Assembly (NCBI GenBank): GCA_013697635.1
Contig: JACCWM010000028.1
Location: 1-60,974, forward strand
DNA: 60,974 nucleotides
Reading direction: 5' to 3'
Origin: Lujinxingiaceae bacterium
GTDB lineage: Bacteria; Myxococcota_A; Bradymonadia; Bradymonadales; Bradymonadaceae
In this document: positions 1 to 60,974 of the stretch, piece by piece
How positions within the stretch are numbered: position 1 is the stretch's first letter
Layout: each line of letters begins with the position of its first letter
Translations under genes and position numbers: made by a program
Notes under the pieces: model-generated
What the model was told of the DNA's origin: nothing
Databases searched by the model: none
Seen by the model: only the letters and a program-made list of their open reading frames with translations

Positions 1-57
1 CGGGCTGCCCCCTCCAAATTGGGCGGCAGCATCATACGTCAATTGTCTGGTTTGCAT
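1..57 (-). CDS. First 19 codons of the leading gene of the IS21-like element (istA expected), partial
   Basis: An ATG sits behind AGGAGG with a 6-nt spacer, so translation initiation is well supported. The visible peptide is MQTRQLTYDAAAQFGGGSP and runs off the window. By position this should be the transposase IstA, but 19 residues are too few to recognise the protein, and a cargo or variant gene cannot be excluded. Confidence 0.4.
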   Translation of the reverse strand, partial: MQTRQLTYDAAAQFGGGSP

Positions 58-75
58 CGTTCTTCCTCCTGACGA

Positions 76-120
76 GGGGGTCAATTCCTCGTGTCGTCAG
101 GGGGGCAATTTCTCATGTCG
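76..120. repeat. Two IS21-type internal terminal repeats, 24 bp apart
   Basis: Bases 76-96 and 100-120 match at 18 of 21 positions (core CAATTxCTCxTGTCG). IS21-family ends carry such repeated transposase-binding motifs next to the tip. Confidence 0.65.
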
Positions 121-305
121 CCTAACACGGGGCGATCGTCCACAGGTGCCCACGAATGCGCTCGCTTAACCGATCGGAGGGAACTGTGTTGCGGGTGTTG
201 TTTCTAAGCATGGCAAACCCAATCGTAAGTGATTAGTATGCTCTGGTTTCGCACCGACAGCCCAAGATACCACGATCAACTACACCGATCATGACGAGGA
301 GCCCG

Positions 306-557
306 ATGAGTCTCAAAGAAGATTTCGAAAGTGCCGCCACTCGCGTCAAAGGCCTCAAGAGCGCCCCATCGAACAGCGACCTGCTCGATTTGTATGCACT
401 CTATAAGCAGGGTACCGAGGGCGATGTACAAGGAAAACAACCCAGTCGCCTCAATCTTCGCGACCGGGCCAAATACGATGCATGGGCGACACGCAAAGGC
501 CTCACGCGTGACGACGCCATGCAACGCTACATCGAGCTCGTCGACAAACTCACCTGA
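306..557 (+). CDS. Acyl-CoA-binding protein (ACBP)
   Basis: Small cytosolic protein (83 aa) of the ACBP family, which binds long-chain acyl-CoA esters and buffers or ferries them between enzymes. The diagnostic stretch YALYKQGTEGD (from residue 30) and the later AKYDAW and GLTRDDAMQRYI segments are all present. Family members are about 86 aa, so it is essentially complete. The ATG at 306 is preferred over one five codons upstream because AGGAG ends 4 nt before it. The next gene, a secreted hydrolase, follows after 29 bp on the same strand, so the two could be co-transcribed. ACBPs are common in eukaryotes and patchy in bacteria, with frequent occurrence in myxobacteria-like lineages. Confidence 0.9.
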   Translation: MSLKEDFESAATRVKGLKSAPSNSDLLDLYALYKQGTEGDVQGKQPSRLNLRDRAKYDAWATRKGLTRDDAMQRYIELVDKLT

Positions 558-586
558 AAAACCTGACGGTTAACACCGAGAGCTTC

Positions 587-1900
587 ATGAGAACACGTTG
601 CAACCGGCTCATCCTGATCGCCTGTACGCTGGCCCTGGGCGCATGTGCTCCCGACGCCCAGGGCGTCGATGACACAGCGATCGAAGCCGACGTGGCCACG
701 AGCTTTGACGACGCCGATGTCCTGGCTGTCGACGAAGTCGGCGCCGCAGACGGCGTCGCCCACGATATCACCCTGAGCGACGACGCTTCGGATGCCCAAT
801 CGGACGCGCAGCCCGACACGGGCCCAATCCTGCCGCCGCGTCCCTGGGATGTGACCGCGCGCGGCCCGTACAATATTGGTCACCGCACCACGCATATCAC
901 CTATGCGCCGCGCGCCGAGCCGCAGATTGAGCGCAAGATACGCCTCTCGGTCTGGTATCCGACCCACGCCACCGAGGGTGCTGTAGGCCGCTACTACGGC
1001 GGCATGCGCCGCGGAGCCGTGTTCAGCAACGCCGAACCGGCGCGCGACGAGCCCATGCCCGTGCTCGTCTTCTCGCACGGCAACTCGAGCTTGGCCGAGC
1101 AGAGCTACTTCATGACCGAGTTCTTTGCCACCCATGGCTGGCTGGTCATCGCCCCGGACCACACCGGAAACACGATCGGCGATAACCAGGGCGCGATCAA
1201 CCTGATGAGCGCCGTCTACCGCCCACAAGACATTTCGGCCAGCCTCGATTGGCTCGAGGCCCTGGCCGCAGACGATCCGCTCTATGGGCTGGCAAGCGAT
1301 GATGAGATCGTCTTGTCCGGCCACAGCTTTGGCGGCTTCACCACGCTTGCTGCCGCCGGAAGCGGCTTCATGGTCGACGAGGCCGAGGAGCAATGTGCGC
1401 TGGGCGAGATTTCGGCGAGCTATTGCAGCATCTTCACGCCCGAGCATGTCCAGATCTTTCGCGACGGCTTGCACGATGCGCGCATTGGCGTGGCCATTCC
1501 CCAGACGCCGGCCGGCGCCCAGATCTTTGGCGAACGCCTCGACGCCATTACGATCCCCACCTTGCTGTGGACCGGCTCGATGGATCGCACGCTTCCCAAC
1601 GAGCGCGAAGGAGACCCGATCTGGCAAGGACTGCGCGGCGAGGAGCACTTGCGCATCGATTTGACCCACGCCGGCCACTTCACCTTTTCGAACATGTGCG
1701 AGTTGCTCGGCACGATTGAATCGGTGCGCGACGACGGATGTGGCCCGGAGTTCATCGACATCTTCGAGGCCTTCGGCGTGATCAACGCCTACTCACTGGC
1801 CTTCGCCCGCCTGCATTTATTTGGTGATACCGCCGATCGCGCGCTGCTCAGCGGCGAGCGCAAGCTGATCGACGCCATGGTGCTCTCGGACAAGCGCTGA
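587..1900 (+). CDS. Secreted alpha/beta-hydrolase lipoprotein (dienelactone hydrolase / PAF-acetylhydrolase-like)
   Basis: Predicted lipoprotein of 437 aa with signal peptide and lipobox LGAC around residue 20. An Asp/Ala-rich linker of about 55 residues follows, then the catalytic domain. The nucleophile elbow is GHSFGG with Ser247. The oxyanion-region motif VFSHGNSS lies upstream. A plausible acid is Asp333 (TGSMDRT) and the base is His364 (HAGHF). This arrangement fits chlorophyllase/dienelactone/PAF-acetylhydrolase-type esterases, and the substrate cannot be read from sequence. Two or more Cys near the insert (EEQC, SYCS, NMCE, DGCG) may form disulfides, consistent with an extracytoplasmic location. 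It ends just before a perfect hairpin shared with the convergent gene. Confidence 0.82.
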   Translation: MRTRCNRLILIACTLALGACAPDAQGVDDTAIEADVATSFDDADVLAVDEVGAADGVAHDITLSDDASDAQSDAQPDTGPILPPRPWDVTARGPYNIGHRTTHITYAPRAEPQIERKIRLSVWYPTHATEGAVGRYYGGMRRGAVFSNAEPARDEPMPVLVFSHGNSSLAEQSYFMTEFFATHGWLVIAPDHTGNTIGDNQGAINLMSAVYRPQDISASLDWLEALAADDPLYGLASDDEIVLSGHSFGGFTTLAAAGSGFMVDEAEEQCALGEISASYCSIFTPEHVQIFRDGLHDARIGVAIPQTPAGAQIFGERLDAITIPTLLWTGSMDRTLPNEREGDPIWQGLRGEEHLRIDLTHAGHFTFSNMCELLGTIESVRDDGCGPEFIDIFEAFGVINAYSLAFARLHLFGDTADRALLSGERKLIDAMVLSDKR

Positions 1901-1907
1901 CTCCGGT

Positions 1908-1941
1908 AGAAGGGAGCGACCCGAGCGGGTCGCTCCCTTCT
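1908..1941. terminator. Bidirectional hairpin terminator
   Basis: A perfect 15-bp stem (AGAAGGGAGCGACCC and its complement) closes a 4-nt loop. It starts 7 bp after the upstream stop and ends 8 bp before the stop of the convergent gene. There is no real U-tract on the plus side, so efficiency is uncertain. Confidence 0.7.
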
Positions 1942-1949
1942 GCCGGGTT

Positions 1950-3035
1950 TCAATACCTCAAGATCATCGCAACGCGCCCACTCTTGGCCAGCGAGCCGTT
2001 ATCGACAAAGGCGACCTCGCCGCCCTTCTCGATGACGGCTTCAATGAGCTCGTCGATCACGTCGTCGATCACGTCGGGCGCGGCGACATCATCGGCCGGC
2101 GTCAAGACCAGGCCGGAGGCGTCAAGGCGTGCGGGATACTCGAAGCCGTCCTCGACGATAAGCTTTGCTCCACGTCCTTCCTGAGCCAGTCGCCAACAGA
2201 CGCCAACGGTGGTGACTGCCAGCTGGGCTCCAACTGCATCAGACAACTCCGTGAGCACCGCCTGACGGCTCGTTGCCAGGTAATCAGCGACCGCTGGCCC
2301 GACTCGCTTGCCGAGCTCGTGATCGGAGACCTTGTCGTAGTTGCCCTCAATGGTGCCAGCCAGCCAGCCCTTGTGCTGGGTGACTTCGTCGAAAAAGGCA
2401 TGATAGCGGCCGATGCCGGCGATGAACAGCGGGCGGCGATCGTTGAGAGCGCTCTTGCCAAAGGCGGCGTCGACCTGGCGAAAGAACTGACGATGACGCT
2501 CATCGCGATGCGCCGACTTGCTCACACCGATGCCACCGGGCAGCGGCGCGGAGCCGCCGGGTCCCTCGTGGACCATGGGAAATCCCTCTTCCTTGATCTC
2601 GAGGATACTGTCATGCACACCGTCGTAGAGGCGGGTGTGCTTCTCGCTCAAATGCAGCAACCAATACGACGGGCTGCGATTGAGCGTGTAGACGAGATCG
2701 CGCGTGGCGAAGGTCTCGTCGACGACGACGCGCTCACGCACCGCAAACGGCAGGTAGTAGATGCGCGCCATATCGGCGTTGGCAAAGAGCGCCAGACCGT
2801 CGAGGGTGTTGTGGTAATCGATCTGGTCGCTGAGCTCACCGAGCCGGTCGAGGACCACCTGGGCATCGCGCTTGCCAAACTCCGATTGCAGACGATCGGC
2901 GGCCTCCTTGAGCAACTTCTTGACGCGAATCGGATCCTGGCGGTTCTCCGGAGACATGCGATAGGTCGGCAACAACACCGAAACACAGGGATAGTTGCGA
3001 ACGGATGCAAGCAATTTAACGTCGTTCCTGTTCAT
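1950..3035 (-). CDS. baeRF family 3-like protein (bacterial archaeo-eukaryotic release-factor homologue)
   Basis: Cytosolic protein of 361 aa resembling the baeRF3 group of bacterial proteins related to aRF1/eRF1 and Pelota, proposed to act on stalled or hibernating ribosomes. Recognised features are the N-terminal pattern with PCVSVLLPTYR and QDPIRVKKLL, the DGLALFA strand, a PLPGGIGVSK loop where eRF1 carries its GGQ region (here GGIG, not GGQ), and the C-terminal VAFVDNGSLAKSGRVAMILRY, typical of the eRF1 domain 3 fold. The ATG follows AGAGG by 4 nt. No co-directional partner lies nearby. The family call comes from remembered sequence pattern, and the exact cellular role is not established by the sequence. 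Confidence 0.7.
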   Translation of the reverse strand: MNRNDVKLLASVRNYPCVSVLLPTYRMSPENRQDPIRVKKLLKEAADRLQSEFGKRDAQVVLDRLGELSDQIDYHNTLDGLALFANADMARIYYLPFAVRERVVVDETFATRDLVYTLNRSPSYWLLHLSEKHTRLYDGVHDSILEIKEEGFPMVHEGPGGSAPLPGGIGVSKSAHRDERHRQFFRQVDAAFGKSALNDRRPLFIAGIGRYHAFFDEVTQHKGWLAGTIEGNYDKVSDHELGKRVGPAVADYLATSRQAVLTELSDAVGAQLAVTTVGVCWRLAQEGRGAKLIVEDGFEYPARLDASGLVLTPADDVAAPDVIDDVIDELIEAVIEKGGEVAFVDNGSLAKSGRVAMILRY

Positions 3036-3122
3036 GGCACCTCTTCCATACGGGTGAAAGTTCTCTTATGAAATCAACAACCTACCCAACAACCTACGCG
3101 ATCGAACGTATTTCCAACTCAC

Positions 3123-4262
3123 TTACCAACCGGGCTGTGCGTACTCGCCGGGGATGACATCCATGAGCAGGTCGAAGTGCATGCCGCGCCCACCAAGGGC
3201 GCGCTCGACGACGAAACGAATGCGGCACTCCCCCGGATTCAACGCTTGAATGAGCTGCTCGGAGTGATCGTGCACCTCGCCAAAAAATCCGCAGGTCGAT
3301 GGGGTGAGCGCGACCTTTTTTGTGGTCACGTCACCGCCACACAACCAGGCTCCACCAACGGTTGGGAACAATGCTACGTCGTAAACCTCGCCCTGAGCGA
3401 GCACGGTGGTGGTCTTACTGCGTTGACCTTGTTGATCGCGCACAAACACCGCCGGTGTCAAGTTGTCGATTGCCTGCTCGCCGACAAAGGAAAACACCAG
3501 CGCCTGTCCATCGGACTCAGGGCGCAGCACGACGCGTCCGTTGATACGCGGAGTCAGCGTCAGCCGATTGCGAAGCTCGTCGTAGCTTTTGAACTCCACC
3601 GAATCCTGGGGATCCATGGTGATCGGATACTTTCCATAGCCTCGCAAGGCCTCACCCTTGGCGTTGAGCTTGACCAGGTTGAGCGCGAGCTCGAGCTGGG
3701 TGGGATCGCTGAACACATAGGCGCCGGGCTTGTCATTTGTGCATCCGGCGTAGCGTGAATAGGGCGCGATGCCCTCGAGCAGGCGGCCAAGTCCAACGCG
3801 GGCGACCGGCTCGACGTGCACATCGAAGGTGTCGATGAGCACTTCGCCTTCGATCTCGACCTCGGCCTCAAGCTTAACCGTACCCTGTGCCAGGGCTTCG
3901 ACGACGATCTTGGCCCCGTTGACCGTGCCGATGCGCATGGGCTCGATCGCGATGACTTTGAGTGCGGTTTCATCGAGTGATCGTGCGCTGATAATCTTAA
4001 GCGCCACGTGTCCCAGCGCGCAGGCGCCGCTCTCTTGGTCGCAGGCATACTCGTCGTTTTGAGGACCGACAAGTGTGATGCCCGACTTCCAACCCATGGC
4101 GAGCCCGTTGACGTTGTCGGCAAAAAACAGGCCGTTGTCGCTATTGGGAGAGAGCGCTTGGGGTGCATCGCATGCCGCGCAAAGCGCGAGAATGCTCGCC
4201 AACAAGAGCGCGATGGTGGGCAAGGAGGGTAAGTGGAGATCTTGCGATTTGATGAACGTCAC
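3123..4262 (-). CDS. Lipoprotein of unknown function
   Basis: Predicted outer-envelope lipoprotein of about 379 aa. The GTG start at 4262 gives a signal peptide with a basic/polar start, the hydrophobic run TIALLLASILALCAAC and a lipobox ending at Cys31. The open frame continues upstream to 4346, but that extension would place 28 non-signal-like residues in front and overlap the divergent promoter region, so it is disfavoured. The mature part is rich in beta-type sequence (repeated short V/T/I strands), holds about seven Cys including a CDQESGAC pair, and suggests stacked Ig-like or beta-sandwich domains. No family recognised. It is divergent from the lysyl-oxidase-like gene with a 240-bp gap. 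Confidence 0.7.
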   Translation of the reverse strand: MTFIKSQDLHLPSLPTIALLLASILALCAACDAPQALSPNSDNGLFFADNVNGLAMGWKSGITLVGPQNDEYACDQESGACALGHVALKIISARSLDETALKVIAIEPMRIGTVNGAKIVVEALAQGTVKLEAEVEIEGEVLIDTFDVHVEPVARVGLGRLLEGIAPYSRYAGCTNDKPGAYVFSDPTQLELALNLVKLNAKGEALRGYGKYPITMDPQDSVEFKSYDELRNRLTLTPRINGRVVLRPESDGQALVFSFVGEQAIDNLTPAVFVRDQQGQRSKTTTVLAQGEVYDVALFPTVGGAWLCGGDVTTKKVALTPSTCGFFGEVHDHSEQLIQALNPGECRIRFVVERALGGRGMHFDLLMDVIPGEYAQPGW

Positions 4263-4287
4263 GTCAGACCTTGAGCTTTGGCCATGG

Positions 4288-4306
4288 CCAGGCGCCGGGC
4301 GCCTGG
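4288..4306. promoter_or_regulatory. Perfect 19-bp palindrome in a divergent promoter region
   Basis: CCAGGCGCC-G-GGCGCCTGG is a perfect inverted repeat. It lies 26 bp upstream of the GTG of the minus-strand lipoprotein gene and abuts another palindrome, TGGCCATGGCCA (4279-4290). It could be an operator for both divergent genes or simply a hairpin. Confidence 0.35.
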
Positions 4307-4389
4307 CTGAGTGCGCCATCATAGAGATTGATGGAGCTTGCCTCAACCCTTATCGGCGAGGCTCGAGCGACAGGACATCTTGTCTCGAT

Positions 4390-4411
4390 CTGGGCTGATT
4401 TCTCAGCCCAG
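4390..4411. promoter_or_regulatory. Hairpin (9-bp stem) upstream of the lysyl-oxidase-like gene
   Basis: CTGGGCTGA-TTTC-TCAGCCCAG is perfect and ends 91 bp before the chosen start codon. No T-run follows. It may be a leader hairpin or operator. Confidence 0.3.
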
Positions 4412-4502
4412 GCTCTACCCGCAGGGCTATCGATGCTTATTTCTTATCTCATTGACAACACAACGGGTGCGCCCGAACAGGTGTATGAGCCCAAGGGAGC
4501 TT

Positions 4503-5798
4503 ATGAACGAGATGGGTTGTGGGAAATACCACACTGTGGGGTTGTTCTTGAGCTTTCTTATGGCCGTGAGCGGCTGCACCCAGGGTGGTGTGAGCAATGC
4601 GCAAGACGGCAGTTTGCTGGGCGGTGCCACCGTGAAGTTCTACGCCTGGCCCCCCGTGGAGTCGACGCGCATCAACTGGGTATGGCCGGCTTCTTTTCGT
4701 CTCGACGACGCCGACTATGCCACGACGACAGCCGCGTTGAGCTGGGACGGGGCAAACTACGGCTTCGGTGCTGAGGGATCGTGTGTCAATGGCGTCAGCG
4801 AGGTCTTGCCAACCCATCGCTGGTATCGGGTGCGCGTCGATCGCCCAGGATTCTTGCCGGGCATCTTCTATCGCTACCACGGCGGCTACGAGGACCAGTG
4901 CCGCTACTTTCAGTGCGAGAGCGGTCAGTTTGCCAACGGCAGTTGCAACACGCAGCACTTTGCGTTGTGGCCAGAGAATTCGGTTCACCCTCGGCTGCCC
5001 GATCTGATCGTCGACGACCGCGACCTCAATGAGCGCTACTGGCAGTGCGCACGCATGCCCGGCAGCGCACCGGATCTAGTCGGCATCCGCGCCGCCGTTG
5101 GCACGGCCAACGTGGGCACCGGTGGTTTGCACCTCGAAGGGATCGACTTCGATCCTGCGACGCCCGAGGATGCCCGGATCATCCAGCGCATCGACTGGTC
5201 CGATGGACGCCTCGACGAGCGCGAGCTGACCAGCGCGGCCTTCGAGTTTCACCTGACCCATGACCACATTCACTTTCGCGACTGGGTGCGCATGGAGCTA
5301 ATCAGCACGCGCTCGGAGTGCGACGATCGCGGCCAGCGCCCGGCAGGCTGTGCTCAGGGCAGCGGCGGCAAGATCTCGTTTTGCATCATGGACCTGGCGC
5401 TCTTCGATGCCGAGATTCGCGACATCTACGACGGCCAACGCCGCTACCCCGATCCGCCCGCCTGCGACAGCCTGCAGCAAGGCCTGACCCAGGGCTGGAA
5501 GGACGTCTACTCGGCGCGCCTTGCCGGGCAATCGATCGTGGTCGGAACGGCCGCTGAGCTGCCCGGGCTCGAACAACGCTACTGGCTCGAGGTCGAGGTC
5601 GATCCCAATGAGCGGATCATCGAGAGCGATCGCTCCAACAACTTCTCGCGCGTCGGCGTTGATCTGCCAAGCGACCTCACGGCCTTGTGCACGAGCTCGC
5701 CGGATCGCCTCGACTGCTCCATGCCCCGAAGCCAATACACAAGCTTCGAGCAGCGCCACCAATGCCCCCAGTATCTGGAATTTCTTCAGGCGATGTAA
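4503..5798 (+). CDS. Lysyl-oxidase-like copper amine oxidase, lipoprotein
   Basis: Predicted 431-aa lipoprotein (hydrophobic run VGLFLSFLMAV, lipobox VSGC). The C-terminal half resembles the lysyl oxidase catalytic domain. It has a copper-binding HxHxH (His253, His255, His257, sequence THDHIHF). GGKISFCIMD has Lys290 at the place of the LOX lysine that becomes lysyl-tyrosylquinone. QGLTQGWKDVYSARLAGQ has Tyr336 at the place of its tyrosine partner. YWLEVEVDPNERIIESDRSNN matches the LOX segment ending in ESDYTNN. Lysyl oxidases oxidise primary amines on proteins or small molecules to aldehydes. The N-terminal half may be a carbohydrate- or protein-binding domain and is Cys-rich. The ATG at 4503 is chosen because AAGGGAG precedes it; another ATG lies 9 bp downstream. 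The open frame extends to 4338 but without a signal peptide. Confidence 0.78.
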   Translation: MNEMGCGKYHTVGLFLSFLMAVSGCTQGGVSNAQDGSLLGGATVKFYAWPPVESTRINWVWPASFRLDDADYATTTAALSWDGANYGFGAEGSCVNGVSEVLPTHRWYRVRVDRPGFLPGIFYRYHGGYEDQCRYFQCESGQFANGSCNTQHFALWPENSVHPRLPDLIVDDRDLNERYWQCARMPGSAPDLVGIRAAVGTANVGTGGLHLEGIDFDPATPEDARIIQRIDWSDGRLDERELTSAAFEFHLTHDHIHFRDWVRMELISTRSECDDRGQRPAGCAQGSGGKISFCIMDLALFDAEIRDIYDGQRRYPDPPACDSLQQGLTQGWKDVYSARLAGQSIVVGTAAELPGLEQRYWLEVEVDPNERIIESDRSNNFSRVGVDLPSDLTALCTSSPDRLDCSMPRSQYTSFEQRHQCPQYLEFLQAM

Positions 5799-5956
5799 AT
5801 TGTGCTCAACCAAGCGGCGCGCCGCCAAACCGATAACTAACTAATTTTATTCATGAAACCTTTGCCTTAAAGGCCTGCTGTCCCTACAATTGACCCACAC
5901 AAAAACATCCTGGAGGAAACTTGGGGGGATTCTTCAAGCACGAGGCGTGCAAACGC

Positions 5957-5991
5957 AAAAACCCAGACTGCCGAAGCAGTCTGGGTTTTTT
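5957..5991. terminator. Bidirectional intrinsic terminator
   Basis: AAAAACCCAGACTGC, the loop CGAA, then GCAGTCTGGGTTTTTT: a 10-bp GC-rich core flanked by A-run and T-run, a textbook rho-independent terminator on both strands. It sits between the convergent lysyl-oxidase-like and cold-shock genes. The 158 bp upstream of it hold no recognisable gene. Confidence 0.92.
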
Positions 5992-6034
5992 AAGAGTTTG
6001 ACTATGTATCAGACCGGGCGAACCCGGCTACTGA

Positions 6035-6247
6035 TTAGTCAAGCGGTACAACGTTAACCGCTTGCAGACCCTTGGGACCTTGCTCAACCTCGAACTCGAC
6101 CCGCTGGGCCTCACGAAGGCTCTTGAAACCGCTACCCTGGATCGCGCTGAAGTGACAAAACACGTCATCGCCATCGGGTTGCGTCAAAAAACCAAAGCCC
6201 TTGTCATCGTTGAACCACTTCACTGTACCTTGAATCTTCCTGGACAT
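6035..6247 (-). CDS. Cold-shock-domain protein (CspA family), copy 1
   Basis: Single-stranded nucleic-acid-binding protein of 70 aa with RNP1 KGFGFL (residues 16-21) and RNP2-type VFCHF (29-33), which acts as an RNA chaperone. It differs from the second copy downstream at only 8 of 70 positions. The usual second Val of VFVHF is Cys in both copies. The start is preceded by GCAGGAGATGTAAGA, almost the same leader as copy 2, and an 18-bp element lies 60 nt upstream. It is transcribed towards the strong terminator at 5957-5991. Confidence 0.95.
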
Positions 6248-6306
6248 TCTTACATCTCCTGCAATGCTTTTGAGGAGTTCACCTGGTAAGGCTCACTCAC
6301 GATAGA

Positions 6307-6324
6307 ACGGGTTTTCACCCACAA
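6307..6324 (-). promoter_or_regulatory. Shared 18-bp upstream/leader element, copy 1
   Basis: TTGTGGGTGAAAACCCGT on the minus strand, identical to the element before the second cold-shock gene and at the same distance (about 60 nt) from the start codon. It contains GGGT-GAAA-ACCC, able to form a 4-bp hairpin with a GNRA-like loop. It could be a promoter/operator or a 5'-UTR thermosensing or autoregulatory element. Confidence 0.5.
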
Positions 6325-6439
6325 TAACTGCCGATCCGCGATAACGAACCGACACCTGACAGCCGACACTGCTCGTTTAAGCGGTGTCCGAAAATCTTCG
6401 ACGAGACACACTCGGCGAGACTTTAGAAGTTGACGGGGT

Positions 6440-6459
6440 TCAGGCCTTTTAAGGCCTGA
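6440..6459. terminator. Hairpin directly behind the second cold-shock gene
   Basis: TCAGGCCTT-TT-AAGGCCTGA, a 9-bp stem beginning 2 bp after the stop codon. There is no downstream T-run on the minus strand, so it may be an attenuating or mRNA-stabilising hairpin rather than a full terminator. Confidence 0.5.
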
Positions 6460-6461
6460 GA

Positions 6462-6674
6462 TTAGTCAATCGGTACAACGTTAACCGCTTGAAGCCCCTT
6501 GGGACCCTGCTCGACTTCGAACTCGACGTCTTGCTCCTCGCGGAGTGACTTGAAGCCGTCTCCTTGAATTGCACTGAAATGACAGAACACATCATCTCCG
6601 CCGGGTTGAGTCAAAAAGCCGTAGCCCTTGTCATCGTTGAACCACTTCACCTTTCCCTGAATCTTCTTGGACAT
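6462..6674 (-). CDS. Cold-shock-domain protein (CspA family), copy 2
   Basis: 70 aa with RNP1 KGYGFL and RNP2-type VFCHF, 62 of 70 residues identical to copy 1. The charged changes cluster in the second half (S39D, A47E, R49D), making this copy more acidic. It has its own leader with GCAGGAGAAGTAAGA before the ATG and the same 18-bp element 62 nt upstream. The pair is therefore a tandem duplication that carried its regulatory region along, with each copy probably transcribed from its own promoter. Confidence 0.95.
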
Positions 6675-7146
6675 TCTTACTTCTCCTGCAGTGCTTTGGA
6701 CGAGTCGTACTCTAGTGCCGACTCACGCCGATATTACGGGTTTTCACCCACAAAACTAACAGCTGGTCCATCAAGGGCATTCCGGCACTTGATGCCAACC
6801 GAATTCACGGTCCACACGTGGCCTCTCTGACCCCTTTTCATCGCTTTCCCTTGGCTTGCTCTTATCAGCCCGATTGGGAAAATAAAAGCGTGCTATGGAT
6901 GGGCGATGGTCAGGTGTCATGAATGGCGTTTGCATGAACGTGACCCACCATGGCAGCTTGTATTTCAAATTGCAATACCAATAAAAACTTTTTCTTAACC
7001 ACGGTTGGACCAGTCTTTGCGCGAAGATTGCCGTTTTGGAGCGTGTCCGGGTGAAGTTTCTTGTAAGTGCGCGTCAAACGTAATAAAGCTGGCCAAAGCG
7101 TGGCCGTTTTGGTTTAAGCAGACGCGCGTTTACCCGCATTGGAATT
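6675..7146. other. Gene-free stretch with the cold-shock leader
   Basis: The first 80 bp are the leader and putative promoter of the second cold-shock gene (element at 6736-6753). The remaining 390 bp are AT-richer than the surroundings. They include an A/T-rich patch near 6965-6995 and a weak TAATAA at 7080-7085 that could serve as the -10 of the following small gene. I see no convincing coding sequence or RNA gene. Confidence 0.5.
6736..6753 (-). promoter_or_regulatory. Shared 18-bp upstream/leader element, copy 2
   Basis: Exact second occurrence of TTGTGGGTGAAAACCCGT, 62 nt before the start of the second cold-shock gene. The bases around the two copies are much less conserved than the element itself. 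Confidence 0.5.
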
Positions 7147-7488
7147 ATGTCAGAGCAGCCAAAATCCTCGACTCGAGCCTCCAAACTGGCCGTATTACTC
7201 GTACTCACGGTGATCACGTGCGGTGTTGCAGCATGGACGGTTGTCAATGTCTCCGGGCTCAACGAGCCCGACCCGGCGATGGCCCAGGATTTCGCCAAAT
7301 ACTTCCAGCGCCGCTGCGTGCGTGACACCGCCAACGAAGGCGCCTGCCGCGATGTGATCGGCTTTCATCACCGGCGCTGCTTCAAGCAGACATCGCTCAA
7401 AGAGTCGCCCGACTCGTGGGGTTCGCCCTACGTTTACGACCGCGATGGCTACATGCAATGCATGCGTGAGCATCTCACGAGCGCCTAG
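7147..7488 (+). CDS. Small single-pass membrane protein with a Cys-rich exported tail
   Basis: 113 aa: a short basic cytoplasmic N-terminus, one hydrophobic segment (about residues 14-33, LAVLLVLTVITCGVAAWTVV) and an outside tail of about 80 residues. Cys residues in RRCV, GACR, RRCF and MQCM are spaced like two disulfides. No family recognised. The ribosome binding site is weak. The stop codon overlaps the stop of the convergent ABC-F gene in the tetranucleotide CTAG. Confidence 0.65.
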   Translation: MSEQPKSSTRASKLAVLLVLTVITCGVAAWTVVNVSGLNEPDPAMAQDFAKYFQRRCVRDTANEGACRDVIGFHHRRCFKQTSLKESPDSWGSPYVYDRDGYMQCMREHLTSA

Positions 7489-9389
7489 ACGCGCTCTCCG
7501 AGCGCCATCCAACGCTCCAGCGAGGCTTCGAGCTCTCGCTCGAGGGTGAGCTTCTCTTCGTGCAGCGGGGCGACGGCTTCGAAGTCATCGGCGCTGGCGA
7601 TCATCGCTTCGTTGATCGCCTCGAGGCGCGCCTCGATCTGTGCGACGCGCCGATCGAGAGTTTCGAATTCGCGTTGCTCATTAAAGGAGAGCTTTGCGCC
7701 TTGCATGGTCTTGGCAGGCACTGAAACGGCCTTGGTGACCGTCGCGGGCATCGCGGCGCGGGCGCGTTGCTCGTCGCGGGCGAGGCCTTCGCGCTCTTTT
7801 TGGCGCTCAGCCCAGAGCGTGTAGTTTCCGGGAAACTCGACGACGCTCGAATCGGGCTCAAAGCTGAGCATGTGCTCGACAGTGCGGTCGAGAAAGTAGC
7901 GGTCATGGCTGACCACGAGCACCACGCCCTCGAAGCTGTCGAGGTAGTCCTCGAGCACCGAGAGGGTCTCGACGTCGAGATCGTTTGTGGGCTCATCGAG
8001 CAGGAGCACGTTGGGCTGGCTCATCAAGATGCGCAGCAAGTACAGGCGGCGCTTCTCTCCGCCGGAGAGCTTGGCGATGTAGGTCCACTGGCGATCGCGG
8101 TCAAACAAGAAGAGTTCGAGCATCTGGGTGGCGGTCAAAAATCCATCGCTGGTCGGGATGCGATGGGCGATCTCGGTGATGTAGTCGTGCACGCGCATCG
8201 ACTCGTCGAGCTGCATCGACTCTTGGTCGTAGTATCCGATCACGACCGTGGCGCCGATCTCGACGCTGCCGCTGTCGGGCTGCACGCGGCCGGCGATGAT
8301 GTTGAGCAAGGTCGACTTTCCGGCACCGTTGGGGCCGATGATCCCGATGCGGTCGCGGCGGGTGGCGAAGTAGGTGAGATCGCGAAGCACGGTCTTGCCG
8401 TCAAAAGCCTTGGAGACGCCCTCGATTTCGATGATTTTCTTGCCCAGTCGACTCTCGAGCGTGTCGATCTCGACGCGCTGCTCGTCGCGCGCATAGCTCG
8501 TGTTGAGCAACTCGTGGGCGCGGTCGATGCGCGATTTGCTCTTGGTCGTGCGCGCCTTGGGTCCGCGGCGCAGCCACTCGAGCTCGCGCTTGGCGAGCTG
8601 CGAGCGCTTTTGCTCTTGCTGGGCCAGCGAGGCCTCACGATTGGCGCGCGACTCGAGAAATGCGCTGTAGTTGCCGCTGTGGCGGTGAACCTGGCCATTG
8701 TCGATCTCGAGGATGACATTGGTCACGCGGTCGAGAAAGTAGCGATCATGGGTGATCAGCAAGAGGCCGCTCTGTCGCTGCGCGAGATAATTCTCAAGCC
8801 AGGCCACGGTGGTGACGTCGAGATGATTGGTCGGCTCATCGAGGATGAGCAAATCGGAGGGGCGCATCAGCGCACGCGCAAGCGCCACGCGTTTTTTCTG
8901 GCCGCCGGACATCGCGCCGACCAGGGCCGTGCAGTCTTCGATGCCCAGTTTTGTCAGTGTGGTCTTGGCGTCACTCTCCAAAGTCCAGCCGTTGACCCGG
9001 TCCATCTCTTCGCCAAGCGAGGTCACGCGCTCGACCAGGGCCATCGAGCCCGTGGCGTCGAGCTCGAGCGCGCGGCAGGCCTCTTCATAGGCGCGCACGA
9101 TCTGAAAGGCCTGGGGCCCGTCGCCCAAAACGGCGTCAAGCGCGCTCAGATTGTCGTCGAGCAACGGATTTTGTGACAGATACTCGATTCGGGCATCGCG
9201 TGAATAGGTGACCTTTCCCGAGTCCTGGGCCTCGATGCCGGTGAGGATGCGAATCAGTGTGGACTTTCCTGCGCCGTTGACGCCAATGAGGCCGACCTTC
9301 TCGGTGTCGGCGATGCCAAAGGACACCTCTTTGAAGAGGCTCTGGACGCCATAGGCTTTCGACAAATTTTCGGCGGTCAATACGATCAT
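7485..9389 (-). CDS. uup: ABC-F family ATPase, Uup-like
   Basis: Cytosolic tandem ATPase of 634 aa without membrane segments. Each half has a complete set: Walker A GVNGAGKST and GPNGAGKST, signatures MSGGQKKRVALARAL and LSGGEKRRLYLLRIL, Walker B LILDEPTNHLD and LLLDEPTNDLD. An ABC-F linker rich in Arg and Lys joins them. ABC-F proteins bind the ribosomal E site and rescue or tune stalled ribosomes. The C-terminal extension (about residues 555-634, with EFETLDRRVAQIEARLEAI) is a coiled coil as in Uup, which favours Uup over EttA. The start is directly divergent from the following gene's region, with no obvious Shine-Dalgarno. Confidence 0.9.
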   Translation of the reverse strand: MIVLTAENLSKAYGVQSLFKEVSFGIADTEKVGLIGVNGAGKSTLIRILTGIEAQDSGKVTYSRDARIEYLSQNPLLDDNLSALDAVLGDGPQAFQIVRAYEEACRALELDATGSMALVERVTSLGEEMDRVNGWTLESDAKTTLTKLGIEDCTALVGAMSGGQKKRVALARALMRPSDLLILDEPTNHLDVTTVAWLENYLAQRQSGLLLITHDRYFLDRVTNVILEIDNGQVHRHSGNYSAFLESRANREASLAQQEQKRSQLAKRELEWLRRGPKARTTKSKSRIDRAHELLNTSYARDEQRVEIDTLESRLGKKIIEIEGVSKAFDGKTVLRDLTYFATRRDRIGIIGPNGAGKSTLLNIIAGRVQPDSGSVEIGATVVIGYYDQESMQLDESMRVHDYITEIAHRIPTSDGFLTATQMLELFLFDRDRQWTYIAKLSGGEKRRLYLLRILMSQPNVLLLDEPTNDLDVETLSVLEDYLDSFEGVVLVVSHDRYFLDRTVEHMLSFEPDSSVVEFPGNYTLWAERQKEREGLARDEQRARAAMPATVTKAVSVPAKTMQGAKLSFNEQREFETLDRRVAQIEARLEAINEAMIASADDFEAVAPLHEEKLTLERELEASLERWMALGERV

Positions 9390-9519
9390 GGTGATCTACT
9401 ACTCGAAGAACGCTGGATGGCGTAAGGAATGCAAAATTGAAGTTTTCCCCGCCGGGGGGTTATACTCGCTAAGCCAATCAATCGTAAACCTGACTGACAC
9501 AGTATTTAATGAGGCCGCA

Positions 9520-10929
9520 ATGAGGCAGATGAATTCGCTGGTAGGCTTTGCGACGATCGGTGCGCTTTTGAGCACGCTCATGATTGGGAACGCGCATGGC
9601 CAGACGATCATTCGCAATGACAGCATGGAAGACAACTTCAGCGGACGCATCTCCACCGCCGAGTTGACCGCCGGCGAGATGTATCTGGCAAGCTTCACCA
9701 TTCCCGAGGACTGGCTGCCCGTCGAGCTGCTCGGTGTGCGCGTGGTGATGGTCAAGGACGACGCCAGGCCCAACTTGAATTTCTGCGCGCGTTGGACGAT
9801 CGAGGTTTTCGAGGAGACAGCCGCTCCGGTCGAGACGGCCACCTGTTCGGAATTGGGCTTTGGTTCCGACTTCAATTACAAGCCGCCGGGCTCGACAATC
9901 TATTCGATGTCGAATCAATTTCAGGCGGATCCGCTGGGCTTTCAGGTACGCGGCGACTCGAACAATCTGCAAGACCTGCGTTTCTCGGCGATCAACAACA
10001 ACCCTTCTTTGGGCGCCACGATCAACCCCGTGATGCTCAACAAGACGCGGGTGCGCGTAGGCATCAAGGCGCTCGACTTGAATTGCCAGCCGGCAGGCAC
10101 TGCCTACCCGCTGCTGGTCACCGACAATGATGGCGAAAGCGCCACCTACAATTTTCTTTACGGCTACCTGGCCGGCGTCTGCCCGGCCACTTACCGCCAT
10201 TTCTTGTGGAGAGAATTCGCCAAATTATTGAGCCCGGGGCAGACTTCCGGCGACTTCGTCATTCGTCTGATCCTCAATCGTAACGAGCCAGGAAACGGGG
10301 GCGGCGACGTGGGCGTGGGCGAAGACGTGGGCGTGGGCGAAGACGTCGGGACCGACGCAGGCGGCGATGCCGATGCCGATCCGGCAATAGCCGATGTCGG
10401 CTCGGATCTGGGCCACGAGGACGACGCCTCTTCTTTGGCGGATACATCTTCCACCGAAGAGGTCGGCGTTGTGCCGGATGCGAGCACCGGCACGCCGGCG
10501 GTCTTGGCTGTGACGAGCGTTTCGCCCTCCAGCGGGGTGAATACAGGCTCGACCAACGTGACAATCCTGGGCCGTGGTTTCTTGCCGGGAGCCCAGGTCC
10601 TCCTCGGCGCGGAGAACATCGGTGTGACGGAGACACTCTCGGAGCGCATTCGCGCCGTGGTACCGAGTGGCTTGCAGCCCGGCACCTACGATCTGATCGT
10701 GACCAATCCCGGCGGCGCCAGCGCCCTGCTCGCCGAGGCCTTTTCGGTGACAAGCACAAATCCCGATGTCGGTGAGGATACGGGTACGACCGCACCGACG
10801 CGAAGGCCCGGCGGCGTCGATAATGGTTGTGGTTGCAAGATCGCTCGCTCCAATCCGACCTCGCCAGCGCCGTTGCTCGGCTTGCTGGCGGTGCTCGGAT
10901 TGCTCGTTGCAAGGCGGCGAAAGGGTTGA
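9520..10929 (+). CDS. Secreted IPT/TIG-domain protein with MYXO-CTERM-like anchor
   Basis: 469 aa. A signal peptide with predicted cleavage after NAHG opens the protein (the ATG at 9520 follows GAGG; an upstream in-frame start at 9388 would bury the signal). A domain of about 240 residues of unknown fold follows, then an Asp/Gly/Ala linker with the repeat DVGVGE. An IPT/TIG immunoglobulin-like domain lies at about residues 328-410 (SVSPSSGVNTGSTNVTILGRGF). The C-terminal tail has NGCGCK, a hydrophobic helix and VARRRKG. That tail is the sorting signal type seen on myxobacterial surface proteins, which are processed and lipid-anchored. It is therefore likely displayed at the cell surface. Function otherwise unknown. 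Confidence 0.75.
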   Translation: MRQMNSLVGFATIGALLSTLMIGNAHGQTIIRNDSMEDNFSGRISTAELTAGEMYLASFTIPEDWLPVELLGVRVVMVKDDARPNLNFCARWTIEVFEETAAPVETATCSELGFGSDFNYKPPGSTIYSMSNQFQADPLGFQVRGDSNNLQDLRFSAINNNPSLGATINPVMLNKTRVRVGIKALDLNCQPAGTAYPLLVTDNDGESATYNFLYGYLAGVCPATYRHFLWREFAKLLSPGQTSGDFVIRLILNRNEPGNGGGDVGVGEDVGVGEDVGTDAGGDADADPAIADVGSDLGHEDDASSLADTSSTEEVGVVPDASTGTPAVLAVTSVSPSSGVNTGSTNVTILGRGFLPGAQVLLGAENIGVTETLSERIRAVVPSGLQPGTYDLIVTNPGGASALLAEAFSVTSTNPDVGEDTGTTAPTRRPGGVDNGCGCKIARSNPTSPAPLLGLLAVLGLLVARRRKG

Positions 10930-10948
10930 AAAACCGGCGCTTAGCGCT

Positions 10949-12694
10949 TTAGAGCCCAAGCTCCAAGAGGCGAATCCAATAGCGGCCCGGGGTGTGATAG
11001 AGCACCCGAAAGCCGCAGCCATCCTCCAGGGGTGCCAGGGTGCGCACAGGCCAGTCGCTGGCCGAGGAATTCTCGTTGCCGAGCTCGACGTTGCGTGCGC
11101 TGCGCCCGCGGCTGTGAATCAAAACGAGCTTTTGGCCGTCGGTGACCAACAGGTGCTCCTCGCTGGTGGCAGCAATTTGGCGGCGAGCCTGCGGGTGGCT
11201 GCGCAGCGACAGTTGGAAATCCGGTGCGCCGGGTTGAACGCTGATGGTGGCGTTGGCATGCTCAATGACGTCGAGCGTGCGCACGACGCCGGCGCGGTTG
11301 AGCAAGAAGAGGCGATCGCCCTGCCCGCTGGCCAGGCGCACGCTGGTCGCGGCGATCACGTCATCATCGGGATTTGAACCGTCCAAGCCTTCATGTGCGC
11401 GCTCATGGCGAGGGCCTGGGTGCCAGCCGTCCTCGCTTTGGCGAAGGGTAATGAAGCCGCGGCGCGTGATCACGTAGAGGTTGTCGGCAATGCTCGATGC
11501 GAGCAAATCGAGCGGTGCAAAGTCAGGACACGCACCGGGCGCGGGCTGACAGCCGCTGCAACTCTCGGCATCGAAGCCTGGCTGCTGACAGGACGTTTGG
11601 CCAAGGCAGGCCGAAGAGATCTCCTCATCGAGAATGCAGGCGCCGCACGTCGATAACGCGTCGGCGGCGACGTAGGCACGAAGATAGTCAGCCAAGCCAA
11701 AGGGCGAAGCCTGGCCGGGGCACCACGTGGGCTCGAGAAGACCGTCGGTCGAACAATGCCGGCTAAACACTGCGGCAAACACCTCGAATTGCGTGGCTGC
11801 ATAGACCGTTGCGTGCTCGGTGGGTTGAGCAGGCTGCAGCAGAGCGCGATGTTTGCGCCTGTAGGACGCGTCCGAGACGAAGCAGCCCAGCGTGTGGATG
11901 GGGTCGTCGGGCTGAGAGGAGCCGGGAGCTGACAGGCTCAGACCATCGGCATACGCGGCGACGCTGTAGCGGTGGATGGTCGTGCGGTCAATGTCTAGCA
12001 GCTGCGCGCTGAGCAGGGCCTGGGCGCCCGGCGCCGATGGGACAGTGGCCGCAAGTGGCCGAGGTTCGAGCTCGGTGTCGGTGATGCTGACAAAACGCTC
12101 GTCCATCGAGGTGCCGGCCAGATCAAAGCGGGCATCGCCCGCGTAGGCGGCAACATCGACGCTCAGCATGATCGGGATCACCGGGCCGTCACTCTCCCAC
12201 TGCGTGGTCCACTCACAGCCGTTTAAGAGATCGCGATCGAGGTCAAAGCGCCCTGCCGGGCAAATCGGCTGCACGCTGCAGACCAGGCCGGCGACGCTCT
12301 CCTGGCAGGATTCGCCCGGCTTGCAACGATGGCCACAGGCGCCGCAGTTGGCGCTGGTGGCAACATTGGTCTCGCAGCCGGAGGCCAGCTGCCGATCGCA
12401 ACTCTTGAAGCCGAACTCGCAGGCGACAAAGCGGCAGACTTTGTCGGCGCAGACACCGCTGGCATTGGGCAGCTCGCAGGCAAAGCCTTCCAAAGCGCTC
12501 AAACAGCGCACAGGGACAGCCTGGCCGACCTCGAAATGGGCATCCCAGACGTCGACGCCCGCCTCGGGGTTGGTATCGCTGCCGGGCACGACGACGCCAG
12601 GGTGGACGATGAATGGCGGATGGTCCTCAGCGCAGCCCAGGATTGCGAAAATAAAAACCAGCCCGGCGCCAAGCCGGCCTGCAGCCGCGCTCAC
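10949..12694 (-). CDS. Cys-rich lipoprotein of unknown function, coupled to icmF
   Basis: 581 aa lipoprotein (hydrophobic VFIFAILGC lipobox). The mature part begins with a Pro/Asp linker. Cys-rich modules of the type SGCETN...[15 protein letters not shown] follow, common in myxobacterial-type secreted proteins, then a long domain with Leu-Leu-Val strands that could be a beta-propeller ([41 protein letters not shown]). It starts with GTG inside the end of icmF (GTGA overlap), so it is translated by coupling to that enzyme gene. A functional link is not evident, because one protein is cytosolic and the other exported. Only 19 bp separate its stop from the convergent IPT/TIG gene. Confidence 0.72.
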
Positions 12695-15600
12695 ATTGAG
12701 CGCCGGTACTGCCCGCCGACCTCGTAGAGGGCGTGGCTGATCTGTCCGAGGCTTGCAAAGCGCACGGTGTCCATGAGCTCGGCGAAGATGTTGCCACCGT
12801 CGAGCGCGACCTGGCGAAGCGCATCGAGTGCGCCCTGAGCGCGCTCGGCGCGCGCCGCCTGGAAGGCGTGCAAGTTGGCAAGCTGGGTCTGCTTTTCCGC
12901 GTCGGTGGAACGGATCAGCTCGAGCTTTTGCGGTGTATTTATGTCGGCCCCGGCGGCCAAAAACGTGTTCACGCCGATGATCGGCAGCTCGCCGGAGTGC
13001 TTCTTGAGCTCGTAGTGAATCGATTCATCCTGGATCTTGGAGCGCTGATACTGATTCTCCATTGCGCCGAGTACGCCGCCGCGCGAGCTGATGCTCTCGA
13101 ACTCGCGAAGCACAGCCTCTTCGACCAGATCCGTGAGCTCCTCGACGATAAACGATCCCTGATGTGGATTCTCGTTTTTGGCCAGGCCGAACTCCTCGTT
13201 GATGATCAGCTGGATGGCCATCGCCCGGCGAACGCTGCCTTCGGTGGGCGTGGTGATCGCCTCGTCGAAGGCATTGGTGTGCAAGCTGTTGCAGTTGTCG
13301 AAGAGCGCGAGCAGCGCCTGCAATGTGGTGCGGATATCGTTGAAGTCGATCTCCTGGGCGTGCAACGAGCGCCCGGAGGTTTGAATGTGATACTTGAGCT
13401 TTTGCGAGCGCTCCTGGCCTTTGTACAGCTCGCGCATCGCCACGGCCCAGATACGGCGCGCGACACGACCGAGCACTGTGTACTCGGGGTCCATGCCGTT
13501 GGAGAAGAAGAAGCTCAAGTTGGGCGCGAAGTCGTCGACGGCCATGCCGCGCGACAAATAGTACTCGACGAAGGTAAAGCCGTTGGCCAGGGTGAAGGCG
13601 AGTTGGCTTATCGGATTCGCGCCTGCCTCCGCGATGTGGTAGCCGCTGATCGAGACCGAATAGTAATTTCGGACGCGCTTTTCGACAAAATACTGCTGGA
13701 TGTCGCCCATCATCTTGAGGGCAAACTCGGTCGAGAAGATGCACGTATTCTGGGCCTGATCCTCCTTGAGGATGTCGGCCTGCACCGTGCCGCGCACGAC
13801 CTGCAGGGTCTGCTTGCCAAGCGTGGCGAGTTCCTCCGGGTTGGGCGCCCTGCCCTCGCGCTCGGTAAAGAGGTCGACCTGCTGATCGATGGCCGTGTTC
13901 AAGAACATCGCCAAGATGATCGGCGCCGGCCCGTTGATCGTCATCGAGACGCTCGTCGACACGTCACACAGATCGAAGCCTGCATACAGACGCTTCATGT
14001 CGTCGAGCGTGCAGACGCTGACGCCCGAGTTGCCGACCTTACCATAGATGTCGGGCCTGGGATCGGGGTCCTCGCCGTAGAGCGTGACCGAATCAAAGGC
14101 CGTGCTCAAACGCTTGGCTTTCTCGCCCTCGCACAAATAGTGAAAACGGTGGTTGGTGCGCATCGGCGTGCCTTCGCCGGCAAACATGCGCTTGGGATCC
14201 TCGTCGCGACGCTTGAACTGGAAGACGCCGGCGGCAAACGGGAAGCGCCCCGGCACGTTCTCCAGGAGCTGCCAGCGCAAGATGTCGCCCCAGTCGCGGT
14301 AGCGCGGCAGCACGACGCGCGAGATCGGCGTGCCCGAGAGTGAGCGCGTCTTGAGATCGACCTTGACGACCTTGTCGCGAACTTCAAAGGCGTAGTGCTC
14401 CTGAGCGTAATCGGACTTGAGGGCCTCCCAGCCATCCAAGAGCTCTCGGCTCTCGCGCGTGAGTTGGGCTTGAACGCCGGCCAGCGCCTCGTCGAGCGCT
14501 TCGACGACCGGTTGATGCCCGCTAGCCAACAGCTCGCGTGCGCCCTGAAGGCGGTAGGCATTGCTTGCGAGATCACCCTGGGCCTCGGCCGCTCGTCGAT
14601 AGTCGCGGCAAATCTGGGCGATCTCGGCCAGATACCGGGTGCGCTCGGCCGGGATGATCGTGTGGGCCTTGGCCGTAATCGGGCCGCTGGCCGTCCAACG
14701 CGACTGCGCCGGCTTGCCCAGCACGCGCTCCATGATGGCCAGATAGAGCGAGGTGACGCCGGTGTCGTTGAACTGGCTGGCAATAGTGCCAAAGACCGGC
14801 AGCGTATCGTCCTCGACGCTGTAGGGGATCTGGCGGTTTCGACGCACCTGCTTTCGAACGGCGCGAAGCGCGTCCTCGCTGCCGCTCTTCTCGAATTTGT
14901 TGATCGCGACAAAGTCGGCGAAATCGAGCATGTCGATCTTTTCGAGCTGCGAGGGTGCGCCGAACTCGCTTGTCATCACGTAGAGCGAATGATCGCAGTG
15001 CTCGACGATCCCGGCGCTGCCCTGGCCGATGCCGCTGGTCTCGAGGATGACCAGATCAAAGCCTGCCGATTGCAGCACGCGCACGGCCTCGTCGAGCGCG
15101 CCCGAGAGCTCACTTTTGCTCTCGCGCGTGGCCAGCGAGCGCATGTAGACGCGGCTCGAATCGATGGCGTTCATGCGGATGCGGTCGCCCAAAAGCGCGC
15201 CTCCGGACTTTCGCCGCGAGGGGTCGACGCAGATCAACGCCAGGCTCTTGTCCGCAAAATCGAGCAGAAAACGCCGGATGAACTCGTCGGTCAAGCTCGA
15301 CTTGCCGGCGCCACCGGTGCCGGTGATGCCCAGCACGGGCGCCAGGCGCGCGGGCTTGGGCAGCGCAAGCTCGGCGAACAGGCCCTGCTCGGACATCGTG
15401 ATCGCACGCGCCAGCGCGCCGGCCTGACGGCTTTGCACGTCGGCGGCCGACGGACGGCCAAGCGCGACGGGATCGTAGTCGGTGAGCGCGATCATCTGGT
15501 CGATCATGCCCTGCAAGCCGAAGGTACGCCCGTCCTCGGGGCTAAATATCTTGGCGATGCCATAAGCCTCGAGCTCCTCGATCTCGGAAGCCACGATCAC

Positions 15601-15933
15601 GCCGCCGCCGCCGCCAAAGATCTTGATGTGCCCGGCGCCGCGCTCTTCGAGCAGGTCGTACATGTACTTGAAGAACTCGAGATGGCCGCCCTGATAGCTC
15701 GAGATCGCGATGCCCTGCACGTCTTCCTGGATCGCGGCGTCAACGATCTCGGCGACCGAGCGGTTGTGGCCCAGGTGAATGACCTCGACACCGCTCGATT
15801 GCAGGATGCGACGCATCACGTTGATCGCGGCGTCATGGCCATCGAAGAGGCTCGCGGCGGTCACAAAGCGCACGGCATTCTTGAGCGGCGAGGAGCCGGG
15901 GGCCGTGGAGTCTTGAACAGCGGAGGCGCTCAT
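12691..15933 (-). CDS. icmF: Fused isobutyryl-CoA mutase (IcmF), adenosylcobalamin-dependent
   Basis: Single polypeptide combining three parts. The N-terminal B12-binding domain has DGHD with His33 as the cobalt ligand. The central MeaI/ArgK-type GTPase chaperone has P-loop [12 protein letters not shown] with Lys211. The C-terminal acyl-CoA mutase domain has [19 protein letters not shown]. The enzyme interconverts isobutyryl-CoA and n-butyryl-CoA (some members act on pivalyl- or isovaleryl-CoA) using adenosylcobalamin, while the G domain controls cofactor loading. Its length of 1080 aa matches the family (about 1090). The ATG at 15933 is used; a GTG 14 codons upstream (15975) with GAG before it is an equally possible start. 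It lies 66 bp behind the Fe-S operon, separated from it by a small hairpin. Confidence 0.95.
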
Positions 15934-16006
15934 GGTGTTTATCCGGGTCTGGGTATTGTTGGGCGTTTGGGCCACGTGTTCTCTGGCCGAATCCTAAACA
16001 GATGTC

Positions 16007-16029
16007 GGGCCAAATGACAAGGTTGGCCC
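16007..16029. other. Hairpin between nfu and icmF
   Basis: GGGCCAA (16007-16013) and TTGGCCC (16023-16029) form a 7-bp stem with a 9-nt loop, 13 bp after the nfu stop. No T-run. It may attenuate readthrough from the suf operon into icmF. Confidence 0.35.
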
Positions 16030-16041
16030 GCCCCAGCCGGT

Positions 16042-16614
16042 CTAAACCGTGACGACGAGGATGCTCGGGTCGACCTCGACCTGGATGAGGTTCTCGATCG
16101 CCATCAAGGTCCCCGACATCGAGGCCGGACAGGTGCCGCAGGCGCCCTCGTAGCGGATCATGAGCTGGTCATCGACCAGTCCGACGATTTGCAGACCGCC
16201 GCCGTCGCCGGCCAAGAAGGGCAGGATGTGGATCTCGAGCACCTCGCGAATCATGGGGATGCGCGGATCGTCGAGTCCGGGGTTATCCTCAAAGCCTTCG
16301 ACGACCAGACCCGAGCTTGGCGAACCGATCGCTGCCAGCGCATCGTCGAGCGTGGCGGCGCGAATCGGCACGGCGATCTCGCGCATCAGTTCGGGCCAGG
16401 GGGCGCCGCCGTCTTGGGTGACAGTGATCCAGCGATCGGCAAAGTAGACCGAGATCACATGCTCGATCTCGAAGATCTGGGAGGCAAGCGGCGTGTCGAC
16501 GGCGTCGTCGGGGCCCTCGAAGGAGCGCGTAACGAAGCCGCGCGTGATCGGCTCAGTGAGCACGAACTTCATCGCGTTGGGATTGGGGGTATGCTCGATC
16601 TCTGCAATCTTCAT
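16042..16614 (-). CDS. Nfu-type Fe-S cluster scaffold/carrier protein
   Basis: 190 aa with the two-domain Nfu architecture. The N-terminal Nfu_N domain (PNPNAMKFVLTEPI near the start) is followed by a C-terminal NifU-like domain. The latter carries GDGGGLQ and the cluster-binding pair Cys159-x2-Cys162 (GACGTCPAS). The dimer holds a [4Fe-4S] cluster and passes it to client apoproteins. It is the last gene of the suf cluster, 22 bp after sufU. Confidence 0.9.
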   Translation of the reverse strand: MKIAEIEHTPNPNAMKFVLTEPITRGFVTRSFEGPDDAVDTPLASQIFEIEHVISVYFADRWITVTQDGGAPWPELMREIAVPIRAATLDDALAAIGSPSSGLVVEGFEDNPGLDDPRIPMIREVLEIHILPFLAGDGGGLQIVGLVDDQLMIRYEGACGTCPASMSGTLMAIENLIQVEVDPSILVVTV

Positions 16615-16636
16615 CTGGGTCGCTCTCGGTTAAAAC

Positions 16637-17110
16637 TCAGTTACCAAGCGGGTCGTGCTCGCCCTCGGTGGAGGCGACGCTTTGTTGTTCGATGGCGGCG
16701 TGCAGCGCGTGCCAGGGCAACACGGCGCATTTGACGCGCTGGGGCAGCTGGCTGACGCCTTCAAAGACGGTCAGGTGGCCCAGGTGGTGCTCGCCTTTGG
16801 CGTCGAGCTTGCCGGTCAAGAGGTCGCGAAACTCCTGGATCAGGATCTCGGCGTCGGCCACGCTCTTGCCCTTGACCTTGACGGTCATCATTGAGGCGGC
16901 GGCCTTGCTGATAGCACAGCCCGAGCCGGTGAAGCCGACGCTGACGATCACGGCCTGCTCGTCGACGTGGGCATAGATCGTGTAGTTGTCGCCGCAAAGC
17001 GGATTGTCGCCGTGGGCCTCGCGATTGGCGCCCTCGAGCGGGCCAAAATTGCGCGGCTTGCGGTTATGGTCGAGGATCACCTCCTGATAGAGGTTTCGCA
17101 GATCAGTCAT
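16637..17110 (-). CDS. sufU: SufU: sulfur-transfer/zinc protein of Fe-S assembly
   Basis: 157 aa IscU/SufU-like protein with three Cys ligands, Cys39 (NPLCGD), Cys65 (GSGCAIS) and Cys128 (RVKCAVLPWHAL), and Asp41. The stretch of about 18 residues between the second and third Cys regions (EFRDLLTGKLD...) is the insertion that separates SufU from IscU. In Suf systems of this kind SufU binds zinc and accepts persulfide sulfur from SufS. Its ATG overlaps the sufS stop (ATGA). No SufE gene lies nearby, consistent with SufU filling that role. Confidence 0.92.
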   Translation of the reverse strand: MTDLRNLYQEVILDHNRKPRNFGPLEGANREAHGDNPLCGDNYTIYAHVDEQAVIVSVGFTGSGCAISKAAASMMTVKVKGKSVADAEILIQEFRDLLTGKLDAKGEHHLGHLTVFEGVSQLPQRVKCAVLPWHALHAAIEQQSVASTEGEHDPLGN

Positions 17111-18354
17111 GCGTCGAAGATCTCCTTGACGGTGTAGAGTGCTGCGACAAGCGCCCGGATGTCGTCGAAGTTGTTGTAGAAGGCAAACGAGGCGCGCGCG
17201 GTGGCGGCCACGCCCAGGCGGTTCATCACCGGCTGAGCGCAGTGATGGCCGGCGCGAATCGCCACGCCCTGGTTGTCGAGGATCGTGCCGACGTCGTGGG
17301 GGTGAACGCCCTCGAGCTCAAAGGAGAGCACGGAGGCTTTGTGGCGCGCGGTGCCGATCAGGCGCACGCCGGGCACGCCTTGAAGCGCCTCGGTGGCGTG
17401 GGCCAAGAGTTCGGCTTCCCAGCGGGCGATGCGCTCGAGGCCGATCGCGTTGATGTAGTCCAGCGCGGCGCCGAGCGCGACGCCCGAGGCGATCGAGGGC
17501 GTGCCGGCCTCAAATCGGTACGGGAGCGCATTGTAGGTGGTCTTCTCAAAGCTCACGCTGGCGATCATGTCGCCGCCGCCCTGGTAGGGCTGCATCTGCT
17601 CGAGCAGCGCCGTCTTGGCATAGAGCACGCCGATGCCGGTCGGGGCATAGATCTTGTGGCCGGAGAAGACGTAGAAATCGGCGTCGAGCGCCTGCACGTC
17701 GACCGCCATGTGCGGCACGGCCTGGGCACCATCGATCAGCACCACGGCACCCTTTTCGTGGGCGAGACGGATGATCTCGGCCACCGGATTGATCGTGCCC
17801 AGCGCGTTGGAGACGTGGTTGACGGCCACCAGGCGAGTGCGCTCGTTGAGCAGTGCCTCGTAGGCTTGCATGTCGAGCTCGCCGGCGTCGTTCATCGGGA
17901 TGACGCGCAGCTTTGCGCCGACCTCGTCGCAGACGATCTGCCAGGGCACGATGTTCGCGTGGTGCTCGAGCGCCGAGACGATCACCTCATCGCCGGCTTT
18001 GAAGTGCTTTCGCCCGTAGCCGTGGGCGACGAGGTTGATGCCCTCGGTCGTGCCGCGAACGAAGATGCACTCGTGGCTAAAGGCTGCGTTGAGATGTCTG
18101 GCGACCTTCTCGCGCGTGGCCTCGTAGGCGTTCGTGGCGCGCTGGCTGAGCGTATGCACGCCGCGGTGCACGTTGGAGTGCTCGGCGGAGTGATACCAGA
18201 CGATGCGGTCAATCACTGCCTGGGGGATCTGGCTCGAGGCGGCGCTGTCCAAATACACCAGAGAATGCTTGTTGATCGACTGCTGCAGTATTGGGAAATC
18301 ACGGCGGATCTCCTCCCAACTGCGCTCGGGCGCTCGTGAAGTCTCAGTGAGCAT
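17107..18354 (-). CDS. sufS: SufS cysteine desulfurase
   Basis: PLP enzyme (415 aa) that converts cysteine to alanine and holds the sulfur as a persulfide. The PLP lysine is Lys234 (SGHKIYAP), and the catalytic cysteine is Cys372 in RAGHHCAQP. That motif is typical of group II (SufS) desulfurases. The ATG at 18354 overlaps the end of sufD by 11 bp. The 28 residues encoded upstream are a shadow of sufD and are excluded. The protein works with SufU, encoded directly downstream with a 4-bp overlap. Confidence 0.95.
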   Translation of the reverse strand: MLTETSRAPERSWEEIRRDFPILQQSINKHSLVYLDSAASSQIPQAVIDRIVWYHSAEHSNVHRGVHTLSQRATNAYEATREKVARHLNAAFSHECIFVRGTTEGINLVAHGYGRKHFKAGDEVIVSALEHHANIVPWQIVCDEVGAKLRVIPMNDAGELDMQAYEALLNERTRLVAVNHVSNALGTINPVAEIIRLAHEKGAVVLIDGAQAVPHMAVDVQALDADFYVFSGHKIYAPTGIGVLYAKTALLEQMQPYQGGGDMIASVSFEKTTYNALPYRFEAGTPSIASGVALGAALDYINAIGLERIARWEAELLAHATEALQGVPGVRLIGTARHKASVLSFELEGVHPHDVGTILDNQGVAIRAGHHCAQPVMNRLGVAATARASFAFYNNFDDIRALVAALYTVKEIFDA

Positions 18355-19674
18355 TGCCGCTTGTCCTCTCCATGATCGTCTGCTCGAGGCGCTCTTTGAG
18401 CGAGTCGACCTTGATTTTCTCGACGACCTCGGCCGCAAAGGCGTAGGTGAGCAGGTTCTTGGCGCTCAGCGGATCGAGGCCGCGACTCTCCAGATAAAAG
18501 AGCTGCTCGTCTTCGAGTTGGCCGACCGTGGCGCCGTGCGAGCAGACCACGTCGTCGGCCAAAATCTCGAGCTGGGGTTTGGTGTCAACGGTTGCGCGAC
18601 GGCTCAAGAGCAGGTTCTGATTGAGCTGCTCAGAGCGGGTCTGCTGGGCGTCGAGGCGCACAAATATCTTGCCGTTGAACACCGTCTGGCTCTTGCCGTC
18701 GGCGATGCACTTGTGAAGCTGGAAGCTTCGTGAGTTGGGCCGCGCGTGGTCGATTGCCGAGTGGGTATCGGCCACCTGGTCGCCATCGACATAGGCCAGG
18801 CCATCGAGCGTGCAGTCGATGTTCGTGCCCTCAAAGAGCGCGTAGGAGTCATTTCGGCTGAGCTTCGCGCCCAGAGCGATCGCCGTGGAGTGATAACGGC
18901 TGTCCGAGCTCAAGTTGATCAAGTTTCGGGCAATGTGAAAGGCCGCGGTGCTCTCGCGCTGGACCTTGACGTGCTCGACGTGGGCGTTTTTACCCACGGC
19001 AATCTCGTTGACGACGTTGGTGAAGTAGACACCCTGGCCGTCCAGGCTCACGTAGTCTTCGACCACGGTGAGCTCGCTGCTCTCTCCGGCGACGATCAAA
19101 TTTCGCGGATGCGTGGCAAAAGCCGCCTCGCCTGCCACCGAGAGGTTCAAGATGTGAACGGGGTGCTCGACGACGACGTTTTTGGGCACGAGGATCACTA
19201 CGCCGTCGTCAAAAGCGGCGCTGTTAAGCCCGTAGAAGTAGTCGTCGGCAAACCAGCGGTTTTGACCCACGTGCTCGCGCACGCTGTCGAGCTTGTCGCT
19301 TGCGCCGAGCTCCTTCCAGGTCGAGACGACCACGCCTGCGGGCAGATCGAGCACGCTCGAGAGTTCGGGTACATGGTGGCCGTTGACAAAGAGCAGCGTC
19401 GATCCTGCCGACTCGGGCAAGCGGTATTCGGCGAGCTCGGTGGCGTCGGGCAGACGCACGGGGGCGGCCCCAAAGCGCTGATCGGTGAGCGGGCGCAACT
19501 TCGTAAAGCGCCACTCTTCATGGCGCGTGGTGGGCACGTCGAGCGCTTCGAGGCGCTGAGCGCACTGCTTGCGATAAGCAGTCAACCAGGCCGGACCACC
19601 GGCCTGGCCGGCGTCGAGCGCATCGAGAAATTGTTGGACGAAGGCGCTGCGCCCTTCGTGGTTGATTGCGACGC

Positions 19675-19678
<4 letters not shown>
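18344..19678 (-). CDS. sufD: SufD, Fe-S scaffold subunit
   Basis: 444 aa subunit of the SufBCD scaffold complex. The C-terminal beta-helix family pattern is visible ([24 protein letters not shown]), as is the conserved HARPNSRSF region. It forms a heterodimer with SufB on the SufC ATPase dimer. The ATG at 19678 overlaps the sufC stop (ATGA). An upstream in-frame start would add 10 residues lying within sufC and is disfavoured. Confidence 0.94.
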
Positions 19679-20436
<758 letters not shown>

Positions 20437-20519
20437 GTTTTTCTCGTCTCGTGTTTAGGCGCTTTGCGCGCTCAGCGTTCAGCGACGGCATCGGTATCTC
20501 GAAAAAGGGTGGCGCGGGC

Positions 20520-21962
20520 TTAGCCGACGCTGCCTTCGAGCTTGATGCCGAGAAGTTTCTGGGCTTCGACGGCGAACTCCATGGGGAGCTCGTGAAAGAC
20601 CTCTTTGCAAAAGCCGTTGATGATCATCGAGATTGCATCCTCTACGCCGATTCCGCGCTGCAGAAAGTAGAAGATCTGGTCCTCGCCGATGCGTGAGGTC
20701 GACGCCTCATGCTCGACCTTGGCCGTCGGATTCTGCACCTGGATATAGGGGAAGGTGTGGGCCCCGCAGCGATCGCCAATCAGCATCGAGTCGCACTCGG
20801 AGTAGTTACGCGCGCCGTCGGCGCCGGGCGTGATCTTGACCAGGCCACGGTAGCTGTTTTGCGAGACGCCGGCGGCGATGCCCTTGCTGATGATCGTGCT
20901 GCGCGTGTTCTTGCCGATGTGAATCATCTTGGTGCCGGTGTCGGCCTGCTGATGATGGTTGGTCAAGGCCACCGAATAGAACTCGCCAATCGAGTTGTCA
21001 CCCTTGAGGATGCAGCTCGGATACTTCCAGGTGATTGCCGATCCGGTCTCGACCTGGGTCCACGAGATCTTGGAGTTCTTGCCCTCACAAAGCCCGCGCT
21101 TGGTCACGAAGTTGAAGATGCCGCCCACGCCGTTCTCGTCGCCGGCGTACCAGTTTTGCACCGTCGAGTACTTGATCTCGGCGTCGTCGAAGGTCACGAG
21201 CTCGACCACCGCCGCATGCAGCTGGTTGGTGTCGAACTGGGGCGCCGTGCATCCCTCGAGATAGCTCACGTAGGCGCCCTCCTCGCACACGATCAGGGTG
21301 CGCTCAAACTGGCCGCTGTCCTGGGTGTTGATGCGAAAATAGGTCGACAGCTCCATGGGGCTCTTGACGCCCTTGGGCACGTAGACAAACGAGCCGTCGG
21401 TGAAGACCGCCGAGTTGAGCGCGGCATAGAAGTTGTCGGTGTAGGGCACGACGCTGCCGCAGTACTTCTCGATGAGCTCGGGATAATCTTTGACCGCCTC
21501 GGAGAACGAGCAGAAGATCACGCCGGCCTCAGCGAGCTGCTTGCGAAAGGTCGTGGCCACGGAGACGGAGTCGAAGACGGCGTCGACGGCCACGTTTTGC
21601 AGCATCTTCTGCTCGGAGAGCGGAATGCCCAGCTTGGCATAGACTTCGAGAATTTGAGGATCGACCTCGTCGAGGCTGTCGAGCTTCTTCTTCTGCTTGG
21701 GCGCCGAGTAGTAGATGATCTTTTGAAAATCCGGCTTCTCGTAGTGCACGTTGGCCCACTCGGGCTCTTCCAGCGTCAGCCAGTGGCGGTAAGCCTTGAG
21801 ACGAAACTCGAGCATGAACTCGGGCTCGCCCTTTTTGGCCGAGATGAAGCGAATCACGTCCTCGCTCAAACCGGGCGCGATGGTGTCGGACTCGATGTCG
21901 GAGACAAAGCCGTACTTGTAGGGCTTGTCGAGTAAGGCTTCGAGATTGCTGGTGGTCGTCAT
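20520..21962 (-). CDS. sufB: SufB, Fe-S scaffold subunit
   Basis: 480 aa, the normal length for SufB. Conserved segments include [12 protein letters not shown] near the N-terminus, [53 protein letters not shown] cut into strands of the beta-helix, and [22 protein letters not shown] at the C-terminus. It is the first structural gene, 45 bp behind the regulator gene. Confidence 0.96.
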
Positions 21963-22007
21963 GGCTTTCCTCTAGCTGTTTCGTTTCAAACGTATTTGTG
22001 GCTGCGC

Positions 22008-22484
22008 CTAGCGCAGCTCGGCCGCCTGGCTGATTTGGCGAACGTTGGCCAGGTGGCGGGCCACCGAGCGTTCGTCCTGAATCAAGACCGCGAGCGGAAT
22101 GTTATCCAGGGTGTGCACCACAAAATCCGAGATGTGCTGCCAGACCGGGCGAATCGAGCAGTTGCCCGTGTTGCTGCAGACGCTGAGCTCGCCGGTGTGT
22201 CGCTCGCAGATGTTTTCGGTCTCGGGCATGCCGCCCAAAACACGCATCGCATCGCCAAGCGAGATGTCCGCCGGGTTCGCATTCAGCACGAAGCCACCCT
22301 GCGAGCCGCGCCTCGAATCGATCAGCCCGCCGGTCGACAAGATGCGCAAGATCTTCTGCGCATAAGGCAGCGACAGCCCCTCACGATCCGCGATTGCCTG
22401 AGCCGAAATCGACTCACCATCGGGCTGCTCGGCGACCCTCAACAGGCAGCGCAGTCCATACTCTTCGAGTGCCGTGATTTTCAT
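22008..22484 (-). CDS. Rrf2-family Fe-S-sensing regulator of the suf operon (IscR/SufR-like)
   Basis: 158 aa: an N-terminal winged helix (MKITALEEYGLRCLL...SLPYAQKILRILSTGGLIDSRRGSQGGF) and three Cys for a cluster, Cys93, Cys103 and Cys109 (spacing C-x9-C-x5-C, wider than the C-x5-C-x5-C of E. coli IscR). Such proteins repress or activate Fe-S assembly genes according to cluster occupancy. The ATG at 22484 follows GCAGGA by 7 nt; a longer in-frame start adds 17 non-homologous residues. It heads the operon, so it probably autoregulates through the two 15-bp sites just upstream. Confidence 0.9.
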   Translation of the reverse strand: MKITALEEYGLRCLLRVAEQPDGESISAQAIADREGLSLPYAQKILRILSTGGLIDSRRGSQGGFVLNANPADISLGDAMRVLGGMPETENICERHTGELSVCSNTGNCSIRPVWQHISDFVVHTLDNIPLAVLIQDERSVARHLANVRQISQAAELR

Positions 22485-22533
22485 GTTCAGTCCTGCCTTG
22501 CGGTTCAGTCCTAACGTCGGCGACTGCGATACC

Positions 22534-22548
22534 ATACCTGAGGGTACA
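22534..22548. promoter_or_regulatory. Candidate operator 1 for the Rrf2 regulator
   Basis: ATACCTGAGGGTACA, with inverted TACC/GGTA halves, 50 bp upstream of the regulator start codon and just beyond a -35-like TTGAAT on the minus strand. It shares 11 of 15 bases with a second site exactly 40 bp away. Confidence 0.5.
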
Positions 22549-22573
22549 CATTCAAGCCGCTAAACGCCTACTC

Positions 22574-22588
22574 ATACCTTTTAGTACA
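22574..22588. promoter_or_regulatory. Candidate operator 2 for the Rrf2 regulator
   Basis: ATACCTTTTAGTACA, in the same orientation as site 1 and 40 bp (about four helical turns) away. On the minus strand it reads TGTACTAAAAGGTAT, which resembles ACTAAAAxGGTA-type Rrf2 boxes. It could also control the divergent ligase gene. Confidence 0.5.
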
Positions 22589-22842
22589 CTTTTGTCGCAT
22601 CCAAGCTCTATAAGGGTTTAGCGCGCTTGTGCACCGATCTAACAGAGCACGTGGGGGATTTATTTTGGGAGATATTCCAGACCGAATTGGGCAGTCCAAC
22701 AAGGGTAGACCCTTCGCCACCGAGCGGCAAAGACGGTGAGTCGCACGGGGCGGTTGCTCGATTGTGTGTTGAAGCATATAGAATGTCGGCATCTGATTTT
22801 GAGTTTTATCAACAGCGACAATGCCGCGAACGGGTGAGAGCC

Positions 22843-24843
22843 ATGATGACGTTGAATGACTGGGAGACGATGACGCTTCAGCAGTTGGAGGAAGCGGTTC
22901 AGTATCACAATCGCAAATACTGGGTTGATGACAGCCCTGAGATCAGTGATCCAGAGTTTGACAAGATGGTCGAGGCGCTGCGCGAGCGGGCACCCGACAG
23001 CGCCGTGCTCGACGCGATTGGGCCGGCTGGAGCGGGCATCGAGGAGTTGGACCCGTCGCTCGAAAAATGCCCGCACGATCCGCCCATGCTCTCGCTCGAC
23101 AAGTGCTACGACGAGGCGACGCTGGTGCGCTGGTTCGAAAAATTCGAGGGCGCAGCCATCACCACGCCCAAGATCGACGGCGTGGCGGCGAGCATTCGCT
23201 ACGACTCCAAGGGACGCTTCTGCCTGGCGGCGACGCGCGGCAACGGGGTGCTCGGCGAGGTGATCACCGAGAACGTGCGCCACATTGTGGGGCTTCCGAC
23301 GCAAGTCGACGTGCCCAACCTCGAGGTGCGCGGCGAGGCCTACATGCCGATCTCGGTGTTCGACGAGCACTTCAAGGAGGCCTATTTGAGCCCGCGCAAT
23401 CTCACGGCCGGTGCGCTCAAGCTCAAAGATCCCACGCGCGTAGCCGGCTACGACATCCATTTCTTCGCCTACGACGCCATCGGCCTCGACGTGAGCACCG
23501 AGAGCGAGAAGCTCGAACGCCTCGCGGCGATGGGTTTTGAGACCGCGCCTGCCGAGCTGATCGAGCACGACGACTTGCAGGAGGCCTTTGACCGCGTGGC
23601 GGCCAAACGCTCGAGCCTGGCCTACGAGACCGACGGCGTCGTCTACAAGGCCGACTCGATCGCCGAGCAGGTGCGCCTGGGCCACACGGCCCACCATCCG
23701 CGCTACGCCATCGCCTATAAGTTTCAAGGCGACGTTGGCGACAGCGTGCTGCGCGAGGTGCACTGGAGCGTATCGCGCACCGGGGCGATCAACCCCGTGG
23801 GCATCGTCGATCCGGTCAAGCTCACCGGCGCGATCGTCACGCGCGTGAGCCTGCACAACCTCTCGATCATGGAGAATCTCGGCGGCGAGGGGGGGTTGAG
23901 GCTCAATTCGCGCGTCTTGATGATGCGCCGAGGCGGCGTCATTCCCAACCTGGAAAAGGTGCTCGAAGCCGGCGACGTGCCCGTCGAGCTTCCCACCGAA
24001 TGTCCGGGCTGCGGGGCCCAGACCTACCGCCAAAACGACGTGCTCTTTGCCCACCACAAAGACGACTGTCGCAGCGCGCGGCTCAAACAGATCGAGCATT
24101 TTGCCGTGGTCATGGAGATCAAGGGCTTTGGGCCCAAGGTGCTCGAGGCGCTCTACGACGATGGCATTGTCACCGAGCCGGCCGACTTCTTTGCGCTGAC
24201 CGTCGAGGCGTTGTGCTCACTGGATCGCGTCGGCCTCAAGCTCGCTGAGAAGCTCGTAGCGCGCGCTCAGGAGCGACGCACGATTCGCGCCGACATCTTC
24301 CTTCGCGCGCTGGGCATCGACGAGCTTGGCAAGCACGTCAGTAAGATCCTCATCTCACACTTCGACTCGATCGAGGCGATTCTCAATGTCACGCCCGAGG
24401 AGCTCGCCGCGATTCATACCATCGGCGAGGTCATTGCCCGAAAGGTCACCGATGGACTGGCGATAAACCGGCTGGTGATCGAGGATCTGGTCAACACGGT
24501 CAACCTGGTCTTTCCGCCGACGCGCCCGGCCGACGCCGACGGCGACGACGAAGAGAGCGTCAACTCGTTCTCAGCCCTGAGCAAAAAGAGCGTGCTTTTT
24601 ACCGGCACGCTCGAGGCGATGAAGCGCAGCGACGCGATGGCTCAGGTCGAAGCGCTCGGCGGCACATCGCCCTCCTCGGTGGTTCGCGACCTCGACTATC
24701 TGGTCATCGGCGACGCCGATATGGAGAAGTTCAACCAGGGTTGGCGCTCGAGCAAGCTCAAGAAGGCCGAGCAATTCAACGCCCAGGGCGGTGACATCAA
24801 GATCATCGGTGAATCGGAGTTCTTGTCGTTGTTGAAAAACTAA
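22843..24843 (+). CDS. ligA: NAD-dependent DNA ligase (LigA family), divergent
   Basis: 666 aa with the whole LigA layout. Domain Ia has YHNRKYWVDDSPEISDPEFD. The adenylation domain has Lys110 in KIDG (usual KLDG). An OB fold, a zinc ribbon, HhH repeats and a C-terminal BRCT domain (KSVLFTGTLEAMKRSDA) follow. Several signature residues are unusual: TRGNGVLGEVIT where TRGDGxxGEDVT is usual, and a zinc motif of Cys387, Cys390, His404/405 and Cys409 instead of four Cys. It joins nicked DNA using NAD if active. The start at the MM pair is chosen for length against the family; an upstream ATG at 22783 is possible. The 358 bp before it hold the suf operators and no other gene. Confidence 0.88.
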   Translation: MMTLNDWETMTLQQLEEAVQYHNRKYWVDDSPEISDPEFDKMVEALRERAPDSAVLDAIGPAGAGIEELDPSLEKCPHDPPMLSLDKCYDEATLVRWFEKFEGAAITTPKIDGVAASIRYDSKGRFCLAATRGNGVLGEVITENVRHIVGLPTQVDVPNLEVRGEAYMPISVFDEHFKEAYLSPRNLTAGALKLKDPTRVAGYDIHFFAYDAIGLDVSTESEKLERLAAMGFETAPAELIEHDDLQEAFDRVAAKRSSLAYETDGVVYKADSIAEQVRLGHTAHHPRYAIAYKFQGDVGDSVLREVHWSVSRTGAINPVGIVDPVKLTGAIVTRVSLHNLSIMENLGGEGGLRLNSRVLMMRRGGVIPNLEKVLEAGDVPVELPTECPGCGAQTYRQNDVLFAHHKDDCRSARLKQIEHFAVVMEIKGFGPKVLEALYDDGIVTEPADFFALTVEALCSLDRVGLKLAEKLVARAQERRTIRADIFLRALGIDELGKHVSKILISHFDSIEAILNVTPEELAAIHTIGEVIARKVTDGLAINRLVIEDLVNTVNLVFPPTRPADADGDDEESVNSFSALSKKSVLFTGTLEAMKRSDAMAQVEALGGTSPSSVVRDLDYLVIGDADMEKFNQGWRSSKLKKAEQFNAQGGDIKIIGESEFLSLLKN

Positions 24844-25192
24844 GCGTCTTTTCGTCAATCGAAGGCGCCGTGCCGGGAAATTTCAATCAGGAATCATACG
24901 TTTCAATTCGGACAGTTATCGCGTTCCCGCCTGATCAGTGGCTTTGCGTCCGTGATCAATGAGCGGTTTACCGCGCTCAATTGTGGCGAGGTTTATGACA
25001 AACAATGGAGTTGCGCTCACCCTCTAATCTGTTAGAATCGCTTGCGTATCTCGACTTTATTGAAATAAAAACATTGGTCGTCTTTGCCGATGATGGCTGT
25101 GGTTATTGTGCCCCTACCAGGCTCCAAGACCATATCCCCAAATGCCAAGGCCACCCGGAGCCGCACGCCCTTTTTTCTTGCACAGGGACGGG
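24844..25192. other. Gene-free stretch with a candidate promoter for the hybrid kinase
   Basis: No coding sequence or RNA gene is apparent. TTGCGC (25011-25016) and TAGAAT (25033-25038), spaced 16 bp, form a plausible sigma-70 promoter leaving a leader of about 150 nt before the kinase gene. The region is AT-richer than its flanks. Confidence 0.4.
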
Positions 25193-26464
25193 ATGTACTC
25201 AGTAACGAATACGAGCTCCAAAGGAACATTCCTCGTCATTGACGACGAGCCGGATATTCTCGACGCAATCGCCCGCCTGTTTCGAAAGGACTACGAGGTC
25301 CTGACGGCTCAGACAGTAGCCGAGGCTTGGGAGCTCATTGAAAGCCATAATGTGGAGGTCGTGATGACCGACCAGCGTATGCCCAAGATGTCGGGCATCG
25401 AGTTTCTGGCCGAGCTTCGCAAAACCCACCCCCACATCGTGCGCGTCTTGTTCACCGGCTACAGCAACATCAGCGACGTGATCGATGCGATCAACGAAGG
25501 CCATGTCTACCGCTACATCAGCAAGCCCTGGAAGCCCGTCGAGCTGCGCCTCTTTGTAGCGCAGGCCTTTGAATTCTATCGCTCGCTTCGCGAGCGTGAC
25601 GAGCTGCTCAAGCAGCTGCGCCTGGCCAACGATCTGCTCGAGCAGCAAAACGCCCTGCTCAGCGCGGCCAACGCCGAGCTCAAGATGCTCGATCGCGTCA
25701 AGAATGTGTTCATGGAGGTGGTCAGCCACGAGCTGAATACGCCGATTGCGATCGTCTTTGGCTATACCTTCTTGCTTCGAAAGGAGCTCAACGACAATCT
25801 CTCCTCGGTGGCCAGCAAGGCGCTGGCCGGGATTGATTCGAGCGCGGTTCGCCTCAAGAACATCTCCAACCGTATCTTCAAGATGCTCGCCGAGGAGAGC
25901 CCCAGCGCGACGCTCGATCTGGAGTGGGTGGATCTGCGCAAGTTCGTCAGCTCGTTGCACGATCAGATCGACCCCTTCTTGCAAAAGCGTAATCAGACGC
26001 TGGAGACGACCATCGCCGCCGAGGCGCGCAGCATCTTGGCCGACGAGGACAAGCTCAACGACATGTGCCTCAACCTGCTGATGAACGCGATCAAGTTCTC
26101 CTACGACGACCAGGCGATCTCGCTCGAGATCGCCCCGGACAAGGACGACCAGGAGCTGCTCACGATCACCGTGCGCGACAACGGTATTGGCATCCCCGAC
26201 GAAGACATCGCTCAAATCTTTGACGTCTTTTTCAGCACGTTCAACTCCGGCCATCACTCTTCGGGCCAGTTCGAATTCGGCAAGCGCGGCATCGGTCTGG
26301 GCCTCTCGGTGGCCAAGCGCTTCGCCGAGATGCACGGTGGCTACATCAAGGTCGACAGCCAGGAAGGCCGCGGCTCCCTGTTCACGGTTTACCTTCCCAT
26401 ACAGCCCGACAGCGCCATCACCTCACCCCACGCCGACACGCACGCTCAGCACGCACCCCACTGA
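25193..26464 (+). CDS. Response regulator-histidine kinase hybrid (REC-HisKA-HATPase)
   Basis: 423 aa soluble signalling protein. The N-terminal receiver domain has acidic pair Asp17-Asp18, phosphoacceptor Asp60 (VVMTDQRMP) and Lys in YISKPWKP. A coiled coil (LLEQQNALLSAANAELKML) follows, then HisKA with EVVSHELNTPI and an HATPase with NLLMNAIKFS, DNGIGIP and GKRGIGLGLSVAK. The order REC first means it probably receives phosphate from another kinase or senses it internally before acting on an unlinked partner. There is no membrane segment. The ATG follows AGGGACGG. No response regulator lies beside it. It is convergent with the methyltransferase gene, 5 bp apart. Confidence 0.93.
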   Translation: MYSVTNTSSKGTFLVIDDEPDILDAIARLFRKDYEVLTAQTVAEAWELIESHNVEVVMTDQRMPKMSGIEFLAELRKTHPHIVRVLFTGYSNISDVIDAINEGHVYRYISKPWKPVELRLFVAQAFEFYRSLRERDELLKQLRLANDLLEQQNALLSAANAELKMLDRVKNVFMEVVSHELNTPIAIVFGYTFLLRKELNDNLSSVASKALAGIDSSAVRLKNISNRIFKMLAEESPSATLDLEWVDLRKFVSSLHDQIDPFLQKRNQTLETTIAAEARSILADEDKLNDMCLNLLMNAIKFSYDDQAISLEIAPDKDDQELLTITVRDNGIGIPDEDIAQIFDVFFSTFNSGHHSSGQFEFGKRGIGLGLSVAKRFAEMHGGYIKVDSQEGRGSLFTVYLPIQPDSAITSPHADTHAQHAPH

Positions 26465-26469
26465 TCGCG

Positions 26470-27303
26470 TCAACGGCGACCGTGCGCCAGCCGCGCCCGA
26501 AACAAGTCCGCTTGCTCACCTGTGGGTGCGCAAGGGCCATCGAGAATCTCTGCGGCGCGCTCCCAGGCGCCGGCCTCGAGCCACAGCCATGCCCGCTCGA
26601 GCGGGGTCGCTTCGCGGCCCCAAAGGCTATTCAACACGCGCTCATGCGCGACAAAGGGGGCCTCGTTCAGCCAGCTAGGTGCCGGTGCCTCGTCTTGCCA
26701 GAGGTAGAGGGCGAGGTCGGTTTGAAGAAAATCGGTGCGCACGGCGTAGTTTGTGGCGAGCTTGAGGCCGAGGGCTTCGAGCTCGTGCGTGAATGCGCCG
26801 AGTAGGGCCGGCTCGCTTCGAAGGGCCGCGCGTGATTCGACGACCTCTTCGTTGAGCACAACCAGGCAGAAGACTCTCTGGCTCAGCGCAAAGCCGCGCT
26901 CAACGAGTCGCGTCATGCGTTGGATGCGCGCAGCATCATCGGGTGCGCTGACGCCGCTGACGAGGGTGCCCACGGCCAAGACGGCATCAAAGCGCTGCTG
27001 GTCGAGGCTGGGTGAGAAGACGTCGGTGGCCATGAAGTCGGCGTTTGGAAAGCGGGCACGGGCGTGGGCGACGGCCAGGCTCAAGCGATCGATGCCCGTG
27101 TAGTGCAACACCCGCCCGGTGGCTTCCAGGTAAGCATAGAGATTGCCGGGGCCGCAGCCGACGTCGAGCAGGCTGGTCTCGGGGCTAAAGGCCAGCGCGT
27201 CGAGGGCGACCTCGTAGCGAAGCATTTGCTCCAGGCGGTGGCGCCAGCCGGCGGCGATGACCGGATCTCCGTGGCGATAGAGCTCGTCATAATATTCATT
27301 CAT
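26470..27303 (-). CDS. SAM-dependent methyltransferase-like protein
   Basis: 277 aa class I methyltransferase fold with motif I LLDVGCGPGN near residue 48 and the following FDAVLAVGTLVSG strand. After the fold comes a tail of about 55 residues with a helical-repeat look (ATPLERAWLWLEAGAWERAAEIL). The substrate cannot be deduced. The ATG at 27303 overlaps the stop of the upstream kinase gene by 8 bp, so translation is coupled and the methyltransferase may act in the same signalling output. The long upstream open extension is antisense-like filler from the kinase gene and is excluded. Confidence 0.8.
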   Translation of the reverse strand: MNEYYDELYRHGDPVIAAGWRHRLEQMLRYEVALDALAFSPETSLLDVGCGPGNLYAYLEATGRVLHYTGIDRLSLAVAHARARFPNADFMATDVFSPSLDQQRFDAVLAVGTLVSGVSAPDDAARIQRMTRLVERGFALSQRVFCLVVLNEEVVESRAALRSEPALLGAFTHELEALGLKLATNYAVRTDFLQTDLALYLWQDEAPAPSWLNEAPFVAHERVLNSLWGREATPLERAWLWLEAGAWERAAEILDGPCAPTGEQADLFRARLAHGRR

Positions 27304-30300
27304 CGGCAAGCCGCACGGTGCGCAGCGTCGGACTGAGGCTGACGCCTTCGTAGTGCGTGCGCGCCAGATGCGTGACACGCTGGGCACGCGCGCGCTCGCC
27401 GGCTTGCGTGGCGATTTCGGCGGCGATAAAGGCCGACGTAGAGATGTTCGGGTCGTTGATACCGGATTGTTCGAGCAGGCGAACGGCCTCTTCGAAGCAA
27501 TAATCCCAGGCCGCCCAGTCGCCCTGCTGCCCGTAGCCGGGCAACAGCCCCACGAGCACATGGGCGAGCAGGCTCCAGTGCTGATTGCGACGAAGCTGAG
27601 CTTCGAGCTCCTCGAACACCTCGTGCGAGTCGTCGAAGCGGCGCTGGTGCAAATAGATCAAGCCCAGGTTGAGGCGCGCATACGTGCTTTGATCCGAGCC
27701 CAGCGATTCGTAGAGCGCGACGGCCTCCAGGCACTGCTCGAGCGCGCCGTCGAAGTCGCCCTGAAGGCGGCGCCAATCGGCGATGTCGTTGAGGCAGTCG
27801 GCGACGCCTATCTGGTTGCCAAGCTGCTCACTGAGGCTTCGGGCTTGCTCGGCGTAGCGCTGGGCCGAGGCGAAGTCGCCGCTCTGGCGCGCGATGTCGC
27901 CCAGGCCGTTGAGGCACTGGGCCACGCCCAACATGTCGCGCTGATGCTCGAAGCGAAGTTGGGCCGCGCCAAAGAGCGCTTCGGCGCGCTCATATTCGCC
28001 GTGCTCCTCGGCGACGCGCGCAAGTCCCAGCCCGGCGCTGGCCAGGCCGGGCTCATCGACGAGTTCGGCGAAGATCTGCTGGGCCATCTGCAAGCTCTGC
28101 GCGGACTGATCGAGGCGGCCAAGCCGGCGCTCCGCCAGGCCCTGTTGCAGCAGTGCGCGCGCCAGGAGGTCTTGCCACTGGCAGCGAATCGCCCAAAAAA
28201 CCGCCTCTCGGCTCACCTTGAGCGCATCACCAAAGCGACCCTGCTGCTCAAAGAGCGCAGCGCGACGTATCCAGCCCTGGCACGTCGAGGGATCGCTGTC
28301 GGGCAGGCCCAAATGCTCGATGATCTCCTCGCGGCGGTCGAGCAGCGCGTGGGCCTTGCCAAAGTCGCTGCGCTCGAGGCTGCGCTCGGCCGCGATGAGC
28401 AGGGGCTCGAGCGCCTCGCCGGGCCAGCCGGCCTCGGTGATGTGCCAGGCATAACGCTCGCTCACGCCGAGATCGCGCGGGCTGTAGAGGTGGTAGAGCA
28501 TGTGCGCGCAGGCCGCATTGGTGTGCTCCCAGCGGCCCTGCTCCTTGCTCGAGCGCTCGATGCTCTCGCGCAACATGCCGTGCACGAAGGCCCAGCCCGA
28601 CTCCAGTGCACGGCCCAGGCCCGCGTCGATCAGCAGACTGACGAAATCGACGTGAATCGACGCCTGCAAGAAGCTGCAGCTCTTTTGCCATTCGCGCTCG
28701 TCGACATCCTGGCCGAGTGCGGCAGCCGCCTCCAGCGCGATCTGAGCCTCGCCACCCAGCTCGTCGACGAGCGTCTGGATGCGCTCGGACCAGATCGCGT
28801 GGATGTCGTCGGGGATCTCGATATCCTCGCCGGGACGCACCTCAAAGCCGACTTGGCCCAAGACGAGCTTACCCTGGGCGACCCAATCGCCGACGAGCTG
28901 GATCGCATAGAGCGGAATACCCCCGGAGCGCGCTTCGACGTGTCGGGCAAGCTCACCGTCGAGTCCGAGCAACTGGCGCACGAGCTCGAGCGAGTCGGTC
29001 TTGGGCAGCGGGTTGACCTCGCAGACGCTGACGCGCGCGTCGTCGAGCAACTCGGCCAACAGGCTTCGCTCGATCGGGCGGTCACGAAAGGCCTCGTCGC
29101 GTGCGGTCATCAAGACGAGCAGCGGCGATGGATTGGTCTGCTGGGCCTCGAGAATGTGGCCAACGAGCGCCAGCGCATCCGAACCCCACTGCACGTCGTC
29201 CATCCAGACGATCACCGGTCGCTGGGCGGCCAAGCGCTGCAAGTGACGATAGATCAGGGCGTGGCGCTGGCGGCTGGAGAAAAAACGCACCGTGCGCACG
29301 GCCAGATCGGCCTCGTCGGCGGAGCGGATCGGCGTGATCAACTCGGTGAGCGCGTTCCACTCGTAGGTGTCGTGAATGCCCTGGCGCCTGACGATGTCAC
29401 GGGTGCGCTCAAAAATCTCGGCGCGGCTCAGGCGCACGCACCGAAGGTGGCGCGCGAGCATACCTTCGATGCCGTCGGCCGGTCCCAGCATGGGGCTGTG
29501 CAGGGCACAAAGCACCGCGGCTGCGCCCACCTCGTGGGCGCGCTCGCAGATCCACTGGGCCAGGCGGGTCTTTCCGGTGCCCGCGCTTCCGCGCACGAGC
29601 ACCACGCGCGCCGACTCCTCGGAGCCAACCGCGCTCAGCAACTCCCAGATCTGGTCGCGCTCCGCGTCGCGATCGACCATCGGGATCGCGCGAAGCCCGT
29701 AGAGGCCCAGCCCGGCGCCAAGCAGCTGCACGGGTTGTGCGGCCACGCTCGGGCGCCGCCAGTTCGTGGGCAGCGGTGGCACCTCTTGAAAGCCGCGATC
29801 GACACAGCTCGCCTCAGGCACCGTCGTCGTCGTCGCCGCTGGTTGCAGCCAGCGCGTGATGTCGAAGGTCACCGTGGGCGTGCGCAGCGTGGGCGCGAGA
29901 TCCAGGTGCGGCAGCAGCATGGTCGGCTCACCGAGCTCGGCGTCGTGGGCCAAGTTGCGCTCGGTGTCGGAGGCCGCGCCAAGCCTGGATGGGCGACGCG
30001 CTGGCGGCTCCTTGTCTGGATCCTCGCCAGGCGGATCGCCCAGTCTGGCCAGCGCGTAGGCTGCGTCGGCTGCGAACTGAAAGCGCTCGCCAGGCTCCTT
30101 TTTGAGCAGTCGGCGAAGCCAGATCTCGAAGCCCTCGGGCAGCGCGATGCGCGCCTTGAGCGCGGGCGGATCGAGCATGATATGGGCCTGGCCCAGCTCC
30201 CAGACGTTCTTGGCTTCAAAGGGAAGCTCGCCAGTGACGAGCTCGTAGACCATGCAGCCCAGAGCGTAGAGGTCGGTCCACGGCCCATAGTCGCGCCAGA

Positions 30301-30886
30301 GACCACGAAGCTGCTCGGGCGCCATGTATTGCGGTGTGCCCCAGCAGGCCTCGACGTTGCCAGAGCGCTCAAAGCGATCGGGCACATGGGCCAGGCCAAA
30401 GTCGCTGAGCTTGACGCTATTGGCGCCCGAGCAGCCCACCAGGATGTTCTCGGGCTTGAGGTCACGGTGAATCACACCGCGTGCGTGGGCGTGGGCCAGC
30501 GCATCGAGGATGCCGATGAGCAGCTCGCGCACCTCAGGCCAACCGACATAGGGCATGTACTCGGCCAGGCAGCCGCGCTCGGCATACTCCATGATCAGAT
30601 AGGGGCTGCCCTCGACGAGGCGACCGTCGGAGGCCTGCTCGGCCTCGGCCGTAATCTCGCCGTAGTCCAAGACAACCACGATGCCCGGATGATCGAGCCC
30701 GGCCACCGCACGCACCTCGTTGCCAAAGGCCTCGACGTGATCGGCGCGGCGCATGGCTTCGCCCTTGATGATCTTGATCGCCACGGGCACGTTTTGCGCC
30801 ACGTGGACGCCCTTCCACACCTCACCCATGCCCCCGCTGCCGATGGGTTGATGGATCTCAAAAGGGCCTAGGGGAATGCGGAACAC
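27296..30886 (-). CDS. Ser/Thr protein kinase with AAA-type ATPase and TPR domains
   Basis: 1196 aa signalling protein. The N-terminal Hanks-type kinase has glycine loop GSGGMGEVW, Lys38, the active RD catalytic loop HRDLKPEN (Asp142) and DFG. A Pro/Arg linker follows. An AAA/STAND-like ATPase has Walker A GSAGTGKT at about residues 430-437 and Walker B VIVWMDDVQW. The C-terminal half is of TPR type (repeats such as GEYERAEALFGAAQLRF, GDFDGALEQCLEAVALYESLG). The architecture matches the large myxobacterial regulatory kinases with a MalT-like ATPase/TPR sensor. There is no membrane segment. The start is GTG. Der lies 24 bp upstream on the same strand and the methyltransferase overlaps its end. 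Confidence 0.93.
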   Translation of the reverse strand: MFRIPLGPFEIHQPIGSGGMGEVWKGVHVAQNVPVAIKIIKGEAMRRADHVEAFGNEVRAVAGLDHPGIVVVLDYGEITAEAEQASDGRLVEGSPYLIMEYAERGCLAEYMPYVGWPEVRELLIGILDALAHAHARGVIHRDLKPENILVGCSGANSVKLSDFGLAHVPDRFERSGNVEACWGTPQYMAPEQLRGLWRDYGPWTDLYALGCMVYELVTGELPFEAKNVWELGQAHIMLDPPALKARIALPEGFEIWLRRLLKKEPGERFQFAADAAYALARLGDPPGEDPDKEPPARRPSRLGAASDTERNLAHDAELGEPTMLLPHLDLAPTLRTPTVTFDITRWLQPAATTTTVPEASCVDRGFQEVPPLPTNWRRPSVAAQPVQLLGAGLGLYGLRAIPMVDRDAERDQIWELLSAVGSEESARVVLVRGSAGTGKTRLAQWICERAHEVGAAAVLCALHSPMLGPADGIEGMLARHLRCVRLSRAEIFERTRDIVRRQGIHDTYEWNALTELITPIRSADEADLAVRTVRFFSSRQRHALIYRHLQRLAAQRPVIVWMDDVQWGSDALALVGHILEAQQTNPSPLLVLMTARDEAFRDRPIERSLLAELLDDARVSVCEVNPLPKTDSLELVRQLLGLDGELARHVEARSGGIPLYAIQLVGDWVAQGKLVLGQVGFEVRPGEDIEIPDDIHAIWSERIQTLVDELGGEAQIALEAAAALGQDVDEREWQKSCSFLQASIHVDFVSLLIDAGLGRALESGWAFVHGMLRESIERSSKEQGRWEHTNAACAHMLYHLYSPRDLGVSERYAWHITEAGWPGEALEPLLIAAERSLERSDFGKAHALLDRREEIIEHLGLPDSDPSTCQGWIRRAALFEQQGRFGDALKVSREAVFWAIRCQWQDLLARALLQQGLAERRLGRLDQSAQSLQMAQQIFAELVDEPGLASAGLGLARVAEEHGEYERAEALFGAAQLRFEHQRDMLGVAQCLNGLGDIARQSGDFASAQRYAEQARSLSEQLGNQIGVADCLNDIADWRRLQGDFDGALEQCLEAVALYESLGSDQSTYARLNLGLIYLHQRRFDDSHEVFEELEAQLRRNQHWSLLAHVLVGLLPGYGQQGDWAAWDYCFEEAVRLLEQSGINDPNISTSAFIAAEIATQAGERARAQRVTHLARTHYEGVSLSPTLRTVRLADE

Positions 30887-30910
30887 GGCAGGTCTCGGTG
30901 CGGATTGCGA

Positions 30911-32242
30911 TCAATCGTCGTTGTCATCGTGGCCCTTGCGGGCGCGCACGACCGTGCGAATCGGCGTGCCGCCAAAACCATAGTTCGCCCGGATTTGATT
31001 CTCCAGAAAACGACGGTAACTGGTCGCAACGCCGGCCGGATAGTTGACCACGAACATGAAAGTCGGCGGGCGAGTGGCGACCTGGGAGGCGTAGTAGATT
31101 TTCAGGCGCTTGTTGCCTTGAACGGGCGGCGAGTGGTGCTCGACGACGCCCTCGATGAAGCGGTTGACGTCGGAGGTGGTGACGCGACGGGTGAACTGCT
31201 CGAAGACGTCGTCAACAAAGGTCAAGATCTTGTGCACGCGCTGGCGTGTGGTCGCCGAGACGAACAAAACGGGCGCATAATCGATGAAGATCAGCTCCTC
31301 GCGCAGGTATTTGACGAACTCACCGGCAGTGGTGTTGTCCTTCTCGATGAGATCCCACTTGTTGACCAGGATCACGCAGGCGCGCCCGCGATGCTTGATC
31401 ACCGAGGCGATCTTCTTGTCCTGAGTGGTCACGCCCTCGGTGGCGTCGATCACCAACAGCGCGACATCGGCGCGATCGATGCTCTTGATCGCCTGCACGA
31501 CGGCGAACTCCTCGAGGCGCTGAGTGATGCTGCGCTTTCGTCGAAGACCGGCCGTATCGATGATCAAATACTCCTTGTCACCGACGCGCACCTTGGTATC
31601 GACCGAGTCGCGCGTCGTGCCCGGAATGTCACTGGTGAGCAAGCGATCTTCGCCGAGCAAAGCATTGATCGTGCTGGACTTTCCGGCGTTGGGCTTGCCC
31701 AAAACGGCGATACGCGCAAAGGGCTCCTCGACGTCGACGATGCCACCGACAGGGATCGGCTCGGTGATGTCGTCCATGAGCTTTTCGATGCCGATGCCGT
31801 GCTCGGCGCTCGACGGGTAGAGTTCGACGCCGAACTCGTAGAAGTCCATCATGAACTCCTCCGGGTCCTTCCAGCGATCGATCTTGTTGACCACGGTGTA
31901 GACCGGTTTGTCGGTCTGGCGCAGCATGTCGAAGATCTCGCGATCGGCGGTGACCATGCCCTGGCGCCCATCGACCATGTACATGATCGCGTCGGCCTCA
32001 TCGATGGCGAGTTGAGCCTGGTTGCGCATCTGGATGAGGATCGGGTCTTCGGTCTCGGGCACGAAGCCGCCGGTGTCGATCACCGTAAAGGGGCGACCAT
32101 ACCACTCGCCCTCGCCATACTGGCGGTCGCGTGTCACTCCCTCAAAGTCGTGCACGATGGCCGATTGGGCCTCGATCAAACGGTTGAACATGCGGCTCTT
32201 ACCCACATTGGGGCGGCCGACGATGGCGATGAGAAAACTCAT
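30911..32242 (-). CDS. der: Der (EngA), double-GTPase for 50S ribosome biogenesis
   Basis: 443 aa with two consecutive G domains (GRPNVGKS near the start, GKPNAGKSS in the second, each with its NKxD: VNKID, VNKWD) and a C-terminal KH-like domain. It is required for maturation of the large ribosomal subunit. The P-loop of the first domain continues GKSRMFNRL instead of the usual GKSTLFNRL. AGGAAAAG precedes the ATG. It follows era by 45 bp. Confidence 0.95.
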   Translation of the reverse strand: MSFLIAIVGRPNVGKSRMFNRLIEAQSAIVHDFEGVTRDRQYGEGEWYGRPFTVIDTGGFVPETEDPILIQMRNQAQLAIDEADAIMYMVDGRQGMVTADREIFDMLRQTDKPVYTVVNKIDRWKDPEEFMMDFYEFGVELYPSSAEHGIGIEKLMDDITEPIPVGGIVDVEEPFARIAVLGKPNAGKSSTINALLGEDRLLTSDIPGTTRDSVDTKVRVGDKEYLIIDTAGLRRKRSITQRLEEFAVVQAIKSIDRADVALLVIDATEGVTTQDKKIASVIKHRGRACVILVNKWDLIEKDNTTAGEFVKYLREELIFIDYAPVLFVSATTRQRVHKILTFVDDVFEQFTRRVTTSDVNRFIEGVVEHHSPPVQGNKRLKIYYASQVATRPPTFMFVVNYPAGVATSYRRFLENQIRANYGFGGTPIRTVVRARKGHDDNDD

Positions 32243-32287
32243 GATCTTTTCCTGACTTACACTAAAAAGGGGTGGTGCCGGACATCG

Positions 32288-33259
32288 TTATTCGTAGCCA
32301 AATCGATGCAGGTGGCGGGGGTTCTCGGTCCAGTCGGGCTCGACGTGCACGAAGGTCTCGAGGAAGACGCGCCGCCCGAAGAAGTCTTCCATCTGACGGC
32401 GCGCCTTGGTGCCGATCTCTTTGAGCCGCTTGCCGCCCTCGCCAATCAAGATGCCCTTCTGGGTCTCGCGCTCGACGTGGATGACGGCCGAGATCTCGAG
32501 CAGGTCCTTTTTGGGCACCTCGACAAAACGCTCGATCTCCACGGCGACGCTGTAGGGCACCTCTTTGCGCGTCAGGAGCATGATCTGCTCGCGGATCATC
32601 TCGGCCGCCAAAAAGCGCTCGGCGCGGTCCGTGATCATGTCCTCCGGGAAGAGCGGGTCGGCCGCCGGCACGCTCGCCAGCAAGACGTCGACGAAGCGAT
32701 CGATGTTGGAGCCTTTGGCCGCGCTCAAGGGCACGATCTCGTCGTAGGTGCCCCGCGCCGTGAGCTTTTCGATCAAGGGCAGGATCTGCAGTTTGTCCGC
32801 GAGCAGGTCGATCTTGTTGATCACCAGGATGCGCGGCACCTCGACGGTCGCGAGCTGCTCGAGCACATACTCTTCGTCCTCGGGCAGATAGGCGCTGGCA
32901 TCGCGGCGAAGCTGCGCGACGATCGCGGCCGCATCGACCAGATGGCAGACGATATCGACCTCTTGCAGGCTCTGCAGCGCCGTCTTGGTCATCGCCTGGT
33001 TGAGCCGTCGCTTGGAGCGATGAATGCCCGGCGTGTCCACAAAGCACAACTGTCCCTTTCCAGAAACCGTATGTACTCCTAGAATCCGCGTGCGCGTGGT
33101 CTGCGGCTTGCTCGACGTGATCGCAAGCTTGATCCCCAGCACCGCGTTCATCAAGGTGGACTTGCCCACGTTGGGTTGGCCTACCAGGGCGACAAAGCCC
33201 GCGCGCGTGGTTGGCTCACCACCCTCTTGTTCATTGTTCAGGTCAGTCGTGTCGCTCAT
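32288..33259 (-). CDS. era: Era GTPase, 30S ribosome assembly
   Basis: 323 aa: an N-terminal G domain (GQPNVGKST, DTPGIHRSK, NKID) and a C-terminal KH domain (IGEGGKRLKEIGTKAR) that binds the 3' end of 16S rRNA. Pairing of era with der ties small- and large-subunit assembly together in one transcript. The ATG at 33259 shares two bases with the start codon of the divergent TPR lipoprotein. A longer in-frame start adds 13 residues and lies inside that gene. No clear Shine-Dalgarno is seen. Confidence 0.95.
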   Translation of the reverse strand: MSDTTDLNNEQEGGEPTTRAGFVALVGQPNVGKSTLMNAVLGIKLAITSSKPQTTRTRILGVHTVSGKGQLCFVDTPGIHRSKRRLNQAMTKTALQSLQEVDIVCHLVDAAAIVAQLRRDASAYLPEDEEYVLEQLATVEVPRILVINKIDLLADKLQILPLIEKLTARGTYDEIVPLSAAKGSNIDRFVDVLLASVPAADPLFPEDMITDRAERFLAAEMIREQIMLLTRKEVPYSVAVEIERFVEVPKKDLLEISAVIHVERETQKGILIGEGGKRLKEIGTKARRQMEDFFGRRVFLETFVHVEPDWTENPRHLHRFGYE

Positions 33260-33650
33260 GAATCGATTATCCGTCAGGCAACGCCGCGCAAGGCTCAAGG
33301 CCCTGGCTTGCGTGATGTGGCTGGTAATGCTGCTCGTTTTTTGTGGCTGCCAGAGCTCACGGCCTACCGAGACCGCTCTGTTCGAAGAGGCCGAGATCGC
33401 CTATCGCGCCGGCAACTATGACGGCGCCCTCAATGGCTATCAAGCCTTTCTTCGTACCTATCCGATGAGCCCGCTGGCCAAAACGGCCGAGATGCGCCTT
33501 CGCAATATCCGCCGCGAAGTCTCCTCGGTCATGGGCCGCCAGGGCATGCCACGACCCGTCTATCACGGTTCCAAGCGCGCGGGAAGCGAAGGTGAAGCCC
33601 AAGAGGACGACGAGTCCATAATCGATCAACCAACGAACGACAATCAATAG
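33258..33650 (+). CDS. Small TPR-containing lipoprotein
   Basis: 130 aa. Basic N-region (RQRRARLK), hydrophobic MWLVMLLVF, and Cys in FCGC as a somewhat non-canonical lipobox. One TPR-like unit (LFEEAEIAYRAGNYDGALNGYQAFLRTYP, plus the following helix) resembles one repeat of BamD/YbgF-type periplasmic proteins. A polar acidic tail ends the protein. Its start codon overlaps that of era head to head. Function unknown; a protein-protein adaptor at the envelope is plausible. Confidence 0.65.
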   Translation: MNRLSVRQRRARLKALACVMWLVMLLVFCGCQSSRPTETALFEEAEIAYRAGNYDGALNGYQAFLRTYPMSPLAKTAEMRLRNIRREVSSVMGRQGMPRPVYHGSKRAGSEGEAQEDDESIIDQPTNDNQ

Positions 33651-33746
33651 TCTGCGCACCCGCCCAGCTTGCGCTGTCCAGGCTTTCTAAGCTATCGCCT
33701 TGGACCGTGACGAAGTCGAAAACGAAAACGAACTCAATGTGATTTC

Positions 33747-35267
33747 ATGGGTCATCTCGCCACACTTCTGGGGACACGCCTTCGCGCAACGCGCAATCGT
33801 TTCCGCGACCGCGGCCCCACCTGGTGGCTGGCGATCACCACGACCCTGCTCACCACGGCCGCCGCCCTGCTCGGCCTCGGCCATCTGGCCGCCCCCGCGC
33901 TGATGGCACCACCCACCCAGCTGGCCACCCCCGTGGGCCTCGACCCCAACGCCCTCGTCGCCGGCGCCAGCGCGATGGAGGCGACGTTTTGGTTGAGCGC
34001 GCTGGTGGCATCGGTGCTGGTCTTTCGCGTCATGGAGCTCTTGTTTCGCCGCGCCGACGTGCGCGCCGTCGAGAACTATCCGATCGCGCTCTCCGCGCTC
34101 TTTGTCGACCGCGCGCTGGCGGCAACCCTCGAGGCGATCGCGGCCGGTGCGCTGGTCGCGACATTTTTCGTGCCGCTTGTCTGGCACGGCGGCAGCCGCG
34201 CCTTCGCCCTGTGCGCGGCCCTTGCAGTCGGCGGCCTGCTCGCCGGCTCACTGCTGGCGATGGCCGTGCAGCTCTTTGCCGGGGCAAGCCAGGTTCCCGA
34301 ACCCGACGCCGCCCCAAAGGCCGGCCAGCGCCGAAGCGGAGACATCTACGGCGGCAGCGGACAGGTGTTTTTGTACGCGCCGGGTCTGGCGCTGGCGATC
34401 GCCGTTGTTACGCTGCTGTTCTTAAAGCTCGTGCTCGGCGAATTTTTGCGCGTCGGCGAGCCGACCCGGGCGTTTAGTTACGGCCTGGTCCTGCTCGCTG
34501 TGCTCGTCGCCATAAGCCTGGTCATGTCGTATCGCTACTTCACCCACGGCTTTCCGGCGATGGCCGCACGCTTTCGCGAATCCGATTTTGTCACCTACGA
34601 CATCAACACGCAGTACCAGAAGAGCGCCTTTGGCAAACGACGCCTGCTCGAGCGGCTGCTCTCGCAGCGAGCGGTTGCCGTCTTTCGCGCCGACGTCTTG
34701 CAATACGGGCGCCGCTACATGATGGCGCGCTACCTCTACGGGCTGTTCTGGGCCGGCGCAGCGATCGCCATGTTCAACCTTAGCCCCCAGGCCTTTCCCA
34801 ACTGGGCGCTGGCCGTACTTCCAACGATCGTGCTCGCTGTTTTGGCCAACCCCTGGCGCCGCCTGGCTCTTCAGTACGCCAGCGCCTCGATGGCCTTGCC
34901 GCTTAGCCGCGGCGACCAGAACACGGCGACGACGCTGTTCGCAGCGCGCGAAGTCCTGCTCTTCGCCCTGCCCTACGCCGCGCTCGTGCTCGCCATTCGC
35001 GGCGCGGTCCAGGGCCACTGGCAGTCCGCCGTCCTGGCGGCCGTCGCCGGCGTCGTCGGCGGCCTGGCGATCAACGGCCTGATGGCGCTCGGCGCCCGCC
35101 TGACTCTCGACCGCGCACTGCTCGCCACCTTGCTTCCTGCGCTTGCCTGCATCGCGCTCGTCGGCCTGGCCGTGCTCTCTACCCCTTTGTTGCTCATCGT
35201 ATCGACGGTCCTGTTCGCGCTTGGGGCCACAGCCTGGATGTTCCATGACGCCAACACCGCCAGCTAG
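33747..35267 (+). CDS. Multi-spanning ABC exporter permease (putative)
   Basis: 506 aa integral membrane protein with many hydrophobic segments (roughly 10-12), for example WWLAITTTLLTTAAALLGLG, FALCAALAVGGLLAGSLLAMAV and ALALAIAVVTLLFLKLVLG. A soluble stretch of about 80 residues in the middle contains DIYGG and DINTQYQKSAFGKRRLLERLL. Nothing identifies a substrate. The downstream ATPase gene overlaps it by 23 bp, and this is the only reason it is called an ABC permease. Shine-Dalgarno is weak. Confidence 0.65.
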   Translation: MGHLATLLGTRLRATRNRFRDRGPTWWLAITTTLLTTAAALLGLGHLAAPALMAPPTQLATPVGLDPNALVAGASAMEATFWLSALVASVLVFRVMELLFRRADVRAVENYPIALSALFVDRALAATLEAIAAGALVATFFVPLVWHGGSRAFALCAALAVGGLLAGSLLAMAVQLFAGASQVPEPDAAPKAGQRRSGDIYGGSGQVFLYAPGLALAIAVVTLLFLKLVLGEFLRVGEPTRAFSYGLVLLAVLVAISLVMSYRYFTHGFPAMAARFRESDFVTYDINTQYQKSAFGKRRLLERLLSQRAVAVFRADVLQYGRRYMMARYLYGLFWAGAAIAMFNLSPQAFPNWALAVLPTIVLAVLANPWRRLALQYASASMALPLSRGDQNTATTLFAAREVLLFALPYAALVLAIRGAVQGHWQSAVLAAVAGVVGGLAINGLMALGARLTLDRALLATLLPALACIALVGLAVLSTPLLLIVSTVLFALGATAWMFHDANTAS

Positions 35268-36024
35268 CGAGCCGGCAAAAGCCGTGCTCAGCATCAAGGG
35301 CTTGACCAAGCGCTACCGGCGCCTGGTCGCCGTCGACAACATCGACATCGAGGTCTACCCAGGAGATTTCGTCGGCTTTATCGGCCCCAACGGCGCCGGA
35401 AAATCCACGACGATGAACTGCGTCTCCGGCGTGCTCGCCCACGACGCCGGCACGATCAAGGTCGCCGGCGTCGACGTGCTGGCCGCCCCTGTCGAGGCCC
35501 GCGAGCACATCGGTTTTGTACCCCAGGAGCTAGCCCTCTACGGCTATCTGACCGGCGAGGAGTTTTTGCGCTTCGTCGGCAGCGTTCGCGGCCTGAGCGA
35601 GGAGGCCCAATCCACCCAGATCGAGGAGCTGCTCACCCTCACCGAGCTTACCGCTGCCCGCGACCGCGTACTCAAAGAGTACTCCGGCGGCATGGCCCGC
35701 AAGATCGCCATCTGCGCCGCCCTGCTCGGCCCCCCCGAGCTGCTCCTGCTCGACGAGTCCTTCGTCGGCCTCGACCCCGAGTCGACCTACCGCATCCGCC
35801 GCCGCCTCGAGCGCCACTGCCAGGAGGGCGGCGCCATCTTGCTCTCCAGCCACATCCTCGAGATGCTCGAGCGCGTCTGCACCCGTTTTGTGATCATGTC
35901 CAAGGGCACGGTCGCCAAAGCCCTCACCCGCACGGAACTCGACGCCGCGGTCGCCGCTGGCGAGTACGAGGACCTGACGCAGCTGTACCTGCGCGTCACA
36001 GGCAAGGACGTCGCGCTGGTCTGA
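35245..36024 (+). CDS. ABC transporter ATP-binding protein
   Basis: 259 aa with Walker A GPNGAGKST, Q-loop VPQELALYGYLTGEE, signature YSGGMARKIAICAALL, Walker B LLLLDESFVGLD and the H-loop SSHILEMLE. The Walker B reads DES where most transporters have DEP. It belongs to the DrrA/NatA-like exporter ATPase type. Starting at 35245 it overlaps the end of the membrane protein gene, so the two are translationally coupled and should form one exporter. Confidence 0.92.
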   Translation: MTPTPPASEPAKAVLSIKGLTKRYRRLVAVDNIDIEVYPGDFVGFIGPNGAGKSTTMNCVSGVLAHDAGTIKVAGVDVLAAPVEAREHIGFVPQELALYGYLTGEEFLRFVGSVRGLSEEAQSTQIEELLTLTELTAARDRVLKEYSGGMARKIAICAALLGPPELLLLDESFVGLDPESTYRIRRRLERHCQEGGAILLSSHILEMLERVCTRFVIMSKGTVAKALTRTELDAAVAAGEYEDLTQLYLRVTGKDVALV

Positions 36025-36154
36025 GCCGGGTGGCGTCGTCCAGCCTGCAATAATTTTGGGAACCCTCAGCGCTGGGCGTTGTCCCTGGTATTGCCCCATG
36101 CGCATGGCACGCGATTTTTCGCCCACGCTAAATCAATCCCAGTCGAGGTTCCCC

Positions 36155-38071
36155 GTGAACACCCGTACGTTGTACCCTTGCGCCCTTTTTGTGGCCGCCC
36201 TGCTGATCGCCGCTTGCACGCCCTCCCCGTCCCAGCCGCCTGTTGAATCCGAGCCGGCCGTTTTCAATGACGAGGGACAAAGTGGGAGTGAGAGCGAGAG
36301 CGCAAACATCGCCAGTTTACTTCCACAAGTGGCTGTCGAAGCGGACGAGGCGCCCGACTTTCTAATGGTGGCTGGTGAGATCAAGGCGCCGGTGAGCGGT
36401 GAATCGAGCGATGGCGAGGCAGCAAGCAGCGCTGGTGTTCTGTCTGTGCTTGGTGCAATGAGTGATTCCAAGAACGCCCTATCGGTGAGCGGAATCGGCA
36501 GCGGCGAGGGCGGCCTGTCGTTGAGCGGCAGCGGCAGAGGTGGCGGTGGCGGTGGCATTGGCGTCAGCTATGGGCGAGGCGCAGGCGTGGGTACCAGCGG
36601 TCTCGGCGGTATCGGCTATTCGGGCAAGGGCACGGGCGCCAAAATCGGCCGTGGGGCCTATGCCCGCCAGAGCGGATTTGTTGAGCCGCAACGCCAGAGT
36701 GAGGGCTATCGCGACTACGGAATCAACAGGTGGACGAATGCCGCAGACGATCGCTTCTCGACCTTTGCGATCGATGTCGACACGGGCAGCTACACGCTGG
36801 CGCGGCGAAAGCTCGAGGGCGGCGAGCTGCCGCTGCCCGAGGCGGTGCGCGTCGAGGAGTTCATGAACTACTTTCGCTACAGCTACAGCGAGCCCATCGA
36901 CGGGCCCTTTGCCGTGCACCTGGAGGCGGCTCCCAACCCTTTTAGTGCCGAGCCCGAGCGCGTGTTGTTGCGCGTCGGTCTGCAGGCACGCAGCCTGGCC
37001 GGCGCCGAGCGAAAGCCCGTGCACCTGACGTTTCTGGTCGACGTCTCGGGCTCGATGAACCGGGCGGACAGGCTGCCGCTGGTCAAGCGCACGCTCGAGG
37101 TGCTCACGAACAATCTGCGCGCCGGCGACACGGTCGCGCTGGCCACCTACGCCGGGCGCGTCGCCAAGATCCTCGATCCCACAGGCGTCGAGCAAAAGGG
37201 TCGCATCCTCGAGGCGATCGAGGCCTTGAATGCCGGCGGCTCGACGGCGATGAGCTCGGGGATCGACCTGGCCTACGAGCTGGCGCACAAGAACTTCAAG
37301 CCTGGCGAGGTCAATCGCGTGATCATCTTGAGCGATGGTGACGCAAACGTCGGGCGCACCTCGCACGAGGCGATCCTCGACCAGATCGCCGGCCACGTGA
37401 AGCGCGGCATCACGCTCTCGACGGTGGGCTTTGGCGTGGGCAACTACCAGGACGTGATGATGGAGCAGCTCGCCAACCGCGGAAACGGCAACTACCACTA
37501 TGTCGACCGCCTCGAGGAGGCCCACCGCATCTTTGGCGACCAGCTCGGCGGCACGCTCGAGGTGATCGCCAAGGACGTCAAGATCCAGGTCGACTTTCAT
37601 CCCGAGGCGGTTAAGCGCTACCGACTCATTGGCTACGAGAACCGCGACATCGCCGACAAAGACTTTCGAAACGACTCCGTCGACGCCGGCGAGATTGGCG
37701 TCGGCCACACGGTGACCGCGCTCTTCGAGGTCGAGCTCGACGAGCGCGCCGACACGTCCGCGATCGCCACCTTGCGCGTTCGCCACAAGGCGCCCGATGG
37801 CGAGGTGGCCCGCGAGGCGGCCTTTGCTCTCGAGCGCAGCCAGATCAAGTTGAACATCGACGCCGCCTCGACCGACTTCAGTTTTGTGGCGGCCGTGGCA
37901 ACCTTCGCTGAGCTCTTGCGCGAGAGCCCGCACGTCGTCGGCCTGAACCCCGCCCAGGTTGAGGCCCTCGCCAGCAAAAGCGCCGGCAGCAGCCCGGATC
38001 GCCGCGAGTTCTTGCGCCTCGTCGGGCTCGCTCGCCCGATGCTCGAGGCGCGCTTCAACACCGTGCGCTGA
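36155..38071 (+). CDS. YfbK-type von Willebrand factor A lipoprotein
   Basis: 639 aa. The GTG start, with GAGG 6 nt upstream, gives a lipoprotein signal (LYPCALFVAALLIAAC). A low-complexity region rich in Ser and Gly (about residues 100-200, for example SGSGRGGGGGG) follows. Then come the YfbK N-terminal domain (TFAIDVDTGSYTLARRKL, VRVEEFMNYF), a vWA domain with an intact MIDAS (DVSGSM, residues 296-301, and later SDGDANVG), and the YfbK C-terminal domain. Such proteins bind ligands through a metal ion; their cellular role is unresolved. An upstream ATG (36104) would add 17 residues before the signal. It lies 130 bp after the exporter genes, same direction. Confidence 0.88.
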   Translation: MNTRTLYPCALFVAALLIAACTPSPSQPPVESEPAVFNDEGQSGSESESANIASLLPQVAVEADEAPDFLMVAGEIKAPVSGESSDGEAASSAGVLSVLGAMSDSKNALSVSGIGSGEGGLSLSGSGRGGGGGGIGVSYGRGAGVGTSGLGGIGYSGKGTGAKIGRGAYARQSGFVEPQRQSEGYRDYGINRWTNAADDRFSTFAIDVDTGSYTLARRKLEGGELPLPEAVRVEEFMNYFRYSYSEPIDGPFAVHLEAAPNPFSAEPERVLLRVGLQARSLAGAERKPVHLTFLVDVSGSMNRADRLPLVKRTLEVLTNNLRAGDTVALATYAGRVAKILDPTGVEQKGRILEAIEALNAGGSTAMSSGIDLAYELAHKNFKPGEVNRVIILSDGDANVGRTSHEAILDQIAGHVKRGITLSTVGFGVGNYQDVMMEQLANRGNGNYHYVDRLEEAHRIFGDQLGGTLEVIAKDVKIQVDFHPEAVKRYRLIGYENRDIADKDFRNDSVDAGEIGVGHTVTALFEVELDERADTSAIATLRVRHKAPDGEVAREAAFALERSQIKLNIDAASTDFSFVAAVATFAELLRESPHVVGLNPAQVEALASKSAGSSPDRREFLRLVGLARPMLEARFNTVR

Positions 38072-38192
38072 ATTGCTAAGCGCAGTGGCAGTGCAGGCCC
38101 CGCTCGTGTTAGACTTCGTGCACATTCCCTTCGAGCCGTTGGTTTGGGATCTTTGTCTGTTGGATAAACTTTCGTATTCTTGCGAGGTAGCC

Positions 38193-39581
38193 ATGGGCCA
38201 TGCCACCCACTTTCTGAGCCGTTTGGAGCGTATCTCACCGAGTCAAATCGAGCTGGCCAAGCAGCTCTATTACAACCCGCCGCTGGTGCGCGCGATCCTG
38301 AGGGGCTTTGGGGGCGCGCCCACGGATCGCGTCGCCATCGCCCTTGATGCCGGCCCCCAGGCACCGCATGTCATCGTCACCCGGGAGGGGGCCTTTGTCA
38401 CCTGCCTGGGGCCGGGCATGAGTGTGGGCGACAAGCCCGTCATGAGCCGCCAGGCGCTCGACGACCATATGCACTTTCACCGGCGTCTACTGGCGACCTA
38501 TGAGCACATAGAAGGACTCTCGTTCGAGCGTTGGGGACGCGGGGGCATCCCGGGCTTGATGCGGCGAAAGGCCGAGGCGCTCAGCCGCCAGGACGTCGAG
38601 GCCATGGTGCCCTTGCAGCCGCTGATGTTGCTCGACCTGTGCCTGCGCTTTGTCACGGCGGCCAAAGCGGCCAGAAAGCATCGCAACTATCTGCGCGACG
38701 TGATGCGCAAAAATCCCAAGCTCGGGCGTCAAAAGCGCAACTCTGGCCTGCTCAAAGAGTACTGGCGCAACACGTGGGACGTGGCCAACTACCACGTGCT
38801 GCTAGCCCTTGGCGGCCCGGGCGACTTTCTTCGCCTCCAGACCGAAGACGGCCTGGAGGAGGATCCCTACCTCTTCTTGCACATCTACAACATGTTGGAC
38901 GGCCACGTCGGCCTGGGCCTTCGCTCGCTCTGGGCGGCGGGCATGCGCGGACCATTGTTGATCGACCAATGTGAGCAATTGATCGCCGAATCCCTGGGAA
39001 ACATGTGTTTCGCCGAGATCGTGGCGACCATGACGGTCAGCGCCCTTCGTCATCCTGAGCTTTACCCCAGGGTCGACGCATTTTTGCGCCGCTTCATAGA
39101 AGATGAAGATCCCGAGCGTGTCCTGATCTGCGGCTACGCCATGCTTGTGCTGCTGACGTCCGAGAACCTGCTCGAGCTCCAGCGCGAAGTGGGCTGGCAG
39201 CACTACCAGCAGCTCTACAAAGATCTGCCCTCCGGGCACCGCTACTACTTTGAACGCGCCGAGGATGCGCCCGATAACCTGCTGATGACCATCGCAACTT
39301 ATGCCGACAACAACTACCACACGGATCTGGACGCCATGTGGCACCTCTTTGCCTGCCTTCCGTGGCTGGCCAAGGCCGAGGTCCACGAGATCTATCTGCC
39401 CGCCGCGCTGATCAAGCCCAGCGACCACCTAGAAAGCGCGATCAGAATGCTCACTGGCTCGTCGGCGGTGTATGGCCCGGGCGCGCCGGTACGGGCCGAG
39501 CTCAAGCCGGGACGAAACGCGCTTTGCAGCTGCGGCTCCGGCCAAAAGTACAAGCAGTGCTGCTTGCAGGTCGAGGCCTAG
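38193..39581 (+). CDS. Uncharacterised protein with C-terminal SEC-C zinc motif
   Basis: 462 aa cytosolic protein. Only the C-terminal SEC-C motif is recognised: GRNALCSCGSGQKYKQCC, the zinc-binding tail shared with SecA and many accessory proteins, where it mediates contact with ribosomes or partner proteins. The rest is mostly helical, with several conserved-looking His/Tyr/Trp clusters (YEHIEGLSFERWGRGG, NYLRDVMRKNPKLG, EYWRNTWDVANYHVLLALGG). The ATG follows GAGGTAGCC. The frame is open further upstream, but that part has no ribosome binding site and is antisense-type filler. It is convergent with the PDZ-like gene, 9 bp apart. Confidence 0.75.
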   Translation: MGHATHFLSRLERISPSQIELAKQLYYNPPLVRAILRGFGGAPTDRVAIALDAGPQAPHVIVTREGAFVTCLGPGMSVGDKPVMSRQALDDHMHFHRRLLATYEHIEGLSFERWGRGGIPGLMRRKAEALSRQDVEAMVPLQPLMLLDLCLRFVTAAKAARKHRNYLRDVMRKNPKLGRQKRNSGLLKEYWRNTWDVANYHVLLALGGPGDFLRLQTEDGLEEDPYLFLHIYNMLDGHVGLGLRSLWAAGMRGPLLIDQCEQLIAESLGNMCFAEIVATMTVSALRHPELYPRVDAFLRRFIEDEDPERVLICGYAMLVLLTSENLLELQREVGWQHYQQLYKDLPSGHRYYFERAEDAPDNLLMTIATYADNNYHTDLDAMWHLFACLPWLAKAEVHEIYLPAALIKPSDHLESAIRMLTGSSAVYGPGAPVRAELKPGRNALCSCGSGQKYKQCCLQVEA

Positions 39582-39590
39582 GCCAGTCGA

Positions 39591-41003
39591 TCAAAAACTG
39601 AAGCGCTCGGTCTTGCCGCGGCGCGAGACGATCGCCTCGTGCTTTTGGCCGACGCGGCGAAGCGACATCAGGCTGTCGCCGCGTTGGATGCCGGCGCGCA
39701 TTGCGGCGGAGTCGGGGTCGGTGGCGTCGATCAGCCAGGAGGCGTTGTCTTCGACGAGATCGGCGTCGAGCACGATCTCGATCTCCTGGATGTCGGTGAC
39801 GCGCCCCGGCAGCAAGCGACTGTAGAACAGGGGTTTATCGAGGCGAATGATCAGCTCGCCGTCTTCGGGCGCCGAGCTGGCAAGCTCACCCTCGCCCCAG
39901 CCCGGGTGGATGGCGACGAGCTTGCCGGCCGATGCGCCAGCCGAGAGTTCGAGCGGTCGGCTGCCACGGCTGTGGCCGTGGGCGACGCGCGTGGTGGCGC
40001 TCCAAAGCTCGACGAGCGCGCCGTCTACCGGGCCGCCGTAGGCGTCGACGACGAAGACGCGCAGCTTTGGGACAGCCTGGGCTTCGGCCTGCTCGGTCGG
40101 TGCCTCGGAGTCGTCGGACTGCTCTTCGCTGTCGTCACCTGGGGAGCGAGGGGTGGGAGCGTCGCCGGGCGGGCCGCGCCAGCTCTCGGGCATGCGAAAG
40201 GCGCGGCCTTGCCCCAGGGTGACGATCGTTTGTTCGGCGCCGAGCGTGTGGGTGATGTTGACGGTGGTGCGGCTGTGGCCCTCGGCGTTGAAGGTGGCGG
40301 TGTATTGGCCAGGAGGAAGGCGAGTGAAGGTGACCAGGCCATCCTCGGCGGTGGTCGTGGTCAGGTGGAGCAAGCCGACCGAGGCGCGCGCCATGCGCAC
40401 GAAGGTGCCACCGACGGGATTGCCATCGGGGTCTTCGACGCGAAAGCGAACGTCGGCGGCGGCCACCATGGTGAGCTCGGCGTCGGCGACCATGCCCGCG
40501 CCAAATGCCTCGGCCACGGGCGCGTCGTGCTCGCCCCAAAAGCCCATCGGTTTCTCACGGTCCTCGGAGCGGGCCAAAAGCTCGTAGCGGTGCACGGGCT
40601 GGCGGGCCATGGTGGTCACGTCGAGCTCGGGGAGCACGGCCAGGCCGTCGGGATCGGCGCCGATGGTCTCAAACGGCCAGAGGCCGGGCGCGCCGACCAG
40701 GATCGTACCCTCGACGCCGTGTCGGTGTTGGTCGATCAGGCGCACCCAGCGCGCGGGCTGATCGCTGACGCGCGCGTCGACGCGCGCTTGCGCGTGGGCC
40801 GGGTCCTCGATATGGTCTGGCTCCCTGGCGGCGCTCTTGGGCTTGGGTTCGTCGAGAAAAGTAAAGGTTTGCCAGGCTTTGGGCGGCTCGCCGCCACCGA
40901 CGGGCGCCGGCGCCGAGCTGGTGCGCACGACCCAAAGTGTGGCGCCGATCGTGGCGAGCACCAGGCAGACGAGCGCGAGCGCGATGTAGAGTATTTTTCG
41001 CAT
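39591..41003 (-). CDS. Membrane-anchored protein with carboxypeptidase-regulatory-like domains and a PDZ-like end
   Basis: 470 aa. One N-terminal transmembrane anchor (ILYIALALVCLVLATIGATLWVV) leaves the bulk outside. Two beta-sandwich units resemble carboxypeptidase regulatory domains (VRFRVEDPDGNPVGGTFVRM...LPPGQYTATFNAEGH and LRVFVVDAYGGPVDGALVELW), joined by an acidic Glu/Ser/Pro linker. The C-terminus (DPDSAAMRAGIQRGDSLMSLRRVG) looks like half a PDZ domain. No catalytic motif is seen; a scaffold or adhesion role in the periplasm is likely. Confidence 0.72.
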   Translation of the reverse strand: MRKILYIALALVCLVLATIGATLWVVRTSSAPAPVGGGEPPKAWQTFTFLDEPKPKSAAREPDHIEDPAHAQARVDARVSDQPARWVRLIDQHRHGVEGTILVGAPGLWPFETIGADPDGLAVLPELDVTTMARQPVHRYELLARSEDREKPMGFWGEHDAPVAEAFGAGMVADAELTMVAAADVRFRVEDPDGNPVGGTFVRMARASVGLLHLTTTTAEDGLVTFTRLPPGQYTATFNAEGHSRTTVNITHTLGAEQTIVTLGQGRAFRMPESWRGPPGDAPTPRSPGDDSEEQSDDSEAPTEQAEAQAVPKLRVFVVDAYGGPVDGALVELWSATTRVAHGHSRGSRPLELSAGASAGKLVAIHPGWGEGELASSAPEDGELIIRLDKPLFYSRLLPGRVTDIQEIEIVLDADLVEDNASWLIDATDPDSAAMRAGIQRGDSLMSLRRVGQKHEAIVSRRGKTERFSF

Positions 41004-41123
41004 CAGCAGGCATTAAGACGGCCGCATGGCCAGTTAGAAGGTGACGCGTCGTTCGCGTTGAAGGTGTTGCAAGCGCGCCCTGCCAGTTTCTGGCACGGAC
41101 CTATCCATGGTAGTTCGAAGTTC

Positions 41124-41987
41124 ATGCATCGCTGGCCGGTAAACATACCAATCAAAGAGGATGGCGGCATCGCGCTCGAGGTCTTTGGCCAAGAGTTGTC
41201 CCTGAGCCGCGTGCATCCCACGACCTTGTCCTACAGTCTGGGCGAGGGGGCAGCGACGCGTCTTGTGGCCGTGTCTGAAAATGCCAACATCGTGCGTTTT
41301 GTTCCAACCCTTGGTGAGCGCGCGCTGCTGATCTTCCCACGCTCGAAGCTTTTGTGCCCGGCCGGATTGTCGATCCGCGTCGTTTTTGCGCTGCCCGTGC
41401 ACCTGCACCTCGGTGTGGGCACGGAAGCCGACATGCGCCTGGTCGATGATATCGCGCCGCCGACGATCACGCGCTCGCTTTACGGCCCGGTCGACGCTGG
41501 CTTGATCTGCACCTCCGTGCGGGCGATCGCGGCGATGAGCATCAACCAGCTTCGCGACGAGGCCAGCGATGAGTGCGCGCCGGAGCTGCGCTTTGGCGAG
41601 GACATCGAGCTTGCCGACATTGAGATCGGCGACGATCCCCAGATGAGCGACGCCGGCGACGAGCTGCCCCAATCGATTCGCAACGAGCTGGTCGCCTACA
41701 TGTTCTTGCGCGTGCACAACACCACGGAGTTGCCGCTCGAGGTCTCCAAGGTCATGGTGCCGATCAATACGCTAAGCTTGTATCAGACCCGTGACTATCT
41801 GCTCAGCAACGAGATTCACTTGCGCCTGCTCAGCCGCCAGGAGGCCGAGATCTCGTCGGGCACTTGCCCCGATGTCGACGGCGTGCCGATCGACCTGGGA
41901 CAGGGCCGCTTTGCCGTACCTGATCGACGCCCGCACCTCTTCGCCTACGCCTACCGCTCCAAGACCGGACTGGATTACGGATTTTAA
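41124..41987 (+). CDS. DUF432-like protein, partner gene of an MscS channel
   Basis: 287 aa protein without signal or membrane segments. The pattern of beta strands and the motifs LLIFPRSKLLCPAGLSIRVVFALPV and TRSLYGPVDAGLICTSVRA recall the DUF432 family (LYGP...G.ICR), which in archaea and some bacteria is encoded next to MscS channels. The next gene here is an mscS homologue whose ATG overlaps this stop (TAATG), strengthening that reading. Function unknown. The start is the only ATG giving a sensible N-terminus (MHRWPVNIPI); Shine-Dalgarno is weak. The frame is open far upstream but antisense to the preceding gene. Confidence 0.6.
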   Translation: MHRWPVNIPIKEDGGIALEVFGQELSLSRVHPTTLSYSLGEGAATRLVAVSENANIVRFVPTLGERALLIFPRSKLLCPAGLSIRVVFALPVHLHLGVGTEADMRLVDDIAPPTITRSLYGPVDAGLICTSVRAIAAMSINQLRDEASDECAPELRFGEDIELADIEIGDDPQMSDAGDELPQSIRNELVAYMFLRVHNTTELPLEVSKVMVPINTLSLYQTRDYLLSNEIHLRLLSRQEAEISSGTCPDVDGVPIDLGQGRFAVPDRRPHLFAYAYRSKTGLDYGF

Positions 41988-42946
41988 TGGACTTCATCAA
42001 CGAACAGATGCGCGCGTTGGTGCGTGGTTTTGGACGCGTCGGTGGCTGGGAGGCGCTGGCGCCCTATGGCATCGCGCTCTTGACGATGATCGCCGGCTAC
42101 GTGGCCGCGCGAAGCCTCGCGCGTGCCATGGAGACCTTGATTCGCCAGACCGGCTCCGTGCACAGCGCGCTGATCGCCAGAAAGCTCGTCTTCTATGTCG
42201 TGTTTCTGGTGGTGTTCGTCGTCGCACTGGCCAATATGGGCATCAAGGTCAGCGGGCTTTTGGCTGCAGCGGGCATTTTCACCGTCGCGATCGGATTTGC
42301 CGCGCAGACCAGCGTCTCCAACGTAATCTCGGGCTTCTTTCTCTTCTTTGACCGCCCGTTCTCGATCAACGACACGGTCAAGATCGACACGGTGCTTGGC
42401 ACGGTGATTTCGATCGACTTATTGAGCACGCGCATCCGCACCTTCGACAACCTGATGGTGCGCATCCCCAACGAGGGCCTGCTCAAGGCCACGATCACCA
42501 ACTACACGCTCTACAGCGTGCGCCGCGTCGAGATTCAGGTCTCGGTGGCCTATGGCAGCGATCTGAAGAAGACGCGCGAGACGATCCTCGGCGTGATGGA
42601 CCGCCACCGCCTGATCCTCGACGAGCCCGCCCCGGCCGTGATCTTCGATATCCTGGCCGACAGCGGCGTCAACTTGCTGGTACGCGGCTGGGCCGAGCGC
42701 GTCGACTACATCACGGCCCGAAGCGAGCTGACCATGGGCATCCACGACGCCTTGAACGCCGCCGAAATCAACATCCCCTTCCCCCAGCGTGTCGTGCATC
42801 TCGAGCAGGTCGGCCCCTGGCGCGTGGAGAGCTACGTGGCCAAAGAGGAGTTGGAGCTCGAAGAAGAGATCGTCGAACCCGTGAGCGACGACGCCGACGA
42901 AGAGATCGAAGAGATCGACATTCAGACCGACGAGACGATGGTCTGA
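41987..42946 (+). CDS. MscS-family mechanosensitive ion channel
   Basis: 319 aa. Transmembrane helices lie at about residues 20-40 and 62-85, followed by the pore helix TM3 with GLLAAAGIFTVAIGFAAQTSVSNVISGFFLFFDRPF. The MscS beta domain has FSINDTVKID...VISIDLLSTRIRTFDNLMVRIPNEGL. The C-terminal alpha/beta domain (VRRVEIQVSVAYGSDLKKTRE, FPQRVVHLEQ) ends in an acidic tail (EELELEEEIVEPVSDDADEEIEEID). It opens under membrane tension to release solutes on osmotic downshock. It is translationally coupled to the DUF432-like gene. The acidic tail is an extension relative to the short E. coli protein. Confidence 0.94.
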   Translation: MDFINEQMRALVRGFGRVGGWEALAPYGIALLTMIAGYVAARSLARAMETLIRQTGSVHSALIARKLVFYVVFLVVFVVALANMGIKVSGLLAAAGIFTVAIGFAAQTSVSNVISGFFLFFDRPFSINDTVKIDTVLGTVISIDLLSTRIRTFDNLMVRIPNEGLLKATITNYTLYSVRRVEIQVSVAYGSDLKKTRETILGVMDRHRLILDEPAPAVIFDILADSGVNLLVRGWAERVDYITARSELTMGIHDALNAAEINIPFPQRVVHLEQVGPWRVESYVAKEELELEEEIVEPVSDDADEEIEEIDIQTDETMV

Positions 42947-42955
42947 TCAAAAGGC

Positions 42956-44020
42956 TCAGGCGTCGAGGCGTTGCAGGATACGCTGGGCGAGGCCCACGAG
43001 CATGGCCGAGGTGTGGAGTTGTTCGAGCCAGCCCTCTTGTTCGGCCAGGCCGTCGAGCGAGCCCATGAGCTTGTCGCCGGCCTGGGAGGCGCAGCTTTGC
43101 AGATGGCCCTGGACGAGCGGGTGGTCAAAGCAGCGCTGCAAAAAACTGAAGCTCGAGGGGTCTTTTTGCCAGAGGCGAACGCAGGCTTCGACGAACTCCT
43201 CGGCGTAGGTCTCGCTGCCCAGGTAGCCAGGCACGCAGCTTGGGCGAAAGCTGAAGCGACCCAGCAGCAGGCTTGCGATGTGGACGTTGGAGACAAACGC
43301 CTGCACGAAGGTCGTGGCGGCGCGCTCCAGATCGTCTTTTTGGTAGAAGGCCAGGCCGAGGTTGTAGAGCACGGCCGGCTCCAGGGCCACCGAACTGTAC
43401 TGCGCGATCGCAGCGTCGAGATCACCACCGAGGTGATGAATCTCGCCGGCCAGGTAGCGACAGCCCACGTAGAGCACGCTCTCGTCGGCGCCGAGGCGCT
43501 CGAAGATCGGCAACGCCTCGTCCAGGCGGCCAAGCTTGTACAGACACAAGGCGCGCCCTTCCAGCGCACGCAAGCCGCGCACCTGGGCAAAATCCTCGGG
43601 CATGATGCGCGCCGGTACGCCCTGGGCAAAGACCAGTTCGACGGCGCGAGCGTAGTAGCGCTGGGCGGCTTCGAGGTCCTGGCTCTCCCAGGCGATCAAA
43701 CCCAGATAGCTGTAGAACTCGTCGTCCTCGGGAAAGTGCGTGATCGCCTCGAGCAAGACGGCGCCGGCCTCCTCGTAGCGCTCTTTGGCCAGCGCCTCGA
43801 GGCCGCGCTGCAAGAATGCGTCGCGGCGCATGGTGTGCTCAGGCGGCGTCGCCACCTGGCCGTGGGCCTCGTCGTCGTCGAGCAGGCGCGTCGACTCAAA
43901 GCGCAGTTGATGCAGCAGCGCGTTGAGGCGCTCGCGCGACTCGGGGCGAAGCTCGCTGAGTTTGTCCAACCCGGAGAGCAGCTGGCAGGCGTCGCCGATC
44001 AGTTCGAGTAGTAATTTCAT
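42956..44020 (-). CDS. TPR-repeat protein
   Basis: 354 aa, predicted cytosolic. Several TPR-like helix pairs are visible (FLQRGLEALAKERYEEAGAVLLEAI, FYSYLGLIAWESQDLEAAQRYYARAV, ALCLYKLGRLDEALPIFERL, YLAGEIHHLGGDLDAAIAQYSSV, LYNLGLAFYQKDDLERAATTFVQA). The C-terminus is Cys-containing and non-repetitive. The ATG at 44020 follows TTAGG. There is no catalytic domain, so it is probably an adaptor. It is convergent with mscS and divergent from alaS. Confidence 0.8.
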   Translation of the reverse strand: MKLLLELIGDACQLLSGLDKLSELRPESRERLNALLHQLRFESTRLLDDDEAHGQVATPPEHTMRRDAFLQRGLEALAKERYEEAGAVLLEAITHFPEDDEFYSYLGLIAWESQDLEAAQRYYARAVELVFAQGVPARIMPEDFAQVRGLRALEGRALCLYKLGRLDEALPIFERLGADESVLYVGCRYLAGEIHHLGGDLDAAIAQYSSVALEPAVLYNLGLAFYQKDDLERAATTFVQAFVSNVHIASLLLGRFSFRPSCVPGYLGSETYAEEFVEACVRLWQKDPSSFSFLQRCFDHPLVQGHLQSCASQAGDKLMGSLDGLAEQEGWLEQLHTSAMLVGLAQRILQRLDA

Positions 44021-44150
44021 AAGCCTAAAGCGTGCGAGAAACGAAGAGTGAGAGCACGCTTTGAGCCTCACCGACATCGCGGCCAGGGTCAAGAAATCTG
44101 CGGCCCGCCAGAATTGTTCCGTTCTCGCCGCGCCCAGGCCTTTGCGCGTG

Positions 44151-44179
44151 TTGATTTGGCCCTTTTAGCCGTGTTAAAC
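44151..44179 (+). promoter_or_regulatory. Candidate sigma-70 promoter of alaS
   Basis: TTGATT, 17-bp spacer, TTAAAC. It would leave a leader of about 70 nt before the alaS start codon. Confidence 0.4.
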
Positions 44180-44256
44180 CACGCCCCGTCGATGTGTGCC
44201 GGTGTGGACCGGACAAACGTTTCGTCATCGAACCTCTTGCCTGCGCCCAAAAACTC

Positions 44257-46926
44257 ATGAAGCCCAATCAGATCCGTGACAGTTTTCTGAAGTTCTTCCA
44301 GGAACTCGACCACGCCGTCGTGCCCTCCTCACCGGTCGTGCCCCAGGGCGACAACACCCTGCTCTTCACCAACGCCGGCATGAACCAGTTCAAGGACGTG
44401 CTCCTTGGCAACGAGGTGCGCGACTACAAGCGCGCAGCCAGCGTCCAAAAGTGCGTGCGCGCAGGCGGCAAACACAACGATCTCGACGAGGTGGGCAAGG
44501 ATGGGCGCCACCTGACCTTCTTCGAGATGCTCGGCAACTGGTCCTTTGGCGACTACTACAAGCGCGAGTCGATCCAGTGGGCCTGGCGCTACATCATCGA
44601 CGTGCTCAAGCTCGACCCAAGCCGCCTCTACGTCACGATCTACAAGGACGATGACGAGTGTTTCGGCTATTGGACCAACGACATCGGCCTCGCGCCCGAG
44701 CGCATCTTGCGCCTGGGCGACATCAACGAGGGCAACGAGGAGAACTTCTGGTCGATGGGGCCGACCGGCCCGTGCGGCCCGTGCACCGAGATCCACTACG
44801 ATCTGCACCCTGAATACGGCCCTATGACCTGGGCCGTGGGCTACGATGAGAACCGGATCAACGAGATATGGAACCTGGTCTTCATGGAGTTCAACCGTGA
44901 TGAAACCGGCGAGCTCAACGCGTTGCCGATGAAGAGCGTGGACACGGGCCTGGGATTGGACCGCGCGGCGGCGATTCTGGCCGGCGTGGACAGCGTCTTC
45001 AAGACCGAGCTCTTCACCCCGATCTTCGAGCGCACCCTGGCGCTGCTTGGCCAGGAGATGCCCGAGGACATCTTCGAATTCTATGCGCGCCCGGATTTTA
45101 CCGACTTTGCCGTGATCGCCGACCACGTTCGCACGGTGACCTTTGCCGTGTGCGACGGCGCGCAGTTCGCCAACGAGGGCCGCGGCTACGTGCTGCGGCG
45201 CATCCTTCGCCGCGCGGTTCGCTACGGGCGAAACCTGGGCTTCACCAAGCCTTTTTTGTGCGAGGTGGCAAGCGCCGTGGTCGCCGAGTACGGCGGAATC
45301 TACCCCGAGCTTCGCGCGGTTGGAACGGAGGCCGCCGAGCTGATTCGCCTCGAAGAGGAGCGCTTCTTTCGTAACCTCGAGCGCGGCCTCGAGCTCTTTG
45401 AGGCCGCCGCAAGCCGCACCGCCACCGAGGGCGGCGAGCAGCTCAGCGGCGAGGAGGTCTTCCAGCTGCACGCGACCTTTGGCTTTCCGCCCGATCTCAC
45501 CGAGATCATGGCCCAGGAACAGGGCCTTGGGATCGACTGGCAGGGCTACGAGCGGCTGTGGCGCGTGCACCAGGAGACCTCGCGCGGCAAGGACGTGCAC
45601 GCCGATGCCGCCGGCGTCGGCGACTGGATGACCGTGCACGAGGGCGGCGCCGAGCACTTTGTCGGCTACACCCACCTCGAGGCAACCAGCCTGGTGCGCC
45701 GGTTTCGCTCGATTGGCGGCGCGGGCCTCTACGAGATTTTGCTCTCAGAGACGCCGTTTTATGCGGAATCCGGCGGCCAGGTCGGCGATCGCGGCGTCAT
45801 TCGCGCAAGCGATGGCAGCCTCGCGCTCGAGGTGCTCGACACCCAGAAGACGCCGATCGGCATCGTGCACAAAACACGCCTGATCGAGGGCCAGGTCAAC
45901 AAGAGCACGCTCTCGGGCAGCTTCGAGGCCAAGGTCGACCAGCGCCAGCGCGACCTCACAGCGAGCAACCACACGGCCACGCATTTGCTGCACGCCGCGC
46001 TTCGCGATATCGTCGCCGACTCGATCTTTCAGGCCGGCTCGATGGTCGGACCCGACAAGCTGCGCTTCGACTTCAGCTACGCCAAACCGGTCACCGCCGA
46101 GCAGATCGAGGCGATCGAGAGCCGGGTCAATGAGCAGATTCGCCAGCGCCTGCCCGTGGTCTGCCACGTCGACATCGAGCGCGAGCGCGCGGTCTCCGAG
46201 ATGGGCGCCATGGCGATCTTCGGCGAGAAATATGGCGACCGCGTGCGCGTCGTGGAGATTCCCGGTGAATCGGTCGAGCTTTGCGGCGGCACCCATGTGC
46301 GCAACACGGCCGAGATCAACTTGTTTCGCCTGACGGCCGAATCCGGTGTTGCTGCCGGCATCCGGCGCATCGAGGCGGTGACCTCGGATACGGCCTACGA
46401 GCTCTTTCAATCCGAGCGCCGCCGCCTCGAGGAGGCAAGCCGCATCCTCAAGACCGATCCGGCGCACCTGCTCGAGCGCGCCCGCGCTATGGTCGAGGAG
46501 CGCACCCAGCTCGAGCGCCAGCTCGACCGCCTCGCCCAAAAGCTCGCCAGCAGCGAGGCCGTCGCCCTGCTTGAGCACGCCGTTGACGTGGGCGGCGTTC
46601 AGGTGGTCGCCACCGAGGTCAAGGTCGACACCCGCGAGCAGTTCATGGCCTATGCCGACAGCTTGCGCGACCGCCTTGGCGCCGTCGAGGGCGTCGTGCT
46701 GCTCGGTGCCCTGCTCGACGACAAGGCCAACCTGCTCTGCGTGGTCACCGACAGCGCGGTCAAGAACCGCGGCCTCAAAGCTGGCCAGCTCGTCAACGCC
46801 GTGGCCCCCCACGTCGAGGGCAAAGGCGGCGGGCGACCCAACCTCGCGCAGGCCGGCGGAACGCGCGTCGAAGGGCTCAAAGCAGCGATCGAGGGCTTTG
46901 CCGACGCGGTGCGCGAAGCGCTGTAG
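44257..46926 (+). CDS. alaS: Alanyl-tRNA synthetase
   Basis: 889 aa class II synthetase that charges tRNA-Ala. The N-terminal catalytic domain has LFTNAGMNQFKDVLLG, VQKCVRAGGKHNDLD and FFEMLGNWSFGDYYK. The editing domain has HTATHLLHAAL (HxxxH) and CGGTHVRNT, which clears mischarged Ser and Gly. The C-Ala oligomerisation domain at the end has GKGGGRPNLAQAGG. All expected motifs are present and the length is normal. The ATG at 44257 is preferred to an upstream in-frame start that adds 21 unrelated residues. Confidence 0.97.
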   Translation: MKPNQIRDSFLKFFQELDHAVVPSSPVVPQGDNTLLFTNAGMNQFKDVLLGNEVRDYKRAASVQKCVRAGGKHNDLDEVGKDGRHLTFFEMLGNWSFGDYYKRESIQWAWRYIIDVLKLDPSRLYVTIYKDDDECFGYWTNDIGLAPERILRLGDINEGNEENFWSMGPTGPCGPCTEIHYDLHPEYGPMTWAVGYDENRINEIWNLVFMEFNRDETGELNALPMKSVDTGLGLDRAAAILAGVDSVFKTELFTPIFERTLALLGQEMPEDIFEFYARPDFTDFAVIADHVRTVTFAVCDGAQFANEGRGYVLRRILRRAVRYGRNLGFTKPFLCEVASAVVAEYGGIYPELRAVGTEAAELIRLEEERFFRNLERGLELFEAAASRTATEGGEQLSGEEVFQLHATFGFPPDLTEIMAQEQGLGIDWQGYERLWRVHQETSRGKDVHADAAGVGDWMTVHEGGAEHFVGYTHLEATSLVRRFRSIGGAGLYEILLSETPFYAESGGQVGDRGVIRASDGSLALEVLDTQKTPIGIVHKTRLIEGQVNKSTLSGSFEAKVDQRQRDLTASNHTATHLLHAALRDIVADSIFQAGSMVGPDKLRFDFSYAKPVTAEQIEAIESRVNEQIRQRLPVVCHVDIERERAVSEMGAMAIFGEKYGDRVRVVEIPGESVELCGGTHVRNTAEINLFRLTAESGVAAGIRRIEAVTSDTAYELFQSERRRLEEASRILKTDPAHLLERARAMVEERTQLERQLDRLAQKLASSEAVALLEHAVDVGGVQVVATEVKVDTREQFMAYADSLRDRLGAVEGVVLLGALLDDKANLLCVVTDSAVKNRGLKAGQLVNAVAPHVEGKGGGRPNLAQAGGTRVEGLKAAIEGFADAVREAL

Positions 46927-46944
46927 CCAGGCAAGCGTTGCCGG

Positions 46945-48414
46945 CTACTCGGCCGAGAGGTGGATGATCTGGTTGCCCGCGCGCTCGGACTGCGTGGCGT
47001 AGGCGTCGAACCCAAGCGTGCCGGCGATCGCGAGCAAGAGGATCACCGCGACAATGTAGAAGGTCTGGCGGCTGCGCAGGCGCGCAATCTCGGCGTTCAA
47101 GGCCGCGTCGTTGCTCGCGTGGCGTGATACGGCCGCCGTCTCCAAGATCGCAGGCGCCACAATCGGAGCAAGGAGTTCTTCGGGTGCGCCGGGCAGCAAC
47201 GCTCCCTGCTGCAATGGCTCGGGGTTTTCGTCGACGGACGCTGTGTCGACCGGTGCTTCTGGGACAGGCGCCTCTTCTGGCGACACGTCCACGTCGACCG
47301 GAGATTTGTCCGGGACCTCAAATTCGGCGGCGTCGTTGGCCGAAGCGGTGAGCGTTGCGCCCGTGACGACGTCCATCTCGAGCGACTGGTCGGCAGCGAG
47401 GCCCGCGCCCAGGCTGAGCTCGCTCAGGGCAACGCCCAGAGGCTTGGGCTCGCTGTTTATGGCCTGGCGAATCACCTCGGCCACGTGACTGCGCTCCTTT
47501 TCGAACAGGGAGCTGACGAAGTGGCCCAGATCCTGGCGCACCTTGGCGTCCGCGTGCATGGCCAGAAAGTGAAGCAGGTCGTCACGAAACAAGGCGGCCG
47601 TCTGGTAGCGCAGATTGGGATCGCGCTCGAGGGCCTTGAGGATGCAGCGCTCCAAGAACAGCGGGACATCGGAGCAGACGTCGCTTGGCGAGGGGATGTC
47701 GTCCTCGGTGAGCGCGCGGATCACCTCGGGCTTGGTTGGGCGGCGAAACAGCCGAAACCCGGTGGTCAGCTCAAAGAGAATGATGCCCAGGCTAAAGATG
47801 TCCGAGCGCGCGTCGACAGGCTGGCCCATGCACTGCTCGGGGCTCATGTAGGCATACTTGCCGCCGCCCAACCCCTCCATCGAGCCTTCCCGGCCCACGA
47901 TGCGCGCGATGCCAAAATCAAAGACCTTGACGGTGCCGTCATAGGTCACCATCAGGTTCTGCGGGCTGACGTCGCAGTGGATGATCGAGTAGGCCGCATC
48001 ATCGACGTCGCGAAACTGGTGCACGTAGAACAAGCCGGCGCAGGCGTCGGCCACGATCTGCACGACATGGTTGATGCTCAAGGAGCGGCCAAGCTTGTAG
48101 CCGCGCTGAGCGATGTCCGAGACCGTCTGCCCCGAGACGTAGTCCATGACCATGAAGTGCTCCTCGCCCAGCCTCTTGGTGTCGTGCACCGAGATCAGAT
48201 TGGGGTGGGAGAAGCGCGCCGAGATGAAGGCTTCCTGATAGAAGAGATCGCGAAAGCGCGAGTCCTCGCGAAACTTCGGGGGCATCGCCTTGATGACCAG
48301 CGGGCGCGAAAACGTCTCCGGGCCCAACTTGAGCGCTAAGAACACCTCGGACTGGCCGCCGACGGCCAGGCGTCGCAGCAAGTGGTAGTCCCCGAACTGT
48401 CGATTGATCAGCAT
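46945..48414 (-). CDS. Membrane-anchored Ser/Thr protein kinase with a non-RD catalytic loop
   Basis: 489 aa. Hanks-type kinase domain with Lys in LVIKAM, DFG (KVFDFGIARI) and SPEQ. The catalytic loop is IHCDVSPQN, with Cys in place of the usual Arg before the catalytic Asp. The glycine loop is weak (LAVGGQSEVFLA). After the kinase comes an acidic Pro/Val-rich region and one C-terminal transmembrane helix (FYIVAVILLLAIAGTLGF) with a short outside tail. The non-RD loop implies activation without activation-loop phosphorylation. An ATG 21 codons further upstream is an alternative start; neither has a strong ribosome binding site. Confidence 0.9.
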   Translation of the reverse strand: MLINRQFGDYHLLRRLAVGGQSEVFLALKLGPETFSRPLVIKAMPPKFREDSRFRDLFYQEAFISARFSHPNLISVHDTKRLGEEHFMVMDYVSGQTVSDIAQRGYKLGRSLSINHVVQIVADACAGLFYVHQFRDVDDAAYSIIHCDVSPQNLMVTYDGTVKVFDFGIARIVGREGSMEGLGGGKYAYMSPEQCMGQPVDARSDIFSLGIILFELTTGFRLFRRPTKPEVIRALTEDDIPSPSDVCSDVPLFLERCILKALERDPNLRYQTAALFRDDLLHFLAMHADAKVRQDLGHFVSSLFEKERSHVAEVIRQAINSEPKPLGVALSELSLGAGLAADQSLEMDVVTGATLTASANDAAEFEVPDKSPVDVDVSPEEAPVPEAPVDTASVDENPEPLQQGALLPGAPEELLAPIVAPAILETAAVSRHASNDAALNAEIARLRSRQTFYIVAVILLLAIAGTLGFDAYATQSERAGNQIIHLSAE

Positions 48415-48632
48415 AGTGTGGAGCTCATGGTGAAGCGCTGCACTGGCTCTCGAATTCGCGCTGAACCGAAGCGACATTCTATTGTGGGCGCTCGCTGAGT
48501 GTCAACGACTTCGATTGAGAGCGGCGTGCAAGCCCGGGGACTTTTTCAGCGAGTTACAATTCAGTCGTGGTCCTGCTATGCTCGAGGCCTTCGGCGACTG
48601 ATCGCCTCGCACCGTCCTCACGCTGTCAAACC

Positions 48633-50807
48633 ATGAATCGTTCGCACCTCGCCATCGCACCTGGACCCTGGCTGGCTTGCCTGCTGCTGGTGCTGCTCAT
48701 GCTCATGAGTTGCTCGCCGGCACCGGAGCAGCCCGGTGTCGATCCGAGCTTTCGGGCCTGTGTGATTGACGAAGATTGTCGCCTCGGTGAGAGCTGCGTG
48801 GCCAAGCGTTGCCTGCGCCGGGTGGGCTCGACGACGCCCGATGGCGGCAACGACGTCCAGGTTGAGGACGTCTTGGCCGACACGCCCGAGGGCGATATCG
48901 AGGAGCAAGACGGCAGCAACGGCGCGCTCGACAGCGACGGCGACGGTGTCCCCGATCATCTCGACAACTGCCCGTTTGTATTCAACCCTGACCAGCTCGA
49001 CAGCGACGGCGACGGTATCGGCGATGCCTGTGACAACTGCCCCTTGATCGCCAACGCCTTGCAGACCGACGTCGACGGCGACGGCGTGGGCGACGTCTGC
49101 GACAACTGCCCGCGCATCCCCAACGCCGACCAGGTCGACTCCAACGCCGACGGTGTGGGCGATGCCTGCTCGGATCCCGGCTCGGACATCGACGACGACG
49201 GCATCCCCGACATGATCGACAATTGCCCGACCGTGCCCAATGCGCTGCAAATCGACAGCGACGGCGACGGCTTTGGCGACGCCTGTGACAACTGTCCGCT
49301 GGTGGCCAACGCCTTGCAGCGCGACGCCAACCGCAGCGGCAAAGGCGATGCGTGCGAGCGCGGCGGCCAGCCCGACAGCGACCGCGACGGCTGGGCCGAC
49401 GACATCGACAACTGCCCCTTTCGAGCCCAGGACACCCTGGTCGACGCCGATGGCGACGGCGTCGGCAATGCCTGCGACGCCTGCCCGACACGGGCCGGCC
49501 AGCTCGGCCCGCATTGCGGGATCGAGGAGGACATCGACAACGACGGCGTGCCCAACCATCTGGACAACTGTCCCTGGACGCACAATCCGTTGCAGGTTGA
49601 CTTGAACCGCGACGGCATTGGTGACGCCTGCCAGGACGTGCCATGGCTTCGCGACTCCGATGGCGATGGCATCGTCGATCTCAAGGACAACTGCCCCTTT
49701 GTCTGGAACCCCATGCAGCTCGACGACACCAACGACGGCGTCGGCAATGCCTGCGCCGAGGAAGCCAGCGACGACGTCGACGGCGACGGCGTGCCCAACC
49801 ACCTGGACAACTGCCCCTGGCACGCCAACCCGAGCCAACGCGACAGCGACGGCGACGGCATCGGCGATGCCTGTGATGTCTGCCCGCTTGTCGCCGACCC
49901 GGGCCAGGAGGTCAATGAGCACGGCCAGGGTCTGGCCTGCCTTGGCGACTACGACGGCGACGGCGTTCCCGATTTGTGGGACAACTGTCCGTTCGTCTTC
50001 AACCCCGAGCAGCGCGACTCCAACGGCAACGGCATTGGCGATGCCTGTGAGATCGATGGCCAGCGCGACCGCAACGGCAACGGCATCCCCGACCACCGCG
50101 ACCCCTGCCCATTCTCCTATCTGCCCGGTGGCGCGCGCGTCTGCGAGCTCGACAGCGACGCCGACGGCGTGCCCGATCTCTATGACAACTGCCCACGTGT
50201 GGCCAACGCCGACCAGAGAGATAGCGACGGCGACGGCGTCGGTGATGCCTGCGATCTGTGTCCGGGCGCGCCCGATCCCTGGAACCGTGTAGGTGCGGAC
50301 GGCCTCGGTGTGGCCTGCCATCTCGACAGCGACGGCGACGGCATACCCGATGCCATCGACAACTGCCCTTTTGTCTCCAACCCCTACCAGAGCGACCAGG
50401 ACGGCGACGGCATCGGCGATCTGTGCGACCCCTGCCCGCTCGTCGCCGATCACGAAGGTGATCCGGCGAGCTGCTCAAACGACTTCGACGGCGACGGCGT
50501 GCCCGACTACCTCGACAACTGCCCGCTGGTGGCCAATGCAGACCAACTCGACAGCAATGGCAATGGCGTCGGAGATGCCTGCGAAGGTGACCAGGACGGC
50601 GACGGCGTGCCTGATTTGTGGGATAACTGTCCCTTCCACTTCAATCCCGACCAGCTCGACTCCAATCGTGACGGCGTCGGCGACGTCTGTTGGACCGACA
50701 GCGATGGCGACGGCATACCCGACCAGATCGACATCTGCCCGCGCACACACGCCGTCCAAAATCGGGCGTGTCGCACGGCGGCCGGCTGGCCGATGTGGCG
50801 AAAGTAG
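48633..50807 (+). CDS. Thrombospondin type 3 repeat lipoprotein
   Basis: 724 aa lipoprotein ([11 protein letters not shown] lipobox). A small Cys-rich module ([18 protein letters not shown]), an acidic linker, and then about 27 calcium-binding units of the type [15 protein letters not shown] alternating with [11 protein letters not shown] fill the protein to its end. TSP3 arrays wrap around many calcium ions and form stiff surface rods. Here there is no C-terminal domain, OmpA domain or sorting tail behind the array, so the array itself is the mature protein. DNA-level repeats (GACGGCGACGGC) make internal recombination possible. Nine bp separate it from the convergent NNT lipoprotein. Confidence 0.92.
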
Positions 50808-50815
50808 TCGTTGTT

Positions 50816-51640
50816 CTAGTCGACGATCACGGTCTCAATGGCCGTAAAGGTGGCGTTGAGCATCCAGGCGTCGAGGGTGCCGTCGCCGGAAGCGTCGTGG
50901 TTGAGACGAGAAGCGTTCAACACCTGGGTGAGCGCGATCGGCGGGCTGGTCGGTGAGAGCGCGATCATGACCTGATCGGCGTCCTCTTTGGTCACGAAGC
51001 CTTTGATCGTGCCGTTGTCGATGGTGGGCGAAGAGCCGTTGGCTTCGGCCCGAATGCGGCCTCGAAACTCGAGTTGCTGGATGGGAATGATCGTCTTGGA
51101 GACCGACTGCGAGGACTCGACGGTCGCCACGAAATCAAGGTGAGGCAAAACGGCCTCGTAGTTGCCCGCTTCGTCGATCGTGCCCTGGGCGAAGTCTTGC
51201 AAAACCGTCTCCGCATCCCAGATGTAGCTGCCCTCGGTGGTCGTCTTGAGACCAGAGCCGCCGCGGATGCCGATGGTGCCGGCCTCGACGTTCAGATCGA
51301 CCATCTCGATGAGCACGATGACCGGGTAGTTCTTTTCCTGGTCGAAGTTCTGTGCCAGCAAGGTGTTGAGCGATGCACCCGGCGAGCCTGCGACGAAGGC
51401 AAAGCTTGTCAGGCGCATGTCGTAATTGGAGCGGTAGGCGACCGGATCGGCGTTGTTGAGGTTGTTGTCGTTGTTGGTGTTGTTGGTGTTGTTGGTGGTG
51501 TTGTTCTGGGTGTTGTTGGTGTTGTTGGTGTTGTTCGTATTGTTGGCCGACGGCTCATCGGACGGACCGCAGGCCGCGAGCAGGCCGACGAGGACGAGAC
51601 AAAGCGCGCCAGGCGCGTGACTGTATTTGATCGCGGTCAT
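50816..51640 (-). CDS. Lipoprotein with an Asn-Asn-Thr linker
   Basis: 274 aa lipoprotein (VLVGLLAAC). The lipobox is followed by about 30 residues made almost only of Asn and Thr (NNT units), then a globular domain of about 205 residues of beta type (IGIRGGSGLKTTTEGSYIWDAE, FRGRIRAEANG). The Asn-Asn-Thr linker style is frequent in Bradymonadales-like genomes and recalls O-glycosylated or flexible spacers. No family recognised for the globular part. GGAGAATGAA precedes the ATG. Confidence 0.75.
   Translation of the reverse strand: MTAIKYSHAPGALCLVLVGLLAACGPSDEPSANNTNNTNNTNNTQNNTTNNTNNTNNDNNLNNADPVAYRSNYDMRLTSFAFVAGSPGASLNTLLAQNFDQEKNYPVIVLIEMVDLNVEAGTIGIRGGSGLKTTTEGSYIWDAETVLQDFAQGTIDEAGNYEAVLPHLDFVATVESSQSVSKTIIPIQQLEFRGRIRAEANGSSPTIDNGTIKGFVTKEDADQVMIALSPTSPPIALTQVLNASRLNHDASGDGTLDAWMLNATFTAIETVIVD
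51451..51546. repeat. GTT/GTTGGT microsatellite coding the NNT linker
   Basis: Imperfect tandem array of GTTGTTGGT-type triplets, read on the minus strand as AACAACACC. Slippage here would change linker length in frame. Confidence 0.8.
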
Positions 51641-51688
51641 TTCATTCTCCAGATATTGATTGAGTGGCCGTTGGCGTTTCAGACTGCG

Positions 51689-52624
51689 TCATTGTACCGA
51701 GATCGCCTCGAGCAACTCAAGGGGTTCAAAAGAGACGAGCTTTTGAAACTTGGAAAAGCGCGCCTCGATGGCCTCGTTGCTCAGGCTGCGCAGTGCGTCG
51801 AGGCTGAATTGCTCAACGCAAAAGCTCGCCATCACGCAGCCCACCACGGTGGCCTGGCGCAAATTGATCGTCGAGACCTTGTTGCGCCGGCACAGATAGC
51901 CGAGCAGGCCGCCGGCAAAGGTGTCGCCGGCACCGGTGGGATCAAAGACCGCCTCGAGCGGATAAGCCGGCGCAAAGAAGACGTCCTCGGGGGTAAAGGC
52001 CAGCGCGCCGTACTCGCCGCGCTTGATGATCACGTGGCGCGGTCCCATGCTCATGATCGCGCGCGCGGCGGCGACGATGTTCGCCTCGCTGGCGAGCTTT
52101 CGGGCCTCGGTCTCGTTGATGATCAGCATGTCGACGTGGCTGAGCAGACGCCCGAGCTCCTGGCGCTTGCCGTCGATCCAGAAGTTCATCGTATCGGCGG
52201 CCACGAACTGCGGATCTTTGACCTGCTTGAGCACCTCGAGCTGAAGCTCGGGGTCGATGTTGGCCAAAAATACTCGCGTGCATTCGCGGTAGCTTTGGGG
52301 CAGATCGGGATGGAAATCGCCGAAGACGTTGAGCTGGGTGTCGAGGGTGATCGCCTCGTTCAAGTCGAAGCCGTAGCGGCCGCGCCAGCGAAAGGTCTTG
52401 CCAGGCACGCGGTGCAGGCCGGTGCAATCGACGCTTCGCGACTTGAGAAAATCGATCTGGTCTTCGGGAAAATCCTCGCCGACCACGGCCACGAGGTTGA
52501 TCGGCACAAAGTAGCTCGCCGCCGTCGAGAAGAAGGTCGCCGAGCCGCCGATCGTCTCCTCTACTTTGCCAAAGGGCGTCTCTACCGAGTCGAACGCAAC
52601 CGAACCTACGACTAGCAAACTCAT
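51689..52624 (-). CDS. PfkB-family sugar/nucleoside kinase
   Basis: 311 aa cytosolic kinase of the ribokinase/PfkB fold. The glycine-rich N-terminal region has EETIGGSATFFSTAAS, and the catalytic signature DPTGAGDTFAGG has Asp as the base. INETEARKL matches the NxxE region that coordinates Mg-ATP. It resembles adenosine kinase-like PfkB members that lack the small lid signature of ribokinase, and the sugar or nucleoside substrate cannot be stated. It is 42 bp behind rlmN, same strand. Confidence 0.9.
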   Translation of the reverse strand: MSLLVVGSVAFDSVETPFGKVEETIGGSATFFSTAASYFVPINLVAVVGEDFPEDQIDFLKSRSVDCTGLHRVPGKTFRWRGRYGFDLNEAITLDTQLNVFGDFHPDLPQSYRECTRVFLANIDPELQLEVLKQVKDPQFVAADTMNFWIDGKRQELGRLLSHVDMLIINETEARKLASEANIVAAARAIMSMGPRHVIIKRGEYGALAFTPEDVFFAPAYPLEAVFDPTGAGDTFAGGLLGYLCRRNKVSTINLRQATVVGCVMASFCVEQFSLDALRSLSNEAIEARFSKFQKLVSFEPLELLEAISVQ

Positions 52625-52666
52625 GTAAAACTCACAGCAGTTCTATGAACGGAAAATACGCTGGCT

Positions 52667-53836
52667 TCAGGCGCTGGCCGAAGAGTCGCCCGAGGGGGGC
52701 TGATTGCGAAAGTTCTCGAGACGCTTTCGCACGTGCGCAGGCTCTTTGTCGCCGGGCTTTCCGAGCTGGCCGCAGGCGGCCATCTCGTCTTGGCCGCGGG
52801 TGCGCCGACGGAAGACGGCGACGTTGCGATCGAGCAAATACTGCTGGAAGGCGTCGATCGTCTGCTCGCTGGGCGTCTCAAAAGGCGTGTTGGGATGGGG
52901 ATTGAACGGGATCAGATTGATCTTGGCCGGCACGTTTCTGGTTAGCTCCATGATGCGCTTGGCGTCGTCGAGCGTGTCGTTCAAGTCCTTGATCAGCACG
53001 TACTCAAAGGTGATGCGCTCACGGTTGTCGAGCGGGAACTCGCGCAAGCACGCCATCAGCTCGTCGAGGCCCCAGCGATCGTTGACCGGCATGATGCTGC
53101 TTCTAGTCGCGTCGGTCGTGGCGTTGAGGCTGATCGCGAGCTGAATGTCGGTCTCCTCGCCGAGGCGGCGAATCTGGGGCACGAGGCCCGAGGTCGAGAC
53201 GGTGATCTTGCGCCGCGAGAAGTTCAAGCCGTTGGTGTCGACCAAGATGTGGATCGCGCGGATCACGTTGTCGAGGTTGTGCAGCGGCTCGCCCATACCC
53301 ATGAAGACGATGTTGCCGATGTGGCCGTTCTTCTCGCCCATGAGCTTTCGGGCCTGGGCGACCTGGTCGACGATCTCCGAGGCCGAGAGGTTGCGCTTGA
53401 GGCCCATCTTCGCCGTAAAGCAGAAGGTGCAACCCATCGCGCAGCCCACCTGGCTGGAGATGCAGAGCGTGTTGCGGTTCTCCGAGGGGATGAACACCGT
53501 CTCGATGATCGCGCCGTCATGGCAGCGAAAGGTGAGCTTGTTGGTGCCGTCGGCGCTCTCGTGGCTGCCGACATGCTCGAGCGCCGAGACGCGTGCCACG
53601 TCGGCAAGCTGCGCGCGCGAGGACTTGGAGATGTTGGTCATCTCGTCAAAGGAGCCGGCCAGATGCAAGTACAGCCATTGAAACAGCTGCTTGCCGCGGT
53701 AAGCCTTCTCCCCCAGGCCCTCGATCGAGAGCTGCGCGAGCTCCGCAAAGGTGAAGTCCTGCAGATCGAAGCGACCCTCCTTGGTGCGAAGGACGTCGAG
53801 GGCATGGCGCAGGTGCTTGGGGGTCTCGCTTTGCAT
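52667..53836 (-). CDS. rlmN: RlmN, dual-specificity rRNA/tRNA adenine-C2 methyltransferase
   Basis: 389 aa radical-SAM enzyme that methylates C2 of A2503 in 23S rRNA and A37 of some tRNAs. The cluster motif CxxxCxxC is in GCAMGCTFC. A typical ITVSTSGLVPQIRRLGEE segment and the C-terminal catalytic Cys in MAACGQLG are present. The ATG at 53836 is taken rather than a TTG seven codons upstream. It is separated from ndk by 143 bp that contain a probable terminator. Confidence 0.95.
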   Translation of the reverse strand: MQSETPKHLRHALDVLRTKEGRFDLQDFTFAELAQLSIEGLGEKAYRGKQLFQWLYLHLAGSFDEMTNISKSSRAQLADVARVSALEHVGSHESADGTNKLTFRCHDGAIIETVFIPSENRNTLCISSQVGCAMGCTFCFTAKMGLKRNLSASEIVDQVAQARKLMGEKNGHIGNIVFMGMGEPLHNLDNVIRAIHILVDTNGLNFSRRKITVSTSGLVPQIRRLGEETDIQLAISLNATTDATRSSIMPVNDRWGLDELMACLREFPLDNRERITFEYVLIKDLNDTLDDAKRIMELTRNVPAKINLIPFNPHPNTPFETPSEQTIDAFQQYLLDRNVAVFRRRTRGQDEMAACGQLGKPGDKEPAHVRKRLENFRNQPPSGDSSASA

Positions 53837-53855
53837 CGTAACTACTCGAAAAGGC

Positions 53856-53920
53856 AAAAAAAACGGTCAGCCATCAGCCACCGAAAGTTAACCGAGGTTA
53901 ACAGAGCTAAAGGTTGACCG
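53856..53920 (-). terminator. Probable rho-independent terminator behind ndk
   Basis: On the minus strand an outer stem CGGTCA/TGACCG encloses an inner GTTAAC-CTCG-GTTAAC hairpin and is followed by eight T. It would end a sucC-sucD-ndk transcript before rlmN. Confidence 0.45.
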
Positions 53921-53979
53921 CCACAGACCGACACCAATTAAAACCCTGGTGTCGCCCGGAAATTTCGGCGCTCTTGGGA

Positions 53980-54408
53980 TCAGCCGCGCCCGAAGACCTG
54001 CACGTCGCCAAAGAAGTAGTTGATCTCGATGCCGGCGTTCTCGACCGAATCGGAGCCATGCACAGTGTTCTCCTCGATGTTCGAGGCAAAATCCTTGCGC
54101 AGCGTGCCGGCATCGGCCTTGGCCGGGTCGGTCGCGCCCATGATCTCGCGGTTACGAAGCACGGCGTTCTCGCCCTCGAGGGCCATGAGCACGACCGGGC
54201 CGCGCGTCATGAACTCGACGAGATCGTTGAAGAAGCCACGCTCGCGGTGCACGGCGTAGAAGCCTTCGGCCTCGCGCCGCGACAGGTGGACCATGCGAAG
54301 CGCGATCGGGCGCAGGCCGTTGGACTCGAAGCGCTCGATGATCTTGCCAATCACGTTCTTCTCGACGCCGTCGGGCTTGATGATGCTCAGGGTACGTTCG
54401 ATTGCCAT
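53980..54408 (-). CDS. ndk: Nucleoside diphosphate kinase
   Basis: 142 aa. It transfers the gamma phosphate of ATP to NDPs through the phosphohistidine His117 in NTVHGSDS; Lys11 is in SIIKPDG. Complete and of standard length. It sits 32 bp behind sucD, a sensible partner because succinyl-CoA synthetase delivers GTP or ATP that Ndk equilibrates. GGAGAACCGGAAC precedes the ATG. Confidence 0.97.
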
Positions 54409-54440
54409 GTTCCGGTTCTCCAGTAGTTCAGTTGAGCAAA

Positions 54441-55310
54441 TCAGCCGATGCGATTTGCCAAAGTTTTTCCGATGTCCGCCGGCGAGAGGGAGACGGCGAT
54501 GCCGGCCTCGCGCATGGCGTTGAGCTTGTCTTCTGCAGTGCCTTTGCCGCCCGAGATGATCGCGCCGGCGTGGCCCATGCGCTTGCCGGGAGGCGCGGTG
54601 CGACCGGCGATGAAGCCGACCACGGGCTTGGTCATGTTCGCCTTGACCCAGGCCGCAGCCTCTTCCTCGGCGGTGCCGCCGATCTCGCCGAGCATCACCA
54701 CGGCTTCGGTCTGCTCGTCGGACTCGAACAACTCGAGCGCGTCGATGAAGTTCATCCCGTTGATCGGGTCGCCACCGATGCCGATGCAGGTCGACTGACC
54801 GATGCCAAGCGCCGTGAGCTGGCCAACGGCCTCATAGGTCAGCGTGCCCGAGCGGCTGACAACGCCGACCTTGCCCTGCAAGTGAATGTGGCCAGGCATG
54901 ATGCCGATCTTGCACTTTCCGGGGCTGATCACGCCCGGGCAGTTCGGGCCGAGCAAGCGCGAGCCGCGGCTCTTGAGATAATGCACCACCTTGATCATGT
55001 CCTGGACGGGCACGCCCTCGGTGATCGCGACGATCAGGGCGATGCCGGCGTCTGCGGCCTCCATGATCGCGTCGGCAGCAAAGGGTGGCGGCACGTAAAT
55101 GACCGTGGCGTTGGCGCCCGTCTCACGCACGGCGTCTTTGGCCGTGTTGAAAACAGGAATGCCGTGCACACTCTGGCCGGCTTTGCCCGGCGTCACCCCG
55201 CCCACGACCTTGGTGCCGTAGGCGAGCATCTGCTCGGCGTGAAAGCTGCCCGCCGAGCCCGTGATTCCCTGAACAATGAGGCGTGTATTCTCGTCGACAA
55301 GTACACTCAT
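54441..55310 (-). CDS. sucD: Succinyl-CoA synthetase alpha subunit
   Basis: 289 aa. CoA-binding N-terminus ([14 protein letters not shown]), [11 protein letters not shown], and the phosphohistidine His247 in [14 protein letters not shown]. With SucC it makes ATP or GTP from succinyl-CoA in the TCA cycle. AAGGATCGGTC precedes the ATG. It lies 35 bp behind sucC. Confidence 0.97.
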
Positions 55311-55345
55311 GACCGATCCTTATAATCTACGTTGTGAGAGCTGGA

Positions 55346-56509
<1,164 letters not shown>

Positions 56510-56677
56510 GCGATCCTGCCTTGTAGGAATTTCGACGCTGAAGGAGGCACAAACCCGAAAAAAGCGGCCTTGTGTGCGCTCAAACCGAGGGCACTCTATA
56601 GCCACTAGCCCCCAAAAGAGTCAAGACGGCAAAACGCCTCATGCGAGGAAATGCCAGGAAATCGGCAAGCCGGGCAA

Positions 56678-57364
56678 CTACTTGATTCCGATACCGACGT
56701 AGGTCATTGGCAAGCCAATGTTCTCGGCCAAAAACAGCCCGATGCGATGGGCCTCCTCCTTATTGGGCGAGGCCTCGATGATCGGCACGAGGCGATCCTG
56801 GCCGTCGCGAACGAGCAGGGTAAAGGCGTGCACCATCACATCGGCGCGCCGCGCCGAGACCGGATAGCGCGTCATGCCAAAGACCACCTCGCTGAGCTCC
56901 TCGAAGGGCACGGCCAACATCGTGCTGTTCGGATCGTCGTCGCGCGAAGGCCACAGCATCATCTGGCGAGCCATGTCGACCTCGCACAAGAGCTCCTTGT
57001 TCAGGCTCGTGCGCCGCCCGAGCTTGAACATGATCGCGCCCGTCGACAGCGCGATCGCCACCCAGAAGGCATCCCACATCGAATACAGGCCGCTGGCTCC
57101 GCGAAAGACGATCACCAGGCCGAGCACGACGGCCATGAGAAACGCCCCCCAAAAGCCCCAGGGGACAATAGTACTGTCGTCGCGCTTGCCCACGATGCGA
57201 AAGGCCGTGGCGTTGACCTGCTCGATGGCCGGATCGTGGATCAGGCTGGGCTTTTTGCTCTCGATGACGACCACCTCCCCGTGCAGGGAAGCGGGCTCAC
57301 CGCCATGTTCAACCATCTCGGTCCCCTGAAAACTCAGTGTATCGACGTGCGATGTAACACCCAT
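56678..57364 (-). CDS. Membrane protein with two transmembrane helices, unknown function
   Basis: 228 aa. A hydrophilic N-terminal part of about 70 residues, two adjacent transmembrane helices (FWGAFLMAVVLGLVIVF and SMWDAFWVAIALSTGAIMF) and a cytosolic C-terminal half that looks like a small alpha/beta domain (LAVPFEELSEVVFGMTRYPVS, VMVHAFTLLVRDGQDRLVPIIEA). The strong AAGGAAGGTGA before the ATG at 57364 decides the start, giving a 31-bp overlap with the upstream lipoprotein gene. No family recognised. Confidence 0.7.
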   Translation of the reverse strand: MGVTSHVDTLSFQGTEMVEHGGEPASLHGEVVVIESKKPSLIHDPAIEQVNATAFRIVGKRDDSTIVPWGFWGAFLMAVVLGLVIVFRGASGLYSMWDAFWVAIALSTGAIMFKLGRRTSLNKELLCEVDMARQMMLWPSRDDDPNSTMLAVPFEELSEVVFGMTRYPVSARRADVMVHAFTLLVRDGQDRLVPIIEASPNKEEAHRIGLFLAENIGLPMTYVGIGIK

Positions 57365-57891
57365 TGATCACCTTCCTTAATCACGACAATCTGGCGAGCT
57401 TCACCCGAAGGTTGAACCGCATACAATATTTTGCGCGTCGCCGACTCGCCGATGCTCTCGCTGCCCTCGAGCTCATCGACGATGCCGCTGACATCGTCGG
57501 CCAATAGGAAGCCGGCGGCCTCGAACACAAAGTCCTGGCCGCTCGGCAGCGTGAGCTTGCCGCTGGCCAGGGCCTGATCGACGCGCCCCTGCTGGCTATT
57601 TTGGGCGAGAAATTCACGGGTCTCGACGCTCAACAGCTCCTCGGCTTCGCTAAAGCGCTTGGAGACGAGCAGGTGGTGCAAATTGAGCATGGCCGCGCGC
57701 GCCTGGCCAAAGCGCATGTCCTCAGGCGGCGGCGCAGCGGCGGCCTCGGCCTCGGCGCGAGCCACCGCGCTCTCGACCTTCTCAGGCGACGGCAAATCAT
57801 AGAGTGAGGGCCCGCAGGCCGTGACCGTGGCGAAGCCAGCGATGAGAACCAGGGCCAGACAGGCCCGGGCGTTTTGCGGTGCAAAAGACAT
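57334..57891 (-). CDS. Small lipoprotein, unknown function
   Basis: 185 aa lipoprotein (CLALVLIAGFATVTAC). A Glu/Ala-rich helical stretch (VESAVARAEAEAAAAPPP) is followed by an alpha/beta domain ending with KILYAVQPSGEARQIVVIKEGDQWVLHRTSIH. That end resembles the SnoaL/NTF2-like or DUF4878 type of lipoprotein domain with a terminal 'KEGDQWKI' strand. It overlaps the membrane protein gene, so the two are probably co-translated. Confidence 0.65.
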   Translation of the reverse strand: MSFAPQNARACLALVLIAGFATVTACGPSLYDLPSPEKVESAVARAEAEAAAAPPPEDMRFGQARAAMLNLHHLLVSKRFSEAEELLSVETREFLAQNSQQGRVDQALASGKLTLPSGQDFVFEAAGFLLADDVSGIVDELEGSESIGESATRKILYAVQPSGEARQIVVIKEGDQWVLHRTSIH

Positions 57892-58063
57892 GAGTACGTC
57901 GTCAACAGGGGAAACTTGGCCGGGCGAGGCTTGCGCGAACAAAGAGTGCCAATCAAGGCGTGCAAAGCCAAACCTTGGCCGATGACCTTATCATTCCCCG
58001 CGCCACGTTCGCGCTCGCAGGATCTCCCTGGCGCTAAAGTCAGCCTCGATAGATTGCAATTCG

Positions 58064-58093
58064 TTGACATTTCCCTGCGTTGAATGGTTAATT
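58064..58093 (+). promoter_or_regulatory. Sigma-70-type promoter of aspS
   Basis: Consensus -35 TTGACA, 18-bp spacer, TTAATT. It leaves a leader of about 70 nt. The rest of the 278-bp intergenic region shows no gene. Confidence 0.6.
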
Positions 58094-58169
58094 CGCCTCG
58101 GGCGCCCCTTTTGGTGGCGTCGGCGTTTTCGATTCTCACTTAAAGCAAGCCCTGAATAGCGTTAGGAGT

Positions 58170-59972
58170 ATGGTCGTGGCGATTTTCCTCAAGGATCAAA
58201 AGCGGACCCACATGTGTGGCACGCTCAACGCGTCGCACGTCGGTCTGGAAGTGGTGTTGTACGGTTGGGTGGCGACACAGCGCGATTTCGGCGGCATGAT
58301 CTTTGTCGGCCTGCGCGATCGCACCGGTGTGGTGCAGGTGCGCTTCGATCCCGAGCTCAGCCCCGACACCCACGCCAAAGCCGACGCGCTTCGCACCGAG
58401 TGGTGTGTCGCCGTTCGCGGCACGGTGGTCAGCCGCGCCGACAACGTCAACGCAGCCATGGCCACCGGCGAGGTCGAGGTCGTACCCGTGCACCTCGAGG
58501 TGTTCTCGGAGGCGCGCACCACGCCCTTTCCGATCCGCGACAACAGCGACGCTAACGAGATGTTGCGCCTCGAGTACCGCTACCTCGACCTGCGCCGCAA
58601 GCCGCTCCAAGACGCGCTCGTGACGCGCAGCAAGGTCAACAACATCACGCGCAACTACCTGGTAGCCAACGACTTCATCGAGGTCGAGACGCCGATTTTG
58701 ACCAAGTCCACGCCCGAAGGCGCGCGCGACTACCTGGTGCCCAGCCGCGTCAACCCCGGCAAGTTCTACGCCCTGCCCCAGTCACCCCAGATCTTCAAGC
58801 AGCTGCTGATGATCTCCGGCTTTGACCGCTACTACCAGATCGTGCGCTGCTTTCGCGACGAGGACCTTCGCGCCGACCGCCAGCCCGAGTTTACCCAGAT
58901 CGACATCGAGATGTCCTTCATCACGCCTGACGACATCATGGGCATCTGCGAGGGCCTGGTCAGCGACGTCTTCACCCAGATCCTCGGCCACGACGTCCAG
59001 GCACCCTTTGAGCGCATCCCCTACGACGAGGCGATGCTTCGCTTTGGCGTCGACGCGCCCGACTTGCGCTTCGGCCTCGAGCTCGTCGACCTCACCGAAG
59101 AGGTGCGCAACTCCCCGTTTGGCGTGTTTGCCAACACCGTGGCCGAGGGCGGCGTCGTGCGCGCCATTCGGATTCCCGGCGGCGCCGAGCGCTTCAGCCG
59201 CAAGGACATCGGCGAGCTCGAGGAGGCCGTCAAGGTCTACGGCGCCCATGGTCTAGCCTGGATGAAGGTCGCCGCAGGCCAGTGGACCGGCGCGATCGCC
59301 AAGTTCTTCGAGGGCGAGGCCCAGGCCACGCTCGCGGCCAAGATCGGCGTCGAGGACGGCGACCTGCTGGTCTTTGTCGCCGCCAGCGAGAAGGTCGCCT
59401 GCGCATCGCTTGGCAACCTGCGCAAGAAGCTCGGCCGCGACATGGGCCTGGCCGACCCCAACGCCTTTCGCTTCGCCTGGATCACCGAGTTCCCCATGTT
59501 CGAGCACGACGAGGCCGACGACCGCCTCTACGCCATGCATCACCCCTTCACCAGCCCCCGCGCCGAGGACTTCGCGCGCCTCGAGGCCGACCCCCTCGGC
59601 GTTCGCGCCCAGGCCTACGACCTCGTCCTCAACGGCAGCGAGATCGCCGGCGGCTCGATCCGTATCCACAGCGAAGACATCCAGTGGCAGGTCTTCGCCC
59701 TGCTCGGCCTCACCCGCGACGAAGCCCGCCAAAAATTCGGCTTCCTCCTCGACGCCCTCAGCTACGGCACCCCACCCCACGGCGGCATCGCCTTTGGCAT
59801 GGATCGCCTCGTCATGCTCCTCACCGGCATGACCAGCATCCGCGACGTCATCGCCTTCCCCAAGACCCAAAAGGCCGCCGACCTCATGTCCGACGCCCCC
59901 AGCTTCGTCGACAGCACCCAGCTTCGCGAGCTCCACCTCGCCACAGTCGGCGTCGACAAAGAAAAACCCTGA
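58170..59972 (+). CDS. aspS: Aspartyl-tRNA synthetase
   Basis: 600 aa bacterial-type class IIb enzyme. The N-terminal OB anticodon domain has [22 protein letters not shown]. Motif 2 lies in [18 protein letters not shown], the GAD insertion follows, and motif 3 is [14 protein letters not shown]. The anticodon-loop contact residue that is Leu in strict and His in non-discriminating enzymes is Phe here (RDFG), so whether it also charges tRNA-Asn is open. AGGAG lies only 1 nt before the ATG, so an in-frame GTG two codons later (58176) may be the true start. Confidence 0.96.
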
Positions 59973-60006
59973 GGCCCTGGGACGTCGCGCTCACGCCCTG
60001 GGCGGC

Positions 60007-60373
60007 ATGCTCGCCGCAGCACTCGCCGTCATCGTGGGCGGATGCACGACGCTGGCATGACGAGGGCGAGTGGGGACGCGTGGTCGTCGATGTCGTGGTA
60101 CGCCGATCGACCATCGTCCCGATCGCCTGGGGCAGCGTCGACGATTGCCACACGAGAAAAGGCACTGAAAATCCAAGGCTTGCGCGCTTTACCGGCAAGG
60201 TCAGCGCCTACATGGCCGTCACCCCCCAGCGCGCCGCCACGATCGTCGCCGCCCGCTGCGTCCTACCACGCATCGGCAGCCCCCTGCCCGCCGTCAGACC
60301 CGACGACATCACCACCTCCGACGTACCCGCCCTCATCGAGCGTTGCTGGCAGGTCTTTGCGGCGCTGAAATAG
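60007..60373 (+). pseudogene. Small lipoprotein gene, apparently frameshifted
   Basis: One frame starts at 60007 with a lipoprotein signal (MLAAALAVIVGGCTTLA) but stops at 60058. The frame that continues to 60373 is coherent (GRVVVDVVVRRSTIVPIAWGSVDDC, TGKVSAYMAVTPQRAATIVAARC) but lacks a signal. The pattern fits a single-base indel around 60045-60075, either real or a sequence error. If it is not a frameshift, the second part could start at the GTG at 60080 (97 aa). It lies directly behind aspS. Confidence 0.4.
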
Positions 60374-60406
60374 AAAAATCATCGCGCGAGAGGTAAAAGG
60401 TCGGGT

Positions 60407-60442
60407 GCCTTGAGGTGCCGACGCGCCTTGAGGTGCCGACGC
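60407..60442. repeat. Perfect tandem 18-bp duplication
   Basis: GCCTTGAGGTGCCGACGC occurs twice in a row in the 158-bp gap between the frameshifted gene and the next lipoprotein gene. Confidence 0.8.
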
Positions 60443-60531
60443 GCGACTGTAGCGAACGCCCCGGATTTGGTGTTCTCCACTTGCATCGGTAGCGATGTTC
60501 GAATCCACAATCGCTGGGATGGAGGCGAGCT

Positions 60532-60760
60532 ATGAAATTGAGAGTTTTGCTCTTGAGTGCTTTGTGTGTGCTGGGCTGTGAGCGTACGCCACTGCCGGCA
60601 GCCGAGGGCAGCGTCGTAGAGCAGAGGGCCATCGCGGCGGCGGAGATGACACCGTTCGAAGCGCACGCGCTCCATACCTACCAGGAGGCCTGGTCGACGG
60701 CGCTCGCCTACGACGCGAACGGCGCGTTGTTCGGCAGCAGCACGAACGGCACCCCTGACC
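60532..60760 (+). pseudogene. 5' part of a lipoprotein gene, interrupted by IS21 sequence
   Basis: GGAGG is followed 6 nt later by an ATG and a clear lipoprotein signal (MKLRVLLLSALCVLGC). About 60 further residues follow (SVVEQRAIAAAEMTPFEAHA...ALFGSSTNG), and then the DNA becomes the antisense of istB without a stop or its own C-terminal part. The exact join lies between about 60745 and 60778. This is a truncated host gene, or an artefact of joining repeats at the end of the assembled piece. Confidence 0.55.
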
Positions 60761-60974
60761 GCTGCCGACTGCTGGCTCTGGCGCTGCTGAGCCATGTCGT
60801 TGCGGTAGCTCTCGCCCGTGAGTTCCACAATCGTTGCGTGGTGGACGAGGCGGTCGATGGCGGCGGCCGTGGTCATCGGGTCTTTGAAAATCTGGTCCCA
60901 CTGCGAGAAGACCAGGTTGCTCGTAATCATCACGCTCTTGCGCTCGTAGCGCTGAGCCAAAAAGGTGAAGAGCA
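60761..60974 (-). mobile_element. istB: IstB (IS21 helper ATPase), C-terminal fragment
   Basis: The minus strand codes LFTFLAQRYERKS, VMITSNLVFSQWDQIFKDP and MTTAAAIDRLVHH, the conserved C-terminal third of the IS21 transposition ATPase, entering from the window edge. The reading frame has no stop where IstB should end and runs on into the lipoprotein gene. No terminal repeat like that at bases 76-120 is found on this side, so the element is truncated at its istB end or its junction is rearranged. Confidence 0.8.

Follow-up and report, generated by a model that had tools for sequence, protein, structure and literature searches.

The gene at positions 4503 to 5798 of the window, the window being the whole 60,974-nucleotide stretch of DNA analysed here, encodes a predicted lipoprotein that almost certainly belongs to the lysyl oxidase (LOX) family and is quite probably an envelope-anchored oxidase of the copper/lysine tyrosylquinone (LTQ) type. 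It is a divergent addition to the bacterial LOX proteins and belongs to an undescribed branch, and is not the first of its kind, since LOX proteins have been known in bacteria since 2015 and are also known in myxobacteria. Some bacterial clades among its relatives lack the copper ligands and retain the Lys-Tyr pair, and for these clades and their link to hydrazine-synthase-like genes no earlier description was found in the literature searched. The native role of prokaryotic lysyl oxidases has been called enigmatic (PMC6452851), and a subfamily predicted to be lipid-anchored, present in multiple copies and carrying the full catalytic equipment offers a concrete target for its study. The coordinates of the features discussed below are collected in Table 1.

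Table 1. Coordinates of the window gene, of neighbouring features and of the operons with LOX-like genes in related genomes.
Feature	Position	Strand	Basis or remark
Lysyl-oxidase-family lipoprotein, 431 aa	4503..5798	+	ORF; PF01186 above cut-off; family in related genomes
Predicted signal peptide with lipobox V-S-G-C25, codons 1-25	4503..4577	+	Read from sequence
N-terminal domain, residues ~26-161	4578..4985	+	Common to relatives from the window's family of genomes
Lysyl oxidase catalytic domain, residues ~164-396	4992..5690	+	Pfam, profile alignment, VIA-align, Foldseek
Predicted copper-ligand motif HxxHxHxH (H250, H253, H255, H257)	5250..5273	+	Sequence
Lys290, predicted LTQ precursor lysine	5370..5372	+	Aligned with LOXL2 K653; invariant
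Tyr336, predicted LTQ precursor tyrosine	5508..5510	+	Aligned with LOXL2 Y689; invariant
Divergently transcribed lipoprotein, no known domain	3123..4346	-	Cluster 3 in L094-L096
Strong hairpin with A-run and T-run	5957..5990	.	-24.3 kcal/mol, z -6.5
Operon of hydrazine-synthase-alpha-like, beta-gamma-fusion-like and lysyl-oxidase-like genes	L093:8126-15700, L099:7008-14826, L100:3-4945, L104:6783-13420		

The gene is a single ORF by its translation, and its ATG start is preceded by a good ribosome-binding site, AAGGGAG. The lipobox reported by the initial annotation is clear by eye, with Cys25 as its last residue and Thr26 following it, and this Cys is conserved in the orthologues L038-L040. 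The protein would be exported via the Sec pathway, lipidated at Cys25 and retained at a membrane, probably the outer one, where it would face the periplasm or the cell surface.

Assignment to the LOX family, originally suggested from the order of a few residues, is now backed by the Pfam profile, by the alignment of residues with human LOXL2 and by the predicted fold. The window protein matches the Lysyl_oxidase profile (PF01186) with an E-value of 4.5e-7 and 30.1 bits against a cut-off of 20.4, and no other Pfam family is above the cut-off. Copper amine oxidases of the TPQ family were considered and rejected, as the search of Pfam-A with E-values up to 10 returned no such domains; apart from Lysyl_oxidase it gave a single CARDB match below threshold. 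With 30 bits the protein scores modestly in Pfam when compared with the 105-138 bits of better LOX matches elsewhere in the class; neither the window protein nor any of the tested members of its subfamily was recognised by NCBIfam, and phmmer with the single window protein gave no match in the PDB. A profile of 17 relatives, searched against solved structures, gave one match, human LOXL2 (5ZE3, E 2.6e-6), in which K653 (GHKASFC) aligns with K290 and Y689 (CWDMY) with Y336, in keeping with the earlier claim that the Lys and Tyr follow the order seen in animal lysyl oxidases.

Two AlphaFold2 models, one of the full-length protein and one of the domain, each rested on a shallow, eight-sequence alignment; the LOX domain is of moderate quality in the former, and the confidence of the latter is moderate (mean pLDDT 69). 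The top match in VIA-align was 5ZE3 for the full-length model (Z 12.6 over 163 residues, next fold 7.6) as well as for the domain model (Z 12.0 over 168 residues, 3.5 A, next fold 7.3). In Foldseek, 5ZE3 was the sole match of the domain model below an E-value of 0.001 (E 6.8e-6, prob 1.00), and nothing significant was found for the full-length model, in which residues 1-163 are poorly modelled. A chance resemblance or an annotation artefact, to which the Pfam score of only 30 bits and the missing NCBIfam match could be taken to point, has a negligible probability and is refuted, since the profile, the fold, the invariance of the catalytic residues and the conservation across genera all point the same way. 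The initial annotation would have given up the assignment on a predicted structure with Lys290 and Tyr336 far from the His cluster; such a distance is not a valid ground for refutation, because the two residues lie 16.6 A apart in the crystal of the LOXL2 precursor (PMC9694262).

Of the predicted catalytic residues, the HxHxH motif at 253/255/257, Lys290 in GGKISFC and Tyr336 in WKDVY stand at the positions first reported, the numbering having been verified, and the Lys-Tyr spacing is indeed 46 residues. His250, absent from the initial annotation, corresponds to the His with which the animal motif begins (human LOX H289, LOXL2 H623). The window protein thus has in common with the animal enzymes (human LOX, LOXL2; PDB 5ZE3) the HxxHxHxH motif including its first His, the Lys in KxSFC, the Tyr in DxY and the fold. 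It differs from them in the Lys-Tyr spacing, which is 35 residues there, in the absence of several disulfide cysteines, in carrying Gly for the His before the LTQ lysine, and in being a predicted lipoprotein with another N-terminal domain; it also has neither the cysteine inside the animal His motif nor the cysteine of DCQW. Among the intact copies in the phylum the Lys-Tyr distance ranges from 34 to 50 residues, and the spacing of 46 is therefore ordinary. LTQ formation in LOXL2 requires the three His, and with H623 or H652 mutated less than half of the LTQ was made (PMC9694262); the equivalent of H623 is present in the window protein, and the position of H652 is occupied by Gly289. This Gly and the missing cysteines count against the proposed enzyme. 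The three His, the Lys and the Tyr are likewise shared with the prokaryotic LOX proteins of Grau-Bove et al. 2015 (PMC4448552) and with myxobacterial LOX (PMC6508830). The first His was described as absent in bacteria (PMC4448552, PMC6508830), whereas it is found in the window protein, in its subfamily and in several other bacterial copies; L003, L004, L073, L076 and L077 are among the sequences that carry it.

For a wider view of these residues, a total of 91 LOX domains were collected from the window's phylum, from Verrucomicrobiota, Planctomycetota, Armatimonadota and Hydrogenedentota loci and from one viral contig. The three His are present in 75 of the 91 domains, every one of which (75/75) carries both the Lys and the Tyr, and K290 and Y336 are invariant in all 17 aligned relatives. 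All three His are conserved without change in the window copy, in both of its paralogues and in its three orthologues.

The window protein is probably catalytically active. H253, H255 and H257 would bind one copper, and copper and O2 would convert Tyr336 to a quinone, whose coupling to Lys290 would give LTQ. The mature enzyme would oxidise primary amines to aldehydes and release H2O2 and NH3; its targets would plausibly be lysine side chains in proteins of the envelope or matrix, and the resulting aldehydes could cross-link. Retention of the gene in a second genus, together with several of the same neighbours, favours this explanation. A prokaryotic LOX of demonstrated activity is that of Haloterrigena turkmenica, compared here by description and archaeal, unlike the window protein; after refolding with Cu it acts as an amine oxidase, and 3-aminopropionitrile inhibits it (PMC6452851). 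Its specificity is relaxed and includes taurine, glycine, aminoglycosides, polymyxin and lysine polypeptides (PMC6452851); this, along with the observation that no obvious lysine-rich partner is encoded near the window gene, speaks for an active amine oxidase of the same chemistry with small primary amines as substrates, serving nutrient use or detoxification. Such a substrate range is a credible, if rather doubtful, alternative, and the predicted lipid anchor and the additional N-terminal domain would suit an enzyme that acts on envelope macromolecules equally well.

Related genomes contain full-length relatives with identities of about 38-47%; two of them, G000:C8 and G000:C205, are paralogues from the window's own genome and are 46-47% identical to the window protein over the full length. 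An N-terminal domain of about 130 residues followed by the LOX domain is common to the window protein, the two paralogues and the relatives from the same family, whereas most prokaryotic LOX proteins consist of the LOX domain alone (PMC4448552). The invariant elements of this N-terminal domain are WPP, YR, FYRxH and Cys residues. It has no Pfam match in the window copy and no convincing relative among known families or solved structures, and one of its 12 members weakly resembles CarboxypepD_reg (E 0.046). In the phylogenetic tree, a set of 20 rows from the window's family of genomes is supported at 97 and is separate from the high-scoring LOX proteins of other families in the class. A different elaboration, a Cys-rich insert of about 200 residues between the N-terminal half of the LOX domain and the His motif, was observed in L021 and in L033/L056 (G003).

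All three His are lost in three members of the subfamily, L052 (G002), L053 (G014) and L046 (G011), which form one clade with a support of 99. Of the 21 columns of the LOX domain that do not vary among 14 sequences with three His, exactly three are lost in all members of this clade, namely the copper ligands, and the remaining 18 are retained, K290 and Y336 among them. The chance that a random loss of three columns would hit the copper ligands is 1 in 1330, a figure to be read with the columns not being independent. A second His-poor group consists of eight Hydrogenedentota-side and two Planctomycetota-side sequences, none with a full His triad and all ten with Lys and Tyr. The domains L032, L006b and L007b, on the other hand, are degenerate and have lost the Lys and Tyr along with the His. 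The tree, a quick one with some long branches, requires that the His triad was lost at least four times and the Lys-Tyr pair at least twice. The red-algal LOX-like proteins of Cyanidium caldarium (PMC6508830) and C. merolae (PMC4448552), in which the His are lost and the Lys and Tyr kept (PMC6508830, PMC4448552), are a parallel to these relatives, though they are eukaryotic, and the window gene itself differs from them in retaining its His.

Two further observations were made on these sequences. LOX-domain proteins of Hydrogenedentota and Planctomycetota with Lys and Tyr and without a full His triad comprise L183-L190, L008, L164 and L165, and the His-poor copies of Hydrogenedentota also lack the Cys that follows the LTQ lysine (C294 column). 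An intact LOX gene, L011, lies about 2.4 kb away from the degenerate L032 (G033:C70, near 14459).

Since the His-poor relatives retain both the Lys and the Tyr, these two residues can be conserved for some other reason and alone are not proof of copper/LTQ chemistry, and bacterial LOX proteins should not be called active on their basis; the window gene possesses both halves, the His triad as well as the Lys and Tyr. The same relatives bear on the proposal that the window protein is a LOX-fold protein for structure or binding and not for catalysis, with the Lys-Tyr pair and the fold serving stability and the copper site being a remnant or a plain metal-binding site. Retention of Lys, Tyr and Asp334 after loss of the His site, seen in one clade of the window's family and in the Hydrogenedentota/Planctomycetota group, agrees with this proposal, as does the presence of CARDB-like beta-sandwiches of surface proteins among the nearest other folds. 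However, a structural role alone is not expected to hold three His in register as they are held in the window copy, its paralogues and its orthologues, nor does it sit well with the Lys and Tyr being kept by every three-His domain. A purely structural or binding role is considered unlikely, and an envelope-anchored copper/LTQ-type lysyl oxidase is the preferred explanation for the window gene. The sister clade lacking exactly the three copper ligands represents a natural experiment on LTQ formation and on the role of the Lys-Tyr pair without copper.

LOX-like genes of four genomes of the window's family were found in an operon with a pair of haem genes (Table 1). The copies concerned are L093, which is the G000:C205 paralogue, and the three His-less proteins of the subfamily (L100, L104 and L099), located 19, 10, 9 and 57 bp, respectively, downstream of the haem-gene pair and in the same direction. 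Copper ligands are absent from three of these four LOX copies, which have the Lys and Tyr, and the G000 copy retains all three His; the operon therefore does not require copper loss. The haem gene nearer to LOX, which is beta-gamma-fusion-like, matches hydrazine_BC of NCBIfam with an E-value of 4e-14, a match far below the cut-off, and the haem gene farther from LOX resembles the alpha subunit (PF18582, E 3e-5; NCBIfam hydrazine_alpha, E 1e-5). The haem genes are homologues of hydrazine synthase and not hydrazine synthase itself. Within the window's family, the fusion gene occurs in four genomes, and these are the same four that have a LOX adjacent to it. None of the 20 regions examined from other families of the phylum has LOX beside a hydrazine-synthase-like cluster, and the association with haem genes is not general to His-poor LOX proteins, no CxxCH gene being found near the Hydrogenedentota copy L008. 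A 2025 survey of non-anammox hydrazine synthase homologues describes FG-GAP and ABC genes as neighbours, and lysyl oxidase is unmentioned in it (PMC12758564).

It may be speculated that the haem proteins make or use a quinone of the Lys-Tyr pair. The paralogue lineage would then consist of a copper-free LOX-fold protein in which the upstream haem proteins help to turn the pair into a quinone or to employ it in electron transfer. This is regarded as highly improbable; if true, the operon would represent a haem-coupled amine dehydrogenase or a copper-independent system of LTQ maturation.

In the genomic neighbourhood of the window gene, no operon partner was found on its own strand, and the only conserved neighbours are the divergent lipoprotein, the cold-shock genes, a hydrolase and a short ORF. 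With some additions, genomes of another genus (G013, G016, G018) repeat the arrangement [113-aa protein]-[cold-shock genes]-[LOX]-[divergent lipoprotein]-[hydrolase]-[short ORF], and the head-to-head pair of LOX and lipoprotein is kept in three genomes of another genus. The lipoprotein, for which no Pfam match was obtained, is the best candidate for a functional partner of LOX. The hairpin downstream separates LOX from the cold-shock genes that converge on it and is likely to be a bidirectional terminator.

What looks like a 1.3-kb gap behind LOX is occupied by two small tandem CspA-like cold-shock ORFs (window 6036-6680, reverse strand), whose shortness kept them off the initial ORF list, and cold-shock-like genes are also present near LOX in another genus. 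A ribosome hibernation factor (NF052287) and an ABC-F protein are ordinary neighbours (window 1950-3035 and 7485-9389 (-)), and no Rfam family was detected in the window.

A single LOX gene was encountered in two viral scans, none being present in 50,697 phage records. It is complete (L062:1719-2348; PF01186, E 4.6e-28) and is carried by a viral contig of 113.8 kb, IMGVR_UViG_3300022562_001652. It has no match in the phage collection and only distant matches, under 60% identity, in the plasmid collection. Its product has a lipobox-like start and the motifs THGHVH, HKQSFC and GWADVY, and the genes around it are of phage type; a uracil-DNA glycosylase lies upstream, and a RusA resolvase overlaps the end of the LOX gene.
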